Assembly (NCBI RefSeq): GCF_016278365.1
Contig: NZ_JADQBZ010000008.1
Coordinates: forward strand, 1-64,000
From: Methanolobus sp.
GTDB taxonomy: Archaea > Halobacteriota > Methanosarcinia > Methanosarcinales > Methanosarcinaceae
DNA: 64,000 bases
Direction of reading: 5' to 3'
Position numbers and translations under genes: made by a program. The notes beneath the pieces are model-generated. The model was not told where the DNA came from. It did not search any database and saw nothing but the letters and a program-made list of their open reading frames with translations. Below are positions 1 to 64,000 of this stretch, piece after piece. Numbering within the stretch: the stretch's first letter is position 1; each line of letters begins with the position of its first letter.

Positions 1-140
1 AAAGCCGGGTGTATGTTTATGAACAAAATAATGCCAATACCCGATAGAAGCAAAAGCAAGAATGTGTGTAACACGATCCTTCTGAGTTTGAACTTTTTTG
101 CCCTTTCACCTAGAAGAACACCAATTTTTCTAAACGCCAT
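1..140 (-). CDS. Partial membrane protein, N-terminus only
   Basis: The gene runs off the left edge; only the first 46 codons are visible, starting from ATG at 140. The visible part has a basic N-terminus (AFRKIGVLLGERAKKFKLRR) followed by one strongly hydrophobic segment at about residues 22-41, so it is a membrane or membrane-anchored protein. It lies 24 bases downstream of the permease gene on the same strand and is probably the last or next gene of the TetR-DUF362-permease operon. Its function cannot be told from this fragment. Confidence 0.6.
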   Translation of the reverse strand, partial: MAFRKIGVLLGERAKKFKLRRIVLHTFLLLLLSGIGIILFINIHPA

Positions 141-164
141 TATAGCTCCACTAATACTATATAG

Positions 165-1067
165 TTATAGAGAATAATCTATAATCAGTCCTGTTGTAAT
201 TGCAAACACTATCGTATATACAAGAAAGATACTGAATTGCCGGGAACCAAGAACAATTTTTACGGCACCAAGATTTGTGATCTTTGTTGCGGGCCCGGTT
301 ATCATAAATGCTGCAGCAGCACCCAGGCTCATGCCATGGCGCAGCCATTCCAGAAGCAAAGGAATTGTCCCTCCACCACATACGTATAAAGGCACACCTA
401 TCGTTGCTGCCATTAATACTCCAAATCCTTGCTGGCTTCCAAAAATGCCAGCAAATGCATCTGGGGATACATAACGCTGGAAAAGTGCTGCTAGCACGAT
501 ACCAAGGAAAAAGTAGCCTCCGGTTGCCTTGATATTTCTCCATATATTCTTTAGCAGGCGCATTAGCACATTGGGATCTGTGTCTCTGGTTCCAGGTAGG
601 ACAAGCATTGAGAAATTGAAAAATCCCTTGTCCCGGAAAAAGAACCTTACACAGAGACCGGCCAGTATCCCGCAAACGATACATGAAACTAAACGTATGA
701 TAAATGCTGTTCTGCCAAGTGCGGCGCTGTAAATGAGCAACTGAGGATTCAGTAAAATGGAACTCATCATGAACGCAGCCAGCCAGTCATCCCTCATTCC
801 TTTTTCAGAGAATGAAGCTGCGATGGGGATGGTCCCATACATACAAAGGGGAGAAGCGATTCCGAGCAGGCTTGCCGGAACCACCCCGAATACTCCAAGC
901 TTTTTGTTCTGTGTTGAAACAAACAAACTGTGTATCTTATCTTTGCCAAATACGGAAACTACCGAGCCAAGGACAATACCAAATATCCAGTATATTACGA
1001 TCTGGTTGAACAGGATAGTGAAGTAATACCAGAGGTATATGAACTCCCTCTGGAATATATCAAGCAT
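165..1067 (-). CDS. Permease of the DUF318/PF03773 family
   Basis: A 300-residue polytopic membrane protein with about eight hydrophobic segments. Two family-like glycine/proline-rich repeats are seen, one near residue 70 (ASPLCMYGTIPIAASFSEKG) and one near residue 230 (VPLYVCGGGTIPLLLEWL). These are typical of the UPF0718/ArsP-like permeases, which are thought to export metal(loid) or organo-arsenic species. The first eight bases overlap the end of the DUF362 lipoprotein gene, so the two are translationally coupled. The substrate is unknown. The TetR gene and operators upstream suggest an inducible efflux function. Confidence 0.75.
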   Translation of the reverse strand: MLDIFQREFIYLWYYFTILFNQIVIYWIFGIVLGSVVSVFGKDKIHSLFVSTQNKKLGVFGVVPASLLGIASPLCMYGTIPIAASFSEKGMRDDWLAAFMMSSILLNPQLLIYSAALGRTAFIIRLVSCIVCGILAGLCVRFFFRDKGFFNFSMLVLPGTRDTDPNVLMRLLKNIWRNIKATGGYFFLGIVLAALFQRYVSPDAFAGIFGSQQGFGVLMAATIGVPLYVCGGGTIPLLLEWLRHGMSLGAAAAFMITGPATKITNLGAVKIVLGSRQFSIFLVYTIVFAITTGLIIDYSL

Positions 1068-2112
1068 CCAGTATCACCAATTCATATTCCTGACTGCCCA
1101 GACCAAGTTCTGCTGCATAGTCAAGTATATGTGTACCATTTCTTGATTCCATACGCTCGATAAGATCCTGTCCGTCAGGAGCTGCGTATACAAGGTCCAC
1201 AGAAGCCTTATCCAATGCTATCGGATCAAGTGATGCCAGAATGCCGATGTCTTCCATTGTAGGTTCAGCAGGACTTGCGTCACAATCACAGTCAATAGAC
1301 AGATTGTTCAAAACATTGATGTAAACTACATTATCTCCTACTTCATTCATAAAGGCCCCATTCGCCTCTGCCATAGATTCTAAGAACTCATCCTGAGGAG
1401 TTTCTGAGATTCCAGCCCACAATTGCTCGACAACACTATTTCTTCCAGCTGTATGAACTAAAGTTTTTCCATTAGGAGATGAGATTCCAATAGCAACATT
1501 CTTTAATGCGCCACCAAAACCACCCATTGCATGACCTTTGAAATGAGAAAGGACAAGCCATGAATCATAATTTTCAAAATGAGAACCAACAATAGACTCA
1601 TCAAGGTGTTTTCCAACTGGAACTGAAAGAGAGATCTCACCTTCTTCATCCATAATATCTGTTGGAGCGATTGCAGTAAACCCATGATCGATCATAACCT
1701 GTTTATGCATTGCTGTTTCAGCACGACCACCACCGTAAGCCGTATTAGATTCGACTATAGTCCCATTAACTGACTGTACAAGGTCTTTGATCAGATCAGG
1801 TGAAAGATAATAATGACCACCCGGTTCACCGGTACTGAGCTTTACCGCTACATTTCCGGGAAGATCACGGCCCATTGCTTCGTAAACTGCGATTAACCCT
1901 TCCGGGCTGATATCAGTGGTCATATAGACTTCAGGAACTTCATTTACTGCGTTGCCTGAAGTAGTTGTCATCTGAGACTCCTCATCAGGGTTGTTGCTTT
2001 CTAATTCCAATGATTCAGAAGCAGTTTCTGATGTGTCTTCATCTGTGATGCATCCTGCAACTAAAGAAAACATCAGGATAGCGGCTAACAGAATTGTTAT
2101 GTGCTTTTTCAT
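1060..2112 (-). CDS. DUF362-domain lipoprotein
   Basis: A 350-residue secreted protein. The N-terminus is a lipoprotein signal peptide with lipobox-like LVAGC, so Cys21 or nearby is probably the lipidated residue, followed by an acidic Ser/Glu-rich linker to about residue 60. The remainder matches the DUF362 family (NVAVKLSTGEPG, the AYGGGRAETAMH segment, SHFKGHAMGGFGGALKN). DUF362 proteins are often linked to Fe-S or redox chemistry, but no 4Fe-4S ferredoxin motif is seen here. It is co-directional with the TetR gene upstream and overlaps the permease gene downstream. The exact reaction is unknown. Confidence 0.75.
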   Translation of the reverse strand: MKKHITILLAAILMFSLVAGCITDEDTSETASESLELESNNPDEESQMTTTSGNAVNEVPEVYMTTDISPEGLIAVYEAMGRDLPGNVAVKLSTGEPGGHYYLSPDLIKDLVQSVNGTIVESNTAYGGGRAETAMHKQVMIDHGFTAIAPTDIMDEEGEISLSVPVGKHLDESIVGSHFENYDSWLVLSHFKGHAMGGFGGALKNVAIGISSPNGKTLVHTAGRNSVVEQLWAGISETPQDEFLESMAEANGAFMNEVGDNVVYINVLNNLSIDCDCDASPAEPTMEDIGILASLDPIALDKASVDLVYAAPDGQDLIERMESRNGTHILDYAAELGLGSQEYELVILDA

Positions 2113-2237
2113 TTTAATTTTCTCTCCTTTCTATTCTATTTTTGAAATTATTACGAATGAGAAATCATCAAGTGATGCCTCTATTTGGGCTTTTGTTTCT
2201 TGTTTATCCTTGGAGTGGATACACCATTAAAAGGCAC

Positions 2238-2257
2238 GTGAGTGACTGCTCACTCAC
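2238..2257. promoter_or_regulatory. Inverted repeat, probable TetR operator
   Basis: A perfect 8-bp inverted repeat with a 4-bp spacer (GTGAGTGA-CTGC-TCACTCAC) sits between the TetR gene and the DUF362 lipoprotein gene, about 125 bases before the lipoprotein start. It aligns at 12 of 18 positions with the dyad in front of the TetR gene, as expected for two operators of one regulator. Confidence 0.6.
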
Positions 2258-2277
2258 CAGTGTGGCGAAAAAAAATA

Positions 2278-2853
2278 TTATTTTTTGGCTAGACCCTCCC
2301 AGATGATCTGAAATCCGTCCTCAATAGCCTTATTTTTGTCATGTGGTTCTGAATAAAGGATAAAGTCCACTATTGTCCTGCTGGACTGGTAGAACATTGA
2401 AATGATCATTCCCTCGGGGTAATCTCCAAATTCACCACTCGCTATTCCTTCCATCACAAGGTCATGATAGAAAACATACTCTTCCATAACTACTTCACGC
2501 GTATAGTCAGTTATATAAGGAGATGAACAGAACTGATTGACAAAACGGAAATCTTCCTGATTGTTGAGTCCCCATTCAATAAGATTATACCACATTTTTC
2601 TGAACTTATCCTGAAAGGTATTCTGAGAATCCACATCTTTACTCATACCGCGGCTTAATTTACCCTTTACATCGAAATACAGGCCATTGATGAGATCCTC
2701 TTTAGTAGGGAAGTAGTTGAATAAAGTGCCTGTGGCTACACCTGCTTCTTTTGATATCTGGGCAGTGGATGTACCGTGGAAGCCTTTTTCAGTAAAAAGC
2801 TTCAGAGCCGCTTGCAAAAGGGCTGTTTTTTTGTCTTCGACCTTATCTTTCAT
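2278..2853 (-). CDS. TetR/AcrR family transcriptional regulator
   Basis: A 191-residue protein of usual TetR length. The N-terminal helix-turn-helix is clear at about residues 10-57: AALKLFTEKGFHGTSTAQIS, then KEAGVATGTLFNYFPTKEDL. The C-terminal ligand-binding part is poorly conserved, as is normal. Dyads upstream of its own start and upstream of the next operon gene suggest that it represses both itself and the DUF362-permease operon until a ligand binds. The ligand is unknown. Confidence 0.88.
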   Translation of the reverse strand: MKDKVEDKKTALLQAALKLFTEKGFHGTSTAQISKEAGVATGTLFNYFPTKEDLINGLYFDVKGKLSRGMSKDVDSQNTFQDKFRKMWYNLIEWGLNNQEDFRFVNQFCSSPYITDYTREVVMEEYVFYHDLVMEGIASGEFGDYPEGMIISMFYQSSRTIVDFILYSEPHDKNKAIEDGFQIIWEGLAKK

Positions 2854-2869
2854 GAATTATCTCTAGAAT

Positions 2870-2887
2870 TGACTAAATAGTCATTCA
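2870..2887. promoter_or_regulatory. Dyad upstream of the TetR gene, probable autoregulatory operator
   Basis: TGACTAAATAGTCA is a perfect dyad (TGACTA-AA-TAGTCA) extended to TGACTAAATAGTCATTCA. It lies 17 bases upstream of the TetR start codon. Read on the minus strand it resembles the 2238-2257 operator (shared pattern TGA.TGACT...T.A.TCA). Confidence 0.55.
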
Positions 2888-3221
2888 TACATCATAAGAA
2901 GGATTTGATGTATAAATACTTTCTGCACACTTTGAACTAAAAACTTGGAAGTAGTATTTGCAAAGCATGTCCAGCAAGAATCAATCAACAAAAAACTCGA
3001 TGTCCATCAATTTAAAAAAATAAATACTTTCTTTGGTGTTTCTGCCTTTTCTTTCAAGCATTTTCTCTTTCATTGACTGATTAGCCATTTATTAGATCAT
3101 ACAAAATATAAATATCTCCCTATAGATGGCATGTGACAACCAATAACTTAAATCATCCTGTTGTCAGAATTTCAACAAAAAACGGTCAATCCTTTATATC
3201 AATATTAGTACAAATTTTTGC
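2888..3221. other. AT-rich intergenic region
   Basis: No gene or convincing RNA signal is seen. Several TATA-like AT runs are present, as expected upstream of archaeal genes. Confidence 0.4.
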
Positions 3222-3380
3222 TCATTCCATCTTAGACCTATTCTTCCGAGGTTTGTTCCAGTAAGGAGACTTACATTTTGGACATATTACAGGATCTTCA
3301 TTAATTTTAGTGCGTGGAATCCATTCATGCCCACATCTTCCACATTTATGTCCGTCTTTTTGTATTTTTATTTGTGTCAT
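3222..3380 (-). CDS. Small zinc-ribbon protein
   Basis: A 52-residue ORF with two CxxC knuckles, CGRC at residues 13-16 and CPKC at residues 33-36, separated by about 16 residues, and a basic C-terminal tail (KPRKNRSKME). This is the layout of a compact zinc ribbon that may bind nucleic acid. Small proteins of this kind are common in Methanosarcina-type genomes and mostly uncharacterised. The start ATG at 3380 is the only one in frame before the first cysteine. It stands alone, in an otherwise sparse region. Confidence 0.6.
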   Translation of the reverse strand: MTQIKIQKDGHKCGRCGHEWIPRTKINEDPVICPKCKSPYWNKPRKNRSKME

Positions 3381-3453
3381 GTAACAAAAAAAACACTTAT
3401 AATATTTACATGTTCCTAAACATAGTTTACATAAACTATACTTATAAAATCAA

Positions 3454-3714
3454 TCAGAAAAAGTAAAAATCTGCCGCGGTCGGGATTAAGGAGAAAAACA
3501 ATAAGACACGAAAAACAAATGCTGGTATCTTCTCTTTTTCAGGTTCCAGTGTATAGGAAGAACAAATACGTATGTTGACCAAAACCCATAGATTATAAAG
3601 ATAAGCTGAAAGCAGGAAATAAAACGAAGCTCTCAAGTAAGATAGATTTAGGTTGAGGTGTGTGATAATTTGGGGAGTGGGGGTTGTGGGAGTGTTTAAA
3701 AACGAATCACACAC
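3454..3714 (-). pseudogene. Probable transposase C-terminal remnant
   Basis: An 86-codon ORF. The central part (LRASFYFLLSAYLYNLWVLV) looks like the hydrophobic C-terminal signature of archaeal IS4/ISH-type DDE transposases, and the following PAFVFRVLLFFS fits the same region. Everything upstream, including the DDE catalytic residues, is missing, and the N-terminal third is Pro/Thr-rich and unlike a transposase. I read it as the 3' remnant of an insertion sequence that no longer functions. A short unrelated membrane peptide is the alternative. Confidence 0.4.
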
Positions 3715-4078
3715 CTCAGAACATTCAATGTTGTCAAGTTATAAGAGTGTAGCCCTGTTTTCGTCATCAGTCGAAACTATTTTATCGATTTTAGCTTAAA
3801 TCGAAGGACCTATTAGATCGGCCCATACTTCCAATTTAAAAATAGTATTCATATCTGAGCTTGAATGGGAACTAGCCAAGTGCAATGTGGAAGTTGTCAA
3901 AATCAGGGAGAATCAGAGAATAAAAACAATAAGACAATTAAATTTCCAATCGAAATATTATATTATTAACATCGAATAATTGAACGGGTGATAAAGATTT
4001 TAGAAGACCATGTACAAATTATATTGTAAATAACATACATGGGAAAATGAATTTAAAGAAGAAATGGTAACCATTTCT
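3715..4078. other. Intergenic region without a recognised gene
   Basis: AT-rich sequence between the transposase remnant and aIF1A. I see no ORF with family features and no strong hairpin. It may include further decayed insertion-sequence DNA. Confidence 0.35.
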
Positions 4079-4420
4079 TTATTTGAGATATCCTTTGTTC
4101 TCAAGCCAGTTAGCTTGTGGTCTTGTATATTTCCATACGACATCAGCCTTTTCATCCTGGAAGGACCATGGGGTCACTATTACAATGTCTCCCTCATGAA
4201 CCCACATTCGCTTCTTCTTTGAGCCGGGGATCCTGCCCATGCGAATAGTACCGTCCACGCACTGCAATCTTACCCTGCTTGCTCCCAGCATGGTGGCTAC
4301 AGTAGCCAGTACTTCATTCCGGTCTTTACGCGGTGTTCTGACACGAACTACTTCAGGTGCACCGGTCTGTGCTCCATTGCTTGCTCTACTTTGTCTTTTT
4401 CTGCTGTTATAATTAGCCAG
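4079..4420 (-). CDS. Translation initiation factor aIF1A, start disturbed
   Basis: The S1-like OB-fold protein that acts in the archaeal decoding centre during initiation. The core is unmistakable: [31 protein letters not shown] and [18 protein letters not shown]. The basic N-terminal tail ([15 protein letters not shown]) continues in frame upstream of the internal ATG at 4291, so the true protein is longer than the 70-codon ATG-initiated ORF. No ATG, GTG or TTG opens this frame: an in-frame TGA lies just upstream, and the natural-looking ATG at 4439 (giving MRTR) is out of frame by one. The end at 4420 is an in-frame CTG preceding ANYNS. Either a sequencing error or real indel, or a non-AUG start, must explain this. 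Confidence 0.8.
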
Positions 4421-4439
4421 ATTAATTCCTCGTTCTCAT

Positions 4440-4898
4440 TTATGTAATACGTTTTTTGCTTGATGTTTTATGAAAAATGGATATCAAATAGAATGCTAAT
4501 ACACGTAAAAGTGCAAAACACCTGAAAATCCGATTTATACAAAACCCATTTGCAATGGCCGTATTGCAATAAAAATCCCAAGTGAAGGCCATTTAGCTAT
4601 CAAGTGTGGAATAAACTATGTTTTCACCATATATAAATAAACTGTTGGATAAAAATACATAGGTACTGGCTCCCATTATCGAATTATCCTGTAAACAGGT
4701 GATGTACCACTTTTTAAAATGAATAAGTTTCTGCTTTTTGTTTTTTTCTAAATTACATCCAGAAATAATAATCATTGAATAATTTAAAGCTTGCATATTT
4801 TAAAAGCGTCCTTGGATTTAACAATGGTTTAGATTAAATAAGAACATGTAGTTACATGTTAAGTGTCAGGGAAGTTTCCGGGGCATCCGTATATATGG
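4440..4898. other. AT-rich intergenic region
   Basis: Long AT-rich gap between divergent genes. A 67-codon minus-strand ORF at 4593-4796 has no recognisable features and is not called. No RNA gene is evident. Confidence 0.35.
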
Positions 4899-5081
4899 AT
4901 GGGGAACAAGCATATTTCCTGGTATGATTGGGGGGATGAATTGTTGAAACAGCTAAAAGAATGTCCTGAGTGTAAGGCACGTCTGCGTGACCTGTACCAG
5001 AATATACAGCATTGTGAGACTTGTGGATACTGGACACAAAAAGGAACTGCCAGACTGGATTCACTAATGGTGTTTGCATAA
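4899..5081 (+). CDS. Small zinc-ribbon protein, function unknown
   Basis: A 60-residue protein (72 residues if a GTG at 4863 is used). It has two cysteine knuckles, CPEC and CETC, about 18 residues apart, with the acidic/basic stretch RLRDLYQNIQH between them: a zinc-ribbon layout. ATG at 4899 was preferred over the GTG because it gives a compact protein (MGNKHISWYDWGD) and the extra residues look unstructured. The next small gene starts 15 bases downstream with a strong ribosome-binding site that overlaps this stop codon, so the two are probably co-transcribed. Confidence 0.5.
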   Translation: MGNKHISWYDWGDELLKQLKECPECKARLRDLYQNIQHCETCGYWTQKGTARLDSLMVFA

Positions 5082-5095
5082 GGAGGAACTGTTCT

Positions 5096-5242
5096 ATGTG
5101 CTATTGGATTAAATTCTGGAAAGGTGAAAATGAAAAAGTACTAAGAGAAGTACCTGTTCATGCCGATACTACAGAAGAGGCTAAAAATATATTCAAGCAC
5201 GATTTTCCAGGTGTGAGGCAGTTTGAAGTAATACTACCTTAA
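5096..5242 (+). CDS. Small conserved-looking hypothetical protein
   Basis: A 48-residue protein (MCYWIKFWKGENEKVLREVP and so on). An excellent Shine-Dalgarno sequence, AAGGAGGAACT at 5081-5091, fixes the start at ATG 5096 rather than at the ORF's first methionine, 5021. The sequence suggests a small alpha/beta fold (HADTTEEAKNIFKHDFPG). No family is recognised. Probably an operon with the zinc-ribbon gene just upstream. Confidence 0.5.
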   Translation: MCYWIKFWKGENEKVLREVPVHADTTEEAKNIFKHDFPGVRQFEVILP

Positions 5243-5267
5243 TTAACTTTTATTTTTATCACGTTGT

Positions 5268-6578
5268 AGTAAGAAGACCACCCAATTTATTGGGTGGATG
5301 AATTACGTCCATTTGTATTTGAAAGATGTCTGGAATTGTATACACAGTCAAACATTAAATATATCTGCTATTATAGCGTAAAAGACTTTAGTTATGTTAA
5401 GAGCCTACAAATATCGATTATACCCAAATGAATCACAGATAGATTTCTTTGAGAAACAGTTTGGTACGTGTAGGTTCATTTACAACTGGGCGTTGGAATT
5501 GAAGAGTACAACTTACACGGATGAGAACCAATCAATAAGTAAGAATGAGCTCAAGAACATGCTTCCTGGTCTCAAGACCCAATACAACTGGTTGAAAGAT
5601 GTCAATTCCCAATCCTTACAGGCTTCTGTCGATAACCTGGATAACGCTTTTAAGAAGTTCTTCAGGAAAGAAGCAGACTATCCCACATTCAAGTCCAAGA
5701 ATAACCCTGTTCAATCGTTCCAGATCCCACAGCATTATGTAGTGGACCTTGACAAAGGCACGGTTAAGCTGCCCAAACTTAAGGAGCCTATCAGGGTCAA
5801 GTTCCATCGTGGATTTGAAGGGGAAACAAGAACTGCTACGGTATCCAGAACACCGACTGGTAAGTATTTCATAAGCATACTGATTGAAGATCGTCGGGAA
5901 ATCCCAGAGAAAGTTAGTTTGGGACCAAGCATCGGAGTTGATGTTGGTATCAGTCATTTTGCCATTCTTTCAACAGGTGAAAAGATCGAGAATCCTCGAC
6001 ATTTGAAAAAGTCAATGGCAAAACTTAAAGCCGAACAACGGTCGTTGTCCCGTAAGAAAAAGGGATCGAGTAACAGGAAGAAACAAAAGTTGGTTGTGGC
6101 TAAACTACACGAAAAGGTTGCCAACCAACGAAATGACTTTCAACATAAACTATCCAACAGGCTGGTAAACGAGAACCAAGTTATCGTCCTGGAGGATCTG
6201 AACATTTCAGGAATGGTCAAGAATCGCTGCTTAGCACAGGCAATCTCGGATGTTGCCTGGGGAAATTTCATAATGAAATTGAAATATAAAGCGGAGTGGT
6301 GTGGTAAGACCATTCAACAGATTGGTAGGTTTGTGCCAAGTTCCAAACTGTGTAATGTATGCGGACACAAGAATACCGACCTGACTTTGAACGATAGAAG
6401 CTGGGAATGTCCTTCGTGTCATACACAACATGACAGGGATATCAATGCCGCTATCAACATCCTGAATATCGCACTAAACAATACCGCCGCAGGGACTGCG
6501 GTTTGAGCTTGTGGATGTATTCTCACTGGAGAAACAGATGAAGCAAGAAGCCACCCATTTTAATGAGTGGTAGTTCAC
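5268..6578 (+). mobile_element. IS200/IS605-type (IS1341-like) element with tnpB only
   Basis: The left end contains a perfect hairpin at 5278-5297 (CCACCCAA-TTTA-TTGGGTGG) followed by ATGAATTACGTCC. The right end contains a hairpin at 6551-6570 followed by TAGTTCAC ending at 6578. Such subterminal hairpins without terminal inverted repeats are the hallmark of IS200/IS605 elements moved by single-strand HUH transposase TnpA. No tnpA is present, so movement would need TnpA in trans. The 29.2-kb MITE in this window shares both ends. The exact outer boundary at the left is uncertain by several bases. Confidence 0.8.
5394..6506 (+). CDS. tnpB: TnpB, RNA-guided DNA nuclease of IS200/IS605 elements
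   Basis: A 370-residue protein of typical TnpB length. It has the N-terminal helical region opening AYKYRLYPNESQ, a split RuvC-like nuclease with all three acidic residues in place (Asp in GVDVGIS near residue 182, Glu in VIVLEDLN near residue 266, Asp in HDRDINAA near residue 349) and a four-cysteine zinc finger (CNVCG, CPSC). TnpB proteins are known to cut DNA guided by a right-end (omega) RNA, retaining the element at donor sites. The intact catalytic set suggests that it is active. The coding end is immediately followed by the right-end region that would encode the guide. Confidence 0.93.
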   Translation: MLRAYKYRLYPNESQIDFFEKQFGTCRFIYNWALELKSTTYTDENQSISKNELKNMLPGLKTQYNWLKDVNSQSLQASVDNLDNAFKKFFRKEADYPTFKSKNNPVQSFQIPQHYVVDLDKGTVKLPKLKEPIRVKFHRGFEGETRTATVSRTPTGKYFISILIEDRREIPEKVSLGPSIGVDVGISHFAILSTGEKIENPRHLKKSMAKLKAEQRSLSRKKKGSSNRKKQKLVVAKLHEKVANQRNDFQHKLSNRLVNENQVIVLEDLNISGMVKNRCLAQAISDVAWGNFIMKLKYKAEWCGKTIQQIGRFVPSSKLCNVCGHKNTDLTLNDRSWECPSCHTQHDRDINAAINILNIALNNTAAGTAV

Positions 6579-6594
6579 TAAATGATCTATGGGC
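6440..6594 (+). ncRNA. Candidate omega RNA (reRNA) of TnpB, including the right end
   Basis: In this family the guide RNA scaffold overlaps the 3' end of tnpB and the element's right end, and the roughly 16 bases beyond the right end serve as guide. Here the tnpB 3' end, a short spacer and the 6551-6570 hairpin ending in TTCAC at 6578 fit that layout; the guide would begin with TAAATGATC. The 5' end given is a rough estimate. This is inference from the family; no transcript is visible. Confidence 0.45.
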
Positions 6595-6761
6595 GCACTA
6601 TCATCAATCTTTCAAGGAATGGCTGAATGCTATAGACGTTCTTAAAACAACAAATTTAGAAAAATTAATTCTCTGCGTGCATCAGGTTTTACTCTTATGT
6701 GCCAAGCCTGTGGGTTTGCAGCCAGCTTTAGACAAATGAATTAAATAAGAGCTCACTTATC

Positions 6762-7232
6762 TCATCCTTTTTCCTTAATACCTGAAAGCGCATCCTGTCT
6801 TGCGTATTCTCCCATGAGTTCACCTTTGTCAAGTATATAGGGTTGCATAGCATCCTCAATTTCATTTCTGGCTGTCCCGGTTATGAAATCCAGCCTGGTC
6901 TCAAGAGCATAGGCTATGAAATAATACCTGTGCGTGCCTTCAGAGGGGCACGGACCGCAATAGCATACCTTGTTGAAGCCATTCATGCCCTCTACTCCCG
7001 GGACCGTATCTTCATCTATCCCTTCCACAAAGTCGATGTTCCATACTATCCAGTGGGTCATTGTGCCTGAGGAGGAATCAATACCATCCACCATCACAAC
7101 AATGCTAACTGTGGTTGAAGGCACGTCATCAAAATCCAGTGGCGGACTGATATTGTCCCCGTCACACGTGTATCTGGCTGGGATCATCTCGCCATGTTTG
7201 AAAGCGCTGCTGGTAATTATCATTTCTTTCAT
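6762..7232 (-). CDS. PEBP family protein (YbhB/YbcL type)
   Basis: A 156-residue phosphatidylethanolamine-binding-like protein. Family motifs: ARYTCDGDNISPPLDF near residue 20, the MTHWIVWNID segment around residue 58 (His of the anion-binding pocket), and the PCPSEGTHRYYF loop near residue 94. Bacterial and archaeal members are cytoplasmic and of unclear function. It is followed on the same strand by the phosphoribosyltransferase upstream (7248-7883), only 15 bases away, so the two are probably one operon. Confidence 0.88.
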   Translation of the reverse strand: MKEMIITSSAFKHGEMIPARYTCDGDNISPPLDFDDVPSTTVSIVVMVDGIDSSSGTMTHWIVWNIDFVEGIDEDTVPGVEGMNGFNKVCYCGPCPSEGTHRYYFIAYALETRLDFITGTARNEIEDAMQPYILDKGELMGEYARQDALSGIKEKG

Positions 7233-7247
7233 TCACCTTCCAATCGT

Positions 7248-7883
7248 TTAACTTCTGGTGCAACCGTGTTCCATTATCGACAATACCTCATCGTCAGAGA
7301 CATCATACCAGTTACTATAGACCTGGGCAACTGCCATGAAATTTGCAGGGGTCTCCAGAACGACGAGCTCGTCAACCATCCGGGAGATATCCTCAGCGAC
7401 TTCCCTGCCTGCTACAGGCACAGCAACTACAATCTTCCCAGCACCCCTTTTCCTGCACAGCAGTAGAGAAGCGCGCATGGTAGAACCCATGGCAAGACCA
7501 TCATCGATCAGTATAACCGTCCTGCCGGATAGTTCCGGCAAGGATCGGCCTCCTCTTAGCACCTGTATTCTCCTGCTGATCTCCTTTGACTGATCAATGA
7601 TAATCCGGTCCATTTCATCCTGCGGCAGCCAGGCTGATGCATTTCTTGAAATGAAAACACTTCCATCTTCAGCTATAGCCCCGAACCCGGCTTCCGGGTT
7701 GTCAGGAAACGGCAGTTTCCTTGTCACAAGAAGAGAGAATGATGCATACAGGTGTTCTGCCACTATGCACCCGACCTCTACGCCACCCCGGGGAATAGCC
7801 AGCACCAGTACATTCTCATCCCGGTATTTTTCTAATTCACGGGCAAGTTTCTCACCCGCATCTTTCCTGTCCCTGAATATCAT
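7248..7883 (-). CDS. Phosphoribosyltransferase-domain protein
   Basis: A 211-residue type I PRTase fold. The PRPP-binding signature VILIDDGLAMGSTMRA is intact near residue 123, and the N-terminal part LAIPRGGVEVGCIVAEHL is typical of the family often annotated as phosphoribosyltransferase or erythromycin-esterase-linked PRTase. The base specificity cannot be predicted. The 32-base gap to the upstream SDR gene and 15-base gap to the downstream PEBP gene suggest one minus-strand transcription unit. Confidence 0.82.
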   Translation of the reverse strand: MIFRDRKDAGEKLARELEKYRDENVLVLAIPRGGVEVGCIVAEHLYASFSLLVTRKLPFPDNPEAGFGAIAEDGSVFISRNASAWLPQDEMDRIIIDQSKEISRRIQVLRGGRSLPELSGRTVILIDDGLAMGSTMRASLLLCRKRGAGKIVVAVPVAGREVAEDISRMVDELVVLETPANFMAVAQVYSNWYDVSDDEVLSIMEHGCTRS

Positions 7884-7915
7884 TCATACCTCAAAGACAA
7901 AACCCGACTTTTTAC

Positions 7916-8614
7916 TTACCTGTGTCCATATATTGTAACACAGGATCCTGAAGAAACCCTTGAGCCCGGAAGACACAGCTCCACGATTTTGGCGGCTACA
8001 TCTTCCGGTTTGAGGGATGGTTCATCATTATATAAAGAACGGTACATACCCGTATCGACACTTCCCGGACAGACAGCATATACCCCTACCTTTCCCGAAA
8101 CTTCCTGAGCCAGCGATTCGGTCAGGCCGATAACTGCAAACTTTGATGCAGAGTATACTGAAAGTTCTTTAATCCCGGTTTTGCCTGCACCTGATGAAAT
8201 ATTTATCACTTTGCCCTGACCTTCCCTGAGCATATGGGGTAAAATATGTTTTGTGCACAGGAATAAGCCTCTTACATTGACATCCATTATATTATCAAAT
8301 TCCCCGGCGCTGGTTTCTATCAGGGGTTTTCTTACCGCAAATCCGGCGTTATTCACAAGGATATCTATTCTTCCGAATTGTTTAACTGATTCAGACACCA
8401 AGCTAATGACATCCGACTCCTTGCGAATGTCTGCCGGGATGGCAAGTGATTTCCTGCCCATGCTCTTAACTTCTTCACGCACTGCTTCTAACTCACCCTG
8501 ACTCCTTGCAGTTGCGATGATATCTGCACCTTCCCTTGCCAGCGCGAGACACGTGGCTCTTCCTATACCCCTGCCTCCCCCTGTCACAAGAGCTATCTGG
8601 CCCTTAAGTTTCAA
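7916..8614 (-). CDS. Short-chain dehydrogenase/reductase
   Basis: A 232-residue classical SDR. The cofactor-binding motif TGGGRGIG lies near residue 11, NNAG near residue 87, the catalytic Ser in INISSGAG and the YSASK catalytic Tyr/Lys pair near residue 152. It is slightly shorter than the common 250 residues because the C-terminal substrate loop is short. The substrate is unknown. It sits in a minus-strand run with the phosphoribosyltransferase and the cupredoxin genes. Confidence 0.9.
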   Translation of the reverse strand: MKLKGQIALVTGGGRGIGRATCLALAREGADIIATARSQGELEAVREEVKSMGRKSLAIPADIRKESDVISLVSESVKQFGRIDILVNNAGFAVRKPLIETSAGEFDNIMDVNVRGLFLCTKHILPHMLREGQGKVINISSGAGKTGIKELSVYSASKFAVIGLTESLAQEVSGKVGVYAVCPGSVDTGMYRSLYNDEPSLKPEDVAAKIVELCLPGSRVSSGSCVTIYGHR

Positions 8615-8641
8615 TTGGGTTCCCCTGTCAATTTTAAATAT

Positions 8642-8995
8642 TCACTCTACTGTCACAGTACCGATCATACCGGGATGTATCGTGCAGGAATAACCAAAGA
8701 TGCCTTCCTGCTCGTAGGTATAGCTGAAAGTCTCACCTGGCCCGAACTCACCTGAATCAAAGGCACCATTGTCCGCAGTCACAGTGTGGGTTACTCTGTC
8801 ATCATTTGTCCAGGTAACCGTATCCCCCACAGAAACCCTGATATCCTGAGGCAGGAAGCGGTAATTTTGCATAATTACCTCTGTAGTTTCAACCTCTTCG
8901 GGTGGCCGGGCTTCCATTGGCGACAGGTAATCCGTGCACCCGGAAGTCAAAGCAACCGCTGCGATTAACGTAAAGATAAAAAGTACTCTTCTCAT
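8642..8995 (-). CDS. Cupredoxin (plastocyanin-like) lipoprotein
   Basis: A 117-residue surface protein. It starts with a signal peptide ending in the lipobox LTSGC. The rest is one cupredoxin domain with the type-1 copper ligands in order: His in RVTHTVTADN, then Cys, His and probably Met in YSCTIHPGMIG. It would be a small electron carrier anchored outside the membrane. The next gene upstream encodes a cytochrome P460-like/cupredoxin fusion, so the two probably share an electron path. Expression conditions are not visible. Confidence 0.88.
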   Translation of the reverse strand: MRRVLFIFTLIAAVALTSGCTDYLSPMEARPPEEVETTEVIMQNYRFLPQDIRVSVGDTVTWTNDDRVTHTVTADNGAFDSGEFGPGETFSYTYEQEGIFGYSCTIHPGMIGTVTVE

Positions 8996-9091
8996 AATCC
9001 TCCCCTTAGTAGGATAGAGTGAGCATAATTAATAGCATTACCGGAACTAATGATGCCATGAAACCTGGACAAAAAGTAATGGCAAAGAGAA

Positions 9092-9901
9092 TCAGCCTGT
9101 TACTATGACCTGCCCCGTTGTCTGGTAGGGATGCACAGTACACATATAATAATAGGTGCCTGCTTCTGTGAATGTGTAACTGTAGGATTCACCTTGCCCA
9201 AGCCCTCCTGACCGGAACATTCCACCGTCTATTGTATGTACGGCTGAATCCATATTGGTCCACCTTACTGAATCTCCCACTGCAATGGTGACCGAGGCCG
9301 GGTCAAAACTGAAATCCCTTATCTCTACATCGGTTATCGGGTAAAGAGTGTCTGTTATATATGCAGTATAAATATAGTCGTTATCCGCCTCTACCGAATG
9401 GCAATTCTGGCATGATTCCACTCTTCCTTCGACTATAACTTCTCCTTCGGGAGTGTAGGCAGCCCAGAACCAATCATTATGTTCGGGGTCATAACCTTCT
9501 ACCTTATAGCGTACTCCTATTTCCCTCAGTTCCCTTTCAGCATCATAGCTTTCCCTTACCACAATGCTTTCATATGGCAGGGAACCTGCCCTGTTCTCAA
9601 TGGCAGGTACTGCATTCTCTGATACGTATGTTGTGAGTAGCGGGCCATGGATACTAACGCTTGCATATATCTCCTCCTTCAAAGGCCATAGGTCCCAGTC
9701 CCTGTAATTATTCTCTTCAGTAATGTAATTGTACACTTCACTGCCTTGCGGCTCAGGAGTTCCCGCTTGCACAGGTTCAGGGTCGGCAGGCGGTATCTCC
9801 GGACTTTCGGTGCCTGCATCTTCATCATCCTGTGCACCGGTGCATCCAATAACTAAGAATACAGACATAAGAACCAAAAAGACCATCATTCCATTTCTCA
9901 T
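9092..9901 (-). CDS. Cytochrome P460-like heme domain fused to a cupredoxin, lipoprotein
   Basis: The start chosen is ATG 9901, which gives a proper signal peptide (RNGMMVFLVLMSVFLVIGC) with lipobox; seven more codons extend the ORF upstream. Residues about 55-175 resemble a cytochrome P460-type domain, ending in the c-type heme motif CQNCH. Residues about 190-269 form a cupredoxin domain with copper ligands His (AVHTIDGG), Cys and His (YMCTVHPYQ). P460-like proteins oxidise small nitrogen compounds in bacteria, but here the reaction is unknown. A heme-plus-copper fusion on the surface of a methanogen is unusual. Confidence 0.8.
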   Translation of the reverse strand: MRNGMMVFLVLMSVFLVIGCTGAQDDEDAGTESPEIPPADPEPVQAGTPEPQGSEVYNYITEENNYRDWDLWPLKEEIYASVSIHGPLLTTYVSENAVPAIENRAGSLPYESIVVRESYDAERELREIGVRYKVEGYDPEHNDWFWAAYTPEGEVIVEGRVESCQNCHSVEADNDYIYTAYITDTLYPITDVEIRDFSFDPASVTIAVGDSVRWTNMDSAVHTIDGGMFRSGGLGQGESYSYTFTEAGTYYYMCTVHPYQTTGQVIVTG

Positions 9902-10073
9902 TAACAAACCCCATAATAACATTGAGCGAATGAATAGAAATACCTTTATGTTACAAATAGCCCTGAAATGGGCCTGTTGAAAAATACAGCAAGTATTCTA
10001 TGAAAGCATTATTGCAACAACAAAATCAGAAAGATCCAAATGGGAAAACAGAAAAGGAAATTATTAAAAAAAA

Positions 10074-10253
10074 TCAGGTTTCAAGTATATCCAGTGGTCT
10101 TTTCAGGAAGGCTTTGGTCATTCCCTGATCATCTACATCACCTGAGAACTTCACCAGTTCCCAACCATCAACGCCAAGTTCGTTCAGGTCCTCTTTCATC
10201 AGGTCCCACTCGCCAAAGCGAACTGACTTTATTTCATATTCCCATGATGTCAT
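10074..10253 (-). CDS. Small DUF4177-like protein
   Basis: A 59-residue ORF beginning TSWEYEIKSVRFGEWDLM, with the pattern LNELGVDGWELVKF at residues 24-37. The W-E-Y start and the LN.LG..GWELV motif match the DUF4177/DUF4177-like family of very small proteins of unknown function. It is too short to be called by length alone, but the motif and the ATG at 10253 support it. The 290 bases upstream are AT-rich with no gene. Confidence 0.65.
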   Translation of the reverse strand: MTSWEYEIKSVRFGEWDLMKEDLNELGVDGWELVKFSGDVDDQGMTKAFLKRPLDILET

Positions 10254-10540
10254 ATTGATTTACCTCTGATGTTTTCCGAAAAGATTGTTTTCGTATATAA
10301 TATCCTATGCCATCGGCATATATATAACTTTTCAAAAAACTAATTTGCGAGATAACCAAGCTAACTTGATTTAGTTCAGGACTGTATACATATTTTGGGA
10401 ACATATGATCAATTCAGCGAATGAATTTTTGATGTCATCAAAATATATGTGAGGATATGATTTGAAGTAGGTTTTAAACAAACTAATGCCACTATAAAAT
10501 AAATATGGATTGATTTAAGTAAAAGAGATTACAATTATTT

Positions 10541-10640
10541 ATTGCGGGTTATGCGAGTGGCGTAACAGAGGTATTGGGGAATATCTCGGATTCGTAAGGA
10601 GAGAGGCACCCTAAGCGTGGTGGTTTCGGGTGCCTTACCA
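10541..10640 (+). ncRNA. Structured RNA-like repeat element, copy 1
   Basis: Three consecutive hairpins: P1 10549-10565 (TTATGC-loop-GCGTAA), P2 10569-10586 (AGGTATT-GGGG-AATATCT, one G-U) and P3 10605-10634 (GGCACCC ... GGGTGCC) with the loop GCGTGGTGGTTT shared by all four copies. It lies between a small minus-strand gene and the 3' end of the phytol-kinase-like gene. Orientation is assigned from the other copies. It may be an RNA gene or a small mobile repeat; no protein is encoded. Confidence 0.7.
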
Positions 10641-10664
10641 CCTTCTGTAATTATATCTTCTATT

Positions 10665-11285
10665 TTATAGTATGTGCCTTATGTATAAGAACGTTTCCAC
10701 AACAAATCCTGAAAATACAGGGATTGTTAGGTTATCATCTATATTAACAAAAAAAGTTTCCACAAGGGTTGCTGTAAATGCCATTAACAGTGCAAGAGGC
10801 AAACTTGATAGGAAAATATATCCGATCAAAACATCGACAAAAATCTCAGCAGCACAACCTTCAATTGATTTTCCGCTGCTTAACCGATGTTTCCCAATCT
10901 TTCTGCCAACAAGTGCTGCACTCATATCTCCGAATGTGGTCATCAATATGGCAGCATAGGCAACCTCTTTACTAAAAACTGAAACAGCAACGAGTGCACC
11001 GAGTGTAAAAAATACATGAGAACCTATATTTGAGATTTCTTTCTGGCGGAACAGGTGCTTGACAAAAGGAAGTTCCAGGCCTCTGTCAAGACGGAAGTGC
11101 TCGATAATCAGAATAAGCACCAGATATGAGATAAGCAAGGTAAGAACAACCTGCTTGCCGTAGAAAGCATAGACCAGCACTATCAGTATAGATGTAAGAT
11201 GGATACCTTTGCGCAGGAGCTCATTAACAAAGGAATAGTGGGTCACGAGGGTATAGTTTGTGCTGCCAGTATTTAAAAGGATCAT
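10665..11285 (-). CDS. Membrane CTP-dependent polyprenol kinase-like protein
   Basis: A 206-residue integral membrane protein with about six hydrophobic segments. It resembles the dolichol/phytol kinase (SEC59/VTE5) group of CDP-alcohol-type cytidylyltransferases: RKGIH near residue 25, the GDMSAALVGRKIGKH segment near residue 115 and the following SSGKSIEGCAAE. It may phosphorylate an isoprenoid alcohol for lipid or glycan-carrier recycling. The substrate is inferred from the family only. It stands alone on the minus strand. Confidence 0.72.
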   Translation of the reverse strand: MILLNTGSTNYTLVTHYSFVNELLRKGIHLTSILIVLVYAFYGKQVVLTLLISYLVLILIIEHFRLDRGLELPFVKHLFRQKEISNIGSHVFFTLGALVAVSVFSKEVAYAAILMTTFGDMSAALVGRKIGKHRLSSGKSIEGCAAEIFVDVLIGYIFLSSLPLALLMAFTATLVETFFVNIDDNLTIPVFSGFVVETFLYIRHIL

Positions 11286-11532
11286 ATCTGGCTAAAAAAT
11301 TAATGGCACAATATTTGTTTTTAGTGGAATAAGATTTTCAAGGCTTTCTGGTAAATGTTTCCGGTTCTCAATACAATGCAATAAGGAGATTAAAGAAAAA
11401 GATATGAAGCATGCAATTATACAACTAGATGGGGAATCAAAGTGGTCAGCGTAAAGTAATTTAAACTTATGCGAATCGTCTTGCTCTACAGGTGTGAAAT
11501 TACATGAATGAAGTTCATGAGGGATAATCGAA

Positions 11533-12903
11533 ATGATATTCAAGCGCATTAAATCAGAAGGCCTGGCTCATCTGTCCTATTTCATCGGCTCGGGTGATGA
11601 AGCAGTTGTCATCGATCCCAGGAGAGATTGCAGGATATATGCCGACACTGCAATGAATGAAGGTATGAAGATAAAATACATCTTCGAGACCCATCGTAAT
11701 GAAGATTATGTGATAGGCTCTCTTGAACTGGAACGTCTTACCGGCGCAAAGATCTATCATGGCAGAGGCGTGGATTTCAAATACGGGAACTATGTGAATG
11801 ATGGCCAGGAATTTAGTTTTGGCTCGCTGGGCCTGACAGCCCTGCATACTCCGGGTCATACTGATGAGAGTATGTCCTATGTTCTGACTGACCTTGAAGC
11901 AGGTGAAGAGCCGGTTATGGTCTTTACCGGTGATGCGCTGTTCATTGGCGATGTCGGAAGGACCGATCTCTATGGTCCGGACGAGGCACCGAGGATGGCG
12001 TCCAACCTGTATGACAGCATTTTCAATAAAATACTCCCTCTGGGAGATGAAGTGATATTATGCCCTGCGCATGGTGCAGGTTCGATGTGCGGGGGTGCTA
12101 TCGGGACACGGGAGCATAGCACACTTGGACTTGAGCGCATTCAGAATCCTGCCCTCAGGAACACAACTAAAGAGGATTTTGTAAAATACAAACTTCAGGA
12201 GCGTCTGGAGTTTCCACCTTACTTCCGGCAGATGGAAAAATACAATCTTGAGGGTCCTCCTCTTTTGCAGGACGGACCGAACCCGGAACTTTTCTCACCC
12301 CAGGAGTTCAGGGAACAGATGGAAAACGGAGCCATAGTTGCGGATACACGTCTGCCACATTCGTTCGGAGGCGCTTATATAAGGGATACCTATAGCATCT
12401 GGCTTGGAGGCTTGCCCTCTTTTGCAGGCTGGGTACTCCCATACAGTACCCCTATTCTTCTGGTGCTGGAAGATAAAGAGCAACTGGAAACTGCAATAAA
12501 ATACATGATCCGACTGGGCTACGACAACATTGCAGGTTTTCTCAATGGCGGGATTGCAGCCTGGTATATTGAGGCTTTGCCTGTGGAAGGCTTTAATCTC
12601 CTGTCGGTACATGACCTGAAAAGTAAACTTGATGCCGATGAGGAGCTATTCATCCTGGATGTTAGAGGTGACGAGGAATGGGAGAGCGGACATATAGAAG
12701 GTGCAAGACACATATACGTAGGGCATGTGGAAGAGAATCTCGATAAAGTACCAAAGAACTGCCAGGTGGTGGTTTACTGCGGCTCGGGACGGCGCTCTAA
12801 TATTGCGGCTTCCATTCTGAAAAAGAACGGTTACAGGAAAGTCTTCAATGTGCTTGGAAGCATGAGCGCATGGAAGAGTGCAGGCTACGAAGTCGTAAAA
12901 TAG
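11533..12903 (+). CDS. MBL-fold hydrolase with C-terminal rhodanese domains (persulfide dioxygenase-like)
   Basis: A 456-residue protein. Residues 1-225 are a metallo-beta-lactamase domain of the glyoxalase II/ETHE1 type; the usual THxHxDH motif is changed to ETHRNEDY, while TPGHTDES and the later CPAHGAGSMCG metal motifs are kept. Residues about 260-350 form a rhodanese-like domain without a catalytic Cys, and residues about 360-455 an active-looking rhodanese with VVYCGSGRRS. It may handle persulfide sulfur. The altered metal motif means that dioxygenase activity should not be assumed. Confidence 0.82.
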   Translation: MIFKRIKSEGLAHLSYFIGSGDEAVVIDPRRDCRIYADTAMNEGMKIKYIFETHRNEDYVIGSLELERLTGAKIYHGRGVDFKYGNYVNDGQEFSFGSLGLTALHTPGHTDESMSYVLTDLEAGEEPVMVFTGDALFIGDVGRTDLYGPDEAPRMASNLYDSIFNKILPLGDEVILCPAHGAGSMCGGAIGTREHSTLGLERIQNPALRNTTKEDFVKYKLQERLEFPPYFRQMEKYNLEGPPLLQDGPNPELFSPQEFREQMENGAIVADTRLPHSFGGAYIRDTYSIWLGGLPSFAGWVLPYSTPILLVLEDKEQLETAIKYMIRLGYDNIAGFLNGGIAAWYIEALPVEGFNLLSVHDLKSKLDADEELFILDVRGDEEWESGHIEGARHIYVGHVEENLDKVPKNCQVVVYCGSGRRSNIAASILKKNGYRKVFNVLGSMSAWKSAGYEVVK

Positions 12904-12953
12904 GCTTCTACACGGCACTAAACTAAAAACAAAGGAAGGGGAGGCCAGCCCCT

Positions 12954-14126
12954 TCAGATGATATAAGCTTTCAGTGGAGGGAACCCGTTAAAAGCTATGG
13001 AACTGTAACTCTGGGTGTAGGCACCTGTGGTGAAAATATAGACACGGTTGCCTTCTTTGAGAGTATGAGGGAACGCATACTTGTGATGCTCGTAAAGGAT
13101 ATCCATACTATCACAGGTCGGACCTGCAAGGATCACTTCTTCAGCATAACCTTTCTTTTCGCAATATATGGGGTACTTGATGGCCTCCTCAAGTGTTTCG
13201 ATAAGTCCGCCAAATTTCCCTATGTCAAGATACACCCAGCTATACTGGTTGTACCTGGCCTTCTGCGAGATCATGACAACCTCGGTTACGATGATGCCTG
13301 CATCTGCTGTAAGTGACCTGCCGGGTTCAATGATAATCTCAGGCAATTCATCGCCGAAATCCTCGTGCAGGAAGCGGCGTATCTCATCGGCATAGGTTTC
13401 AAGTTCATGTGCCGGAGATATATATTTTGCAGGGAAGCCGCCACCAAGGTTGATCATCTTCAGCTGGACGCCCTTTTCAGCTGCAGCCACAAAGAGATAT
13501 TTGCACATAGAAATAGCACTGTCCCACTGTCCTATGTCACGCTGCTGTGAGCCCACATGGAAAGAGAGGCCATAAGGCTCCAGATTCATTTTTTTAGCCT
13601 TGAGGATAAGCTTGTATATTATATCCGGGTGAGCACCGAATTTGCGGGAGAGCGGCCAGTCTGCTCCATCACTTTCGGTGAGCACACGGAAAAAGACCCT
13701 TGAACCCGGTGCATTCTTTGACAGTTTCCGGAGGTCGTTCTCTGAATCAGTGACAAAGAGCCTTATTCCTTTTTCATATGCATAGGCAATATCCTTTTCT
13801 TTTTTGATGGTGTTCCCATAACTAATGCGCTCCGGCTCTATCCCGAGCCTTAAAAGCTGGTCGATCTCATAGACCGTTGCAGCATCAAAATTCGAGCCTT
13901 TGTTCTTGAGAGCAACAATGACCTCATCCATAGGGTTTGCCTTGACCGCGTAATGGACTTTCACAAAAGGCATATTGTCAATGATCAGATCGTACATTTT
14001 CTCGATCTTTTTCAAATCAATGATTAAAAAAGGGGTTTCTTTATCCTGGGCGAACCTTTTAATAGACCTGAAATCTTTTTCGGAAATGAAATCTGTCAGA
14101 GGGAATTCATACAACTCTTTTCTCAT
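12954..14126 (-). CDS. PLP-dependent decarboxylase (ornithine/lysine/carboxynorspermidine type)
   Basis: A 390-residue fold-type III (alanine-racemase-like) decarboxylase. It has the PLP lysine in HYAVKANP near residue 62, the glycine-rich phosphate loop INLGGGFP near residue 225, IIEPGRSLTADAG near residue 265 and the cross-subunit catalytic Cys in GPTCDSMD near residue 342. Length and motifs fit eukaryote-like ornithine decarboxylases. The likely role is polyamine synthesis, but substrate choice between ornithine, lysine and arginine cannot be read from the sequence. Confidence 0.85.
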   Translation of the reverse strand: MRKELYEFPLTDFISEKDFRSIKRFAQDKETPFLIIDLKKIEKMYDLIIDNMPFVKVHYAVKANPMDEVIVALKNKGSNFDAATVYEIDQLLRLGIEPERISYGNTIKKEKDIAYAYEKGIRLFVTDSENDLRKLSKNAPGSRVFFRVLTESDGADWPLSRKFGAHPDIIYKLILKAKKMNLEPYGLSFHVGSQQRDIGQWDSAISMCKYLFVAAAEKGVQLKMINLGGGFPAKYISPAHELETYADEIRRFLHEDFGDELPEIIIEPGRSLTADAGIIVTEVVMISQKARYNQYSWVYLDIGKFGGLIETLEEAIKYPIYCEKKGYAEEVILAGPTCDSMDILYEHHKYAFPHTLKEGNRVYIFTTGAYTQSYSSIAFNGFPPLKAYII

Positions 14127-14719
14127 ATCTACTCCTTTTTGCCTTTAAGGCTACTCATGATTTAGCACATGATCTATCCGGCCTGAATTTGGGAACTTCA
14201 TGGCCGTATATTTTGGTAACGCGGGTATCACTGTGCTCAAATGAATTTCTAAGACGTTTTAATCCATTATTTTGATAACACGTAAGTGAATTTGTCTAAA
14301 TTGGACTTCGAGTATTTAAAACTAATTCCTGAGATTTACAGGGATATAATAAGGTTTTAAAAACCATAATAACCACTAATAATTGTTTTAGTGAATAAAG
14401 AGCTCAATTAACCTCTATTTGTATCAAAAATGGCATTTTGGTGTTCTAGATGTATTTGTGCCCTTAAGATGACTCTCATCTTTCAAATAGGGTGCTTCAA
14501 TACTTTAATTGGAATACCTGCCTGGAGGAAAGGCCACTTTTATCTGTTAAATTATGATTCACGGTACAAGAGAAACATTAATAGCATCTGATAGGATCGA
14601 ACTGACCATTAATACAGAGATAACCTGGAGTTGCCGCGTATCTGATCATTGCCAAACCGGGATTAAATAGAAGTCATTAAATGGAATTAATATGTTCCAT
14701 TGATGAGGAAGGATAATCG
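14127..14719. other. Intergenic region between divergent genes
   Basis: About 590 bases, AT-rich. It holds a small dyad (GGTTTTAAAAACC near 14352) that could be an operator or terminator element. The purine-rich GAGGAAGGATA just before 14720 is the ribosome-binding site of the next gene. No other gene or RNA is evident. Confidence 0.4.
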
Positions 14720-15460
14720 TTGCTGGAATACAAGTTATATGTGACTGATGAGACTGATGCCTCAAGCGTTGAACTCTATATGGCATTGCTTGAAGGAGTC
14801 AGAGAAAAGCACAAGATTCCCTATCAGATAATAGATGGCGCTACTCTGGAGGATGCAGAAAAGGAGGAACTTGTCGAATCGATCCGACTGGTCAGCAGAA
14901 GGAATGCCATTGGGGTTGTCAGCAAGGGCAGCGGAGCTCTTCCAATATCGCGCAACAAGAAAATAGGCAAGCAAGGCATTCTGGTCCAGCTTGAGGAAGG
15001 ACGTATCAGGAACGTGTATCCACATGAGGTGAACAAGAAAAGAATGGATATCACCTCCCACCTTAACGCCCTTTTAAGAGCCGACAACCTGACTGATGCA
15101 TTCGGCCAGGAGTCAATTTCCGAACAGGATATCTCCAGGATGATATCGACTTTCCCTGAGCTTATAGAAAGTGGGCTCAAATTTGTGGACACGGAGGTCG
15201 AACTTATTGGTGGGAGGATAGATGTTGTCTTCCTGAGTGAAACTGAGGATTATCTTCTTGTGGAGATCGAGATCGAAGCCCGGGATAATGCGATTGGGCA
15301 GGTTCAGAGATTCAGGCTGCCCTATTCGGAAAAATACAATATCCCGACTGACAGGATCAGGCTTGGAATTGTGTGCGCCAGGATTGCGGAAAGCAGGCTG
15401 ATTGCCTGCAAAGGTGCGGGCATAGAGGTGTATACGCTTTCCCTGGAGAGGAAAGCCTGA
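14720..15460 (+). CDS. NucS/DUF91-like endonuclease-domain protein
   Basis: A 246-residue protein started by TTG behind a clear ribosome-binding site. The first 110 residues are unassigned. The second half resembles the C-terminal nuclease domain of NucS/DUF91 enzymes: ELIESGLKFVDTEVE, GGRIDVVFLSE with the conserved Asp, LLVEIEIEARDNA with the PD-ExK-type Glu pair, then AIGQVQRF. The usual ExK lysine is Glu here (EIE). It may cut branched or mismatched DNA. It is co-directional with threonine synthase, 150 bases away. Confidence 0.6.
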   Translation: MLEYKLYVTDETDASSVELYMALLEGVREKHKIPYQIIDGATLEDAEKEELVESIRLVSRRNAIGVVSKGSGALPISRNKKIGKQGILVQLEEGRIRNVYPHEVNKKRMDITSHLNALLRADNLTDAFGQESISEQDISRMISTFPELIESGLKFVDTEVELIGGRIDVVFLSETEDYLLVEIEIEARDNAIGQVQRFRLPYSEKYNIPTDRIRLGIVCARIAESRLIACKGAGIEVYTLSLERKA

Positions 15461-15611
15461 CTTGCCTGCTGTTGTGCACAGGATGGAAAAGCTCATAAAT
15501 GAGCCACGCTTCTTGATACAAAAAGAGACAAAGATTATTGAAAACGAGCCATAGGAACTGCTTCATTCTTTGTTATGAATATCAACTGACCCTTATCGAG
15601 CCCTGATACCA

Positions 15612-16955
15612 ATGAGACTCTATAGCACTAATCTCAAGGCAGAGGAAGTTTCTTTTGAAACTGCCCTGATAACCGGCCTTGCCCCTGACAAAGGCCTGTA
15701 CATGCCAAGACAGCTTCCTTTATTCTCAAAGGAAGAACTCATGTCCCTCAAGGATGAAACCTACCCGGAGATAGCTTTCAGGTTACTTGGGAGGATACTG
15801 GAGGGCGAGGTTGATGAGGAATCCCTCAGGGCAATAGTATATGATGCCTACAACTACGACGTCCCTCTTGAGAAAGTAGACGATATCACGTATATAATGC
15901 GCCTTGACCGTGGCCCGACATCCTCTTTCAAGGACTTTGCAGCTCGTATGATGGCAAGGCTCATGCAGTATTATCTTAAGAAGGAGAACCGGAAGCTGAC
16001 AATACTCACAGCGACCTCCGGAGATACCGGAAGTGCTGTTGCTCATGCATTCTATGGCCTGAACAATATAGACGTCATTGTGCTCTTCCCGCGGACCGAG
16101 GTATCTGACCGCCAGCGCAAGCAGATGACAACCCTGGGGAAGAATATAACCGCCCTGTCAGTAGAAGGCAAGTTCGATGACTGCCAGGCGATGGTGAAGC
16201 AGGCATTTGCGGATGATGAGCTGAAACACATGAATCTTTCGTCTGCAAACTCCATCAATATAGGCCGCCTCATACCCCAGTCCATTTATTATTTCTATTC
16301 ATACCTGAAACTGAGGGATTACCCGGAAAAGATAGTTTTCTCGATACCTTCCGGGAACTTCGGGAACATGATGGGCTGTGTGCTTGCAAAGACCATGGGT
16401 CTGCCTGTCCAAAAAATAGTGGCTGCTGTTAACGAGAACGATGAAGTGCCATGCTTCCTGGATACAGGCAGGTACGGCAAGATAGAACCTTCAAGGAACT
16501 GTCTTTCCAATGCCATGAATGTGGGCCACCCAAGCAACCTGGCAAGGCTGATAACCATATACGGCGGGGAAATGGATGAAAAAGGCAACGTTCATAGCAT
16601 GCCGGATATGGGGGAACTGAAGCATGACATATATTCAATTCCGGTGACAGATGAGGATACAAAGGCAACTATGAGGGAGTTCTATGAAAGGCACAACATT
16701 TTGATAGAGCCGCATGGGGCCGTCGGCATAAAGGGCCTCATGGAATATAGGAAAGCCACAAAAGACCAGACCCTTGCTGTAACTCTGGAAACCGCAGATC
16801 CTGCCAAATTCCCTGCAGAGGTGAAAGCAGTGATAGGTATCGAACCTGAACCTCCTCAGCATCTTAAGGAGATAGAAGCCAGACCCGAGCATATGGAGCA
16901 CCTGACCACTGACTACGAGCAGTTCAAGGAATACCTTAAAAGAAAAATGGGTTAA
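15612..16955 (+). CDS. thrC: Threonine synthase
   Basis: A 447-residue PLP enzyme that makes threonine from O-phosphohomoserine. The PLP lysine is in RGPTSSFKDFAARMM near residue 106; ILTATSGDTGSAVAHAF and FSIPSGNFGNMMGC supply the phosphate and cofactor contacts. N-terminal YSTNLKAEEVSFETALITGL is typical of the longer ThrC class. Length is normal. The start ATG at 15612 is supported by the conserved N-terminus. No other threonine genes are adjacent. Confidence 0.95.
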   Translation: MRLYSTNLKAEEVSFETALITGLAPDKGLYMPRQLPLFSKEELMSLKDETYPEIAFRLLGRILEGEVDEESLRAIVYDAYNYDVPLEKVDDITYIMRLDRGPTSSFKDFAARMMARLMQYYLKKENRKLTILTATSGDTGSAVAHAFYGLNNIDVIVLFPRTEVSDRQRKQMTTLGKNITALSVEGKFDDCQAMVKQAFADDELKHMNLSSANSINIGRLIPQSIYYFYSYLKLRDYPEKIVFSIPSGNFGNMMGCVLAKTMGLPVQKIVAAVNENDEVPCFLDTGRYGKIEPSRNCLSNAMNVGHPSNLARLITIYGGEMDEKGNVHSMPDMGELKHDIYSIPVTDEDTKATMREFYERHNILIEPHGAVGIKGLMEYRKATKDQTLAVTLETADPAKFPAEVKAVIGIEPEPPQHLKEIEARPEHMEHLTTDYEQFKEYLKRKMG

Positions 16956-17002
16956 GTGTAAGGGCAGGCAGCCTGCCGCATCCCTGTTTCAGATGAAGGG
17001 CT

Positions 17003-17662
17003 TCAGATCATTGCAGCAACGTTATTATAGCTGATAATGAAGAAGAAACCCATGGCTATAAGGAATGCTCCGCATGTGTAAAGCAGTCTCTTGTGGGTGC
17101 GGCGTGACAGGAATCCCTTGCCTCTGGAAAAGGATGAAGATACTGATACAAGGAACCCAAGGTCCGCCACCCAGTGACCGATGATGAATGCAACCACCGC
17201 GAGCACGCCTGCCAGGTATTGCTGCATGATTATGGCGCTTCCGGCTGTCAGCCACCAGAAAAGGTAAGTCGGATTCAATGCTGATGTGAGAATGCCTGCG
17301 GATATGGGACCGGAGGAAATATCGAGTTTACCGGCCGAAGCAGTGATGTCCATTGTCTGCGCTTCTTTTGCTTTTCGGATAATGATCGCCCCGAAAAGTA
17401 TCATCGAAAGGCCACCTATTATAGCGATGTGAGATAGCATATCCTTCATAATCAAGGATGATGCACCCGCCAGGATGAGCAAGACTATAGTAATTTCTAC
17501 CAGGGAGTGGCCACCAAAAACATAAAGTCCGGTTTTCCATCCTTTCTTAATGGATATGCTGATAGTCGCAAGCATCATAGGACCAGGTACAAGTGCGGCA
17601 GAAACACCTATAGTGAAACCAAGGATGAAAGCCTGGGCCAGAGTTATCGTATCTGTCAACAT
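17003..17662 (-). CDS. LysE/RhtB family amino-acid exporter
   Basis: A 219-residue inner-membrane protein with about six membrane segments. The family signature is near the N-terminus: GFTIGVSAALVPGPMMLATI, including the G-x-x-x-x-x-x-P-G-P core. TSALNPTYLFWWLTAGS in the middle is also typical. Members export lysine, threonine or homoserine-type amino acids. It lies next to threonine synthase in convergent orientation, which is suggestive but not proof of a threonine-linked role. Confidence 0.85.
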   Translation of the reverse strand: MLTDTITLAQAFILGFTIGVSAALVPGPMMLATISISIKKGWKTGLYVFGGHSLVEITIVLLILAGASSLIMKDMLSHIAIIGGLSMILFGAIIIRKAKEAQTMDITASAGKLDISSGPISAGILTSALNPTYLFWWLTAGSAIIMQQYLAGVLAVVAFIIGHWVADLGFLVSVSSSFSRGKGFLSRRTHKRLLYTCGAFLIAMGFFFIISYNNVAAMI

Positions 17663-17822
17663 GAGGATTCAGGTGATTATATAATATCCCCGCTATATAA
17701 CCAATTCATTCTAATAAAATATGGAAATTGGCATCTGCTCTTTCCACATTTCCACTTAAAAAAGAGAACTTGAAGATACCATGGTCAGGAAATCCTCTTC
17801 GAACCTCCTGTTTGCCAGTATA

Positions 17823-18695
17823 TCAATAAACTATCTTTGAGATATCCATCTCCAGGATATCCTCAGCGCCCAGCGCCTTGAGTTTTGGTATCAACAGGTT
17901 GACCTCGCTCTTGTTGACAACAGTCTCCACAGCATAGAAATCGGATTTGTATAACTGGGATACTGTCGGACGCTTCATGGAAGGCAGGGCTTCGATAACT
18001 GAATCCAGCTTATCGGCCGGAACATTCATGTCCAGAAGCACTTTGCCTCTCGCCTCGATAACAGAAAGCAACAACGTCCTGATCTCTTCGATCTCCTGCC
18101 TTTTGACAGGGTCTTCCCAGCTCTTCCTATTGGCTATGAGCTTGGAGGAGGACTCCATGATGATATCCACTATCTTGAGGCCATTCTTGCGTAGCGTGGA
18201 GCCGGTCTCGGTCAGGTCCACAACGACATCCATGAGGTCGGGAACCTTCGCTTCGGTGGCACCATAGGAGAAGTGGACGTCCACAGGGACTCCGCGGTCT
18301 TCAAAGAACTTCTTTGTCAGGTTCGGGTATTCGGAAGCCACCCTGCTGCCCGGCTTCACATCCTTTGCGCTCTCAATATCGCTATCCTTGGGCACTGCGA
18401 TGACTATCTTTACGTTGCCTGCTCCCTGCTTGCTGTAAGGGAGGTCTGCAACCTCCACAATATCGGCATTGGATTCCCTGACCCAGTCAAGCCCGGAGAT
18501 GCCAAGGTCAAAGTAACCGTCGGACACGTAGCCAGGGATTTCCTGCGGCCGCAGGATCTTGATCTTTCCTATTCTCGGATCCCTGATGGTGGGATTGTAG
18601 TCCCTGTCGGTCTTCTTTATCTCCAGGTCCGCCTGCTTGAAAAGGAGGTAGGTCTGTTCCTCTAAACTGCCTTTGGGAAGAGCTATGCTTATCAT
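17823..18695 (-). CDS. hisG: ATP phosphoribosyltransferase, long form
   Basis: First enzyme of histidine biosynthesis, joining ATP and PRPP. The chosen start at 18695 gives MISIALPKGSLEEQT, the standard HisG beginning; five more codons are open upstream. The PRPP-binding region is DLTETGSTLRKNGL near residue 160. The C-terminal 75 residues (from about RPTVSQLYKSDF) form the ACT-like regulatory domain of the long form, which allows inhibition by histidine without HisZ. Other his genes are not adjacent. Confidence 0.93.
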   Translation of the reverse strand: MISIALPKGSLEEQTYLLFKQADLEIKKTDRDYNPTIRDPRIGKIKILRPQEIPGYVSDGYFDLGISGLDWVRESNADIVEVADLPYSKQGAGNVKIVIAVPKDSDIESAKDVKPGSRVASEYPNLTKKFFEDRGVPVDVHFSYGATEAKVPDLMDVVVDLTETGSTLRKNGLKIVDIIMESSSKLIANRKSWEDPVKRQEIEEIRTLLLSVIEARGKVLLDMNVPADKLDSVIEALPSMKRPTVSQLYKSDFYAVETVVNKSEVNLLIPKLKALGAEDILEMDISKIVY

Positions 18696-18940
18696 TTTTA
18701 CATCTCGCATGAGTTATGATCTTGTGAATGTAACATAAGGGATATGATTGTATTTAAAAAGTGTTTCTTGTGGGTGCTGAATCATAGCTCCATGCGTTTT
18801 GTATCTCCCATATAATGAATTCAAAAGTGTAATAGCAGAGCTAAAGGCTTTTATGTCACTATTTGGTTTTCAGAAGGAATTTAATCATCATAAATTTTAA
18901 GAAAAAGAGTGAGATTGTACGAAGACATCCAGAAGCATTT

Positions 18941-19062
18941 GTGAAAGGCAGTGGAAGACTTAAGTTTCACCTTGCTTCCTGTGTTGATCTTAATCAACTC
19001 TGCCTCTCACTTTCGAGATAGGGTCCTATCTTTCATGTCAGGGATAGAATCGATATCCCGAC
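18941..19062. other. Cluster of four hairpins in an intergenic region
   Basis: Within the 500-base gap before hisG: GTGAAA...TTTCAC at about 18941-18970, GTTGAT-CTTA-ATCAAC at 18983-18998, GATAGG-GT-CCTATC at 19017-19030, and GTC(A)GGGATA-loop-TATCCCGAC at 19037-19062. The rest of the gap is AT-rich without a gene. The cluster could be a small RNA, a terminator of the DAACS gene, or a hisG leader on the minus strand. Confidence 0.4.
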
Positions 19063-19199
19063 AGCCCCATTCGAATGAAATTTGAATGAAACTGCAATTA
19101 ACAATAGATTTTCATCCTACTTAACATAACCGTTAATTAATCAAAAGCGGCTGCCTTTAATTTTCATGACGTTGAAATCCGGGGATGTATAGCGCTAAG

Positions 19200-20651
19200 T
19201 TAGTTGACAATCACATCCTCGCCCAGCTTTCTCCTCTGCCTTTCATCCCTTTCCGCATTCATTGCTTCCTCTATTGCGGTCTTCTTACCGCCGACCCATT
19301 TATCCATGACCACACAGGCGACAAGGTCTCCTGTGACATTGACAGCCGTGCGGCTCATATCCAGTATCCTGTCCACTCCTATTATAAGCGCAATCCCTGC
19401 AGTGGGTATGCCCACACTGGTCAGTATAAGTGCAAGGATGACAATTCCCACTCCCGGGGTCGAGGGAGTTCCAATGGAAGCTCCTACTACAGTTATCATC
19501 AACAATAACAGGGCTCCAAAACCAAGCTCGACACCGAACACTTGGGCAAGGAAGACCGCTGCAATGCTCTGGTAGAGGGCTGTGCCGTTCATGTTAATGG
19601 TCGCTCCAAGCGGTATAACGAATTGGGATATGGATGGTCTGACACCTATTTTTTCCTCAGCCGTCTTAATGGATAGCGGCATGACAGCGGCAGAGCTGGA
19701 TGTAGAGAAAGCGAGCAGCAGCACGTCCCTTATAGACTGGATAAAGGTGAAAGGCCCTTTTTTTGAGACTGCATAGACTATGATCAGGTAGGTTACCAGC
19801 AGTATCAGAAGTCCAAGCAGCACAGTGCCCACATATACGAGCATACCCAGAAGAGCATCGATACCAAGGTTGATCGTGAATTTGCATATCAGCCCAAATA
19901 CAGCAACCGGTGCAAGCAACATGCTCCAGCGGACAACTGTCATGCTGACCTCCTGTAGTGATCCCAGCAGTTCAAGAAGCGGTTTTGACTGCGCAGGGGC
20001 CATGGAAACAAGAGCTACACCTATGATTATAGAGAAGATGACCACCTGAAGCATCTGTCCCGTGGCAAGCGCACCCAGGGGATTTGTGGGGAGTATTGTA
20101 GTTATCATTCCAGGAACTTCCGCAACATTAAATGTGTTTACAGACGAGCTCATCAGCATGTCTGAGGTGCTATTCTGGGTTGAAATACCTCCTGTGCCCA
20201 GCGTCTGCTGAACCATTTCGCTACTGATATAATTGCCCGGGCCTATCAGCAGGGCCAGGGCAAGCCCGATAAGAATAGCAAATGCTGTTGTGACAAGGAA
20301 GTATCCCACTGTCCTAAGGCCTACCTGTCTTAACTGTTCCATATCCTCACCGGCAGCAATCCCGCGGATGATGGATGCAACGACAAGAGGAATAACGATC
20401 ATCTGCAGCAGCGCAAGAAAAATGTAGCCAGGGAGCGCCAGCCATTCACCTATTATGTATGAGACTTCCCCGTCTACAAATCCGGTAGAGGGGCCAAGTG
20501 CAAGTCCTGTGATAATACCAAACGCCATCCCTAATAGTATCTTCAGCCACAGCCGACCTCTTATATGGGAATGGAGATGATGGCTGAGATTCTTCAGGGA
20601 GCGGGGATGTATAAGAGAAACAGGGTCTAAAGCAAGTTTTTTGCCTGGCAT
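19200..20651 (-). CDS. DAACS family dicarboxylate/amino acid:cation symporter
   Basis: A 483-residue transporter of the GltP/GltT type with eight membrane helices and two re-entrant loops. Family motifs: the serine-rich loop LLAFSTSSSAAVMPLSI near residue 315, the TINMNGTALYQSIAAVF helix near residue 360 and GTPSTPGVGIVILALIL near residue 400. It is expected to take up glutamate, aspartate or C4-dicarboxylates with sodium or protons. The N-terminal 30 residues are a hydrophilic extension. Monocistronic by spacing. Confidence 0.9.
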   Translation of the reverse strand: MPGKKLALDPVSLIHPRSLKNLSHHLHSHIRGRLWLKILLGMAFGIITGLALGPSTGFVDGEVSYIIGEWLALPGYIFLALLQMIVIPLVVASIIRGIAAGEDMEQLRQVGLRTVGYFLVTTAFAILIGLALALLIGPGNYISSEMVQQTLGTGGISTQNSTSDMLMSSSVNTFNVAEVPGMITTILPTNPLGALATGQMLQVVIFSIIIGVALVSMAPAQSKPLLELLGSLQEVSMTVVRWSMLLAPVAVFGLICKFTINLGIDALLGMLVYVGTVLLGLLILLVTYLIIVYAVSKKGPFTFIQSIRDVLLLAFSTSSSAAVMPLSIKTAEEKIGVRPSISQFVIPLGATINMNGTALYQSIAAVFLAQVFGVELGFGALLLLMITVVGASIGTPSTPGVGIVILALILTSVGIPTAGIALIIGVDRILDMSRTAVNVTGDLVACVVMDKWVGGKKTAIEEAMNAERDERQRRKLGEDVIVN

Positions 20652-20728
20652 ACCCTGAGATTCGACCTAATGTTTAAAGGTTCTTTTGGTACTGATAGGT
20701 GAAATATCTGATACTATGTTGAGAGGTA

Positions 20729-21139
20729 TTAGATTCCATACAGCAACTTATCCAGCGGGCTGCCTGCCCCACTAATTACAAGCAGGTTATTTGTAACGAC
20801 CAATATTCCCAGAATAGATAGAGAATGTCTCGTGATGTCCCATGTAGATGGATAATCCTGCATTTTAAGATACAGGTAGTCCAGGAAACAGAGAGTAAGA
20901 AATAGCATTTTGATCACTATAAGGCTGTAGTAGCCGTAATTGCTAAGAAAACCTGAAACGATGGAATTTGCTTCATACCCGAGTTCATTCTCAAGGGCAA
21001 ATACAGTTGTTGATATATCACCTATTACATAAAAAAGGAAAATGTATCTGATGTCATGACAAAACTCCTTAATGCTCACCCGTGCATGCGACAGACACAC
21101 TTTACAGTAAACCGTCTCAAATGTTGTAAACTGACCCAA
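20729..21139 (-). CDS. Integral membrane protein, DUF5658-like
   Basis: A 136-residue protein with about three hydrophobic segments: YIFLFYVIGDISTTVFALE near residue 35, SLIVIKMLFLTLCFLDYLYL near residue 75 and LGILVVTNNLLVI near residue 112. The acidic-glycine pattern GDISTT..LE..LGYEANS resembles the DUF5658 group, whose function is unknown. The N-terminal 25 residues, with three Cys and a His, may be outside the true protein if a later start is used. Confidence 0.55.
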   Translation of the reverse strand: MGQFTTFETVYCKVCLSHARVSIKEFCHDIRYIFLFYVIGDISTTVFALENELGYEANSIVSGFLSNYGYYSLIVIKMLFLTLCFLDYLYLKMQDYPSTWDITRHSLSILGILVVTNNLLVISGAGSPLDKLLYGI

Positions 21140-21308
21140 ATATATCTCTCCCCTTAATGATAGGAATCAGGGAAGCTTAAAACTTGAGAAACATAGTTAC
21201 TGAAAAAACCTTTTTACTTGAATTATAAGCGCTTTTATATTCAGAAAATACAAATAGATATTATGGATTAAGTTAAGAGGAGGAACTGAATCTATAATCC
21301 CATTCATA

Positions 21309-21719
21309 GTGGCATTTATTGTCTTTCTAAGAACACTGGCACAGATGTTCAAGGAGGAGGGTTTCAGAAGTCTTTTCATACTTGTGGGAATCACCCTTGC
21401 CTTCGGGACAATAGTCTATCACAATATCGAAGGTTGGGGATGGCTGGATTCATTCTATTTCTGTGTCATTACTTTGACGACCATAGGATATGGTGACATT
21501 AGCCCTTCTACAGATCTCGGAAAAATATTCACTATCATGTACGTGTTCATGGGCTTGGGTATACTGGTTGGCTTTGTTACTGCAACAGGGGATTTTATAC
21601 AGAAAAGACGGCAAAACAGAATTGCAAACCATAGCGCTCCGACACAATGGCTATTTTCACATGGAGATCAGGAAATACCTGATGAAGATGTGACCGCGCA
21701 GCCACAAGAGAAGGACTGA
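21309..21719 (+). CDS. Two-helix potassium channel
   Basis: A 136-residue minimal K+ channel subunit. TM1 is at about residues 20-37, the pore helix and selectivity filter TLTTIGYGD at about residues 56-64 and TM2 at about residues 72-92. A polar, acidic tail follows without an RCK domain. Four copies would form a pore. It starts with GTG at 21309; upstream sequence GAGGAGGAACTG at about 21279 is too far to be its ribosome-binding site, so an upstream start or leaderless initiation is possible. Confidence 0.88.
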   Translation: MAFIVFLRTLAQMFKEEGFRSLFILVGITLAFGTIVYHNIEGWGWLDSFYFCVITLTTIGYGDISPSTDLGKIFTIMYVFMGLGILVGFVTATGDFIQKRRQNRIANHSAPTQWLFSHGDQEIPDEDVTAQPQEKD

Positions 21720-21789
21720 TTGCAAGGATGATCATTTTTTGCTATAACTTTTTATGTGTTCGCTCCAATTGATTGGATGAGGAAACATC

Positions 21790-22092
21790 ATGCAATTCCT
21801 GATAGACAGATTACCTGAAACCGCTGACGCCTTTGTTCAGATGCGTGCAACTATCTTCAAGGACAGTGCGCTTGATATTAAGACAAAAGAGATGATTGCT
21901 GTGGCCGCTTCTGTGCTGCTCAAATGCGAACGCTGCATTGAGGTCCACTCACAGAGGGCTATAGACAACGGAGCTACAAAAGATGAGCTTGCAGAGGCTA
22001 TATCAGTTGCCATGTTCATATCAGCAGGCTCCACACTTCACTGGACAGATGTGTATAAAAAGGTTTTTGCGGAAGATGAGAGTAAAAAGTAA
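21790..22092 (+). CDS. AhpD/carboxymuconolactone decarboxylase family protein
   Basis: A 100-residue alkylhydroperoxidase-like protein. The redox motif is KCERCIEVHSQRAI, i.e. CxxC with the conserved His four residues on, near residue 45. MIAVAASVLLKC before it and the DELAEAISVAMF after it complete the family signature. Members act as small thiol peroxidases or reductases in oxidative stress. It follows the potassium channel gene by 70 bases; co-transcription is possible. Confidence 0.88.
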   Translation: MQFLIDRLPETADAFVQMRATIFKDSALDIKTKEMIAVAASVLLKCERCIEVHSQRAIDNGATKDELAEAISVAMFISAGSTLHWTDVYKKVFAEDESKK

Positions 22093-22142
22093 AGATAGGC
22101 AAAACCTGCCTTCCCCATAAATCTACGTAAATCAGATGGCTC

Positions 22143-23243
22143 CTATAGGAGTCCTTTTTCCTGGTAGTATTCGTCCCTTGCAGCCACAAAAGCCTTCAGG
22201 TTATCAAGAGGTGTCCGGGGTGCTATTCCACAGCCGGGAGCAAGGATGCCGATACCATCCTCGATACATTGTTTCGCTTCTCTTTTGATGACTTCCCGGG
22301 ATTTGTATAGCAGTGTTTCCGCCGGGGATACATTACCTATCAGGCATATATCGTCACCGGCTATCTGGCTGGCATAGGCAACATCGACCTTCTCCTCGAT
22401 GCTGAGTCCCTGAAAACCGGAGTCTGCCAGTGGTTCAAGAATTGCAGTGGCATCCCCGCACATGTGAAGCAGTTTCAACCCTTTCATTTTACTGGTAAGT
22501 GACTGATACACCGGAAGCACCAGTGATTCAAACAGCGGGGGAGGGAACAGGTCGGGACCGGCTTCTGAATCAATTACTATCACAGCATCTGCGCCATGAT
22601 CATAGAGAGCATTTGCATATTCGGCACATATAGTTTCTCCTAGGTTCATCAGTTCCAGGAGAGCATCAGGGTCTGTTATGCACCATCTCAGGTAATTGTT
22701 TGCACCGGCAAGATAGAAGGCAGTGGCTGCAGGCCCGATCATTCCAGCTATCAACGGCACATCATCCCCTATCCTCTGTTTGATCATGTCAGTAGCTTCC
22801 AGCATTGTCCCAATCCTCCGCATATCCGGACTGCTGGCAGATATCCTTCCCATACAGTTGCTTTGGGATTCAAGTGCTGTCCTGATATTCCGGTTTTCCA
22901 GAAGGTCTTCAGAAATAGTTATTTTCTTGATATCCTCTTTTTTCTTGCAGGGGAAATCCAGCTGGTATGGTTGCGTATCAAAAGAACCCTCTGCGATAGT
23001 GCATCCAAGTGTTTCTGCGATCACTGTAGTGCAAAATGGATAGCGTACAGATTCAAAACCAGCGATCTCATAACCAGCTATAGCAAGTGTCGCCATCTGC
23101 CTGGGTTCATAATTAGCTTGCGGCCAGCTGGCACCGGATAGTTCCATAAGGTCAACAGTGCCAGTCTGGGTAACCGAACACACAGGCACTTTGTCAACCT
23201 CCTCCCTTTTTACAGAACGCACGAAACGCTCTTTCAATGTCAT
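22143..23243 (-). CDS. MtaA/MtbA-type methylcobamide:coenzyme M methyltransferase
   Basis: A zinc enzyme of the uroporphyrinogen decarboxylase fold that moves the methyl group from a corrinoid protein to coenzyme M in methylotrophic methanogenesis. The start at 23243 gives TLKERFVRSVKREEVDKVPV, matching MtaA N-termini; the ORF continues upstream into the maf gene without homology. Zinc ligands His and Cys are seen in LLHMCGDATAIL and in LAPGCGIAPRTPLDN. There is no partner corrinoid or methyltransferase gene nearby, so whether it serves methanol, methylamines or another substrate is open. Confidence 0.87.
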   Translation of the reverse strand: MTLKERFVRSVKREEVDKVPVCSVTQTGTVDLMELSGASWPQANYEPRQMATLAIAGYEIAGFESVRYPFCTTVIAETLGCTIAEGSFDTQPYQLDFPCKKKEDIKKITISEDLLENRNIRTALESQSNCMGRISASSPDMRRIGTMLEATDMIKQRIGDDVPLIAGMIGPAATAFYLAGANNYLRWCITDPDALLELMNLGETICAEYANALYDHGADAVIVIDSEAGPDLFPPPLFESLVLPVYQSLTSKMKGLKLLHMCGDATAILEPLADSGFQGLSIEEKVDVAYASQIAGDDICLIGNVSPAETLLYKSREVIKREAKQCIEDGIGILAPGCGIAPRTPLDNLKAFVAARDEYYQEKGLL

Positions 23244-23376
23244 ATCGTCCAAGATGCCATCCTCTTTATCTTTAAATATGAAGGTTCTAAATCTATATCT
23301 GTGGAATATGTTTTCATGCACGTACTTTAAGTTTGCGATAAAAGCAGGTGTATTCACGCCGGGGGAGAGGGCTTCA

Positions 23377-23979
23377 TTACTCCGAATTACTCTTGTCCCA
23401 GAGCATGCTCTCAGCATGAATCTGTTCTAACATCCTACCCAGTCTGAACAGGGGCAGTCCCACTACATTGAAGTAATCGCCTTCTATACGTTTCACAAAC
23501 AGAGCGCCTTTTCCCTGGATGGCGAACGAGCCCGCCTTTCCGAAAGGCTCTCCTGTATTAACGTAGGAATCAATCTCTCCGGCTGACAGGATTTTCATAA
23601 ATACCAGAGTGGTCTCATATTCGCTGATCTCAAGACCTTTGCCGGTATCCAGCAAAGTGATTCCTGTGATGACCTTTACCTTCTGACCGCTTATTTTCTG
23701 CAGGGTTGCTTTTGCCATATTCTCAGAAGAGGGCTTGCCTAATATTTCACCAGAGCAGACCACAAAAGTATCAGCGGATATGATCAGTCCTTCCCTGAAA
23801 TGCCTTGCTGCATCCTTTGCCTTTTCACGGGAATGATGGACAGCAAGCTCCTCAGGCGTAAGGCCTTCCACCGGCTCTTCTTCATAAGAGCTGCTATATA
23901 CCTCAAACCGGTTGCCTAATAACTGTTCCAGCAATTCCTTCCTTCGAGGGGAGGCTGAGGCAAGTATCACTTTTCCCAT
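23377..23979 (-). CDS. maf: Maf-like nucleotide pyrophosphatase
   Basis: A 200-residue Maf/Ham1-type NTP pyrophosphatase, which removes modified or non-canonical nucleotides. Motifs: [17 protein letters not shown] at the N-terminus, SREKAKDAA near residue 50, [17 protein letters not shown] near residue 68 and [16 protein letters not shown] near residue 143. Length is normal. It is upstream of the MtaA-like gene in the same direction, with 133 bases between them. Confidence 0.92.
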
Positions 23980-24067
23980 GCGCTTATTTCGCGGATAAAG
24001 AATATATTCCTGCTGAATCTGTAATCTTTGAGAATGTTTACTATCTTTCTTCTAGCACATGTCAGCT

Positions 24068-25153
24068 TTATTGGGGAGGAGTTCGCACCGATGCAGGCGC
24101 GTCCTCATAACCTGTGCTCTTGGAATCATCAAAGATAGGTATCGTGATTTCAGGATACCACAGCTGCAGGAAGGTGAGCAGATGATATCTGAGGAATACC
24201 TGACCAGGCATGCTCACAAAGGCTATTGCGAGTATTAGGATCACCAGTTGGATGAATATCAAAGGTACTAAGACGATCCACACCACTGACGACCCCGGCC
24301 AGAGAGCTGTAAGAACTAGGTAAAGCAAGCCATTTATTACCAATGCGACCAGCACAGCTAAAATGATAACTATCAATGCCACAATTCCAACTATAATAGC
24401 TACCACAAGGCTTAGCACTATCCTTCCGATCCAGTAGAGGACTATCTGCCAGGGATCACGTCTGAGATTCCTCAGTACCATCGTGAATGCCCGGAATATA
24501 TTATTTCCTGTGTAGAGGGCAACAGGTATAGAGAGGCCGATCAAGGAACTAACTACGCCGCCAACGATAGCAAGTATAAAGATCAAAGCGAACAGCAGGA
24601 GCAGGAAAATGAAGACGTTGGAAGCCGTGAAACCTGGTGCTGTCGAAGCCGGAGAATCTATGACAGCGTATATGAATGGTAAAGTTACAGCGGCGATGAT
24701 GAACAACAGAATCAGGGCAAACAGTAATCGCAATAGGAAGAGCCCGAACCCTTTACTAAGATACCTGCGGGAGTATTCCCAGAACCTCACATCATTTTTC
24801 ACAAGGGATTCAACTAAAACGAACTCCATTACACTTGAAATATAAGAAAACAAAAGCACCAGAAGTATGAATAATATAATCAGCACAAATGCGATCTCTA
24901 ACATATTGGAAGAGAACCAGCTAAAAGCCTGCTGGAATGTATCCGTTGCGCCTCCCGGAACGTCGGGAACGGAAGATATGTCGGAATCATCAAAAGAGTA
25001 GTTGCTACCGCTTCCTCCATTGAAACCCGATCCACCTATGAGCAGGACTATTATGGCCAGCTTCATCCATTTCCAGAAATCAAAGGGCTCCAGTAAACAT
25101 TCTTTTGTTCGCCCAATAGCCCTGTCAATAGCATCTGCCACATACCAGCTCAT
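24068..25153 (-). CDS. Polytopic membrane protein, DUF7544-like
   Basis: A 361-residue protein with about six long hydrophobic segments spread over residues 35-320. The N-terminus (SWYVADAIDRAIGRTKECLL, then PFDFWKWMKLAIIV) matches archaeal membrane proteins annotated DUF7544 in haloarchaea and methanogens. Residues 45-95 form an acidic, Gly/Ser-rich external loop. The function is unknown. Stand-alone gene. Confidence 0.65.
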   Translation of the reverse strand: MSWYVADAIDRAIGRTKECLLEPFDFWKWMKLAIIVLLIGGSGFNGGSGSNYSFDDSDISSVPDVPGGATDTFQQAFSWFSSNMLEIAFVLIILFILLVLLFSYISSVMEFVLVESLVKNDVRFWEYSRRYLSKGFGLFLLRLLFALILLFIIAAVTLPFIYAVIDSPASTAPGFTASNVFIFLLLLFALIFILAIVGGVVSSLIGLSIPVALYTGNNIFRAFTMVLRNLRRDPWQIVLYWIGRIVLSLVVAIIVGIVALIVIILAVLVALVINGLLYLVLTALWPGSSVVWIVLVPLIFIQLVILILAIAFVSMPGQVFLRYHLLTFLQLWYPEITIPIFDDSKSTGYEDAPASVRTPPQ

Positions 25154-25488
25154 AATAAGTAATAGAGTAGGTGTCCATAAATAATTTACTATTTTGCTTA
25201 AGAGATTCGGGAATTAATTATTCTTATATATTAACATTACGCTAATCTTCATAATAGTGTCATAATAGTGTAATATTTCTATCATAATATATTTACTATA
25301 GGTCAACTCCTGCATATTTCTTTCAAAATATGCAACAAGGAGTTATAATTTTTTTATATATGGCGTTAAGTAACTTTTCGCAATTTAAAAAGAATCATGT
25401 TTTTATACAATAAAGTAAAATGTATATTTTAGTAATTATTTATTTAGTTAGCATAATAATTATTTTTATAATCAGGATGGTGTGAAAT
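25154..25488. promoter_or_regulatory. AT-rich upstream region of the chemoreceptor gene
   Basis: 335 bases with many TATA-like runs. A direct repeat of CATAATAGTGT occurs at about 25250 and 25261. A GGATGG ribosome-binding-like sequence precedes the ATG at 25489. No gene is evident. Confidence 0.35.
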
Positions 25489-28400
25489 ATGTTTAACGAT
25501 AGAAGAAAGGTACAGGAAGAAATGATTAAAGTACTGGATGAGTTCAGGCGGGGAAATATTGAAACCCGCATGAATGAACAATCTAACCAGTTAAACAAGA
25601 AGTTAAGTGGAGACTTGAACCTCCTGCTTGATGACTATCAAAACTTAAGATCCCAGCTAGATATATTAGAAACATCCGGCAGGAAGACAATGGAAGAATC
25701 AAGAGCCAGAGTTGAAATGCTCAATGAGATACCCACACCTGTCATGGCAGTTGACAAAGAGTTCAATGTCACCTTCATGAATGCAAGCGGTGCTGCTGCT
25801 GTGAGGAAGACACCCGAAGGATGCCTGGGACAGAAATGCTACACTCTTTTTAATACTCCTCATTGTAATACTGAGAATTGCCAGGTAGCAAAAGCTATGA
25901 AAACCGGCACAGTCTGTACGGCAGATACAATCGCAAAACTGCCAGGTGGTGAGATTCCCATCCGCTATACAGGTACTTCTCTTAAAGATGTGAATGGTAA
26001 TGTTATAGGCGCGCTGGAGTATGTGCTGGATATAACTGCAGAGACAAATGTTACTGCTGAAGTCCAGAAACTGGCAGAAGCTGCTGTAAACGGCAGGCTG
26101 GATACAAGGGCAGACCCGGACAAGTTCTCAGGTAATAACAGGGAGATAATTTTGGGCTTCAATGAAACCCTTGACTCGGTAATAGATCCCCTCAATGTCG
26201 CTGCCGAATATATTGACCGCATATCCAAGGGGGAGATACCTAATAGGGTCACCGATGAATACAAGGGTGATTTCAACGAGATAAAGAACAACCTTAACCA
26301 GTGTATCGATGCAATAAATGCGCTGGTCACAGATGCAAATCTGCTCTCAAAGGCTGCAGTTGAGGGTAAACTTGATACCCGTGCTGATGCTTCCAGGCAT
26401 CAGGGGGACTACAAGGCAATTGTTGAAGGTGTCAATGATGCTCTTGATTCAGTGATAGGTCCACTTAACGTGGCTGCTGAATATGTTGACCGGATATCTC
26501 ATGGGGAAATCCCGGAAAAAATCACTGATAATTATAATGGAGATTTCAACGAGATAAAGAACAATCTCAACCAGTGTATCGATGCAGTAAGTGCACTTGT
26601 TGGTGATGCCAATATGCTTTCCAAGGCTGCTGTTGATGGTAAACTTGATACTCGTGCTGATGCTTCCAGGCATCAGGGAGATTACAGGGCTATCGTTGAA
26701 GGCGTCAACGCCACTCTGGACGCTGTCATTGGTCCGCTTAATGTGGCTGCAGAATATGTAGACAGGATATCACATGGAGAGCTCCCCGACAAGATCACTG
26801 ACAATTACAATGGTGATTTCAATGAGATCAAGAACAACCTGAATCGTTGCATAGATGCAATAAATGCACTGGTTGCTGATGCTAATATGCTTTCTAGGGC
26901 TGCGGTTGAGGGAAAGCTCGATACCCGTGCCGATGTCACCGGGCATAGGGGAGATTACAGGGCTATTGTAGAAGGTGTCAATGCTACCCTGGATGCTGTT
27001 ATCGGTCCGCTCAATGTAGCTGCAGAATATGTTGACCGGATTGGGAAAGGTGAGATGCCGGACAAGATTACTGATGATTACAATGGTGATTTCAATGAGA
27101 TCAAGAATAACCTCAACCAATGTATCGAGGGATTAGGTGCTCTTGTAGAGTGCAATAATGTCCTTCAGAGGCTTGCAATGAATGACTATACCCAGAAGAT
27201 AGAGGGTAGCCACACCGGAATTTTCGGGGAGATAGCGAAGGCTTCAAATGAAGTGCTGGGTCATTCCATTGTGATTCAGGATACTGTAAAACAGATCTCG
27301 GTGGGCAACCTTGGAATGTTGGACACTTATAGGAAGATCCAGAGACGGTCAGAGAACGATCAACTCATGCCAGCATTCATTTCCATGATGGAGAATATAG
27401 AAGGACTTGCAGATGAATTCATGAAAATGGGTACTGCTGCAATGGAAGGCAGGCTTGAACACAGAGCTAATGCAAGTGTGTTCGAAGGCAAATATCATGA
27501 AGCTATAATGGCAGTCAATAATTCATTTGATGCTGTCATCTGCCCACTCAATGTTGCTTCTGAATACTTTGAAAGGATTTCCGTAGGCGATATACCTAAA
27601 GAGATAACAGATGTTTATTGTGGGGACTTTGACAAGATCAAGAGTAACCTCAACAGATGTATCTTTGCAATTAAAGCCTTGGTAGATGACGCTGAAATGC
27701 TGGCACTGGCAGGAGCTAGCGGCCAGTTAAGTACCCGCGCAGACACTTCTAACCATCAGGGAGATTACCGCAAGATCGTAGAAGGTGTTAACAGTTGTCT
27801 GGATGCCGTCATAGGTCCCCTGAACGAAGCTTCAAGGGTGATCACAGCTTATTCCGAAGGAGACCTGAGCACAAGAGTGACAATTAATGCAAAAGGTGAC
27901 TTCAAATTATTAGGCGATACCTTAGATGGATTTGGTGATACACTGCAGAGCATTATCAATGATTCATGCCAAGTTCTGGCTTTGGTTGCATCTAATGACC
28001 TTACAAGAGCTGTGCAGGTTCATGGAGTTGGGGATTTCATACAACTTACTGATGGTGTGGAAAATTGCAGGCTTTCCTTAAATGAGGTCGTTGCCATTGT
28101 AAAAAAACAATCCGAGAATATAGCAGCAGCAGCCCAAGAAATATCAAGTTCGAGCGAGGAACTGTCAGCTACCAGCGAGCAGATAACCGGCACGGTTGGT
28201 GAGATATCTAAAGGTGCTCAGGAACAGGCCATCAAGGTCGAAGAGGTTTCCCGTACAATGAGTGATATGAGTAAAAGTGTTCAGGAAGTAGCATGCCACT
28301 CTCAGCAGGCAGCAGGGAACACTGTAGAGTCTAATAATCTCATGAAAAACCTGGGAAATATGTCTAAAGACCTGCTACTGAAAATGGATAACATAAAATC

Positions 28401-29121
28401 TGCAGTTGGAGAATCATCCAATGTTATCATGGAACTTGACGATAAATCAAAGCAAATAGAAGAGATTGTTAGTTTAATCACAAGCATTGCAGATCAGACA
28501 AACCTGCTGGCTCTCAACGCAGCCATCGAGGCGGCGAGGGCAGGGGAACACGGACGGGGATTTGCTGTTGTAGCAGATGAGGTGCGCAAACTTGCCGAGG
28601 ACTCCGGCAACGCAGCTAAAGAAATCGCAAAACTGATCAATTACATACAAACCGGGACTCAGAACGCAGTTTCATCAATGAAAGTGGGAACTGACGAGGT
28701 TTCAATTGGTGCAGTCTCTCTTGAAAAAGCAGTCACTGAGATTGAAAAAGTAGTTGGGACAGGAGAGAATATAATGAGGATGGTGCAGGAGATAGCCGCA
28801 GCTTCAGAACAACAAGCTGCATCGATAGAAGAAGTCACCAGTTCGGTGGAAGAAGTGTCCGCCATTTCTGAGGAGACTGCCGGAAGTACTACAGAGGCTT
28901 CTGCTTCGGTTCAGGAGCAAACAGCTTCTATGAATGAACTTTCAAGATCAGCTCAGGAACTGGCTGATATAGCTTCAGATATGCAGAATGTGGTGTCTAA
29001 GTTTAGTTTGGATACAAGTCAGAGTAAAAATGCGGATACCAGAAAGGAAAGCACGAATAATAAAGGCACTGTAAAAACATTAACAAGACAAAAAGTAGAC
29101 TCTAAGGGAATGCTAGCATGA
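25489..29121 (+). CDS. Soluble PAS/poly-HAMP methyl-accepting chemotaxis protein
   Basis: A 1210-residue chemoreceptor without any membrane segment. Order: coiled coil (1-70); a PAS domain at about 75-180 with a cysteine-rich loop ([16 protein letters not shown]); a long run of tandem HAMP-like modules from about 190 to 870, in 92-residue units each made of two modules; then the MCP signalling domain with hairpin tip [16 protein letters not shown] near residue 1005. It should form a cytoplasmic rod controlling CheA. The Cys loop suggests redox or metal sensing (inference). No che genes are adjacent. The C-terminus lacks a clear CheR-binding pentapeptide. Confidence 0.9.
26080..27160 (+). repeat. 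Intragenic 276-bp tandem repeats encoding HAMP pairs
   Basis: Four near-identical units with a 276-bp period can be followed by the recurring segment AAACTTGATACCCGTGCTGA at about 26370, 26646 and a diverged copy at about 26917. Protein-level units diverge after 27160. The identity implies recent duplication within the gene and makes unit-number variation between strains likely. Confidence 0.75.
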
Positions 29122-29210
29122 GCAAGACTAGATGCAGGTGACTGTAATATCTCGTAAAAGTGGCAGCTATCAGCAGAAGTGCTGCTGCATACTTTATTTC
29201 ATTTGAGCAG

Positions 29211-29350
29211 GTGAACTACCACCGGTTAAAACCGGTGGCTTCCTTTGTTTGGGACGCAATTCATCCACCTGTTCCATTTCATAGAAATGGAACTCCCATC
29301 AAATCGAAGATTTAATGCGAGGTTAAAACCGGAGGTCTTCTTGCTTCACG
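29211..29350 (-). mobile_element. Non-autonomous IS200/IS605-type element (MITE)
   Basis: About 140 bases with no gene but with both ends of the IS200/IS605 family seen around tnpB at 5268-6578. The right end on this strand is GCCACCGGTTTTAACCGGTGG followed by TAGTTCAC, with a perfect hairpin at 29219-29238. The left end keeps GGTGGATGAATTGCGTCC and AAGAAGACC. The left hairpin is interrupted by an insert that itself folds (TTCCATTTC-TAT-GAAATGGAA). It would need TnpA supplied in trans. Confidence 0.72.
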
Positions 29351-29392
29351 CTGATAAAACGGAATAGGTTTTAAATAATTGACAATAACCCG

Positions 29393-29417
29393 TACATTCC
29401 GGCAGTGCCGGAATGTA
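29393..29417. terminator. Perfect GC-rich hairpin, possible terminator
   Basis: An 11-bp perfect inverted repeat with a 3-base loop (TACATTCCGGC-AGT-GCCGGAATGTA). There is no U-tract after it. It may end transcription of the chemoreceptor or belong to a mobile element flank. Confidence 0.4.
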
Positions 29418-29996
29418 TCGTACCCACGCTCATACTCCCCCACTCCCGGGAACCCACTCATCTCTTCCTGACCACTCATACCCACTATCCCCTACTAACT
29501 TACTCATAATCCATCGTTTCCCACTGAACCACCACAGTCCATCGTTTCCCACTAAACCGCTCATACTCCAATTGATGTGTGTTACTGCACGGATAAGGAT
29601 AAAGTTCAATGTTTTGAGGGAAATGCTGAGGGGACGGATCTTTACCCTTATTCCATTGTGCAGTTGCATTCGTTTTTCCGTTTTACTTGTCCGGAGATCC
29701 CGGTTAAGTTACATATCGCACCTATGCTAATTGGTCATTGCAGTTTCCTGCATTGCAGATGTTATACCTGCAAAACCTACTAATCAATAATAATATATAA
29801 ATATTTCTATACTCTGTTATATAATGATTGTAATCATTATGAGAACTTGACTTTACAAAGTGATCACACATTCTGCTAAAGAGGGAACTCTGCCATAATA
29901 TGGATTACTTTCATTTCACGGATATGCCGTCAATCCACAGAAGTTCATTCACCCAAAAAAGAGATATCAGAACAAGTCCACAACTAGAGCATCAGT
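29418..29996. other. Intergenic region with C-rich repeats and a Fur-box-like dyad
   Basis: 29425-29575 is biased to C and holds repeated CCACTCAT-like words and two copies of TCCATCGTTTCCCACT about 30 bases apart. A dyad, ATAATGATT-GT-AATCATTAT, occupies 29821-29840, upstream of the gene at 29997. No coding gene is convincing. Confidence 0.45.
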
Positions 29997-31241
29997 ATGA
30001 AGCTAGATGAAAGGATATACGGCTCGCAGATGAGCACTTTAGAGAGGGAGCTCCTCTTCAATCGGGAGAATACCGGTTTTGTCAGATTTGATGGCAATAG
30101 CAGACGTACATTCTATCTCGATCCATCCCCATTTTTAGCATTGGACAAAAACGAGGTGTTCTATCTTATCAGTGGCAAGGCACCAGGCAAAAACGAACTT
30201 GTAAGGGTTGAGGTGGCAGACTCCGAGATAATTCACAGGGGAGGAAAGGGCAGATTCTCTAAAACGAAAGTCAATTTTGTCAAGAGCTGGGAGGCCATCG
30301 ATCCTAACTCGATCTCAAAGGCCAGAAGCCTCCTGGACTTTGAAGAAGTCATTGATTACCTGAAAATGCCTTACATTGGAGATAAGGGTGTACTTGACTG
30401 TATCGGCATGGGAAGCGCCCTATACATTTCCTCTACTCCTCCATGTACCCGGCAGGTCGGAGGCATTAATGCAGCAGTGCTTGGAAAACAGAAAAACTGG
30501 AATGCGTACACCAGTTCAATGAACGCTGTGATTCCTTCAGACTTCAGAAGAGCGTCTTCAAATTATTACTATAAGCTCTCAGAGCAGGACCGGGAGTTTG
30601 AAACGGGAGCGAGAAGAGAGGTCAGCCTGTCATACCTGAATCCGGCGGTGACACCAATGCAGCTACCTGTAATACTTGATATCGAGGACGTGAAAAGCAA
30701 GAGCAAGATCAACGCATATTGTAAAGAGGATTACTCCGTGCTGAATGCGCACCTTCTTGATACCCTTTTAATGAATCCATCTATACCTGGAGATCTGGAC
30801 CCGTACATCACTGAGAAGACCTACGAACTCAAGAACGACCTTCTCGACATGGGTGGACTTCCTTATAATCAGGACCTGGGTTCTTCCATCTCTCTTATGA
30901 GCCTTGCTTATGCACGGCTGCAGCATAAAACAGAATGCTCAAAAGATGATGTTAAAGAGGTTTTTGAATTCTGGGTGGATATGACCCACAATGCCAGCAG
31001 GGAGTTGTCAACTCCTGTTACACTTAATGAACTCTACAGTCTCAGGAGAAGTGAAAAAACCCTTTATACGGACCTGTGTAATGCCTTTGGCACAGATGTT
31101 GATGTGTCTTTAGAAGAGGCAAAAAAAGCGACAGCTCTAAAAGAGTCACAATTTGAGGCTGCATTAGAAAAACTCAATCTCAAGGGTTATGTGCTCCTTA
31201 TGAGCAATTACCAGAGGATACGCATATTATGTAAAATATAA
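29997..31241 (+). CDS. Hypothetical protein with an MCM-lid-like region
   Basis: A 414-residue protein that I do not firmly recognise. There is no signal peptide or membrane segment and no Walker motif. Residues about 300-325 (SLMSLAYARLQHKTECSKDD, then VKEVFEFWVD) resemble the helical lid after the AAA+ domain of archaeal MCM helicases, and residues 355-414 look like a C-terminal winged helix. MCM-derived proteins without ATPase exist in archaea, so a degenerate MCM relative is possible. The segment TPPCTRQVGGINAAVLGKQ around residue 160 is unassigned. A dyad lies 157 bases upstream. Confidence 0.5.
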   Translation: MKLDERIYGSQMSTLERELLFNRENTGFVRFDGNSRRTFYLDPSPFLALDKNEVFYLISGKAPGKNELVRVEVADSEIIHRGGKGRFSKTKVNFVKSWEAIDPNSISKARSLLDFEEVIDYLKMPYIGDKGVLDCIGMGSALYISSTPPCTRQVGGINAAVLGKQKNWNAYTSSMNAVIPSDFRRASSNYYYKLSEQDREFETGARREVSLSYLNPAVTPMQLPVILDIEDVKSKSKINAYCKEDYSVLNAHLLDTLLMNPSIPGDLDPYITEKTYELKNDLLDMGGLPYNQDLGSSISLMSLAYARLQHKTECSKDDVKEVFEFWVDMTHNASRELSTPVTLNELYSLRRSEKTLYTDLCNAFGTDVDVSLEEAKKATALKESQFEAALEKLNLKGYVLLMSNYQRIRILCKI

Positions 31242-31490
31242 GGAATAATCAAATCCTTGTATATCCTTCATTATCCAATATGGAAACAAAATCTAATATA
31301 TCCGGAAAGAATGATCTTTACAGCCCTTTTTTTTAGTGCTTAAGCTTAAGTGTTTAAACTTCAGTGCGCAAATGAAAGTTCAATGCCATTGAAATGAATA
31401 AGCGTTTTAGAAAATCACTCATAGTGTCATCTTCAATCGCAATGGCAAATTAACCAAGGTTTAGGTTAAATAAAAACAGGTTCTAGTATG

Positions 31491-31614
31491 TGTTGCGGGT
31501 CGTGGGGAAAATGAACCGCAACACGGGAGTGGATCAATTGAGAGATGTTGGGGAACATCTCGGATTCGCAAGGAGAGAGGCGCCTTAAAGCGTGGTGGTT
31601 TCCAGGCGTCTCAT
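31491..31614 (+). ncRNA. Structured RNA-like repeat element, copy 2
   Basis: P1 GTTGCGG/CCGCAAC (31492-31522), P2 AGATGTT-GGGG-AACATCT (31543-31560, perfect 7 bp) and P3 GAGGCGCC/GGCGTCTC (31577-31612) with the invariant loop GCGTGGTGGTTT. Compared with copy 3, one P2 pair is G-C here and A-T there, and one P3 pair is changed on both sides. This copy is directly followed by copy 3. Confidence 0.75.
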
Positions 31615-31621
31615 CCTCTAT

Positions 31622-31726
31622 TCACAACAGGGTTGTGGATGTTGGTGGTTGAAGAGATATTGGGGAATATCTTGGATTCGTAAGGAGAGAGGCACCTTAG
31701 GGCGTGGTGGTTTTCAGGTGTCTCAC
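31622..31726 (+). ncRNA. Structured RNA-like repeat element, copy 3
   Basis: P1 CACAAC/GTTGTG (31623-31637), P2 AGATATT-GGGG-AATATCT (31655-31672, perfect) and P3 GAGGCACC/GGTGTCTC (31689-31724) with the same 12-nt loop core. It is in tandem with copy 2 and ends 235 bases before the TIR-domain gene, so both copies could lie in one leader transcript or be separate RNA genes. Confidence 0.75.
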
Positions 31727-31960
31727 CTTATCCTTTACTAGTCCTACAAAGTCAAAGCTAGTATAAAACCCATTCCCTTTAGCCGGAAGGTGTTTTCCGA
31801 CAAAGAAAATAAACTGTTCTTTTCTGATGGCTTTTTACCTTAATGTCTTTTCTCATATTTCTCATCAGGATATTCTGTTTTCAAATGACGCTAATGAATA
31901 AGATATTCTTCCCGTAGTCGTGAACCTATTATATCAGTAAAGATATCATTTTATCTCTGT

Positions 31961-32524
31961 ATGATTGACAGGATATACATTTCCTATACTGAAAATGACG
32001 AACTCCTTGCGCAGGAACTGGCGCAGGCGCTATGGGCTGTGAACCTGGAGAGTTCCTCTTCCATGTACAGTAAAGTTCTTTATATTTCCATGGCGCAACG
32101 TATCCGTTTTGGTATCAGCCATTCAGACTGCATGATAGTTATTCTAACCAGGGAGAGCGCCCTGTCACCGCGCGTCAACCAGGAAATAGGTCTGGCTGCA
32201 TCAGAATGTGACAGGCTGGTTATTGTCCTTGCAGAAAAGGGTGTTGAGCTTCCCATACTAGTCCAAGATATAAAACCAATATTGTTCTCGCAGGATACCT
32301 ATACGGATGCTCTGGGATACCTGATATATACTTTGAGGAACCTTACCAGATTCGAATGGCTCAGGATACAATGCCCCCATTGCGGGGAGGAAATGACCCA
32401 GTACATCACGCCGCAGGATGAAGTGGACAGGTCCCTGATGACAGGAACTCAGCTAAACACGATGTGCAACTACTGTGAAAGTGAGCTATTTCTTGATCCA
32501 AGGACATTCAAGCCTGTCCTATGA
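31961..32524 (+). CDS. TIR-domain protein with C-terminal zinc ribbon
   Basis: A 187-residue protein. Residues 1-125 form a TIR fold: IYISYTENDELLAQELAQAL at the N-terminus, DCMIVILTRESALSPRVNQE near residue 57. Glu75 (in NQEIGLAA) is in the position of the catalytic glutamate of NAD-cleaving TIR domains. Residues 138-178 carry two Cys pairs, CPHCGEE and CNYCESE, a zinc ribbon. Prokaryotic TIR proteins are often anti-virus effectors or NAD hydrolases. No sensor partner is obvious; a winged-helix gene follows 88 bases downstream. Confidence 0.75.
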   Translation: MIDRIYISYTENDELLAQELAQALWAVNLESSSSMYSKVLYISMAQRIRFGISHSDCMIVILTRESALSPRVNQEIGLAASECDRLVIVLAEKGVELPILVQDIKPILFSQDTYTDALGYLIYTLRNLTRFEWLRIQCPHCGEEMTQYITPQDEVDRSLMTGTQLNTMCNYCESELFLDPRTFKPVL

Positions 32525-32611
32525 TACAAATACCTTACATCGAAGTCCGCATAGCGATAAGTATTATTAATTAGAAATGATACGTCGTCTGATATTTGTG
32601 ATGGAAAGAAT

Positions 32612-32899
32612 ATGGTTGAAGATTCGATAGACGAACTGCTCAGGTGGATAGTAAGTGTCGACCGCCGTGTAATATTGATGGACTACCTGAAAGAACACTC
32701 AATAGCAAAAGCATCGGATATTGCTCATCAGACTAACCGGTCTACGCAGAATATAAGTCGCGCTCTGAAAGAATATGAGGACAGGGGAATCATCGAATGC
32801 CTGACTCCCGAAAAAACAACATGGAAAAGATATGTTCTTACAGCTTACGGCAAGGCACTTATTGAAAAATGGAAGGAAAATAATTCGGATCCGTTCTAA
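32612..32899 (+). CDS. Winged-helix transcriptional regulator
   Basis: A 95-residue ArsR/MarR-like winged helix. The HTH is in AKASDIAHQTNRSTQNISRA at about residues 30-49 and the wing in GIIECLTPEKTTWKRYVLT. There are no cysteines or metal motif, so it is probably not a metal sensor. It lies between the TIR gene and the convergent carbonic anhydrase gene and may regulate the former. Confidence 0.78.
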   Translation: MVEDSIDELLRWIVSVDRRVILMDYLKEHSIAKASDIAHQTNRSTQNISRALKEYEDRGIIECLTPEKTTWKRYVLTAYGKALIEKWKENNSDPF

Positions 32900-32903
32900 A
32901 GCC

Positions 32904-33449
32904 CTATGCTTCTGTAGCAAGATTCTTGTAGCCGTTCACAAGGTTGACATTTGCCTTCACAACTGAATCCTTGAACTTCACAAGCTCAGAACTTACATCT
33001 TCAAGACATTCCACCGCATCCTGGCTGGTTATGCTCATGCCATCAGGCACTACCTTGCCGGGAGGAATCCGGACCTTGCGTACAGTCGCATTATGAAGAA
33101 CAAGAGTATCATCACCTACAATACAGTCAAATACCACTGATCCGAATCCCACAAAGCAACCCTCGCCTATTACACAGGGGCCGTGCACTATGCATCCATG
33201 TGCGAGGGATGTGTTACTGTTGACTACCACATCGGAGTTGGAAAGAGAGTGAATAATAACATTATCTTGGATGTTGCAGTTGTCACCAATTATAACAGAT
33301 GAGCCAGGCTCGTCTGCCCTGACGATCGCATTGTGAGCCACAAACACATTATCCCCAATAGTGACATTCCCGACAATGATGGCGGTTTCGGAAACCCATG
33401 CATTTTCACTTATCTGGGGCATCTGGTTCTGGGGGTTTGGGTATAGCAT
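32904..33449 (-). CDS. Gamma-class carbonic anhydrase (Cam/CamH family)
   Basis: A 181-residue left-handed beta-helix protein. Hexapeptide repeats run from about residue 20 to 135. The three zinc/iron-binding histidines are present: His in NVIIHS near residue 72, and the two in SLAHGCIVHG near residues 90-95. The C-terminal helix with MSITSQDAVECLEDV and VNLVNGYKN resembles Cam of Methanosarcina. The acidic loop with the proton-shuttle Glu84 of Cam is missing, as in CamH. No signal peptide is present, so it is probably cytoplasmic. Confidence 0.87.
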   Translation of the reverse strand: MLYPNPQNQMPQISENAWVSETAIIVGNVTIGDNVFVAHNAIVRADEPGSSVIIGDNCNIQDNVIIHSLSNSDVVVNSNTSLAHGCIVHGPCVIGEGCFVGFGSVVFDCIVGDDTLVLHNATVRKVRIPPGKVVPDGMSITSQDAVECLEDVSSELVKFKDSVVKANVNLVNGYKNLATEA

Positions 33450-33500
33450 TTAGTTCACCTTCTTTAATTTACTTTATCATCAAGGCACGAGGAATCTAAT

Positions 33501-33532
33501 CGTACGACTATTTTCTCGTACGACTATTTTCT
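33501..33532. repeat. Short tandem repeat, 16 bp x 2
   Basis: CGTACGACTATTTTCT is perfectly repeated head to tail. It lies 51 bases upstream of the carbonic anhydrase start on its upstream side, so it may be a paired regulator-binding site. Confidence 0.4.
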
Positions 33533-33815
33533 GAGAGCTTGCTTTCTCGCACTTTTTGACTCAACGTAATGTTAATATGAGAATTTATGACAATTTATTT
33601 AAACCTGTTGATTCGAACATGCTGTTTACTCAGAAGACATCATATTTGCTTATTCAAAGTCGGGTTTGAAGATGATGGGTCCTGTAAATTATAATTAATC
33701 CATGTATAAGCAGCAACGTCAAGTCTCATGGTATTGGATGGGAAGAGACAGATATGTTTATTGCAGGTAAAACCAAAACCTTAAATCAACTCATATTGGA
33801 TATAAGTGTTATACT

Positions 33816-34421
33816 ATGTACACAAAGCGCAATCACAGTCTGTCAACAATATCTGATACTCTCATGAAGCAGGACGCTGAGATTCCTTCATTCGAGAGAG
33901 TAGATAGTACTGAGCAGAGTCTCCACGACCAGTTATTGGCTGGTGATTACGAGATAGCAACCTTTGGCGCCGGAAGTTTCTGGAGAGTCGAAGCCATATT
34001 CCGTCAGGTAGCAGGTGTTATAGGCACAGCAGTGGGTTATATTGGAGGTACGGTCGATTATCCCACATATGAGCAGGTCAGTACCGGCAAGACAGGTCAC
34101 GTAGAAGCTGTACAGGTGATCTTTGACCCGGAAATCGTTCCTTACGATAAACTGCTGGAACTCTTCTGGGAACTGCATAATCCGACAGCCCCCAATAAGG
34201 ACCATGAAACCCTTTCCAGCCAGTACAGGTCTATGATATTCTATCATAATGAAAGGCAGCGTAAAATAGCTGCAGATTCAAAAAAAGAAAAGCAGGATGC
34301 CGGATATTTCAAAAGGGATATCATTACTGAAATATTGCCAGCGAGCCGTTTTTACAGGGCAAAGGAATATCATCAGCAATATTATGAAAAAATGGATTCA
34401 GGCGGGCATTTCATTAAATAA
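33816..34421 (+). CDS. MsrA homologue lacking all cysteines
   Basis: A 201-residue relative of peptide-methionine (S)-S-oxide reductase. The fold-defining motifs are present: ATFGAGSFWRVEAIF near residue 50, VGYIGGTVDYPTYEQV near residue 72, GKTGHVEAVQVIFDP near residue 92 and SSQYRSMIFYH near residue 137. The catalytic motif GCFWG has become GSFWR (AGT codon), so the nucleophilic cysteine is serine, and the protein has no cysteine at all. Normal reductase chemistry looks impossible. It has a 45-residue N-terminal extension. It may be a binding protein or a decaying paralogue. Confidence 0.85.
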   Translation: MYTKRNHSLSTISDTLMKQDAEIPSFERVDSTEQSLHDQLLAGDYEIATFGAGSFWRVEAIFRQVAGVIGTAVGYIGGTVDYPTYEQVSTGKTGHVEAVQVIFDPEIVPYDKLLELFWELHNPTAPNKDHETLSSQYRSMIFYHNERQRKIAADSKKEKQDAGYFKRDIITEILPASRFYRAKEYHQQYYEKMDSGGHFIK

Positions 34422-34591
34422 TCTCCTAATCTATTTCCTTCAGAGGCTATTTTACCAAACTTACCACGTTTAGCTGCAGTACTATTCTACTAAGGATTAC
34501 TATAAAATCACTATTGTAAGCAATAGTCATGAAGTATGTTCAAGGCTACTATATATGTGGTGAGGTGCAAATTTAAACCACCTGATATACA

Positions 34592-34640
34592 CGATGTGAT
34601 TTAGACATCGGCGAAAGATCCGCATAAATTTCTGCGGATC
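34592..34640 (+). promoter_or_regulatory. Structured leader of the 34665 gene
   Basis: Two hairpins lie 25-73 bases before the start codon: CGATGT...ACATCG (34592-34610) and GATCCGCA-loop-TGCGGATC (34617-34640, perfect 8 bp). They could be a small riboregulator or a transcription-control leader. It matches no riboswitch class that I know. Confidence 0.4.
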
Positions 34641-34664
34641 GCAGGAAATAGTGGGGGAATATAA

Positions 34665-35921
34665 TTGCCAAGTTACAAACCATTCGAAATACCTTATGAT
34701 ACAGAAGGTATTCCATTAGAAGACCAGTTTATGAGCTGGAATGAAATGATCAAGGCTCCTTATGATAAGAACTCTGTTGATGCGTACACCAGGACACGTA
34801 TTATCCTGATGAACGGGATTGAGAATGCTTCTGTCCTTATGTCTCACTGTATGGAAAGGATGACTGAGGATCCCGAGATAAAACGTCAGATGGCCTTGAT
34901 CAGGCGGGCTGATTCCCAGCAGCAGCAGACCATCAACTGGCTGAACCCGGCTGACCAGACTGTAATTGAGTCCACCCTTGGTTATGAGCAGGTGGCTGTT
35001 GATCTGACTGCGAATCTGGCCAAGAACGAGCCTGATTCATATGTCAAACAGACACTGGATTTTGCATTGCTTGAGGATTTCGATCACCTCTACAGGTACA
35101 GTTGCCTGTACGACTATCTCGAGGAAGGTGATTCTGACAACGTTGTTCAGGGCAAGACCGAGGTCAAACCAGGAAGGCCAACGGTTATCGAGCACAGACA
35201 TCCTGACGACAGCATGCGCAAACACTACGATAAAGACACGGCGGACATCAAGACCAAGATGAATTATCTAACCATCGTTGCAGGTGAGCAGCAGACCGAA
35301 CTCTTCTATAAGTCACATGGGTTCATGTATGCCGATGACCTCGCACGAAAGATATACGCCGAGATCGCTGAGATCGAAGAGCAGCATGTGACTCAGTACG
35401 GGTTGCTTGGGGACCCGCGGGAAACCATGCTTGAGAAGCTGACCATGATGCAGTTGTGTGAAGCTTACATCTATCACTCCTGCGCTCAGAGTGAAAAGGA
35501 TCCCAGGATAAAGGATATCTGGGAAAAGTTCACGCGTATGGAAATGACCCAGTTCCAGGCCTGCGCTAAACTCCTTGAGAGATATGAGGGCAGGGACATC
35601 AGAGATGTCGTGAAGGCTGATGTGATTAAGCCACTTGTCATCTTTGAACCCAACAAGGAATACGTCAACGACGTCATTGAAAAGCAGTTGGACCTGTCGC
35701 CCCACAACATGGAGTTCAAGAGGATTCGTGATCTTCCTGATAGCTGGTCCAGTTTTAGCTACCAGAGCAAGGTAAACAAAGGAGGCGTCCCCAGCGAAGA
35801 TGTTGTGAGCAAGGCAAAAAGCGAACTGGCTCAGAAGGATCAGGCTGAGAAGATCAAACAGGTCAAGCAGGAAATGGCACAGAGAATCCAGAAGGGCCTG
35901 TCCGGCACAAAGACATTTTAA
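34665..35921 (+). CDS. Large ferritin-like/diiron-type protein, function unknown
   Basis: A 418-residue soluble, mostly alpha-helical protein starting at TTG 34665. Two carboxylate-histidine motifs typical of ferritin-like four-helix bundles are seen: LLEDFDHLYRY near residue 140 (ExxDH) and IEEQHVTQYG near residue 238 (ExxH). The C-terminal 60 residues are charged and coiled-coil-like (KAKSELAQKDQAEKIKQVKQ). I know of no named family. An oxidative-stress role is plausible given the MsrA homologue upstream, but it is inference. Confidence 0.6.
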   Translation: MPSYKPFEIPYDTEGIPLEDQFMSWNEMIKAPYDKNSVDAYTRTRIILMNGIENASVLMSHCMERMTEDPEIKRQMALIRRADSQQQQTINWLNPADQTVIESTLGYEQVAVDLTANLAKNEPDSYVKQTLDFALLEDFDHLYRYSCLYDYLEEGDSDNVVQGKTEVKPGRPTVIEHRHPDDSMRKHYDKDTADIKTKMNYLTIVAGEQQTELFYKSHGFMYADDLARKIYAEIAEIEEQHVTQYGLLGDPRETMLEKLTMMQLCEAYIYHSCAQSEKDPRIKDIWEKFTRMEMTQFQACAKLLERYEGRDIRDVVKADVIKPLVIFEPNKEYVNDVIEKQLDLSPHNMEFKRIRDLPDSWSSFSYQSKVNKGGVPSEDVVSKAKSELAQKDQAEKIKQVKQEMAQRIQKGLSGTKTF

Positions 35922-35992
35922 GCTGGCACGGGGGTTCTAAGTCCCCCTTATCCTTTAATTTAGTTTAGCCAAAAAAGTGAAAGTGATCGCCT

Positions 35993-36628
35993 TTACTCAG
36001 TAAAGACGACCTTTACCTCATTGACATCCCAGAGGGATTCTATCTTTTCTATTATATCTTCTTTTATGGCCGCGGCGAACTGGTGGTTGGAGGGCAGGTC
36101 AAGCAGTATCCTGACAGACCCTTCCTTTACATCTATTTTTGTTACCAGTTCGGTCCTGATAATATCCAGCCCTGCCATAGGATTCATAACATGCTTAAGC
36201 CGGCTTCTGACCACAATCTCCGTGGTGGGCTCCTTTGCGCTTACAAGTCCGTGCTTCTCCTCATAATCGCGTATCGCAGACCTGAGACCTTCAACGGCAA
36301 GCACTGAACAGTGGGCTTTGACCGGAGGGAGTCCTCCAAGTTCTTCGGTGGCTTCTTTCCAGGTTATCTTCTTTGCTTCTTCTACGGTCTTGCCTTTGGC
36401 CAGTTCGGTGATTATTGAAGCTGTAGCGATATTAGATGCACATCCGTATGATTCGAACTTCACGTCATCTATGACCTTGGTTTCCGGATTGACCTGTAAG
36501 TAAACTGCAACCATGTCACCACAGGCCGGACTGCCTTCCAAACCCTTGCCATCCGGATTCTCCATTTTTCCTACATTTCTTGGGTTTTTGAAATGCTCAA
36601 GAACTTTCTCACTGTATGGGAACTTCAT
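35993..36628 (-). CDS. iscU: IscU Fe-S scaffold fused to a MIP18/DUF59 domain
   Basis: The start at 36628 gives KFPYSEKVLEHFKNPRNVG, the standard IscU N-terminus; 16 more codons are open upstream. Residues 1-125 are IscU with its three cluster cysteines (SPACGDM, ESYGCASN, KAHCSVL) and the adjacent Asp. Residues about 138-211 are a DUF59/MIP18-like domain (RLKHVMNPMAGLDII), normally found in proteins that deliver clusters. The fusion suggests assembly and transfer in one protein. It directly follows the iscS-like gene. Confidence 0.88.
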   Translation of the reverse strand: MKFPYSEKVLEHFKNPRNVGKMENPDGKGLEGSPACGDMVAVYLQVNPETKVIDDVKFESYGCASNIATASIITELAKGKTVEEAKKITWKEATEELGGLPPVKAHCSVLAVEGLRSAIRDYEEKHGLVSAKEPTTEIVVRSRLKHVMNPMAGLDIIRTELVTKIDVKEGSVRILLDLPSNHQFAAAIKEDIIEKIESLWDVNEVKVVFTE

Positions 36629-36672
36629 TGTATTACCTCGATGTATAACTTCAAATTGGCTTTCAAGCAATT

Positions 36673-37845
36673 TCACTTATTTTTCTCATAAAGCGGGCTG
36701 ATAGCCCTGAGTCGTGCCACTATCTCTTTTACAGCATCTATTATGCTGTCAACGTCTTCCATGGTGTTATACCTGCCAAAGGTAAAACGCAGGGAACCGT
36801 GCGCTCTTTCATGGTTTCCGCCTATGCCCATGATCACATGGCTTGCTTCAAGTGACCGACTGAAGCATGCTGAGCCTGTGCTCACTGCAAATCCTCTCAT
36901 GTCCAGATGCAATGTCATTGACTCACCTTCAACATAATGGAAAGTTATGTTCGCGTTCTGCGGTACACGCTGATGCCTGCTGCCATTGAGTATCACATGG
37001 GGCACTTCTTCTTCGGCTCTCTTTATCGTATGGTCCCTCAGCGACGCAAGGAATTTATTTTCCTCCGGTGTCACAAGCTCCACTGCCTTTGCAAAACCAA
37101 CAGCTCCAGGGATGTTCTCAAGTCCTGCACGACGATTGGATTCCTGGAATCCTCCATCCATCCACTTGTGAATGGGTGTGCCCTCCCTGATATACAATGC
37201 TCCGACGCCCCTTGGGCCGTGAATGGTATGTGCTGACATCGTTACAAGGTCAACTGGTATCTTGCTGACATCGATAGGCACTCTGGTGAAACTATGGGTC
37301 GCATCCGTATGCAGCAGCACATCCTTCTCTTTACATATCTCCGCAATTGCCTTGAGATCCTGGAGAGTTCCAATCTCCTGGTTGGCATGCTGTATGGAAA
37401 CAAGGGTGGTGTTCTCGTTGATGGCGCTTTCCAGCTCTTCCAGGTTAAGCACACCTTCGGGACTCACACTAATATAATCTGCCTTGTAACCTTGTTTTTC
37501 CAGGGCTCTGGCAGTATTGAGCACCGGGAAATCCTCGATCTTAGAGACAATTATGTGGTTGCCCTTCTTCTTTGCGAGGGCAGAGACGACCCCTTTGATT
37601 GCCATATTGCTTGATTCTGTTTCACCGGAAGTTAGCACGATCTCATCCGGAGTTGCCCCCAGGGATGAAGCTATCGTTGCACGTGCATCCTCAAGCCCTT
37701 CCTTGGCATCGATACCCATAGAATAACCGAACTCTGAAGTGGCTACTGCATAAGTATCAAAGTAGTATGGCTTCATAGCATCCAGCACCCTTTCATCAAG
37801 GCGGGTACTGGCAGCGTTATCAAGATAAACTGTCTTATCCAACAT
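36673..37845 (-). CDS. IscS/NifS-like protein without the PLP lysine
   Basis: A 390-residue aminotransferase class V protein. The fold motifs are present (YLDNAASTRLDERV, TSGETESSNMAIKG, SIQHANQEIG, LLHTDATHSF) and the sulfur-accepting Cys is in TGSACFSRS. The Schiff-base lysine of SAHKxHGPKG is replaced by threonine (SAHTIHGPRG, codon ACC), so it probably cannot act as a PLP cysteine desulfurase. Archaeoglobus IscS has a comparable substitution and acts in cluster assembly with IscU. It sits 44 bases upstream of iscU. Confidence 0.88.
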   Translation of the reverse strand: MLDKTVYLDNAASTRLDERVLDAMKPYYFDTYAVATSEFGYSMGIDAKEGLEDARATIASSLGATPDEIVLTSGETESSNMAIKGVVSALAKKKGNHIIVSKIEDFPVLNTARALEKQGYKADYISVSPEGVLNLEELESAINENTTLVSIQHANQEIGTLQDLKAIAEICKEKDVLLHTDATHSFTRVPIDVSKIPVDLVTMSAHTIHGPRGVGALYIREGTPIHKWMDGGFQESNRRAGLENIPGAVGFAKAVELVTPEENKFLASLRDHTIKRAEEEVPHVILNGSRHQRVPQNANITFHYVEGESMTLHLDMRGFAVSTGSACFSRSLEASHVIMGIGGNHERAHGSLRFTFGRYNTMEDVDSIIDAVKEIVARLRAISPLYEKNK

Positions 37846-37879
37846 TTAACCTCCAACAACTAAATATTAACATATCGAT

Positions 37880-38299
37880 CTAAATAAAAAGTGTGATACT
37901 GGCGTCTTTTGCTTCATGGATATAAGTACCGACTGCTCCGTAATCATCTATCCATTCCCTGCGAAGTTCCTCAGGTTTAATCCCCATTATTTCCATTGTC
38001 ATCTCGCAGGCTATGATCTTGCCACCAAGTTCCTTATAGTCCTCCATAAGCTTTTCAAGCGGTGCGACATTGGCTTTCTTCATCCTCTTGCCGATCATCC
38101 ATTTTCCAAGCCCCAGCATGTGCATTTTCGATAGAGGCCCTTTGTCAAGGCCCCCTTTTTTCAGCCGCTGCAGGCCCCAGAATGTGAAATACAGGGATGC
38201 TTCCATTCCCATGGATAAAGCACCGTTGCCGATGATAAGGGCACTGTATATCTTGTCCAGATCTCCGCTATGGACTACGATAACTGTCTTTCCTGTCAT
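37880..38299 (-). CDS. DsrE/DsrE2-family sulfur-carrier-like protein
   Basis: A 139-residue DsrE-like protein. KTVIVVHSGDLDKIYSALII at the N-terminus and the ASLYFTFWGLQRLKKG segment are typical of the DsrE2/DsrEFH group. A conserved Cys is seen in IIACEMTMEIMGI near residue 99. Members relay persulfide sulfur. It lies between tusA-like and iscS-like genes with gaps of 10 and 34 bases, so it belongs to the same operon. Confidence 0.82.
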   Translation of the reverse strand: MTGKTVIVVHSGDLDKIYSALIIGNGALSMGMEASLYFTFWGLQRLKKGGLDKGPLSKMHMLGLGKWMIGKRMKKANVAPLEKLMEDYKELGGKIIACEMTMEIMGIKPEELRREWIDDYGAVGTYIHEAKDASITLFI

Positions 38300-38309
38300 T
38301 TTTACCGCC

Positions 38310-38531
38310 CTATCTTTTAATCTTTATCTTCCACTCGTTGTCCTTATCTTCAATATCGACAACTTCAAGCCCCATGGCTTCACAGGCCATAGGTATCTCT
38401 TTTTTGGAAGCAGGATGTGTTCCAATGATCACAACCTCATCTCCAGGCGATGCTTTTCTCAGTGCTTTACGGCATTCTACGAGAGGGACAGGACATGTCT
38501 GACCCCTTACATCGATTTCCACTTTTGCCAT
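38310..38531 (-). CDS. tusA: TusA/SirA-like sulfur carrier
   Basis: A 73-residue protein of the TusA family. It has the signature RGQTCPVPLVECRKAL near residue 9, with the persulfide-carrying Cys in CPxP. It is the first gene of the tusA-dsrE-iscS-iscU operon. Because the IscS partner lacks its PLP lysine, sulfur may enter this relay from sulfide or another donor rather than cysteine (inference). Confidence 0.9.
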   Translation of the reverse strand: MAKVEIDVRGQTCPVPLVECRKALRKASPGDEVVIIGTHPASKKEIPMACEAMGLEVVDIEDKDNEWKIKIKR

Positions 38532-38708
38532 AATAATCCCCTTTGAAATGGATGCAACAGCAGGTTAACGCTGTTAACATCTCTATACTATGTACAATAA
38601 TATAGTTCTAACCCTTGGCAGATATCTATACTGATATTAATCAGTACTTTATATCTATCACTATATTCTTTGCAGTATTTAACAGTGCAGCACGAATTGT
38701 CCAGGAAT

Positions 38709-40157
38709 CTATTCTCTCAGTATCTTCTTTATCAGAACGAAACCCCCTATATTGATAATTACTATCAGGACACTGCCAACAAGATAACGTGGGTTCCTGA
38801 AAAACACATCACTTTTGGAATTTGCCGCAGGCAGGCTGAAATCAATATGTTCGCTTCCGGTAAGAAATATCTCTTTTTCCATAGTTGACATGGAGCTATC
38901 ATCAGATGTGAAGCGGATATTGTAACTATAACCGGTTTCCACTCCCCGGAGCAGGCTGCTTTCAGAGAGGGTGGTAGAATAAATGGTGTCCCCACTTCTA
39001 ATGATCTCCAGGCTGCCTTTATGAGGCACTGATATTTTCAGAGCTGTATTGTCTCTTAGTGGGATTGCATCTCCATCGGATAATCTGAGTTCGTTTGGCA
39101 GGTATAATATATCAAGTATTGTAGGTGCAATATCTTCCTGCCCGTAACTGCCTTCTACAACATTATTTGCAATGCCGGGTAAAGATATCGAAAAAGGAAT
39201 CATTTGTGCTTCATTTGATTTGGAATATTTAGCTGCCTGATGGCCACCGCGGGAATCCGGGCTTGGAAAAGCCATGCCATGGTCTGCCGTGAAGATAAAG
39301 GCAAGTTTGTTCTCTTTGCATTTTATGTAAAGATCCATACAGGCTGCATCAATGCCATCAATAGATGCAATATAACCCGTATCTTTTTTGTAGTGACCTG
39401 CCGAATCAACAGCGCCTACATTAATTGTAAGCAGGTAGTGTTCTTTTGGATAGTTGGCCTGCATATGGTCAATTACATCTATTGCGGTGTGGATAGCCCA
39501 GTTATTATATATGTCGTATCGCTGCTGAGAACCTTCCGGGAATTGCTTAAGCTGGTCATTCAGTACCGGAATGCTGTCCTGCATGAGAGCAGCCACTTCC
39601 ATTGTTATTTGTTTTTGTCCCCCGGCTGGGATGTTTTTCATGACGAGCATTTCCGGCTGATTGACAGAATTGGAGACATCACGAACGATAACATCCTGCT
39701 TGGAGCAAAGGCTCGCGAAATCGCCTTTGTGCATTACTGCGAAAGTGTAATAATCGTATTCATGGGCTACATCGTAGATGGTAGTGCCCGAGCCTGCTAT
39801 TACGTCAGACAGGGCATTTGAGTAACCCGTAACAAGGACAGAGTGCCCGGCTTCCGTATAGGTCTGGGGAGCTCGCACATCCAGTACTCTGTAACTCTGG
39901 CTTAAAATGAGTGAAAGATTACCGCCCTGAGATTTCGGAAGCATCTGGCCATCCAGCGCGTAAGGTGTTAAATCTGGATAGATATAGGGTGATCCCAGTC
40001 CATCAATGATTAGGATTACTGCTCCTTGTGGTATATCGACTGGGTTTACATCCAGTATATCTGTTGCGCTGGCCGGCTGTAGCGCGAAGACGAGTAAAAA
40101 AACAATTAGCAGAACTCTTGAGTATGTTAACAGTGATGTTTTTTGTATCTTTTGCAT
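38709..40157 (-). CDS. Secreted alkaline-phosphatase-superfamily protein, membrane anchored
   Basis: A 482-residue protein with an N-terminal signal peptide (LLIVFLLVFALQPASA) and a C-terminal membrane anchor (LVGSVLIVIINIGGFVLIKK). The body resembles alkaline phosphatase/sulfatase or phosphoglycerate-mutase-like metalloenzymes: VILIIDGLG at residue 46, TEAGHSVLVTGYS near residue 105, NVGAVDSAGHYKK near residue 245, FTADHGM near residue 292 and DIAPTILDI near residue 345. It would act outside the cell on a phosphate or sulfate ester. The substrate is unknown. Confidence 0.75.
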   Translation of the reverse strand: MQKIQKTSLLTYSRVLLIVFLLVFALQPASATDILDVNPVDIPQGAVILIIDGLGSPYIYPDLTPYALDGQMLPKSQGGNLSLILSQSYRVLDVRAPQTYTEAGHSVLVTGYSNALSDVIAGSGTTIYDVAHEYDYYTFAVMHKGDFASLCSKQDVIVRDVSNSVNQPEMLVMKNIPAGGQKQITMEVAALMQDSIPVLNDQLKQFPEGSQQRYDIYNNWAIHTAIDVIDHMQANYPKEHYLLTINVGAVDSAGHYKKDTGYIASIDGIDAACMDLYIKCKENKLAFIFTADHGMAFPSPDSRGGHQAAKYSKSNEAQMIPFSISLPGIANNVVEGSYGQEDIAPTILDILYLPNELRLSDGDAIPLRDNTALKISVPHKGSLEIIRSGDTIYSTTLSESSLLRGVETGYSYNIRFTSDDSSMSTMEKEIFLTGSEHIDFSLPAANSKSDVFFRNPRYLVGSVLIVIINIGGFVLIKKILRE

Positions 40158-40315
40158 GTCTGCTGTGAGGAGAGGTCACTATAATAAAGTTTCTATTTGA
40201 AACGCATTTTTATAAAATGACCCTAAATAAACTCTTGTTTCTCAGAAGGAATCGGAATTTTAGATGCCGTATTTATATGGTTCTGAATAGCTTTTTCGTA
40301 TAAATCTCCGTTTGC

Positions 40316-40980
40316 TCAATTCCATTTGCCATCTATTCCAAAATCACTTGCATGCTTCCATTCATGTTGCAATTTCTGTGTTGTGATTTTTGTACTAGGT
40401 AAATCTGTTCTTAGAATGTTTTTCCCAGCATCAACAACATTGTCTGCACTTCTGCTTGCATCAAGTGTATTATCCATTCCCTTCCCGGCATCTCCTGTTT
40501 TATCCAAGAAGTTGAATAAATCTCCAACATCATTCGCATGGGTGACTCCTTCCTCCAGAGCTTTAACTGCAAGCCTGCCACCCGTCACCCCTGGCAGAAG
40601 CAGACATGCAACATCAGCTCCAAGACCTATTAAGTCCATTTATTAGCGTTGCCTGTACGGATATCGTTCAGATCCATTGCAAGGAAAGCAATGTCTATTG
40701 CACTCTCAACATAATGCCCGCTCGGATCAGTATACTTCACCGGATTGTTCAATGTATAAGCATATCTGTTCAATGCCTACGGGTTATACAGGTCCGGCAG
40801 CATAGTATCCGGTTGCACGAAAATCCTGTACTCAGGTGAGTAGTACCTTGCTCCATAGTACATCAACCCGGTATCAATATCATTCTCCTGTCCGGTAAAT
40901 CCATATTTTTCCAGCCCACCTGACTGCACCTGACCGTACGGGTAGTACTCGGTGCTTTCAACCTCAAAGACGCAGCTATA
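40316..40980 (-). pseudogene. Orphan C-terminal Rhs/YD-repeat module, broken
   Basis: Read on the minus strand from 40980: EYYPYGQVQSGGLEKYGFTG, then the Rhs core hallmark YYGARYYSPEYRIF near 40850, PDLYNP, an in-frame TAG at about 40781 where Gln would be expected, then ALNRYAYTLNNPVKYTDPSG, and a frameshift near 40640 leading into a 107-codon ORF (GLGADVACLLLPGVTGG) that looks like a toxin-tip linker. It is the missing C-terminal end of the YD-repeat gene at 41608-42944, from which it is separated by the RelBE pair. Confidence 0.75.
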
Positions 40981-41038
40981 GAATAGATAATATGTTTTTA
41001 AAAATTGATTTATAGTATACCATATTATACTGTAGTAT

Positions 41039-41275
41039 ATGACTGCAGCTACAACTATAAAAATAGACCCGCGCCTGAAAGATAGCCTTGATAAACTAAA
41101 ATTGTTCCCCAGGGAAACCTATAATGAAGTGGTTTCCCGCCTTGTGGATATGGCATACGACCAGGAGCCTCTGAGTGATGAGACAATCAGCAGGATAGAA
41201 GAGGCACTGGAAGACTTCAAACGTGGAAGATATTACACACAGGAAGAAGTAGAGGCTGAACTGGGGCTTCGGTGA
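41039..41275 (+). CDS. RelB/VapB-like antitoxin
   Basis: A 78-residue protein. The N-terminal half looks like a ribbon-helix-helix (TTIKIDPRLKDSLDKLKLFP, then ETYNEVVSRLVD) and the C-terminal half is an acidic helix that would wrap the toxin (RIEEALEDFKRG, YYTQEEVEAELG). Its end overlaps the toxin start, the usual coupling of such pairs. It probably represses its own promoter. It sits inside the broken Rhs locus. Confidence 0.82.
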   Translation: MTAATTIKIDPRLKDSLDKLKLFPRETYNEVVSRLVDMAYDQEPLSDETISRIEEALEDFKRGRYYTQEEVEAELGLR

Positions 41276-41538
41276 TGTACTCGATCCTCTATTCTCACGC
41301 TGCACTGAAGGACCTTAAAGGTCTTCCCCAGGACGTTGCGGAAAAAGTAGTAAAATCGATCAAAGAGATCAGTGAAAATCCGAAAACACACGTCAAAAAA
41401 CTCAAAGGATTTCCGAACACCCCACTTTACTCCCTGAGGGTTGGAGATTATCGTGTCATTATGAGTATTGAAGGAGAGAAACTGGTCATTTTTGTTATTG
41501 AAGTGGGACATAGGAGTAAAATCTACCGTAAGTATTGA
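41275..41538 (+). CDS. RelE/ParE-family toxin
   Basis: An 87-residue toxin (one more if GTG 41272 is used). RelE fold features: YSHAALKDLKGLPQDVAEKV, VKKLKGFPNTPLYSLRVGDY, and RVIMSIEGEKLVIFVIEVGH followed by RSKIYRKY, with the basic residues and C-terminal Tyr used for mRNA cleavage on the ribosome. Both reading frames are intact. The pair is a cytoplasmic toxin-antitoxin module, probably active, and probably inserted with the Rhs rearrangement. Confidence 0.85.
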   Translation: MYSILYSHAALKDLKGLPQDVAEKVVKSIKEISENPKTHVKKLKGFPNTPLYSLRVGDYRVIMSIEGEKLVIFVIEVGHRSKIYRKY

Positions 41539-41607
41539 TTAAGGACAGATTCTTTGAAATACACGAGGGTGTAGAGGGGACAAGACGTTAAGCTGTTTTT
41601 TCTTTAA

Positions 41608-42944
41608 TCAGTCCAGACCGCCGGACTGTACCTGACCGTATGGATAGTACCCGGTGCGCTCTACCTCAAGGCCGCTCTCATTAACGAACAAAGTAGTACT
41701 GCCCAGATGATCGGAAAGATACCACTCCATGCCTTCGGCTGTCTGCTTAGCTATGCGCTCGTCGTCGCGGAAGAAGTAGCTGGTTGCTACCCTATTGTCC
41801 ACTTCATAGAACTTATTGATATAGTAACTAAACTGACCGTCAGCATTCTGCTTCTTGATCCTCTTACCGTTAGCATCATACCAGTACTTCTCCACAAGGG
41901 AACTGTTACCGGAATAGCGTACCTCGCTTAACTGGTTCGCATTATTGTAGACGTAGATGAAATCCTCGTCCTCGACCAAGTTACCGTTTGCATCATATTC
42001 GAGGTCATTGCCGTTATAGGTCACTGGAGCGTGGAACGGTGTTACATCATAACTATAAGAGGATATTGTGACACTGTTCTCATCTACCTGATGGATGCAG
42101 CCATACTGATCGTAGGTAAAATCTCTCTGGTACGTCGGCACGTTGTTGACCGACATTCCCGCACTGGTCAGCCTGTCCAGATCATCGTATCCGTAGGTTT
42201 TCACAGAACTCAGGACATTATCCTCGATCTCAAGGATATTGCCGACGTTGTCGAAATCATAGTTCAGGTCCTGGAGATTCTGAGTGTATATCCTGTCCAG
42301 CAGGAGCTTCTGACTATCATAGGTATAGTTAGTGACCACGCCGTTGGAAAGCTCTTTAGTGGTGATCTGGTTCCTTGCATTGTAGTCCAGGTTGTTCACA
42401 ACACCCTCAACACTATCCAGCAAAGTCTGAGCGTTGTAGGTAAGGCCAACGCTGGAAGCGTCCGGATAGGTGATCTTCGTTCCCTGTCCATGCTGTCATA
42501 CTCGTAAGACGTGGTGTAGGGTGTACTGTCAAGTGTTACAGTCTCGTCCACAATTCTATAACGCTGATCGTAGTCATAGTTTGATGAGATGCTTCCTCTG
42601 ATGACCTGTGAGAGTGTGCTGTTGTATTCAAGGTCGTACGTGAAACTGACATCCGCGTCGGTAGGATAGTCTATGGCAATGACACGGTCAAGGGCATTGT
42701 AGCTGAGGCTTGTAGTAACTCCTCTGGCGTCTGTCTGGTTGATGAGGTTGCCGTTGAGGTCATACTCATAGACCCAATTGCCCATGTCCGGATCGCTCAT
42801 GGCCACTTTTTGGCCAAGGGAATCATAGGTGAAGCAGACATGTAAGGTAAGAGACGTTGGTGATAAAAATTTATGTTTTAGATAGCCTTGCATTTCCCAA
42901 GTATAACTAAAATCCCATCCTGTAAAAGTCAACTGGGTCTGCAT
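41608..42944 (-). pseudogene. YD-repeat (Rhs-like) protein gene, truncated and frameshifted
   Basis: Two overlapping ORFs in different frames (42396-42944 and 41608-42423) form one YD-repeat protein. Many YxxxGR/ YDxxG-type repeats are visible: FTYDSLGQKVAMSDPDMGNW, YEYDLNGNLINQTD, YGYDDLDRLTSAG, YDANGNLVEDEDF. A 1-base deletion near 42477 separates the frames (ERK becomes ERR and the frame is lost). The 5' end is missing. The 3' end stops at SGGLD, exactly where the orphan module at 40980 resumes with a 40-base overlap in homology. Confidence 0.8.
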
Positions 42945-43001
42945 CTGGCAGTTGTCTTAGGTGTACCTTTGCCTGTATCCGAACAACCAGTTATTTCAGA
43001 C

Positions 43002-44132
43002 TCATAAACTTTTTAGTCTATCCTTAGCAAGCAATGATAATAAGAGTACAATAGCGCAGGCTGTAAAGATAGCTTCGAATCCAAGAATGCCAAGAAAAAC
43101 ACCTGCAAGTATCGGCATCGTTCCAATGCCTGCATAAGTGCAGGTATTAAAGATACCCATTGCAAGCCCTCTCTGGATCTTCATATTGGAGACTGCCAGC
43201 GGTAAACCTACCATTCCTGTACCTGAGCCTGCACCGATCAGCGCAAATCCGGGCAAGGGGTAAGCTATAGAGATTAAAGTGCCAGTCGCAGCGATTGCTA
43301 CTCCTGCCCGGATCATTTGGTTATAGTGTAAATTCATCCTGCCTACCGCTATATTTGCTATCATTGCGCTGACATACATTGCTGCAATAGAGAGCCCCAG
43401 TGTTGTTTTACTAAGTGTTTCCTGGCTGTAGTCCGGATAGAATGCTGTCAGCACTCCACTTATTCCAAAGAGCAGGAATGAGATGAGCCATATACGGGAG
43501 TATCTTGCATTTGTGAAGTGACCGGCAATTGTGCGCACGCCGGGTATCTCCGGTTCCTCTATTCTCACTTTCTGGCCCCTTTCATAGTTCCTGTTCCCTT
43601 GCTTGAGAATCATTACTCCGGTTATCAGAAATGGTATTGCCATTAAGGTAAAAATGAAGATTCCACCCTTGATGTACCAATGCGCCAGATAGCCTGCCAG
43701 TGCGACTCCCAGTGCCAGACCTGCATTCAGGAGGAAGTTGAACTCGCCAATATACCGGCTCCTCTCTTCGTATTCCGACAGCATTGCATAAGCTACAGGG
43801 AAAAAAGCCCCACATGCAACTCCCTCTGCCAGTCTTGCAAGCACAAGCACGACCAGGTTCTCGCTGACAAGGAGCACTATACCGGAAACAAGTGTCAACA
43901 GGATTGAAAATACAATCAGCCGAGTACCGTCATACCTGTCAGAAAGTAGGCCAAAAGGTATCATCATGACCAATGCCCCTATAAAATACCCCGAGAACAG
44001 CAAGCCCGATGCAAGAGCCCCCGCACTCCCCTCCCCTGAAGCCGCTATCTCCGGCAGTACAGGTATAACTGCATTGGACAGACCCATTATCAAGAATACA
44101 GTAAGATAAAGCAACAGCCTGTTTTTGTCCAT
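43002..44132 (-). CDS. Major facilitator superfamily transporter
   Basis: A 376-residue protein with about 12 membrane helices. The MFS loop 2-3 motif is GLLSDRYDGTRLIV near residue 62. ARLAEGVACGAFFPVAYAML in helix 4 is typical of drug or sugar exporters of the DHA1 type. The substrate is unknown. It is the last host gene before the provirus and is transcribed away from it. Confidence 0.88.
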   Translation of the reverse strand: MDKNRLLLYLTVFLIMGLSNAVIPVLPEIAASGEGSAGALASGLLFSGYFIGALVMMIPFGLLSDRYDGTRLIVFSILLTLVSGIVLLVSENLVVLVLARLAEGVACGAFFPVAYAMLSEYEERSRYIGEFNFLLNAGLALGVALAGYLAHWYIKGGIFIFTLMAIPFLITGVMILKQGNRNYERGQKVRIEEPEIPGVRTIAGHFTNARYSRIWLISFLLFGISGVLTAFYPDYSQETLSKTTLGLSIAAMYVSAMIANIAVGRMNLHYNQMIRAGVAIAATGTLISIAYPLPGFALIGAGSGTGMVGLPLAVSNMKIQRGLAMGIFNTCTYAGIGTMPILAGVFLGILGFEAIFTACAIVLLLSLLAKDRLKSL

Positions 44133-44834
44133 ATCCCTTTGTCACCACTCCACAGTGATTAGCTCTGAGCTTAATAGCCTTTATCGTAAACGCTTGTACA
44201 ATTGCCAACTCTCACTTTTCCAGGATCAGAACAAGTGCACTTCCAGTAAGAATCTCTTAGGGTATATGCAATCTGTAACATGTGCGATTTATGGGTTGAT
44301 TTCCAAAAAACCCGCCAAATTTGAATTGATGTATAAAAGGAATTTACATTAGTAATTTATGATCTCACAATATCAATTTTTATCTATGGAAAACAGACTT
44401 CTTCTATTAGATACTAGGGGATATATAATGAAGTATAATAAACCAAAAACAAACACCCTATTAAATTTTTAAGAGGACCATCAAAAAATGGGAAATCAAT
44501 TAAAAAATAATAAATGTTGGTAATATTATGCAACTATTCTTATAATATACTTTTTAATCCACAACCTCTATACTCGACAGATCGACAATATTTATATAAA
44601 ATTGTCTGCATATTAATTAAACTTTGTCACCTTTTTCTAGAGTACTTTTAAATAAATTTACAACTGCATATTTGATTGACTCAAAAAGTGAGAGTTCATG
44701 GAATGAAAATATTGGACTTTCATCTTTTGGATTCACAAGATATCTAGGTTTCAATTTAACGGGTACTTACAACAAACAATATAAGATAATGAATCGATAC
44801 TTTTCAACCCTATCAAAAATTTAAATTCTAGAAA
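44133..44834. other. AT-rich left flank of the provirus
   Basis: 700 bases without a convincing gene. A 66-codon ORF at 44624-44824 (GLSSFGFTRYLGFNLTGTYN) could be the end of an interrupted host or viral gene but has no features. The left att site should be in or near this stretch; I found no long repeat shared with the right side. Confidence 0.4.
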
Positions 44835-44981
44835 ATGGAGCATATGAAAGCAAAAGCACTAGTTCGGGATGCCTTCAAAAGAACCACCGAAACCACCACC
44901 AATAAGAGAGGCTTAAACGGTCACATCAGGGCCCATAAAGAGCCACAAAAACTTAGTGGATGCTGTGCGGAACTTGATTAA
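44835..44981 (+). pseudogene. Fragment of a zinc-finger gene ahead of rep
   Basis: A 48-codon ORF whose segment RGLNGHIRAHKEPQK is a near copy of the C2H2 protein at 46150-46389; 44910-44950 matches 46212-46253 with one mismatch. The CxxC half of the finger is missing (KRTTETTTNK instead). The ORF overlaps the start of rep. It looks like a leftover of duplication or of recombination between related viruses. Confidence 0.65.
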
Positions 44982-46110
44982 GGGACAGGCAAAACTCAAA
45001 CCAATACCAAAAAGCGCAACAGCAGCCTATACAAAAATAGACAATAATTGGCGAGAGCATAAAATACCGGATAACATAGGGTGGGAAAGAAAGCAGGCCC
45101 TACGAAAGATCGCAACTATAAACGGATTCGGCCAGAGCGTGAGCACCCAGGACAAAAAGGGCAAGAAAAAAGGACATTTCGAGTTCTTCAGCGACTACCA
45201 TAAAAAGGTCTATAATGAATGTTTAGATTTGTTCATTCAGTACGTAGATAAAATCAATCACATGGAGCTATGTTTTGAACCTTTGGAGGGTCTTTTCGGT
45301 GATACTATGGTATTGCCCTACTCAACCCGGTTTAACTCAGTCCCCAAGCAAATAACCTTAAGGGAAAACTATGAAAAAGCATGGAAGGGCGGCGAAAAGC
45401 AATATACTAAGGCTTCTTTTGTCACTCTGACCACTGACCCCAAAAAATTTAAAAATCTCTGGGAATCAAATAAACACTTTCAAGAGAACTGGAACAAATT
45501 AATAACTCGGCTCAGGAAGCAAACAAAGCAAGACCTACCTTATGTTTGTGTCCGGGAGTTCCAGAAAAACGGGCGGGTACATTTCCATATTGCTATTTTC
45601 GGTATTCACCTACCCCGGACTCCTGAAAGTGCCAAGGATAAACACTTTATTTCCTGCATCTGGAACGATTACGGGCAGGGTAAAATAACTGATGTAAAGA
45701 ACCTGACCTTAAAAGATGGGGTCTTTCAGTGGGCGCGACATACAGATAAGCCGAAGGACTGCAAAAGAGATCAATCCCCAATGAGCTATCTTAAAAAGTA
45801 TCTCATCAAGGCACAGTTTGACGAAACCGCACAGTTTCAATACTGGATTTACAACGCACGATACTATACTTATTCTCAAAGCCTGCACAAGACCCCAAAA
45901 AGAAGGCGCTACAAAGCTCTTTATCAGTATGTCGGGACCATTGACCGGGAAGCAGGCAAATTTTACAGGCGAAAAGGGACAAAAGGCAAGCAAAATCACA
46001 TACTAGCGCGGGGTACTCTCGCAACTCCAAAGCCACCACCTGTTAAAGAGGACTTACCAACCGGGTTTTTGATGGCCCTTTTACTAGAAAATAGGCGCAA
46101 AAAAATGTAA
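44956..46110 (+). CDS. rep: Rolling-circle replication initiator (HUH Rep)
   Basis: A 384-residue protein starting at GTG 44956 (a later start is possible). Motif 1 is FVTLTTDP at residues 155-162, motif 2 the HUH-type HFH at 209-211 within VHFHIAIFG, and motif 3 SYLKKYLIKA near residue 277 with the nicking Tyr. No helicase domain follows; the C-terminus is basic then Pro-rich. It would nick the viral origin and start rolling-circle replication of a circular genome. The origin itself is not located. Confidence 0.87.
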   Translation: MDAVRNLIKGQAKLKPIPKSATAAYTKIDNNWREHKIPDNIGWERKQALRKIATINGFGQSVSTQDKKGKKKGHFEFFSDYHKKVYNECLDLFIQYVDKINHMELCFEPLEGLFGDTMVLPYSTRFNSVPKQITLRENYEKAWKGGEKQYTKASFVTLTTDPKKFKNLWESNKHFQENWNKLITRLRKQTKQDLPYVCVREFQKNGRVHFHIAIFGIHLPRTPESAKDKHFISCIWNDYGQGKITDVKNLTLKDGVFQWARHTDKPKDCKRDQSPMSYLKKYLIKAQFDETAQFQYWIYNARYYTYSQSLHKTPKRRRYKALYQYVGTIDREAGKFYRRKGTKGKQNHILARGTLATPKPPPVKEDLPTGFLMALLLENRRKKM

Positions 46111-46149
46111 AAATACTCAAATTTGCATACAAAGAGCTGAGGCTAAATT

Positions 46150-46389
46150 ATGGCAGCAGATATAAAAACTAAAATTCCCTGCCCAATCTGCGGGGAACTG
46201 TTCGATAAGCGGGGCTTAAACGGTCACATCAGGACCCATAAAGAGCCACAAAAAGAAACCGTGGGCTATGAGTTTGATGAGGTCCCGGAGGAAGAAGAAC
46301 CGGATAAGCTCACCTGTGGAGCCTGCGGGACTGAGATAAAAGAAGGTATTCCCACCTGTCCCGGCTGCGGGGGTGGTTTTGAATGGTAG
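46150..46389 (+). CDS. C2H2 zinc-finger and zinc-ribbon protein
   Basis: A 79-residue protein. Residues 10-30 form a C2H2 finger (CPICGELFDKRGL followed by the histidines of GHIRTH). Residues 55-75 form a four-cysteine ribbon (CGACG and CPGCG). The middle is acidic. Small C2H2 proteins are typical of archaeal viruses and plasmids, where they act as transcription regulators. A decayed copy lies in front of rep. The stop overlaps the next start by seven bases. Confidence 0.8.
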   Translation: MAADIKTKIPCPICGELFDKRGLNGHIRTHKEPQKETVGYEFDEVPEEEEPDKLTCGACGTEIKEGIPTCPGCGGGFEW

Positions 46390-46694
46390 ATATAACCCCG
46401 GAGCAACTTTTCGATAAAAGGCCAGTACCCGCAACAGCAGCAGGCGGGGAACCTGATTATTTGGGTTCACTAGAGCGCATTCTTGACAAGGCCGACCAGC
46501 TCCTTAGTAAAGTAGCTATGTCGCGGGGCATGTCCCTACAACCCGGAAAGCAGGCAGGGGGCGGGGTAGGTATTGGAGAGATAAAAACGGCATTGGAAAC
46601 CGTCAAAAGTGTAAAAGGAGATATCCCGATAAGCGAACTGCTTAAGCTGCTGTCTGAGAATGCCGCACTTGTCGAGGGGGTTCTTAAAAAATGA
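46383..46694 (+). CDS. Viral hypothetical protein, helical
   Basis: A 103-residue protein. The first 25 residues are polar, followed by a helix with heptads (LERILDKADQLLSKVAMS), a Gly-rich hinge (KQAGGGVGIGE) and a second helical stretch (TALETVKSVKGDIPISELLK). There is no membrane segment. It may be a coiled-coil structural or regulatory protein. Overlaps at both ends place it in the early operon with the zinc finger and ATPase genes. Confidence 0.65.
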   Translation: MVDITPEQLFDKRPVPATAAGGEPDYLGSLERILDKADQLLSKVAMSRGMSLQPGKQAGGGVGIGEIKTALETVKSVKGDIPISELLKLLSENAALVEGVLKK

Positions 46695-46831
46695 ACCTCG
46701 CTTTATTAATGGCAATGGGAGCGGCTAGAACTCAGATAGCGGCCTTATCTGATGATGATTTTCTATTACTGGCTGCCAATATGAAAGAGTACTTCGGGGA
46801 AGAAAGCAAAAGGCGGGGGCTTGTCCTGTGA
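46691..46831 (+). CDS. Very small viral protein
   Basis: A 46-residue ORF (NLALLMAMGAARTQIAALSD then DDFLLLAANMKEYFGEE). It overlaps the previous stop by four bases (ATGA) and the ATPase start by four (GTGA), so it is in a translationally coupled chain and probably real. It is amphipathic and helical. No function is assigned. Confidence 0.6.
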   Translation: MNLALLMAMGAARTQIAALSDDDFLLLAANMKEYFGEESKRRGLVL

Positions 46832-47409
46832 ACATTAACCTTACAGGTAAAAGGCTCTGTATATTCGGCCTGCCGGGGTCCGGTAAAACCAACTTTACCA
46901 AGGCCCTTTTAGCATCTACAAAAAAGGCCCTGATCTATGACACCCTGCACGAGTACAAAGGCTTTGATAGGTATTTACCCAAGTACCGGGACTACTCCGA
47001 AGAATCCCAGGACGAATTAAACGCATTTATCCGTAAATATGTGACAGTCAAGCAAAAAAGGCCGCAGTTCTTCATAATTGATGAAGCAAACCGCTATTGC
47101 CCGAATAGAAAGCCACTGCCTGACCAAGTGGGCGAACTCAACGACTTTAACCGTCACTTTAGGTTAGCTACTGGCTATATTTCCCGCAGGCCCACACAAC
47201 TAAATACTGATCTTGTCGAGCTTGCACATTATCTGGTTTTCTTCCGGCTTGTGGGTAAAAACGATTATCAGTATATGGAATCCATAAGTGAGGGCTTAGG
47301 GGATGCTGTGCGGGCTCTAGAACCTTACCATTATGTCTTGGTTGATGAATCCCGGAGCTTTAAAACCTGTCCGCCAGTTAAGGACATGGGCACTACACCA
47401 CTAATGTGA
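46828..47409 (+). CDS. Genome-packaging ATPase (A32/FtsK-HerA-like)
   Basis: A 193-residue P-loop ATPase. Walker A is GLPGSGKT at residues 14-21, Walker B FFIIDE at 81-86 followed by ANR, and a polar residue-bearing stretch near residue 110 (HFRLATGYISRR) suits sensor/arginine-finger roles. The small size and motifs match the packaging ATPases of PRD1-like and SNJ1/SH1-like viruses, which pump DNA into preformed capsids. It starts at GTG 46828. A 45-base copy of its 3' end is found at 47816-47860. Confidence 0.82.
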   Translation: MNINLTGKRLCIFGLPGSGKTNFTKALLASTKKALIYDTLHEYKGFDRYLPKYRDYSEESQDELNAFIRKYVTVKQKRPQFFIIDEANRYCPNRKPLPDQVGELNDFNRHFRLATGYISRRPTQLNTDLVELAHYLVFFRLVGKNDYQYMESISEGLGDAVRALEPYHYVLVDESRSFKTCPPVKDMGTTPLM

Positions 47410-47418
47410 CCAAACATA

Positions 47419-47776
47419 GTTTCAACAAGAGTATATAACATGCTACAAGAGATTGTTTGGTGGCACAGGAAGTTATCCCCGCGTCATTAAGGGCACCTTG
47501 ATACAGGAGGTGCCCATTCCTCCAAGTTTATTTGTCTGAAATCTGTTTCAATAAGGGGATATAACATACTGCAAGATATTAAATCGATGATTAGGAAGTG
47601 AGCCCCCCCAGTCATCATGGGCACCATCAACTTATGATGCCCCAAAACGGTTCTTTTTTTCAGAAATTAGTTTCAATAATGGCATATACTTTGAAGCGAG
47701 AAATATCTATGTACATCAGTCATTGTACAGCAGCGCACGGCCATATCGGGGCATAGTAGTTACCCTCCTATGCCCC
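47419..47776 (+). repeat. Three-unit tandem array of TATA-plus-hairpin units
   Basis: Units start at 47419, 47545 and 47670 (period 125-126). Each begins GTTTCAA(C/T)AA followed by a TATA-like box (GTATATAACAT, GATATAACAT, GCATATACT) and ends 72-78 bases later in a hairpin: GGGCACCT/AGGTGCCC (47491-47515), GGGCACCAT/ATGATGCCC (47619-47642, one mismatch) and GGGGCATAG/CTATGCCCC (47748-47776). Units 1 and 2 also share AGGAAGT...CCCC...GTCAT. Hairpin sequence changes while pairing is kept. Possible tandem small RNA genes. Confidence 0.7.
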
Positions 47777-47815
47777 GCACCTTAACTTAACTGCGCGTCA
47801 AAAAAGTTTTAAAAT

Positions 47816-47860
47816 ACCTGTCTGCCAGTTAAGGACATGGGCGCAACCCCTGTTCTTTAA
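47816..47860 (+). pseudogene. Duplicated 3' end of the packaging ATPase gene
   Basis: This segment encodes T C L P V K D M G A T P V L and a stop, in the same frame sense as the true ATPase end (T C P P V K D M G T T P L M, stop). Conservation of the coding pattern indicates duplication, not chance. It implies that the hairpin array was inserted at, or arose by duplication around, the ATPase terminus. Confidence 0.72.
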
Positions 47861-48016
47861 CCTTTTTAGGCAATTTTTTCCTGAGAATTTGCTATGATCT
47901 CACCGGGAAGCTTTCCTTATCAGGCAAATATTAGCTTTTGCTTATATATGCGTCAAAAAAACTTTTTCTAGTTGGTATTGTATAATAGTTCGTAACCTAT
48001 AAAACAAGGTGTAGAA
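47861..48016 (+). promoter_or_regulatory. Probable promoter region of the capsid operon
   Basis: No ORF. A TATA-like box, CTTATATATG, lies at 47941-47950, and GCGTCAAAAAA occurs at 47793 and again at 47951. It precedes the first structural gene at 48017. Confidence 0.45.
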
Positions 48017-48283
48017 ATGAGTACAAAAATGCCAACAATACCAAGTACAGCCGCAGTTAAAAAGCTCGGCGTAAAGTCACTTATCGCAGGTGTAGCGGGT
48101 GGCGTGGGTGTCTCCCTCGGCTCTGCTATTCTGGGCCCTGTCCTCGGTGCTCCTCTGGGTGCAATCGTAGCAGGTGCAGCAATAGGCGGAGATGATGGAA
48201 ACATAGTCGCCATTAACGGCACTATGGATGGAATGGTTACCCTCTTCATGGGTGGAAGCTCAAGCAATGCGGGGACGATGTAA
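48017..48283 (+). CDS. Viral Gly-rich membrane protein
   Basis: An 88-residue protein with a hydrophobic Gly/Ala-rich stretch at residues 20-58 (VAGGVGVSLGSAILGPVLGA) that could form one or two membrane helices, followed by a short polar C-terminus. Small Gly-rich membrane proteins are common in virions with an internal membrane. Its stop shares one base with the next start, so the two are coupled. Confidence 0.68.
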   Translation: MSTKMPTIPSTAAVKKLGVKSLIAGVAGGVGVSLGSAILGPVLGAPLGAIVAGAAIGGDDGNIVAINGTMDGMVTLFMGGSSSNAGTM

Positions 48284-48825
48284 TGGGACTTCTTGCAAGA
48301 CTAAATCTTAATGGCCTTGGCGGTGGCTTCGGTGGCTCTGCAGGTTCCAGAGGTGGGAAGCCTTTCCCGCGTACCCTGACAATACAGGACTTCGCAGCAG
48401 GTGACATTGAGTGCAAAGCGGGCCAGTGGACCAAGATTGGGGAGTATGTCGTACCCTTCCAGAATGAAATTTCATGGGGTCAGGGTTCCGATAATGTCCC
48501 GGATACCCTCGGCTTTGTTTATGTTGATCTGCATGACGACACAGCAACCACAGCCGTACAGGTTGAAGGGCTTATCAGGTTCGTACAGAAAACCGCAAAC
48601 GATACCGATGATAAGATAGCCCTTGAGGAACGCACGGAAATGCTCAGAGGCTCCAAGACTGACAAGAAGAACAAAATCGCACTGCCCTTGCAATCACAGC
48701 TTCCAAGGGTTGGCGCTCAGTCTAAGCTAGTGATCGAGATCAAGACCGATGCAAACATAATAATCTCCCTCACTCCTGCAAGCGGTGAATCTACGGTGCT
48801 CGCTCCTATTACTGTATTCCAGTAA
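48283..48825 (+). CDS. Candidate capsid protein 1 (beta-rich)
   Basis: A 180-residue protein. A Gly-rich N-terminus (GLGGGFGGSAGSRGGK) leads into a beta-rich body with alternating hydrophobic patterns (WTKIGEYVVPFQNE, GFVYVDLHDD, KLVIEIKTDANIIISLTPA), suggesting a jelly-roll sandwich. Size is close to the small major capsid proteins of SH1/SNJ1/P23-77-type viruses (about 19-20 kDa). Identification rests on size, fold impression and gene order, not on recognised sequence identity. Confidence 0.55.
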   Translation: MGLLARLNLNGLGGGFGGSAGSRGGKPFPRTLTIQDFAAGDIECKAGQWTKIGEYVVPFQNEISWGQGSDNVPDTLGFVYVDLHDDTATTAVQVEGLIRFVQKTANDTDDKIALEERTEMLRGSKTDKKNKIALPLQSQLPRVGAQSKLVIEIKTDANIIISLTPASGESTVLAPITVFQ

Positions 48826-48856
48826 AGGGGCAACCCTCTTTTTTTGAGGTGCTACT

Positions 48857-48934
48857 ATGGCGGCTAAACAATCAAAGCTTAACAGCCGTGTATATGTCCG
48901 TTCTCATACACGGAAAAAGGCCAGGAGGAAATAA
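48857..48934 (+). CDS. Tiny basic viral protein
   Basis: A 25-residue ORF rich in Lys and Arg (SKLNSRVYVRSHTRKKARRK). Its stop overlaps the next start by one base (TAATG), and a GAGGTGCT ribosome-binding-like sequence precedes it. It may be a DNA-binding or capsid-minor peptide. Its shortness limits confidence. Confidence 0.5.
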   Translation: MAAKQSKLNSRVYVRSHTRKKARRK

Positions 48935-49326
48935 TGAGCGATATTAAGGACGGTTCCCCGCTTTTTCAGTGGCGAAACCCTGAGATTGCAGCCGGGGATT
49001 TTGTTATTCATGACATGAGGAATACTACAGAATACGGCCCTTACCTGCCTATTGATTCTATCTATATTGTCAATAACTCCGATGAAAAGATAAAAATCAC
49101 TTTCAACGGCGGGGGAAATACGCGGGTAATATTCCCCAAGCAGCAAAAGGGCTATGAAGGCCAGAGCATCACAGCCTTTAAGGTTGAAAATCTCGGCTTG
49201 TCTGCCATCTCTGCGGAACTTATCGAAATTGAGTACCAACACAGCCCCTACAATGCTGACAAGTACGCACGGGACAAAATGAAGCCCGTTAATCGTATCC
49301 TTGGACTCTTCGGGGTGAGTGTATGA
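48934..49326 (+). CDS. Candidate capsid protein 2 (beta-rich)
   Basis: A 130-residue protein. The order of short strands (GDFVIHDMRN, IDSIYIVNNSDEKIKITFNG, TRVIFPKQQ, SAISAELIEIEY) suggests a beta sandwich. It ends with a positively charged helix (ADKYARDKMKPVNR). Together with the 180-residue protein it could form the two-protein capsid lattice seen in single-jelly-roll viruses; a vertex protein is the alternative. It overlaps the next start by four bases. Confidence 0.52.
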   Translation: MSDIKDGSPLFQWRNPEIAAGDFVIHDMRNTTEYGPYLPIDSIYIVNNSDEKIKITFNGGGNTRVIFPKQQKGYEGQSITAFKVENLGLSAISAELIEIEYQHSPYNADKYARDKMKPVNRILGLFGVSV

Positions 49327-50069
49327 GCGACAACAATAACGGGCTATATCTTGGCGTTGCCCTTCTGGGTGGCGCTTACCTTCTTTCCCAATCAGAGGGC
49401 GGTATATCTGGCGGTGGTTTAGGTGAAACCTTCCGGGAACAGATAGAAAAGATAGTTGCCGTCCCTCAAAATATCAGTTATCGTATAACTGAGGCCATCG
49501 ATAAGACAACTGACAACTTAACCCCAGACTGGCCGGACTTTCCCGGATGGGTCCCGGACTTCTCAGGCGTTCCCACATCCATAAATGAAGGGGCTGGCAA
49601 TGTTGGGGAGGGTGTCGGCGGTGTCTTAGGTTCTGCCTTCCTGAATGGCTTTACCGGACTCTATAGGGGCGCTATGGCTGCCGGGGCTAACTTTGTAGGA
49701 CGCAATGACGTAAACGCAGATAATGTCTTAAGCGAGTTTTCACAGTCGCTAGGGTACATTAAGGACAATTCCTTAAGGTCTGTATATACGGGTGTTCCTG
49801 CGGTTGCTGGTGGCCTCCTCAAAGGTGCTCTTATGGGCGGGGATGCTAGCGAAGCTGCAAAGATTCTGAGTTCAGGCGGTAACAAAGGCACGGGAAATAG
49901 CAAGCTTTCAGCGTTCAAGGCTGCATCACCTGTAACAATAGGAAACGTTACCTATAGGCCCGGCTCGATGACAAATAACGGGGTTACTTTTTCAGGCAAG
50001 GACATAGTAAACCGGATAAGCCCAACTACTGCAAAGAATCCTTTAAACAAGTTTACGGGGTTGTTCTGA
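49323..50069 (+). CDS. Viral structural/membrane protein
   Basis: A 248-residue protein. It has a hydrophobic N-terminal segment (LYLGVALLGGAYLLS), an amphipathic linker, a repeated Trp/Pro/Asp stretch (DWPDFPGWVPDFSG) and Gly/Ala-rich hydrophobic parts near residues 95-130. It could be a membrane-bound virion protein involved in vertex or membrane-tube function. No homologue is recognised. It is coupled to both neighbours by overlaps. Confidence 0.58.
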   Translation: MSDNNNGLYLGVALLGGAYLLSQSEGGISGGGLGETFREQIEKIVAVPQNISYRITEAIDKTTDNLTPDWPDFPGWVPDFSGVPTSINEGAGNVGEGVGGVLGSAFLNGFTGLYRGAMAAGANFVGRNDVNADNVLSEFSQSLGYIKDNSLRSVYTGVPAVAGGLLKGALMGGDASEAAKILSSGGNKGTGNSKLSAFKAASPVTIGNVTYRPGSMTNNGVTFSGKDIVNRISPTTAKNPLNKFTGLF

Positions 50070-50683
50070 TGATTACGGGCGGGTCACTTCCAAGCAATGT
50101 AAGCCTTAGCTATGGTCTTGATGAGGATAAAACGGAGACTCCAAAAGAAGGGGCTATTTACCTTGCGACAGATACCAATATTGTTTATGTGTGCTATGTC
50201 GCGGGTTCATGGAGTAATTCCAGTCCTGCAATTCCTATTATGACAGAAGACAGACTTAATATATTTAGAGTCTATAGCCTGTCTACTGCTGTTCTGATAT
50301 CAAGTAGTGCTACAAGAGAACTGACAACAACTTATGAAAAGGTCGCACAGTTCATTATTCCTGATAATTTCATTCATGCCAACAGGACTAAAACAGGATT
50401 AATTAAAGTGGCTTTTTCCTATTATGGCTCGTGGAGTGGTAGAACCATCTATGCACAATTTAGACGTAATGGGGAAATAAACGGCTCTGATCTTAGTTAT
50501 GCTACTGATGCTTCTTTCAACTGGTACGAAAAGACTGCAGATAGGGAGTATTCAGCGGGTGATACGGTTGAATTGTGGGTACGAGCAAGCACAAACAGCA
50601 CAGGAGGAGGAATGCAAGCCGGGCGGCTTAAGATTATGGGTGATGTATCAGGCGAACCATACTTGCCGGTAGTATTCTCATAA
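50069..50683 (+). CDS. Candidate virus spike / host-attachment protein
   Basis: A 204-residue beta-rich protein. The N-terminal part (EGAIYLATDTNIVYVCYVAG) resembles the short repeats that cap phage tail-fibre or spike proteins. The C-terminal part (GLIKVAFSYYGSWSGR, GDTVELWVRASTN) resembles a carbohydrate-binding or tumour-necrosis-factor-like beta sandwich. Its place at the end of the structural genes agrees with a receptor-binding role. This is inference. Confidence 0.5.
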   Translation: MITGGSLPSNVSLSYGLDEDKTETPKEGAIYLATDTNIVYVCYVAGSWSNSSPAIPIMTEDRLNIFRVYSLSTAVLISSSATRELTTTYEKVAQFIIPDNFIHANRTKTGLIKVAFSYYGSWSGRTIYAQFRRNGEINGSDLSYATDASFNWYEKTADREYSAGDTVELWVRASTNSTGGGMQAGRLKIMGDVSGEPYLPVVFS

Positions 50684-50695
50684 AGGGGTGGCCTG

Positions 50696-51055
50696 ATGTA
50701 CGACATAAAAATAATGGGTCCTCTGTCCTATTTCCGATATCAGCTTAAGCGCCATGGGTTCAAAAACCTATTAAGACTTACTGATAGCGGTTACCCTCGC
50801 ATCCTTGCTTTAGGGGTGTGCTATCATTCCAAAAAAGAAATAGTGATCTGCAAGGCTCTTAACTGGAAATTGCGCTTACTGCATGAATTAGGCCATGAAT
50901 GCGGCCTTAAGCATGTCAGGGCAAAAGGCCGGGTTATGCATCCGTGGGGCTTCCTGCGGGGTGGCCTGATAGATCGGGCTGAATGTGACACTTACACAGC
51001 TTCAAGGATTAAAAAGCGATTTCAGGAGGTCTTAAAAAATGAGCAATGCGTTTAA
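50696..51055 (+). CDS. Minimal metzincin-type zinc metalloprotease
   Basis: A 119-residue protein. Residues 63-73 read HELGHECGLKH, the long zinc motif HExxHxxGxxH of metzincins, and the Met-turn methionine follows at residue 81 (RVMHP). The domain is far shorter than cellular matrixins or archaemetzincins. It could process a capsid protein or loosen the host S-layer at entry or exit. It has no signal peptide. It overlaps the following small membrane protein gene. Confidence 0.72.
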   Translation: MYDIKIMGPLSYFRYQLKRHGFKNLLRLTDSGYPRILALGVCYHSKKEIVICKALNWKLRLLHELGHECGLKHVRAKGRVMHPWGFLRGGLIDRAECDTYTASRIKKRFQEVLKNEQCV

Positions 51056-51215
51056 GCTTCCCCGGCGTAGCATCCGGGCAGGTCTGGCGGTTATGTTGGT
51101 AGGTGCAAGCATAGCCTTTACAGCCACACAAACACCCTGTTCGGAGATCCTCACATTAACCGGATCCGTGGTGGCTTACTACTTTGCTACAGGGGACGGG
51201 GATAATGGAGCCTGA
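51039..51215 (+). CDS. Small viral membrane protein, holin-like
   Basis: A 58-residue protein with a basic N-terminus (KLPRRSIRAG) and two short hydrophobic segments, LAVMLVGASIAFTA and LTLTGSVVAYYFA. Small size, two membrane spans and a position after the protease are like those of holins, which open the membrane for lysis. The ORF overlaps both neighbours. Confidence 0.55.
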   Translation: MSNAFKLPRRSIRAGLAVMLVGASIAFTATQTPCSEILTLTGSVVAYYFATGDGDNGA

Positions 51216-51342
51216 AACTATTATCCTTACCTTAACAACTAGCGCAAGCCTTTTGCTTAATGCTAGTGTCTGGTACAAAATGGGCCGGATTGCTGACCGT
51301 GTAGAAAATTGCGAGAATTATAAAATAACTCCAAAACTTTAG
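51205..51342 (+). CDS. Small viral membrane-anchored protein
   Basis: A 45-residue protein. A hydrophobic N-terminal segment (TIILTLTTSASLLLNASVWY) is followed by a short polar helix (RIADRVENCENYK). It is the last clear gene of the viral operon. It may work with the upstream holin-like protein. Very short, so only moderate confidence. Confidence 0.48.
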   Translation: MEPETIILTLTTSASLLLNASVWYKMGRIADRVENCENYKITPKL

Positions 51343-52661
51343 GTTGTAACTTTTGTAACTAAAATTAGTTACATTCTAAACAACTTAATTTCTATACAGT
51401 CTAGTGTATAATCAGAGATTGTTAGTTTAGTTACGAACGTTTACTTAGTAATTTTAATTGCAAAGTAAATTTCATGAGTGAAAGTAATATGAAAGTAATA
51501 TTTTTTGATAGAGTTAATGTACAAAAATGTACAATTATAATTGTTTAAGCCTATATTTATATTAATGTTTTTGATGCGTCTAGGCTACCATCTACAGGCT
51601 TAAAGCATCAATATAAAATTAGCGCAATAATAATTCTGTTAGATTTTCTTTACTCAGTTCTAATTTTGCTGTTGATTTGACAAAATGAGTTTTTTATAAT
51701 ATCTCAGTACCAGATTATAACTTTGAGTAATAGTGTTTCTTCTTAGTCAACATGTTTTCAAATTTGTAATAAGGATTTAATTAAAAATAACTAATAGTAA
51801 TATAGCTCAATTCCGTAAAGCGCAAAAATTTTACAATGCTTGATATTCCTATAAACTATATGTATGGATTTTGCTACCATTCCAGACCCTATACTTTTCT
51901 CAACTCGTCCATTTCAAAGACTATAGGAATAGAAGAATACCCACCTTCAACCCTGTGATGATCTACAAGAAAAGATTCAAAATACATACATCCGATTTTA
52001 TCAAAACTTTATTCATATAGTGTATGTAATGATAGCAAGCGACCTTATTTCTTTAAAGCCCCTTTTTTGGAGAACTCCTTGTTGAAATGAATGGATAACA
52101 TGTGCGTGAATTAAGAACTGTGTTGGATTATTATGAGCTCGCACGAAAAAAGACTCGAAGTCATTAAGAAATTAATACAGTTGCTAATTTTAGAGTTATA
52201 ATGATTGCTCAATTTGCCTATGTGTATTAGTGCAAATTATGGTTGCATAGTATAGACTAAACATGCAGAAAGTACTAATATAAAAATAGTACTATAATAT
52301 AGGGCCATGAGCTGTCTTAATTATGTAATATTACTAAAAAGCATAATATTATCGCTCATTATTACATGACTCCTCACTTTTTTAGGAGGGATACGACGGG
52401 TAATTGGTTTGTACGCCGACGAACAAAGTATTGAAATATGTCTAAATATATAATATTCAAATTATAATTTTAATTAAATATTATCAATTATATTCATACC
52501 CGTAAATTTATAGTAACTACTTTTAGTTACATTCTATTAGATATTACAATATACTCATTCCGCAATAGATATTGACTATTTTCTATGTACTGTATGAATT
52601 TAATTTTAAACTGGTTGACGAGTACATAAATATATGATATACTTAATTTTATTCATACTGT
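51343..52661. other. 1.3-kb non-coding AT-rich region at the right end of the provirus
   Basis: No ORF of note. It holds dyads GTAACTAAAATTAGTTAC (51355-51372) and GTAACTACTTTTAGTTAC (52513-52530), both followed by ATTCTA, and a further TTAGTTAC at about 51427. TGTACAAAAATGTACA lies at about 51525. Such a region could carry the replication origin, regulator-binding sites, or the right att site. Confidence 0.5.
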
Positions 52662-53159
52662 TTAAATTTGTAAATATATATCAAAAAGTTCCCCAAACTT
52701 CTGATACTTTTTACGTGCCCTGTAGAGATATTGACGAACGTATTTTTTACCGTTTGCTTTTGCAAACAGAGTTTTGATCTCAGCCTGGGTGAATGTGGTT
52801 TCCATTTTTTTTAGCGGAATTGCCTGCAAAGCTAGTAACTCTTCAGTGGGTTCAGTAGTTTCCTCACTTATGCTATCTGCATTTTCAGAATCCTCCTGCT
52901 CTGAGGAAGTAACTTCTTTGAGAATATGCTCCCCAAGCCATACCCAGTATTCATCGTACAGGATAGCATACATTTGCCCACATGCAGAGCATCTGGAGGC
53001 AACCACAGTCCGCTCATCCTGTAGATGATAACTTATACTGACAACATCAGCATTACATTTACTACAAGTACCAACAAGGTTCTGCTCAAGATCATCAAGG
53101 GGAAGTTCGGTCTTGTTGGCTTTCAGGATATTGTTTTGCAGGTCATAAGTATAAGCCAT
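52662..53159 (-). CDS. Zinc-ribbon protein, hypothetical
   Basis: A 165-residue protein with two CxxC knuckles (CSKCNADV near residue 32 and CSACGQMY near residue 56), i.e. a zinc ribbon, an acidic middle region (EDSENADSISEETTEPTEEL) and a basic C-terminus (GKKYVRQYLYRARKKYQKFG) that could bind nucleic acid. Whether it belongs to the virus or the host is unclear. It is divergent from the DUF2551-like gene. Confidence 0.6.
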   Translation of the reverse strand: MAYTYDLQNNILKANKTELPLDDLEQNLVGTCSKCNADVVSISYHLQDERTVVASRCSACGQMYAILYDEYWVWLGEHILKEVTSSEQEDSENADSISEETTEPTEELLALQAIPLKKMETTFTQAEIKTLFAKANGKKYVRQYLYRARKKYQKFGELFDIYLQI

Positions 53160-53308
53160 AGCTTCACCAAAAACTGAGAGATTATTGGGAGTGTATTTTT
53201 TGCAATCATGCTATAAGGACTTTTAGTTCCTCACGGCATTAAACTTTAAAAACCTATTTATAGATAGAAATTCATATAAAAACAAGCTATATCAATATAG
53301 TAAGAGGT

Positions 53309-53641
53309 GTGACTATAGAATCAATTCGATCAAAAATAATACGAAGACTACAACGCTTTATCGAACTTGATGTCAATGGTCTTCGCAGCTGTATACTATC
53401 TAAATTTCTGAATGTAAAGGAAACCACCGTAGACGAATTGCATGCAGCTATTACTGAAAAATATGAGGTTTCACGCAGCGCTGTTGCATCAATGGTAGGA
53501 TACATATATTCAAAAATTGGGATTCTCAGATCCCACAAACAATCCTACAAGACCCCTATAGTATATTCCCTGAAAGAAGAGTATGTGGACCTTATCCGAA
53601 GTGCTCTTGAATCCAGCAACACCGCACAGCCTGTTGTGTAA
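53309..53641 (+). CDS. DUF2551-family winged-helix-like protein
   Basis: A 110-residue protein that resembles DUF2551, a family confined to methanogens. IESIRSKIIRRLQRFIELDV at the N-terminus and the helix-turn-helix-like TVDELHAAITEKYEVSRSAV near residue 48 suggest DNA binding. It is followed 12 bases later by another HTH protein, so the two are probably an operon. The function is unknown. Confidence 0.7.
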   Translation: MTIESIRSKIIRRLQRFIELDVNGLRSCILSKFLNVKETTVDELHAAITEKYEVSRSAVASMVGYIYSKIGILRSHKQSYKTPIVYSLKEEYVDLIRSALESSNTAQPVV

Positions 53642-53653
53642 GTCCTGAATGCC

Positions 53654-54055
53654 ATGACCATCGTCAAGAATGCGCCACGGACATCTACCACCATCGTTAT
53701 ACGTTCCGATGCTAATGCCCGCATAACTCATTCCAGGGACCCCTATTATAATCTCATGAGGCGGCTCTTCCAGGAAGAGGCTACTGCCGTGCGCGGCCAG
53801 AAATTCCTTTTCATGGTAGAAGAGCGACAAAAGAGTGGCAACCCCATAAAGATCAGCGAATGGGAAAAACTACTGGAGGAACTTGATATCGGACGCGCCT
53901 CATTTTATTCCATGCGCAATAAGCTATTGGGAGCGGGTCTGATATCTAATCGCAATGGAGAGTATCGCTTATCCGGCCAGTTCAGCAAGGATCTCATCGA
54001 CCTGGCGAGGTGGTGGTGGACAGCCGTCCTTAATGAGAATCCTGAAAGCCTTTAA
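53654..54055 (+). CDS. HTH-type DNA-binding protein
   Basis: A 133-residue protein. The C-terminal part looks like a winged helix: [20 protein letters not shown], then [19 protein letters not shown]. The N-terminal 45 residues are basic and probably flexible. It starts at ATG 53654 just after the DUF2551 gene. A possible regulator of archaeal genes; no ligand domain is seen. The tRNA gene lies 67 bases downstream. Confidence 0.6.
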
Positions 54056-54122
54056 AAACTTCGGAGACTTCGACCGATATCTTAATATCTTACTATTGCA
54101 ATTTAGGGAATACTTTCGTAGA

Positions 54123-54195
54123 AGCCCGGTAGTGTAGTGGTCAATCATGCAGGACTCTGGATCCCGCAACCTCGGTTCGAATCCGTGCCGGGCTA
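54123..54195 (+). tRNA. tRNA-Gln (CTG)
   Basis: The cloverleaf closes with a 7-bp acceptor stem AGCCCGG/CCGGGCT and the anticodon loop CTCTGGA (anticodon CTG, positions 34-36). TTCGAAT forms the T loop. Two stem mismatches are visible: A-C in the anticodon stem (CAGGA/TCCCG) and T-T in the T stem (CTCGG/CCGTG). The 3' CCA is not encoded. It could be a fully functional gene or a diverged one near an integration hotspot. Confidence 0.82.
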
Positions 54196-54376
54196 TCAAA
54201 ATATTTTCCGTATTCCTATTTATTGAGTACTTTTTTGTTCAGAACGAAATCCTTAGGAAGCCACCGTAGTTATCGAACATACATTTGTCTGAGTCACCAG
54301 TTTGATTTGCACCTATAAATGGATTTCATAATAGTGGACATAATCCTTTAACATGACATCCTTGTTCTCTTAGTCC

Positions 54377-54556
54377 TTGCTCTCTTCGTCCACTGAAAAA
54401 GCCAGCACGGAATGCCCCATTCAAGAGGAGAACTACAAAGAACTTGTAAAGTACAGCTGCAAAGTCGTTACTGAAAGTAAGGACGAATATGCCTACTACA
54501 TATCATTGATGTGGCTTGAAACAGCAGAGCAGAAAATTCGTTCATATTTCTGTTAG
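54377..54556 (+). CDS. Possible small hypothetical protein
   Basis: A 59-residue ORF starting at TTG 54377. It is rich in charged residues with paired Cys (STECPIQEENYKELVKYSCK, YYISLMWLETAEQKIRSYFC). The amino-acid composition looks protein-like, but there is no recognised family or clear ribosome-binding site. It could also be the 3' remnant of a longer gene. Confidence 0.3.
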   Translation: MLSSSTEKASTECPIQEENYKELVKYSCKVVTESKDEYAYYISLMWLETAEQKIRSYFC

Positions 54557-54571
54557 AACAGTTGTTTTTTG

Positions 54572-56083
54572 TTAATGGGTATCTGGGAATGTCTTTCCCC
54601 TCACAAGAGAAGCAAAAACTCCCACAACGCAGAATATCGTGAAGAGAGTAAACGCATAGTGCAGGCTTGTAGCAAACTGTGGGTAATACTCAGGCGTGAT
54701 AACTACAGGGCCTGTAACGATTGCAAGGATCATCATTGCAATGCCCATTGAGAGCATCTGACCAAGAAGCCGCATGGTCCCGCTCATGCCGGATGCAACG
54801 CCGTAATATTTTTTATCGACCGAGCTCATGATTACATTCGTGTTAGGAGATGAAAAGAGCCCGAAACCTGTGCCAAGTATCAGGAGAGCGAGTACCATGT
54901 ACCATATAGGTGTCGTTTCTGTAATGAATATCAGCAGGAAGAGTCCCGTCGAAATAATGGCCATTCCCAGAGATGCAATGAACCGAGGCTCAACTCTGTC
55001 AGAGAGCCGGCCGGCAATGGGTGAGATTATAGCCTGGACAGCAGGCTGCGCTATAAGAATAAATCCGGCCTGCTGGGGAGTGAAGCCTTTTGTGTACTGC
55101 AGGTCAAGGCTCAGAAGGAAAGTAACTGCAAATGTTGCACTGTAACTGATCAGTGCAGACAGGTTTGACAGGGCAAAGACCCGGTTTTTAGTAAGGAGTC
55201 TGATGTCAAGGACAGGATAAGGTATTCTCATCTCATACAGAACAAAGATTATTACCCCGACAATTCCTGTTGCAATGAGGAAAGCGCCTTCCATGTCAGG
55301 GAGAATTGAGAAGCCATACATAACGGTAACAATCGCTGAGCCATAGATAACCGAACCCGTTAAGTCGAATTTCTCTCCTTTGCACTCGGTCCATTCACCT
55401 TTAAGCTTCCATTTGATAAGGAGGATTGTTATAATGCCTATCGGGACATTTACAAAGAAGATACTCCGCCATCCAAGATGCTGGGTCATTATGCCTCCAA
55501 TAAAGGGACCGCTGGAAAGCCCGATATAGACCGCAGTGATATAAATACCCAGAGCCATGCCCCTTTCTCCCGGAGGGAAGGCAGAAGTGACAATAGCAGC
55601 TCCCGTCCCAAAGATCATTGCACTTCCCAGACCCTGGATAATACGGATAGCGATCAATATCTCTGTTGAAGCAACCATGGTCATTGCCAGGGATGCAAGA
55701 CTGAAAACTGCAATACCATAGAGAAATATTTTTTTTCTTCCGTAGATATCTGCTATCTTCCCAAACGGAACAAGGAATACCGCTGAAGAAAGCAGGTATG
55801 CAGTCGCAACCCATGATAGGGCAATAGCATCCATATGAAATTCCGCTCCCAATGTCGGTAGCGCAATATTTACCGCAGAGCCATCAAAAGGAGTTATGAA
55901 TCCTGCAAGTACGGCAATAAAGAGCACAATTCGCTTTTCGGAATTGGGAAGAACATCAGGAGTACGACATATTCCTGATACTTCAGAAGTTAGACTGGCA
56001 TTTCCTGCAGGCGGACCGGAATTACTTGCTTTCTCCATCATGCGCACCCAATCAACAAAGGCATTATTTATTGAAAACATCAA
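54572..56083 (-). CDS. MFS multidrug exporter, EmrB/QacA (DHA2) type
   Basis: A 503-residue transporter with 14 predicted membrane helices. Motifs: TPFDGSAVNIALPTLG in helix 1, GKIADIYGRKKIFL in the loop after helix 2 and the antiporter-type motif C region GSAMIFGTGAAIVTSAFPPG. It exports toxic compounds in exchange for protons. The N-terminal 40 residues are a hydrophilic extension; internal starts are possible. No linked regulator. Confidence 0.9.
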   Translation of the reverse strand: MMFSINNAFVDWVRMMEKASNSGPPAGNASLTSEVSGICRTPDVLPNSEKRIVLFIAVLAGFITPFDGSAVNIALPTLGAEFHMDAIALSWVATAYLLSSAVFLVPFGKIADIYGRKKIFLYGIAVFSLASLAMTMVASTEILIAIRIIQGLGSAMIFGTGAAIVTSAFPPGERGMALGIYITAVYIGLSSGPFIGGIMTQHLGWRSIFFVNVPIGIITILLIKWKLKGEWTECKGEKFDLTGSVIYGSAIVTVMYGFSILPDMEGAFLIATGIVGVIIFVLYEMRIPYPVLDIRLLTKNRVFALSNLSALISYSATFAVTFLLSLDLQYTKGFTPQQAGFILIAQPAVQAIISPIAGRLSDRVEPRFIASLGMAIISTGLFLLIFITETTPIWYMVLALLILGTGFGLFSSPNTNVIMSSVDKKYYGVASGMSGTMRLLGQMLSMGIAMMILAIVTGPVVITPEYYPQFATSLHYAFTLFTIFCVVGVFASLVRGKTFPDTH

Positions 56084-56337
56084 AATATAAAAGCATATAG
56101 TTACGATTCTTCCAAGATTATGTGGACTTGAAAATATTGAGAATATTTGTTTTGTTTCATAGTTTCCTATTAGTTATAGTTATTTTAGAGCAAATAGCAG
56201 AGTATAGTAATTTAAATCGCTGCAAGCCCCGCAAGTAACTGATGCGCAAAACGTGTGGTAACTCTACTACCGGATGTTTTGAAAATGCGGGAAATCGATT
56301 AGAAAGTATCTGAAGTGAAAATAATTGAAGTGAAATA

Positions 56338-57399
56338 ATGCAACAAAGTTATACACTTTCAAAGCCTGTAAAGCTTTTTCTGCTAATTATCGGCTTAGTA
56401 TTCCTGACAAGGGAAATGCAAAATATCTCTTCAATACTAATCACATTCATTTTTTCATTCTTTGCCGCACTTATCTTTGCTCCTCTTGTTCACTGGCTCC
56501 AAAGGAAAAGGGTTCCTACAATATTAAGCGTTGGCGTGGTTGTTTTCCTGTTCATCCTGATTATTGCAGTTCTCGGAATTGTGATCGCAGTCACTATTAC
56601 CCAGCTAAGTGGCAGGATACCAGCTTATGAGACAGAATTAACAGGTTATATGGAAAGCCTTACACAATATCTTCCTTCTACTGAAGAGCTATCTCTTAAC
56701 ATGGTCCTTCGTGAATTCGGAGGATCTGTTATATCTATTTCCATGGGTTTTCTCAATGGAGTCATAAATGCTACTACAACAGTAGTACTTATCATTATCA
56801 TAACAGCGTTCCTTTTAATGGATGCTGCCGGAACTCCGAAACCGATTCAGAAAGAGTTGGAAGATGAGTTCGTATTGCTGGCAAAACTCCATGCTTTTAG
56901 CAAAGTTGTTGTGGATTATGTCAGAGTAAGGACAGAGGCAAACCTGATCACAGGAGGAGGAGTCGCTGTAGCTCTTCTCATAGGAGGTATAGAGTTTGCG
57001 ATATTCTGGGGAATTGTTATGTTCATATTCAGCTATATTCCCTATATCGGCCTATTTCTTGCATCCATCCCGCCTGCACTTCTTGCACTTTTACAATATG
57101 GGCCTATTGGAGCTTTAGCTGTTATCACAGTCATCTTAATCATAAATATGCTAGCTGAAGATGTGTTACTTCCCTCCTTAGCAGGAAGGGACCTGGAACT
57201 ATCTCCTTCCGTTGTTTTGTTATCGATTATCTACTGGGTCTATGTATTGGGACCTGCCGGGGCACTGATCGCTACACCCCTTACAATTTCTATTAAGATC
57301 ATACTGGAGAGCTTCGAGGAAACTGAAGAGATAGCAAGATTGATGAACTCAAAAAAAGCTCGTGAAAAGGAAAAACAATCAAAAGAACAGGAAGCTTAG
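56338..57399 (+). CDS. AI-2E family membrane transporter
   Basis: A 353-residue protein of the AI-2 exporter-like family (PF01594) with about eight helices. SILITFIFSFFAALIFAPLV, the FWGIVMFIFSYIPYIGLFLA region and the final LGPAGALIATPLTISIKIIL are typical. Family members export small molecules or exchange ions; the name does not mean that quorum signals are moved here. The last 25 residues are charged (KKAREKEKQSKEQEA). Confidence 0.88.
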   Translation: MQQSYTLSKPVKLFLLIIGLVFLTREMQNISSILITFIFSFFAALIFAPLVHWLQRKRVPTILSVGVVVFLFILIIAVLGIVIAVTITQLSGRIPAYETELTGYMESLTQYLPSTEELSLNMVLREFGGSVISISMGFLNGVINATTTVVLIIIITAFLLMDAAGTPKPIQKELEDEFVLLAKLHAFSKVVVDYVRVRTEANLITGGGVAVALLIGGIEFAIFWGIVMFIFSYIPYIGLFLASIPPALLALLQYGPIGALAVITVILIINMLAEDVLLPSLAGRDLELSPSVVLLSIIYWVYVLGPAGALIATPLTISIKIILESFEETEEIARLMNSKKAREKEKQSKEQEA

Positions 57400-57504
57400 A
57401 AAGGAGAGATAACAGGAACGGAATTCAGTTACTATAAATACCAATAGCCTAATAAGTAAACTGTTGGAGTGGTGCTATATGGGAATGCAATTGCCTGAGG
57501 AGAG

Positions 57505-58311
57505 ATGCCATCAATGAAAAAGTCATTGCTTGATGTGCTGTTCATGTCAGAGAAACGAAAACAAGTGCTTTTGCTATTGCAGGATAGTCCAAAGGGAATG
57601 GAAGAGATTCTTAAGTCTCTTGATACCAGCAGACAGGCATTACTTCCACAGATAAGGATACTGGAAGAGCATCACCTTGTTGATCATCACAGGGATAATT
57701 ATGAGCTGACAGTCATTGGAAAACTGATAGTTAATGAAATGAAACCCTTTGTAGATACTCTTGAGACTATTGATAGCCATATCTCTTATTTGGGAACTCA
57801 TGATATTGATTTTATTCCTTCTCACATACTAAAAAGAATTAAAGACATCAAGGGTTGCGAGGTCATCGAGCCGAGTCTGGTGAATATATATGAGATCAAC
57901 ATGGATTTTGTTGAAATGTCAAAGGAATCAAGCTCACTTTTCTTTATATTCACTTTTATGCACCCTGCTTTTCCTACGATAATGGAGCAATTTATCCGCA
58001 ACAACATAAATGTTTCAATGGTGGTGAGCAAGGAAATGCTCAAAAAAATAACCGAAGAGTGGCAGGATGAATTCTATAGGTTTGTTTCATCCGGGAAAGT
58101 TAAATTCTACTTATGCCAAAAAGACATTCGATTGCTATCATTGTCTTTAAGTGATGATTGCTTTGTTCTACGATTATTTTCTAAAGATAATGAATTCAGC
58201 AACAGGCAATTATTCTGCTGCAATCCTGAAGCATATCAATGGAGCAAAGACCTTTTTGAGTATTATCTAAAGGATTCGATACTGGTAACTATGTTATCAA
58301 GCCGACCTTAA
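57505..58311 (+). CDS. DUF1724-family methanogen transcriptional regulator
   Basis: A 268-residue two-domain regulator. Residues 1-80 form a winged helix (KRKQVLLLLQDSPKGMEEIL, then RQALLPQIRILEEHHLVDHH). The C-terminal 130-268 is the DUF1724 domain (MVVSKEMLKKITEEWQ, VKFYLCQKDIRLLSLSLSDD). Members such as the Msr proteins control methyltransferase genes in Methanosarcina. The target here is not evident; the ORF could also start at the second ATG (57514). Confidence 0.87.
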   Translation: MPSMKKSLLDVLFMSEKRKQVLLLLQDSPKGMEEILKSLDTSRQALLPQIRILEEHHLVDHHRDNYELTVIGKLIVNEMKPFVDTLETIDSHISYLGTHDIDFIPSHILKRIKDIKGCEVIEPSLVNIYEINMDFVEMSKESSSLFFIFTFMHPAFPTIMEQFIRNNINVSMVVSKEMLKKITEEWQDEFYRFVSSGKVKFYLCQKDIRLLSLSLSDDCFVLRLFSKDNEFSNRQLFCCNPEAYQWSKDLFEYYLKDSILVTMLSSRP

Positions 58312-58317
58312 GTGTTC

Positions 58318-58788
58318 TCAAAAAACACTTTTCATTTTTGAGATCATACTATCCGAAATTATGTGGACCTCTATTGAGAGAACTATTCCCGCCATGGCTG
58401 CTGCAATGAAATTCGGAGGTATATTCTGTAGATCGACACCTGCAAGAAAAAGTAAAGGAATGACTATGAGTGCAAGATTAATCACTATGGAGAGGGGTCC
58501 AAGTATTGGATTGTGGGAGAATCCCCTGTGTTTAAATATAACCTTGTAGGGCCACCAGAGTATCCTGAACATCTTCCATCTTCTGTAAGGCCTGCTGTCT
58601 ATGTCCAGGTCCGGGCTGAGAAAGAATGTTGCGAAAAGGTAGGCAGCAGAAAAGATTAGTATAGTATAAGTGTTCAGGTAACTGCCAATGACAGCATTTC
58701 CGTATTCTGTTGAAATGTAATATAGGCCTGCTATTGAGGCCATCAGTACTACAGCATTGATTATTTCATGCGTTTTTCCGTCCGGCAT
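58318..58788 (-). CDS. DUF2227-like membrane metal-binding protein
   Basis: A 156-residue membrane protein with four hydrophobic segments. The HxxxN start (PDGKTHEIINAVVL), LSPDLDIDSRPYRRW and HRGFSHNPILGPL resemble the DUF2227/YdjM-like family with predicted metal-binding His/Asp residues facing the membrane. Function is unknown; a metal-dependent phosphatase has been suggested for relatives. Confidence 0.75.
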   Translation of the reverse strand: MPDGKTHEIINAVVLMASIAGLYYISTEYGNAVIGSYLNTYTILIFSAAYLFATFFLSPDLDIDSRPYRRWKMFRILWWPYKVIFKHRGFSHNPILGPLSIVINLALIVIPLLFLAGVDLQNIPPNFIAAAMAGIVLSIEVHIISDSMISKMKSVF

Positions 58789-58943
58789 TGTTTATCGGTC
58801 CCCTCATTATGAATTGATTTATCCAATGCTGCGATCATTATTATAATCTTCGTATCTTGATAATGATTGTATACGGAAATGACATTCATTACACTTCATG
58901 TTGACTCTGCTACGGCATGTTCACGCCATGAAATATACCAGAC

Positions 58944-59291
58944 TCAACCAAAAAGGAATGAGAACACGTCAAACTGGACCAAGAACATATACATTCCCGT
59001 ACCTGCGAAAATACTCAGCATTGCGTTACGTTTCCACACGTGTAGCGCTGTGACTGATACTATCGTAAGGATTTCGGGTGCTCCATAAGGGGGCTGGAAC
59101 CACTGCACGTCTTTAAGGCAATATATAAGCAACAGCAGAAGGATCATAGGCGGTAGATTCTTTTCTATGGTTGAAAGTAGTTTCGGCGGTTCTCTTGAGC
59201 TGAAGAATACAAAGGGCAGGACTCTTGTGGCAAACGTGGCTAAAGCTACGGTTGCAATAACCATCAGCATATAGGCGGTTTCTCTCATCAT
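58944..59291 (-). CDS. azlD: AzlD, small subunit of branched-chain amino-acid exporter
   Basis: A 115-residue protein with about four hydrophobic stretches. The family pattern TFATRVLPFVFF near residue 20 and the PPMILLLLLIYCLKDV stretch near residue 48 fit AzlD. It overlaps azlC by four bases (ATGA-type), so the two proteins are translated together and form the AzlCD exporter. Confidence 0.88.
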   Translation of the reverse strand: MMRETAYMLMVIATVALATFATRVLPFVFFSSREPPKLLSTIEKNLPPMILLLLLIYCLKDVQWFQPPYGAPEILTIVSVTALHVWKRNAMLSIFAGTGMYMFLVQFDVFSFLFG

Positions 59292-60025
59292 TTCTCCTCC
59301 TTCGGATATATTCCAGCATCCGTCAGATCTGCATGTTCACGTTTTGTAACTTTCTCGTGTACCATAAGAATGAGGGTCCCTATGACAATTGAAAGCAGCA
59401 GTATGTTTTCCGGGCTGAAGAGCATAAGGGATATGACACCTGCACCAATTGCAGCTATGAAGGGGAAACGTGTCCTTGAAGCATAATACTGCTCAATGGT
59501 GAGTACCACAAAGAGTGCAGCCAGCACAAAAGTTAGTCCTTCAAGATTAAGCCGGAGCATGGAACCCAGTACAGCTCCAAGGACCGAACCCGCTATCCAG
59601 TATAGGTGGTCCAGCGCAGATATGTAAAAATAGAACCTGGCCTTTGAAGCTCCTTCCGGGACCCTGGCGGTAGTGAGCAGCGCATAAGTTTCGTCGGTGA
59701 GCGCGAATATGAGGTAGGGCTTGACCTTACCCACACCGGAGAACTTGTCCAGCAGAGACAAGCCGTAAAAAGAGTGTCTCAGGTTTATCAGGAGTGTGAC
59801 CGTGACAAATTCCATCAGCTGTGCACCCGCTGCCAGCAGTGCCACAGCGATAAACTGCCCCGCTCCGGTATAAACAAATATGCTCATCACAAGCGCATAT
59901 ATCCAGTGATAACCGGCGCCTGCAAGCAGGAATCCAAAAGCCATTCCCAGGGGAATATAGCCAAAGAAAACCGGAAGCGTGGTCCTGAGTGCGCTCAGAA
60001 AGAGTTTTTCACTCTCATGGGTCAT
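59288..60025 (-). CDS. azlC: AzlC, large subunit of branched-chain amino-acid exporter
   Basis: A 245-residue membrane protein of the AzlC family with about six helices. LPVFFGYIPLGMAFGFLLAG at the N-terminus, MSIFVYTGAGQFIAVALLAA and LLINLRHSFYGLSLLDKF are characteristic. With AzlD it exports branched-chain or related amino acids. It lies downstream of the RuBisCO gene by 159 bases in the same direction; co-transcription is unlikely. Confidence 0.9.
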   Translation of the reverse strand: MTHESEKLFLSALRTTLPVFFGYIPLGMAFGFLLAGAGYHWIYALVMSIFVYTGAGQFIAVALLAAGAQLMEFVTVTLLINLRHSFYGLSLLDKFSGVGKVKPYLIFALTDETYALLTTARVPEGASKARFYFYISALDHLYWIAGSVLGAVLGSMLRLNLEGLTFVLAALFVVLTIEQYYASRTRFPFIAAIGAGVISLMLFSPENILLLSIVIGTLILMVHEKVTKREHADLTDAGIYPKEEK

Positions 60026-60184
60026 GTTAATAGTACACCTTGCAAGATTTCCGATGATATTAAAGGATTTTCCGGATAGAAAACAAAGTGCAGGAAAGGA
60101 AGTAATCGTATTTATGTTTTATCAAAAAAGACCTTAACGAACTACTTATAACGTTCGTCAAAGTCAATACTATATTACAGGTAA

Positions 60185-61624
60185 TCACATCGCATCTTTT
60201 GAGGCCTTGGAGAAGTATTCGATTGCCTGTGCCAGTTCCTCATGGTCTTTGGCATATTGCGCAATATCCATGTTCTTAAGATAGGCCTCACATGCCTGGA
60301 CCAGGGCTTTTGCTCCCCCTTGCGTTCCACCTGGATGGGCATGCACGCCTGAACCCATGGTAGTAATGAAATCCACGTTTCCCATCACATCTATAAAGGG
60401 TTTCAGCCTGATGGGATTAAGCCCGCCGGAAACGATGGGACAGCATTTCTTCATAGCTCTCCAGCTATCATCTTCCAGGATAACATGGTGAGCCATATCC
60501 TCGTTCACAAGGGTCATGATATCTTTATCGGCATCCGGTATCTTTGACCAGGACTGCTCAAAGAAGTGCCCTTTGGATCTCAGGTACAGGATACCGTTCG
60601 CGGCAACAACATCCTCTTCGGGGGTGCCTTTCATCTTACCGACCCCCGCCGTGCCGGTATGGATTCCGGAGGCACCTGCAAGACGTGCAAATTTGGACAG
60701 TACAAGTACGGAGAATCCGAGCGGGTTCTCCGGTCTTGTGAAAGCCCCGTGACCTGCCCTGTGGAAATGGATGAAAACATCCGGGTATCTTCTCCTGAGA
60801 GTCTGGACAGCCATCCAGCCGGCGGTTATCCCGTCTATCAGGAATGCATAGCTTCCGTGTTCAAAACCTGCATTGACGATCATCTCGCATCTTTCGATCA
60901 TAGTGTCAAAATCAGCGGCTGAGACATTGAAAGAGTGGACTTTCGTTTTCCCCGTTTCCTTCACTGCCTTGTCCATAGCTTCCTTGACATGCTTCACCAT
61001 TTTGTCATATGGGCAGAAATCCTGGTTTGCCTGAGGTTCATCGTTCTTGACGAAATCCCCTCCGCCAACCCAGAAATCATAGCAGACCTCTGCATATTCT
61101 GCAGAAGTGAGTCCCATCTTCGGTTTCACGATAGTGCCAAGGATGGGCCTGTTATATACGCCAAGATATTTGCGCATATCATCCACAGTGTAACCGGGAC
61201 CGTCATATTGTTCAAGCATTGATGGCGGGAACCATACATCCATCAATTTCAGGGCCTTAACTTCCTTCATTCCCAGGATATTCCCGACTATATAGGTCAG
61301 GATATTCTGGACATTACCGCCCCTGTCAAAGAGTCTCCATGGATAAGCTATCCATACAAGGTTCCTTTCCAGGTCAAGCTGGTAAACAAGGGCATTCATT
61401 ACCTTGGAAAAAGAGGTCTCGGTATTTACTTTGAAATTTGTCCCGGTAGATGATTCTGCTGCAACTTCCGCAGCAGTCTGCAGTATGTTCAACCTTCCTT
61501 CCGGAACTAAATGAAAGACCCCAAGCAGATATTCCCCATTCCGGGGGTCGGACAGCTTAAGATTCACATAGCCCTGTTGTTTGGGATTCAGCGATTGTAC
61601 CAATTGCTCTTCATTCAGGCTCAT
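60185..61624 (-). CDS. rbcL: RuBisCO large subunit, form II/III
   Basis: A 479-residue RuBisCO very close to the Methanococcoides form II/III enzyme. The start chosen gives MSLNEEQLVQSLNPKQQ; seven more codons are open upstream. Catalytic motifs: GTIVKPKMGL near residue 166, the carbamylated Lys in GGDFVKNDEP near residue 193, HFHRAGHGAF near residue 292 and SGGLNP near residue 400. In methanogens it uses ribulose-1,5-bisphosphate produced from AMP or from PRPP-derived sugars rather than in a full Calvin cycle. A structured RNA-like element lies upstream. Confidence 0.95.
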   Translation of the reverse strand: MSLNEEQLVQSLNPKQQGYVNLKLSDPRNGEYLLGVFHLVPEGRLNILQTAAEVAAESSTGTNFKVNTETSFSKVMNALVYQLDLERNLVWIAYPWRLFDRGGNVQNILTYIVGNILGMKEVKALKLMDVWFPPSMLEQYDGPGYTVDDMRKYLGVYNRPILGTIVKPKMGLTSAEYAEVCYDFWVGGGDFVKNDEPQANQDFCPYDKMVKHVKEAMDKAVKETGKTKVHSFNVSAADFDTMIERCEMIVNAGFEHGSYAFLIDGITAGWMAVQTLRRRYPDVFIHFHRAGHGAFTRPENPLGFSVLVLSKFARLAGASGIHTGTAGVGKMKGTPEEDVVAANGILYLRSKGHFFEQSWSKIPDADKDIMTLVNEDMAHHVILEDDSWRAMKKCCPIVSGGLNPIRLKPFIDVMGNVDFITTMGSGVHAHPGGTQGGAKALVQACEAYLKNMDIAQYAKDHEELAQAIEYFSKASKDAM

Positions 61625-61777
61625 AAGAATAATAACAGTCTGCAATCTATTTGAGTTTTTGGAATCGCCGGGAAGTCAGATTTGAGTTATAAGCAACAGC
61701 TATAGACAGAGCTTCACTATAAACGAATCATAATATAGACATATATGAACATTAAAACAGTATTTTTAAGGAAAGAT

Positions 61778-61895
61778 GAGGTACCTGGAAACCACCACGC
61801 TTTAAGGCACCTCTGTCCTTACACATCCGGAATATTCCCCAATAACCGGATAAGTTACTTAATTCATTTGCAAGTTATTTCCCTAACCCGCAATA
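61778..61895 (-). ncRNA. Structured RNA-like repeat element, copy 4
   Basis: Read on the minus strand: P1 TTGCGGGTTA-loop-TAACTTGCAA (10 bp with two G-U), P2 around TATT-GGGG-AATA, closed outside by ATCCGG/CCGGAT, and P3 GAGGTGCC/GGTACCTC with the same loop GCGTGGTGGTTT. P2 and P3 stems differ in sequence from the other copies but keep pairing. It ends 153 bases before the RuBisCO start, in the same direction. Confidence 0.7.
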
Positions 61896-62218
61896 GGGAA
61901 TAGGCACTTTATTTATTTAACTTAAACTCGTTATAATTAGATACTTAACTATATATTTCAATGTAATTGAAAATTCAATCGTCATTTTACGAACAAATTG
62001 TACCAAATTGAAATAAGAGTATGATATCTGCTTACTAGATGTCAGTGTCGAACCTTTTTCATGGATTTATACTACATATCATTTTCGGAATGGTCACTAA
62101 AATCTGGTAGTTATATGAAATGGAAAGAGTACAAAATGCAAGGGTTTAAGGTTTGCTGCAAAGCCTCAATAAGTATGATTTTTATGATAGAACAGCGCTT
62201 AACTCTGATGCATCAGTT
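61896..62218. other. AT-rich intergenic region
   Basis: No gene seen. AT-rich runs upstream of the repeat element could provide its promoter (TATTTATTTAACTTAAACTC near 61910 on either strand). The rest follows the 3' end of the histidine kinase gene. Confidence 0.35.
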
Positions 62219-63445
62219 TTACGCTTTTTCTACAACGACCCAGAAAATACTTCCTTTGCCATCCGGGTTATCTTCCACTCCGTACATGCCACCATGCAAT
62301 TCAATGATTCTCTTAACGATCGCAAGGCCAAGACCAGTACCTCTGATGCCCTTCTTGTCGGCGCGCTGGAATCGGTTGAAAATGTAGGGCTTATCGCTAT
62401 CCGGAACACCGTGGCCGTAGTCCTTGATCAGGACTTTCCACGCATCATTACAGTCAAGGAAATCGATCATTATCCTGCTTCCCTCCGGGCTGTATTTTAT
62501 TGCGTTTGAGAGAAGATTTGCGAACACTTCCTCAAGAATAGGATTGGCAATTGCAATGCACTGTGCACTCGTATCAAACTCGACCAAGTGACCCTTCTCT
62601 TCTATAGCTGCCCTGAAGTTTTCGATGGACGAGCAGAAAAGAGGCACAATATCTATTTTCTCAAAGACTATCTCATCGACCTTCTGAAGCTTACTTAACT
62701 TAGTGGCTGAATCAAGCAGTCCTATGAGTTTCCTGGTGTTCTCATGTATCCTTTTCAGGGCAAAGGCCGTATTTTCGTCGCAAGGATGCCTCTGGAGCTC
62801 TTCTGTGAAACCCAGGACAATGCCTGCAGGAGTCAGCAGGTCATGACGGATGATATCTGTGAAAAGGTCTTTGAGATCATTGGATTCTTTTAACTCCTCT
62901 ACGCATCTTTGAAGATTGTGCTCTGCAGTTTTTCTTCCGGCGATGTTACGTGCAACACAAAGCAGAACCTCACGGCCTTCGTATGCGATCAATTTGGCAC
63001 TTATTTCGACAAACATTTCTGAGCCACTTTTTGTCAAAAGAGTAGCTTCGAAAACTGCCTTTTCATCGGTCATTGTCTGTCCTGCAATAACTGACAACAG
63101 TTCGGTTCTGCCATTGTTTACCAGGCTTACAGGTGACATATCAATAAGTTCATCTTCATTGTATCCAAGCTGACTGACCGCAGCCCTGTTGGCATAGATC
63201 AGCTTTCCTAAAGGCTCGCTGATGAATACCTGATCTTCCATATTATCAAAGATGAGTTTAAGGTCCTTATCTTCCCTGTCAATTGCTGCCATTTCCGGAT
63301 CACTGGCGACCATCATACTCAGGATAGAGTTATGTAACTCCAGTAGTTTTATGTGCTCCTGCTTATATTCGCTATGCATTATCCTGCACTCCCTTGCATC
63401 ATATGATTTCGGACTATATGCACTATTAATCATAATCTCCCCCAA
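62219..63445 (-). CDS. PAS-domain sensor histidine kinase
   Basis: A 408-residue soluble kinase without membrane segments. Residues about 60-178 are a PAS domain (LKLIFDNMEDQVFISEPLGK, GYNEDELIDMSP). The phosphorylated His is in DIIRHDLLTPAG near residue 203. The ATP-binding part has the N box ANLLSNAIKYSPEG and G boxes KDYGHGVPD and RGTGLGLAIVK. There is no linked response regulator. It senses an unknown cytoplasmic cue. Confidence 0.9.
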   Translation of the reverse strand: MGEIMINSAYSPKSYDARECRIMHSEYKQEHIKLLELHNSILSMMVASDPEMAAIDREDKDLKLIFDNMEDQVFISEPLGKLIYANRAAVSQLGYNEDELIDMSPVSLVNNGRTELLSVIAGQTMTDEKAVFEATLLTKSGSEMFVEISAKLIAYEGREVLLCVARNIAGRKTAEHNLQRCVEELKESNDLKDLFTDIIRHDLLTPAGIVLGFTEELQRHPCDENTAFALKRIHENTRKLIGLLDSATKLSKLQKVDEIVFEKIDIVPLFCSSIENFRAAIEEKGHLVEFDTSAQCIAIANPILEEVFANLLSNAIKYSPEGSRIMIDFLDCNDAWKVLIKDYGHGVPDSDKPYIFNRFQRADKKGIRGTGLGLAIVKRIIELHGGMYGVEDNPDGKGSIFWVVVEKA

Positions 63446-63619
63446 ATTAGTACATCCCTAAACTTAATAAATATATCTGATGCAGTACTATATCTATATT
63501 GTACGTGTGTATATACGCATATTTACAGATGATCCAATATATGTTTAAAAAAATGAATCTGAAATTGAAGTTGATAAGTCAACCTGACGATTTAATTTAA
63601 GAATTTGACCTGAAATTAG

Positions 63620-64000
63620 TTAAAGAGTCAGCCCTTTATAAATATAGGTTTTTATACTGGTTAGATTACTGCCTGATGAAGTGCTGATGATATCCATGAA
63701 CACATGTTCATCGACAGGTATTCCTGATGTTGCAAATTCCAGATTACTGTCTTTCATATTTTCAAGTCCGATTTCAGTATACAAGTCATAGGTCAGTGCA
63801 AATGCTTTCTTGTATCCGAAATCTATTTCTTCACCAGTAGAGGAATCTATATTTACAGGTATGCTCCAATCCGAAAGTGGAAAGTCATGCTCATCCCTCA
63901 TATCCTTATACTTTTGCAGGAATCGGTCTCTTCTTTCAACTGCCTTCTGTGGATGTGTCTCGTTTAATACTATGTAAGTGTACAGGTCAGCGTAACCTTC
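63620..64000 (-). CDS. Partial hypothetical protein (C-terminal part)
   Basis: The gene continues past the right edge; 126 codons are visible. The part GYADLYTYIVLNETHPQKAV and the following RRDRFLQKYKDM, then IPVNIDSSTGEEIDFGYKKA, suggest a folded, non-membrane domain. No family is recognised. The ORF is intact up to the stop at 63620. Confidence 0.6.
   Translation of the reverse strand, partial: EGYADLYTYIVLNETHPQKAVERRDRFLQKYKDMRDEHDFPLSDWSIPVNIDSSTGEEIDFGYKKAFALTYDLYTEIGLENMKDSNLEFATSGIPVDEHVFMDIISTSSGSNLTSIKTYIYKGLTL

Follow-up and report, generated by a model that had tools for sequence, protein, structure and literature searches.

The 64,000-nucleotide stretch of Methanolobus sp. DNA analysed here (the window) carries four copies of a structured element that belongs to a new archaeal family, marked by a covariance model, a promoter that is nearly private to it and a co-expanding family of regulators. 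On the reading we favour, this is probably a family of non-coding small RNAs (sRNAs), lineage-specific and multi-copy, which are transcribed independently and act in trans within the circuit of FilR1-type wHTH regulators. Part of the family had probably been seen already in 2015, uncharacterised, among the cold-induced sRNAs of Methanolobus psychrophilus R15.

Copies of the element in the window

The initial annotation had placed four copies at 10541-10640 (+), 31491-31614 (+), 31622-31726 (+) and 61778-61895 (-), and both places and strands were confirmed. Copy 1, here delimited at 10541..10646 (+), folds into three hairpins with the conserved loops TTGGGGAA and GCGTGGTGGTTT (covariance model match 10563-10639, 87.8 bits; fold z = -3.8, this and the following z values being against dinucleotide shuffles). 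Upstream of it, at 10510..10526 (+), lies TTGATTTAAGTAAAAGA, by its sequence a weak TATA/BRE-like element that has diverged from the family consensus and gave no match to the anchored promoter pattern in a pattern search. Copies 2 and 3 form a tandem pair, which is preceded at 31449..31473 (+) by the promoter ATTAACCAAGGTTTAGGTTAAATAA, whose AT box, BRE and TATA box show 0 mismatches to the family consensus. Copy 2 (31490..31622, +) is full length with three hairpins (match 31537-31615, 106 bits; fold z = -6.2), and site comparison identified its orthologues in five further genomes (G006, G011, G021, G023 and G040). Copy 3 (31622..31735, +), the second unit, was delimited by its model match (31649-31727, 94.5 bits) and its fold; it retains hairpins 2 and 3 and lacks both a promoter of its own and the standard first hairpin, in whose position stands an unrelated short hairpin, CACAAC/GTTGTG. 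The three-hairpin design proposed for all four copies needs this qualification for copy 3. A TIR-domain protein gene (31961-32524, +) follows the tandem pair and still lies beside it in related genomes.

Copy 4 (61772..61898, -; match 61775-61853, 86 bits; fold z = -3.3) has its promoter, ATTATAACGAGTTTAAGTTAAATAA, at 61913..61937 (-), with 2 mismatches to the family pattern, and lies upstream of and co-oriented with a RuBisCO gene (60185-61645, -) at a distance of 130 nt. The window also holds one member of the co-expanded regulator family, a FilR1-type gene at 57505..58311 (+) encoding HVO_A0261_N and FilR1_middle domains (PF25213, E 3.3e-12; PF08350, E 1.1e-27), which lies about 3.5 kb from copy 4 and does not adjoin it. 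The details on which the element had first been singled out were recovered in the window sequence: TTGGGGAA and GCGTGGTGGTTT are identical in 4/4 copies, one stem changes on both sides, from AGATGTT/AACATCT to AGATATT/AATATCT, and the third stem occurs in the four variants described. The promoter, the linkage to FilR1 and the patchy presence within the genus had gone unnoticed in the initial annotation.

Covariation and distribution of the family

The element is a selected RNA, as had been proposed from the four window copies, and the proposal is borne out by covariation over 143 distinct copies and by the failure of the mobile-element alternative discussed below. Across these copies two-sided changes occur at 20/21 pairs and 95.3% of cells are paired, in an alignment that was fitted to the covariance model and is hence biased toward the structure; six pairs already showed two-sided changes in a smaller MAFFT alignment made before the model. 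None of 500 shuffles reached the observed values on any of five covariation measures, and sliding the partner by 1-3 columns abolished the signal in every control. Hairpin 1 lies outside the covariance model and was checked copy by copy: it forms in 68 of 69 non-redundant full-length copies through 62 distinct stems. Unguided RNAalifold on full-length copies recovers hairpin 3 and part of hairpin 2 only, since the subtypes of hairpin 1 misalign. In nearly every copy loops 2 and 3 are fixed and the stems vary freely, which argues for an RNA rather than a coding sequence, and no open reading frame common to the copies was noticed. The Shine-Dalgarno-like AAGGAG is probably not exposed in the RNA, because AAGG tends, when single sequences are folded, to pair with a CCUU-like stretch 3' of hairpin 3.

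A covariance model built from 13 copies detected 15 copies in this Methanolobus genome and more than 150 in 11 of 27 Methanolobus genomes, with a maximum of 32 in one genome, and 0 copies in 211 other genomes of the class. The exact 12-nt loop alone has 14 occurrences in the 2.87-Mb genome, and the reversed pattern has none. One exact match to the loop pattern was met in a bacterial genome, in the Portibacter marinus record NZ_JAJNKB010000001.1, and would be due to chance or contamination. The first impression that no known RNA class carries this loop also holds: no Rfam family passed its gathering threshold, the window yielding only a tRNA, and the best sub-threshold matches to the element were at chance level.

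One sRNA-bearing genome, G040, is almost surely that of M. psychrophilus R15, because its position 26,651 falls within a PAS-HisKA-REC hybrid kinase, in agreement with the position published in the R15 transcription-start study (PMC5378194). It holds about 20 family copies, of which about 14 bear promoters with upstream boxes; examples lie at 214455-214636 (+), 279624-279702 (-), 602027-602209 (-), 760148-760226 (-) and 2934096-2934173 (+). Chained matches in R15 gave several repeat groups and do not single out the family as the only repeated intergenic one. At one R15 site (3027385-3027458, -; copy L074) both ends of the element are normal and an inserted inverted repeat, CTGCTGTAC...GTACAGCAG, rearranges hairpins 1 and 2.

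A shared promoter

One kind of promoter precedes most first or single copies. In a profile built from 66 non-redundant copies aligned at their TATA boxes, the core consists of the TATA box GTTAWATA with a BRE-like GGTTTAG immediately upstream, followed further upstream by three AT-rich boxes about 20 bp apart (relative to the TATA box, ATTAA at -16 to -12, CAAAA..ATA at about -38 to -31 and AAAA at about -57 to -53); hairpin 1 begins 28-29 nt past the TATA start in most copies. Searching the whole genome for the core with up to 3 mismatches returned 16 matches, 11 of them before sRNA copies, against 1 for the control, and the pattern is nearly private to the family. The spacing of the upstream boxes suggests proteins bound along the same side of the helix. 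In tandem pairs the second unit has no such promoter and is probably co-transcribed with the first. Most full copies carry the same kind of promoter, on which account they would form one co-regulated set.

The ATTAA box often lies within inverted repeats that differ from copy to copy (GTTCGTA..TTAAGAAC, CCGAT..ATCGG and CCTCTG..CAGAGG, for example in copies L081, L082 and L086), and these repeats are possible operators for different FilR1 paralogs. A second repeated element with a promoter of this kind occurs in the window at 4817-5080 (+) and elsewhere in the genome (C4:284508 and C7:10509); its leader contains GTGGGGAA-like motifs and precedes an open reading frame of some 40 codons that encodes two CxxC pairs (KQLKECPECKARL...QHCETCGYW), and the whole is possibly another co-regulated multi-copy transcript.

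Linkage to FilR1-type regulators

A gene for a FilR1-type wHTH regulator is the nearest neighbour at 53 of 116 sites. The neighbouring protein family has a match to FilR1_middle (PF08350) and a weak to clear one to HVO_A0261_N (PF25213), so that it belongs among the FilR1/HVO_A0261-type regulators; it differs from them in that no REC domain was detected in the Methanolobus members, which are about 262 aa long, and no sRNA partner for such regulators is described in the literature found. The Methanosaeta FilR1 binds DNA at its own promoter and at methanogenesis promoters (PMC3991700). Within 1.2 Mb of R15 the neighbour is present at 8 of 15 sites where 0.7 would be expected (binomial P ~1e-7). 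Copy numbers also rise together, with a median of 34 FilR1 genes in genomes with the sRNA against 10 in genomes without it (P = 5e-4), and with a correlation of sRNA and FilR1 counts of rho 0.74 over 27 genomes and 0.80 within the 11, on raw counts that ignore phylogeny. On the strength of this linkage and of the parallel rise in gene numbers, we lean toward placing the sRNAs in a regulatory circuit of these regulators.

The linkage could itself stem from the duplication of a cassette. An sRNA and a FilR1 gene may duplicate passively as a unit, with linkage and co-expansion as hitch-hiking and with the sRNAs acting on unrelated targets or on translation generally in the cold, and we give this reading a substantial minority weight. 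The regulator gene lies downstream and convergent at 31 sites, 23 of them at a near-constant spacing of 81-88 nt as expected of one copied cassette, and upstream and co-oriented at 8; a FilR1 neighbour is missing at roughly half of the copies, among them every copy in the window. Against passive copying, the fixed loops and the private promoter are kept in copies that lack such a neighbour, and genomes with the sRNA contain a particular N-terminal FilR1 subtype that is almost never found without it, the coding pattern MKK(P/S)LLDV giving 60 matches in sRNA-bearing genomes and 2 in the 16 genomes that lack the sRNA.

Pairing of the invariant loop with regulator mRNAs

In many FilR1 mRNAs, codons 2-6 could pair with the invariant loop over 11 uninterrupted base pairs, GUGGUGGUUUC:GAAACCAUUAC. 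This pairing reaches -10.59 kcal/mol against -9.42 (sd 0.32) when the codons are replaced by synonymous ones at the frequencies that the family itself uses, and 0 of 300 recodings were as strong, in a test on 52 FilR1 representatives below 60% protein identity that are related paralogs and therefore not fully independent. Only 1-3 of 150 shuffled loops matched the observed pairing, and no excess at FilR1 start regions was found for UUGGGGAA, for the GGAUUCG..AAGGAGAG segment or for the reversed loop. When every start region within 1.2 Mb of R15 is considered, the FilR1 excess is weak (P = 0.09, with 3 of 43 in the top 5%). Given the relatedness of the paralogs and the lack of a clear FilR1 enrichment among start regions, we put forward pairing at the FilR1 start codons tentatively, as a suggestive mechanism. 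On paper, the loop may also pair with the 16S 3' end (GGUGGU with AUCACC).

The genome-wide weakness of the mRNA pairing lends weight to a different mode of action, by which the RNAs are protein-binding decoys of CsrB-like or 6S-like logic: the fixed loops UUGGGGAA and GUGGUG would bind an RNA-binding protein or FilR1 itself, and the many copies would titrate it. Such a role would suit the high copy number, the tandem pairs and the pattern seen in nearly every copy, with two invariant loops carried by freely varying stems. Yet a protein partner that binds RNA is not known, CsrA belongs to bacteria, and the HVO_A0261_N and FilR1_middle domain pair is known for binding DNA, not RNA; we rate titration as rather unlikely. 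Both the decoy and the hitch-hiking cassette are live rivals of a trans-acting family in the FilR1 circuit.

Mobile elements and leader sequences

A MITE or other non-autonomous mobile element with hairpins as a by-product was one of the outcomes that the initial annotation had named as refuting a selected RNA. The many hairpin-rich copies, their patchiness among species and two R15 copies with nearly identical tandem units could be taken in its favour, but we reject it as highly improbable in view of a conserved private promoter with fixed spacing, strong two-sided covariation, orthologous sites in up to six species (the 31.5-kb site is common to six genomes and the 10.5-kb site to four), the lack of terminal inverted repeats, target-site duplications or precise empty sites among the copies compared, and 0 matches of the sRNA sequence to viral contigs. 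In 6/6 genomes of one well-supported clade the site before the RuBisCO gene holds copy 4, in other Methanolobus it is empty, and comparison of filled with empty genomes disclosed neither insertion boundaries nor a target duplication. Presence of the family on the RuBisCO tree is patchy, requiring 5 changes, and losses or transfers have therefore occurred.

A cis-acting, riboswitch-like leader of downstream genes, which the co-oriented placement of copy 4 before the RuBisCO gene might recall, is equally improbable and is ruled out by gene orientation as a general reading, because neighbours vary from copy to copy and the commonest FilR1 arrangement is convergent, so that most copies cannot be leaders.

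Discussion

The evidence assembled here favours a promoter-driven, trans-acting, dosage-type set of sRNAs that would be wired to the FilR1 network, each RNA predicted to be about 105-145 nt long with three stem-loops. As to how such a set might work, a tentative proposal is that loop GCGUGGUGGUUU pairs with codons 2-6 of FilR1-family mRNAs and blocks their translation, that FilR1 proteins may in turn act on the sRNA promoters, and that the many copies would provide dosage. A more elaborate scheme, which we hold to be improbable as a whole, would have paralogous regulators and sRNAs expanding together as cassettes under a shared cold-responsive promoter, with one loop silencing the regulator family at codons 2-6 and the regulators acting on copy-specific promoter boxes.

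A connection to cold rests on R15. The differential RNA-seq study of this strain describes nine highly conserved cold-induced sRNAs with a 'cold box' motif upstream of their promoters (PMC5378194), and these resemble the present family in being multi-copy and intergenic in the same genome and in having a conserved motif ahead of the promoter. We infer that the two are quite likely the same, in which case the set would be switched on in the cold. The main text of that study contains neither sequences nor a structure, and does not deal with covariation, phyletic range or linkage to FilR1.

The Methanosarcinales already have a trans-acting sRNA in sRNA162 of Methanosarcina mazei (PMC3510493). The Methanolobus family is like sRNA162, sRNA154 and sRNA41 of that organism in its own promoters and conserved stem-loops. 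The latter two are likewise trans-acting sRNAs of the Methanosarcinales, and all three are single-copy, whereas the Methanolobus family is multi-copy, has no Rfam match and is absent from the other genomes of the class that were searched. Multicopy sRNA sets are familiar from bacteria, as in LhrC1-5 of Listeria, Qrr of Vibrio and CsrB/C. The family shares with them several near-identical structured sRNAs, fixed loops on varying stems and, probably, a common stress control, and differs in being archaeal, in reaching up to 32 copies, in its tie to an expanded family of transcription regulators and in the lack of any sequence relation.

Archaeal sRNAs for which a family structure, a shared promoter and a candidate target class are all in hand are rare, and a covariance model with more than 150 members is now available for this one. 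The uncharacterised cold-induced sRNAs of a psychrophilic methanogen are thereby given a defined promoter and a link to FilR1-type regulators, at the strength given above for their identity with the family, and the link between the copy numbers of sRNAs and regulators makes the role of multi-copy archaeal sRNAs directly testable.
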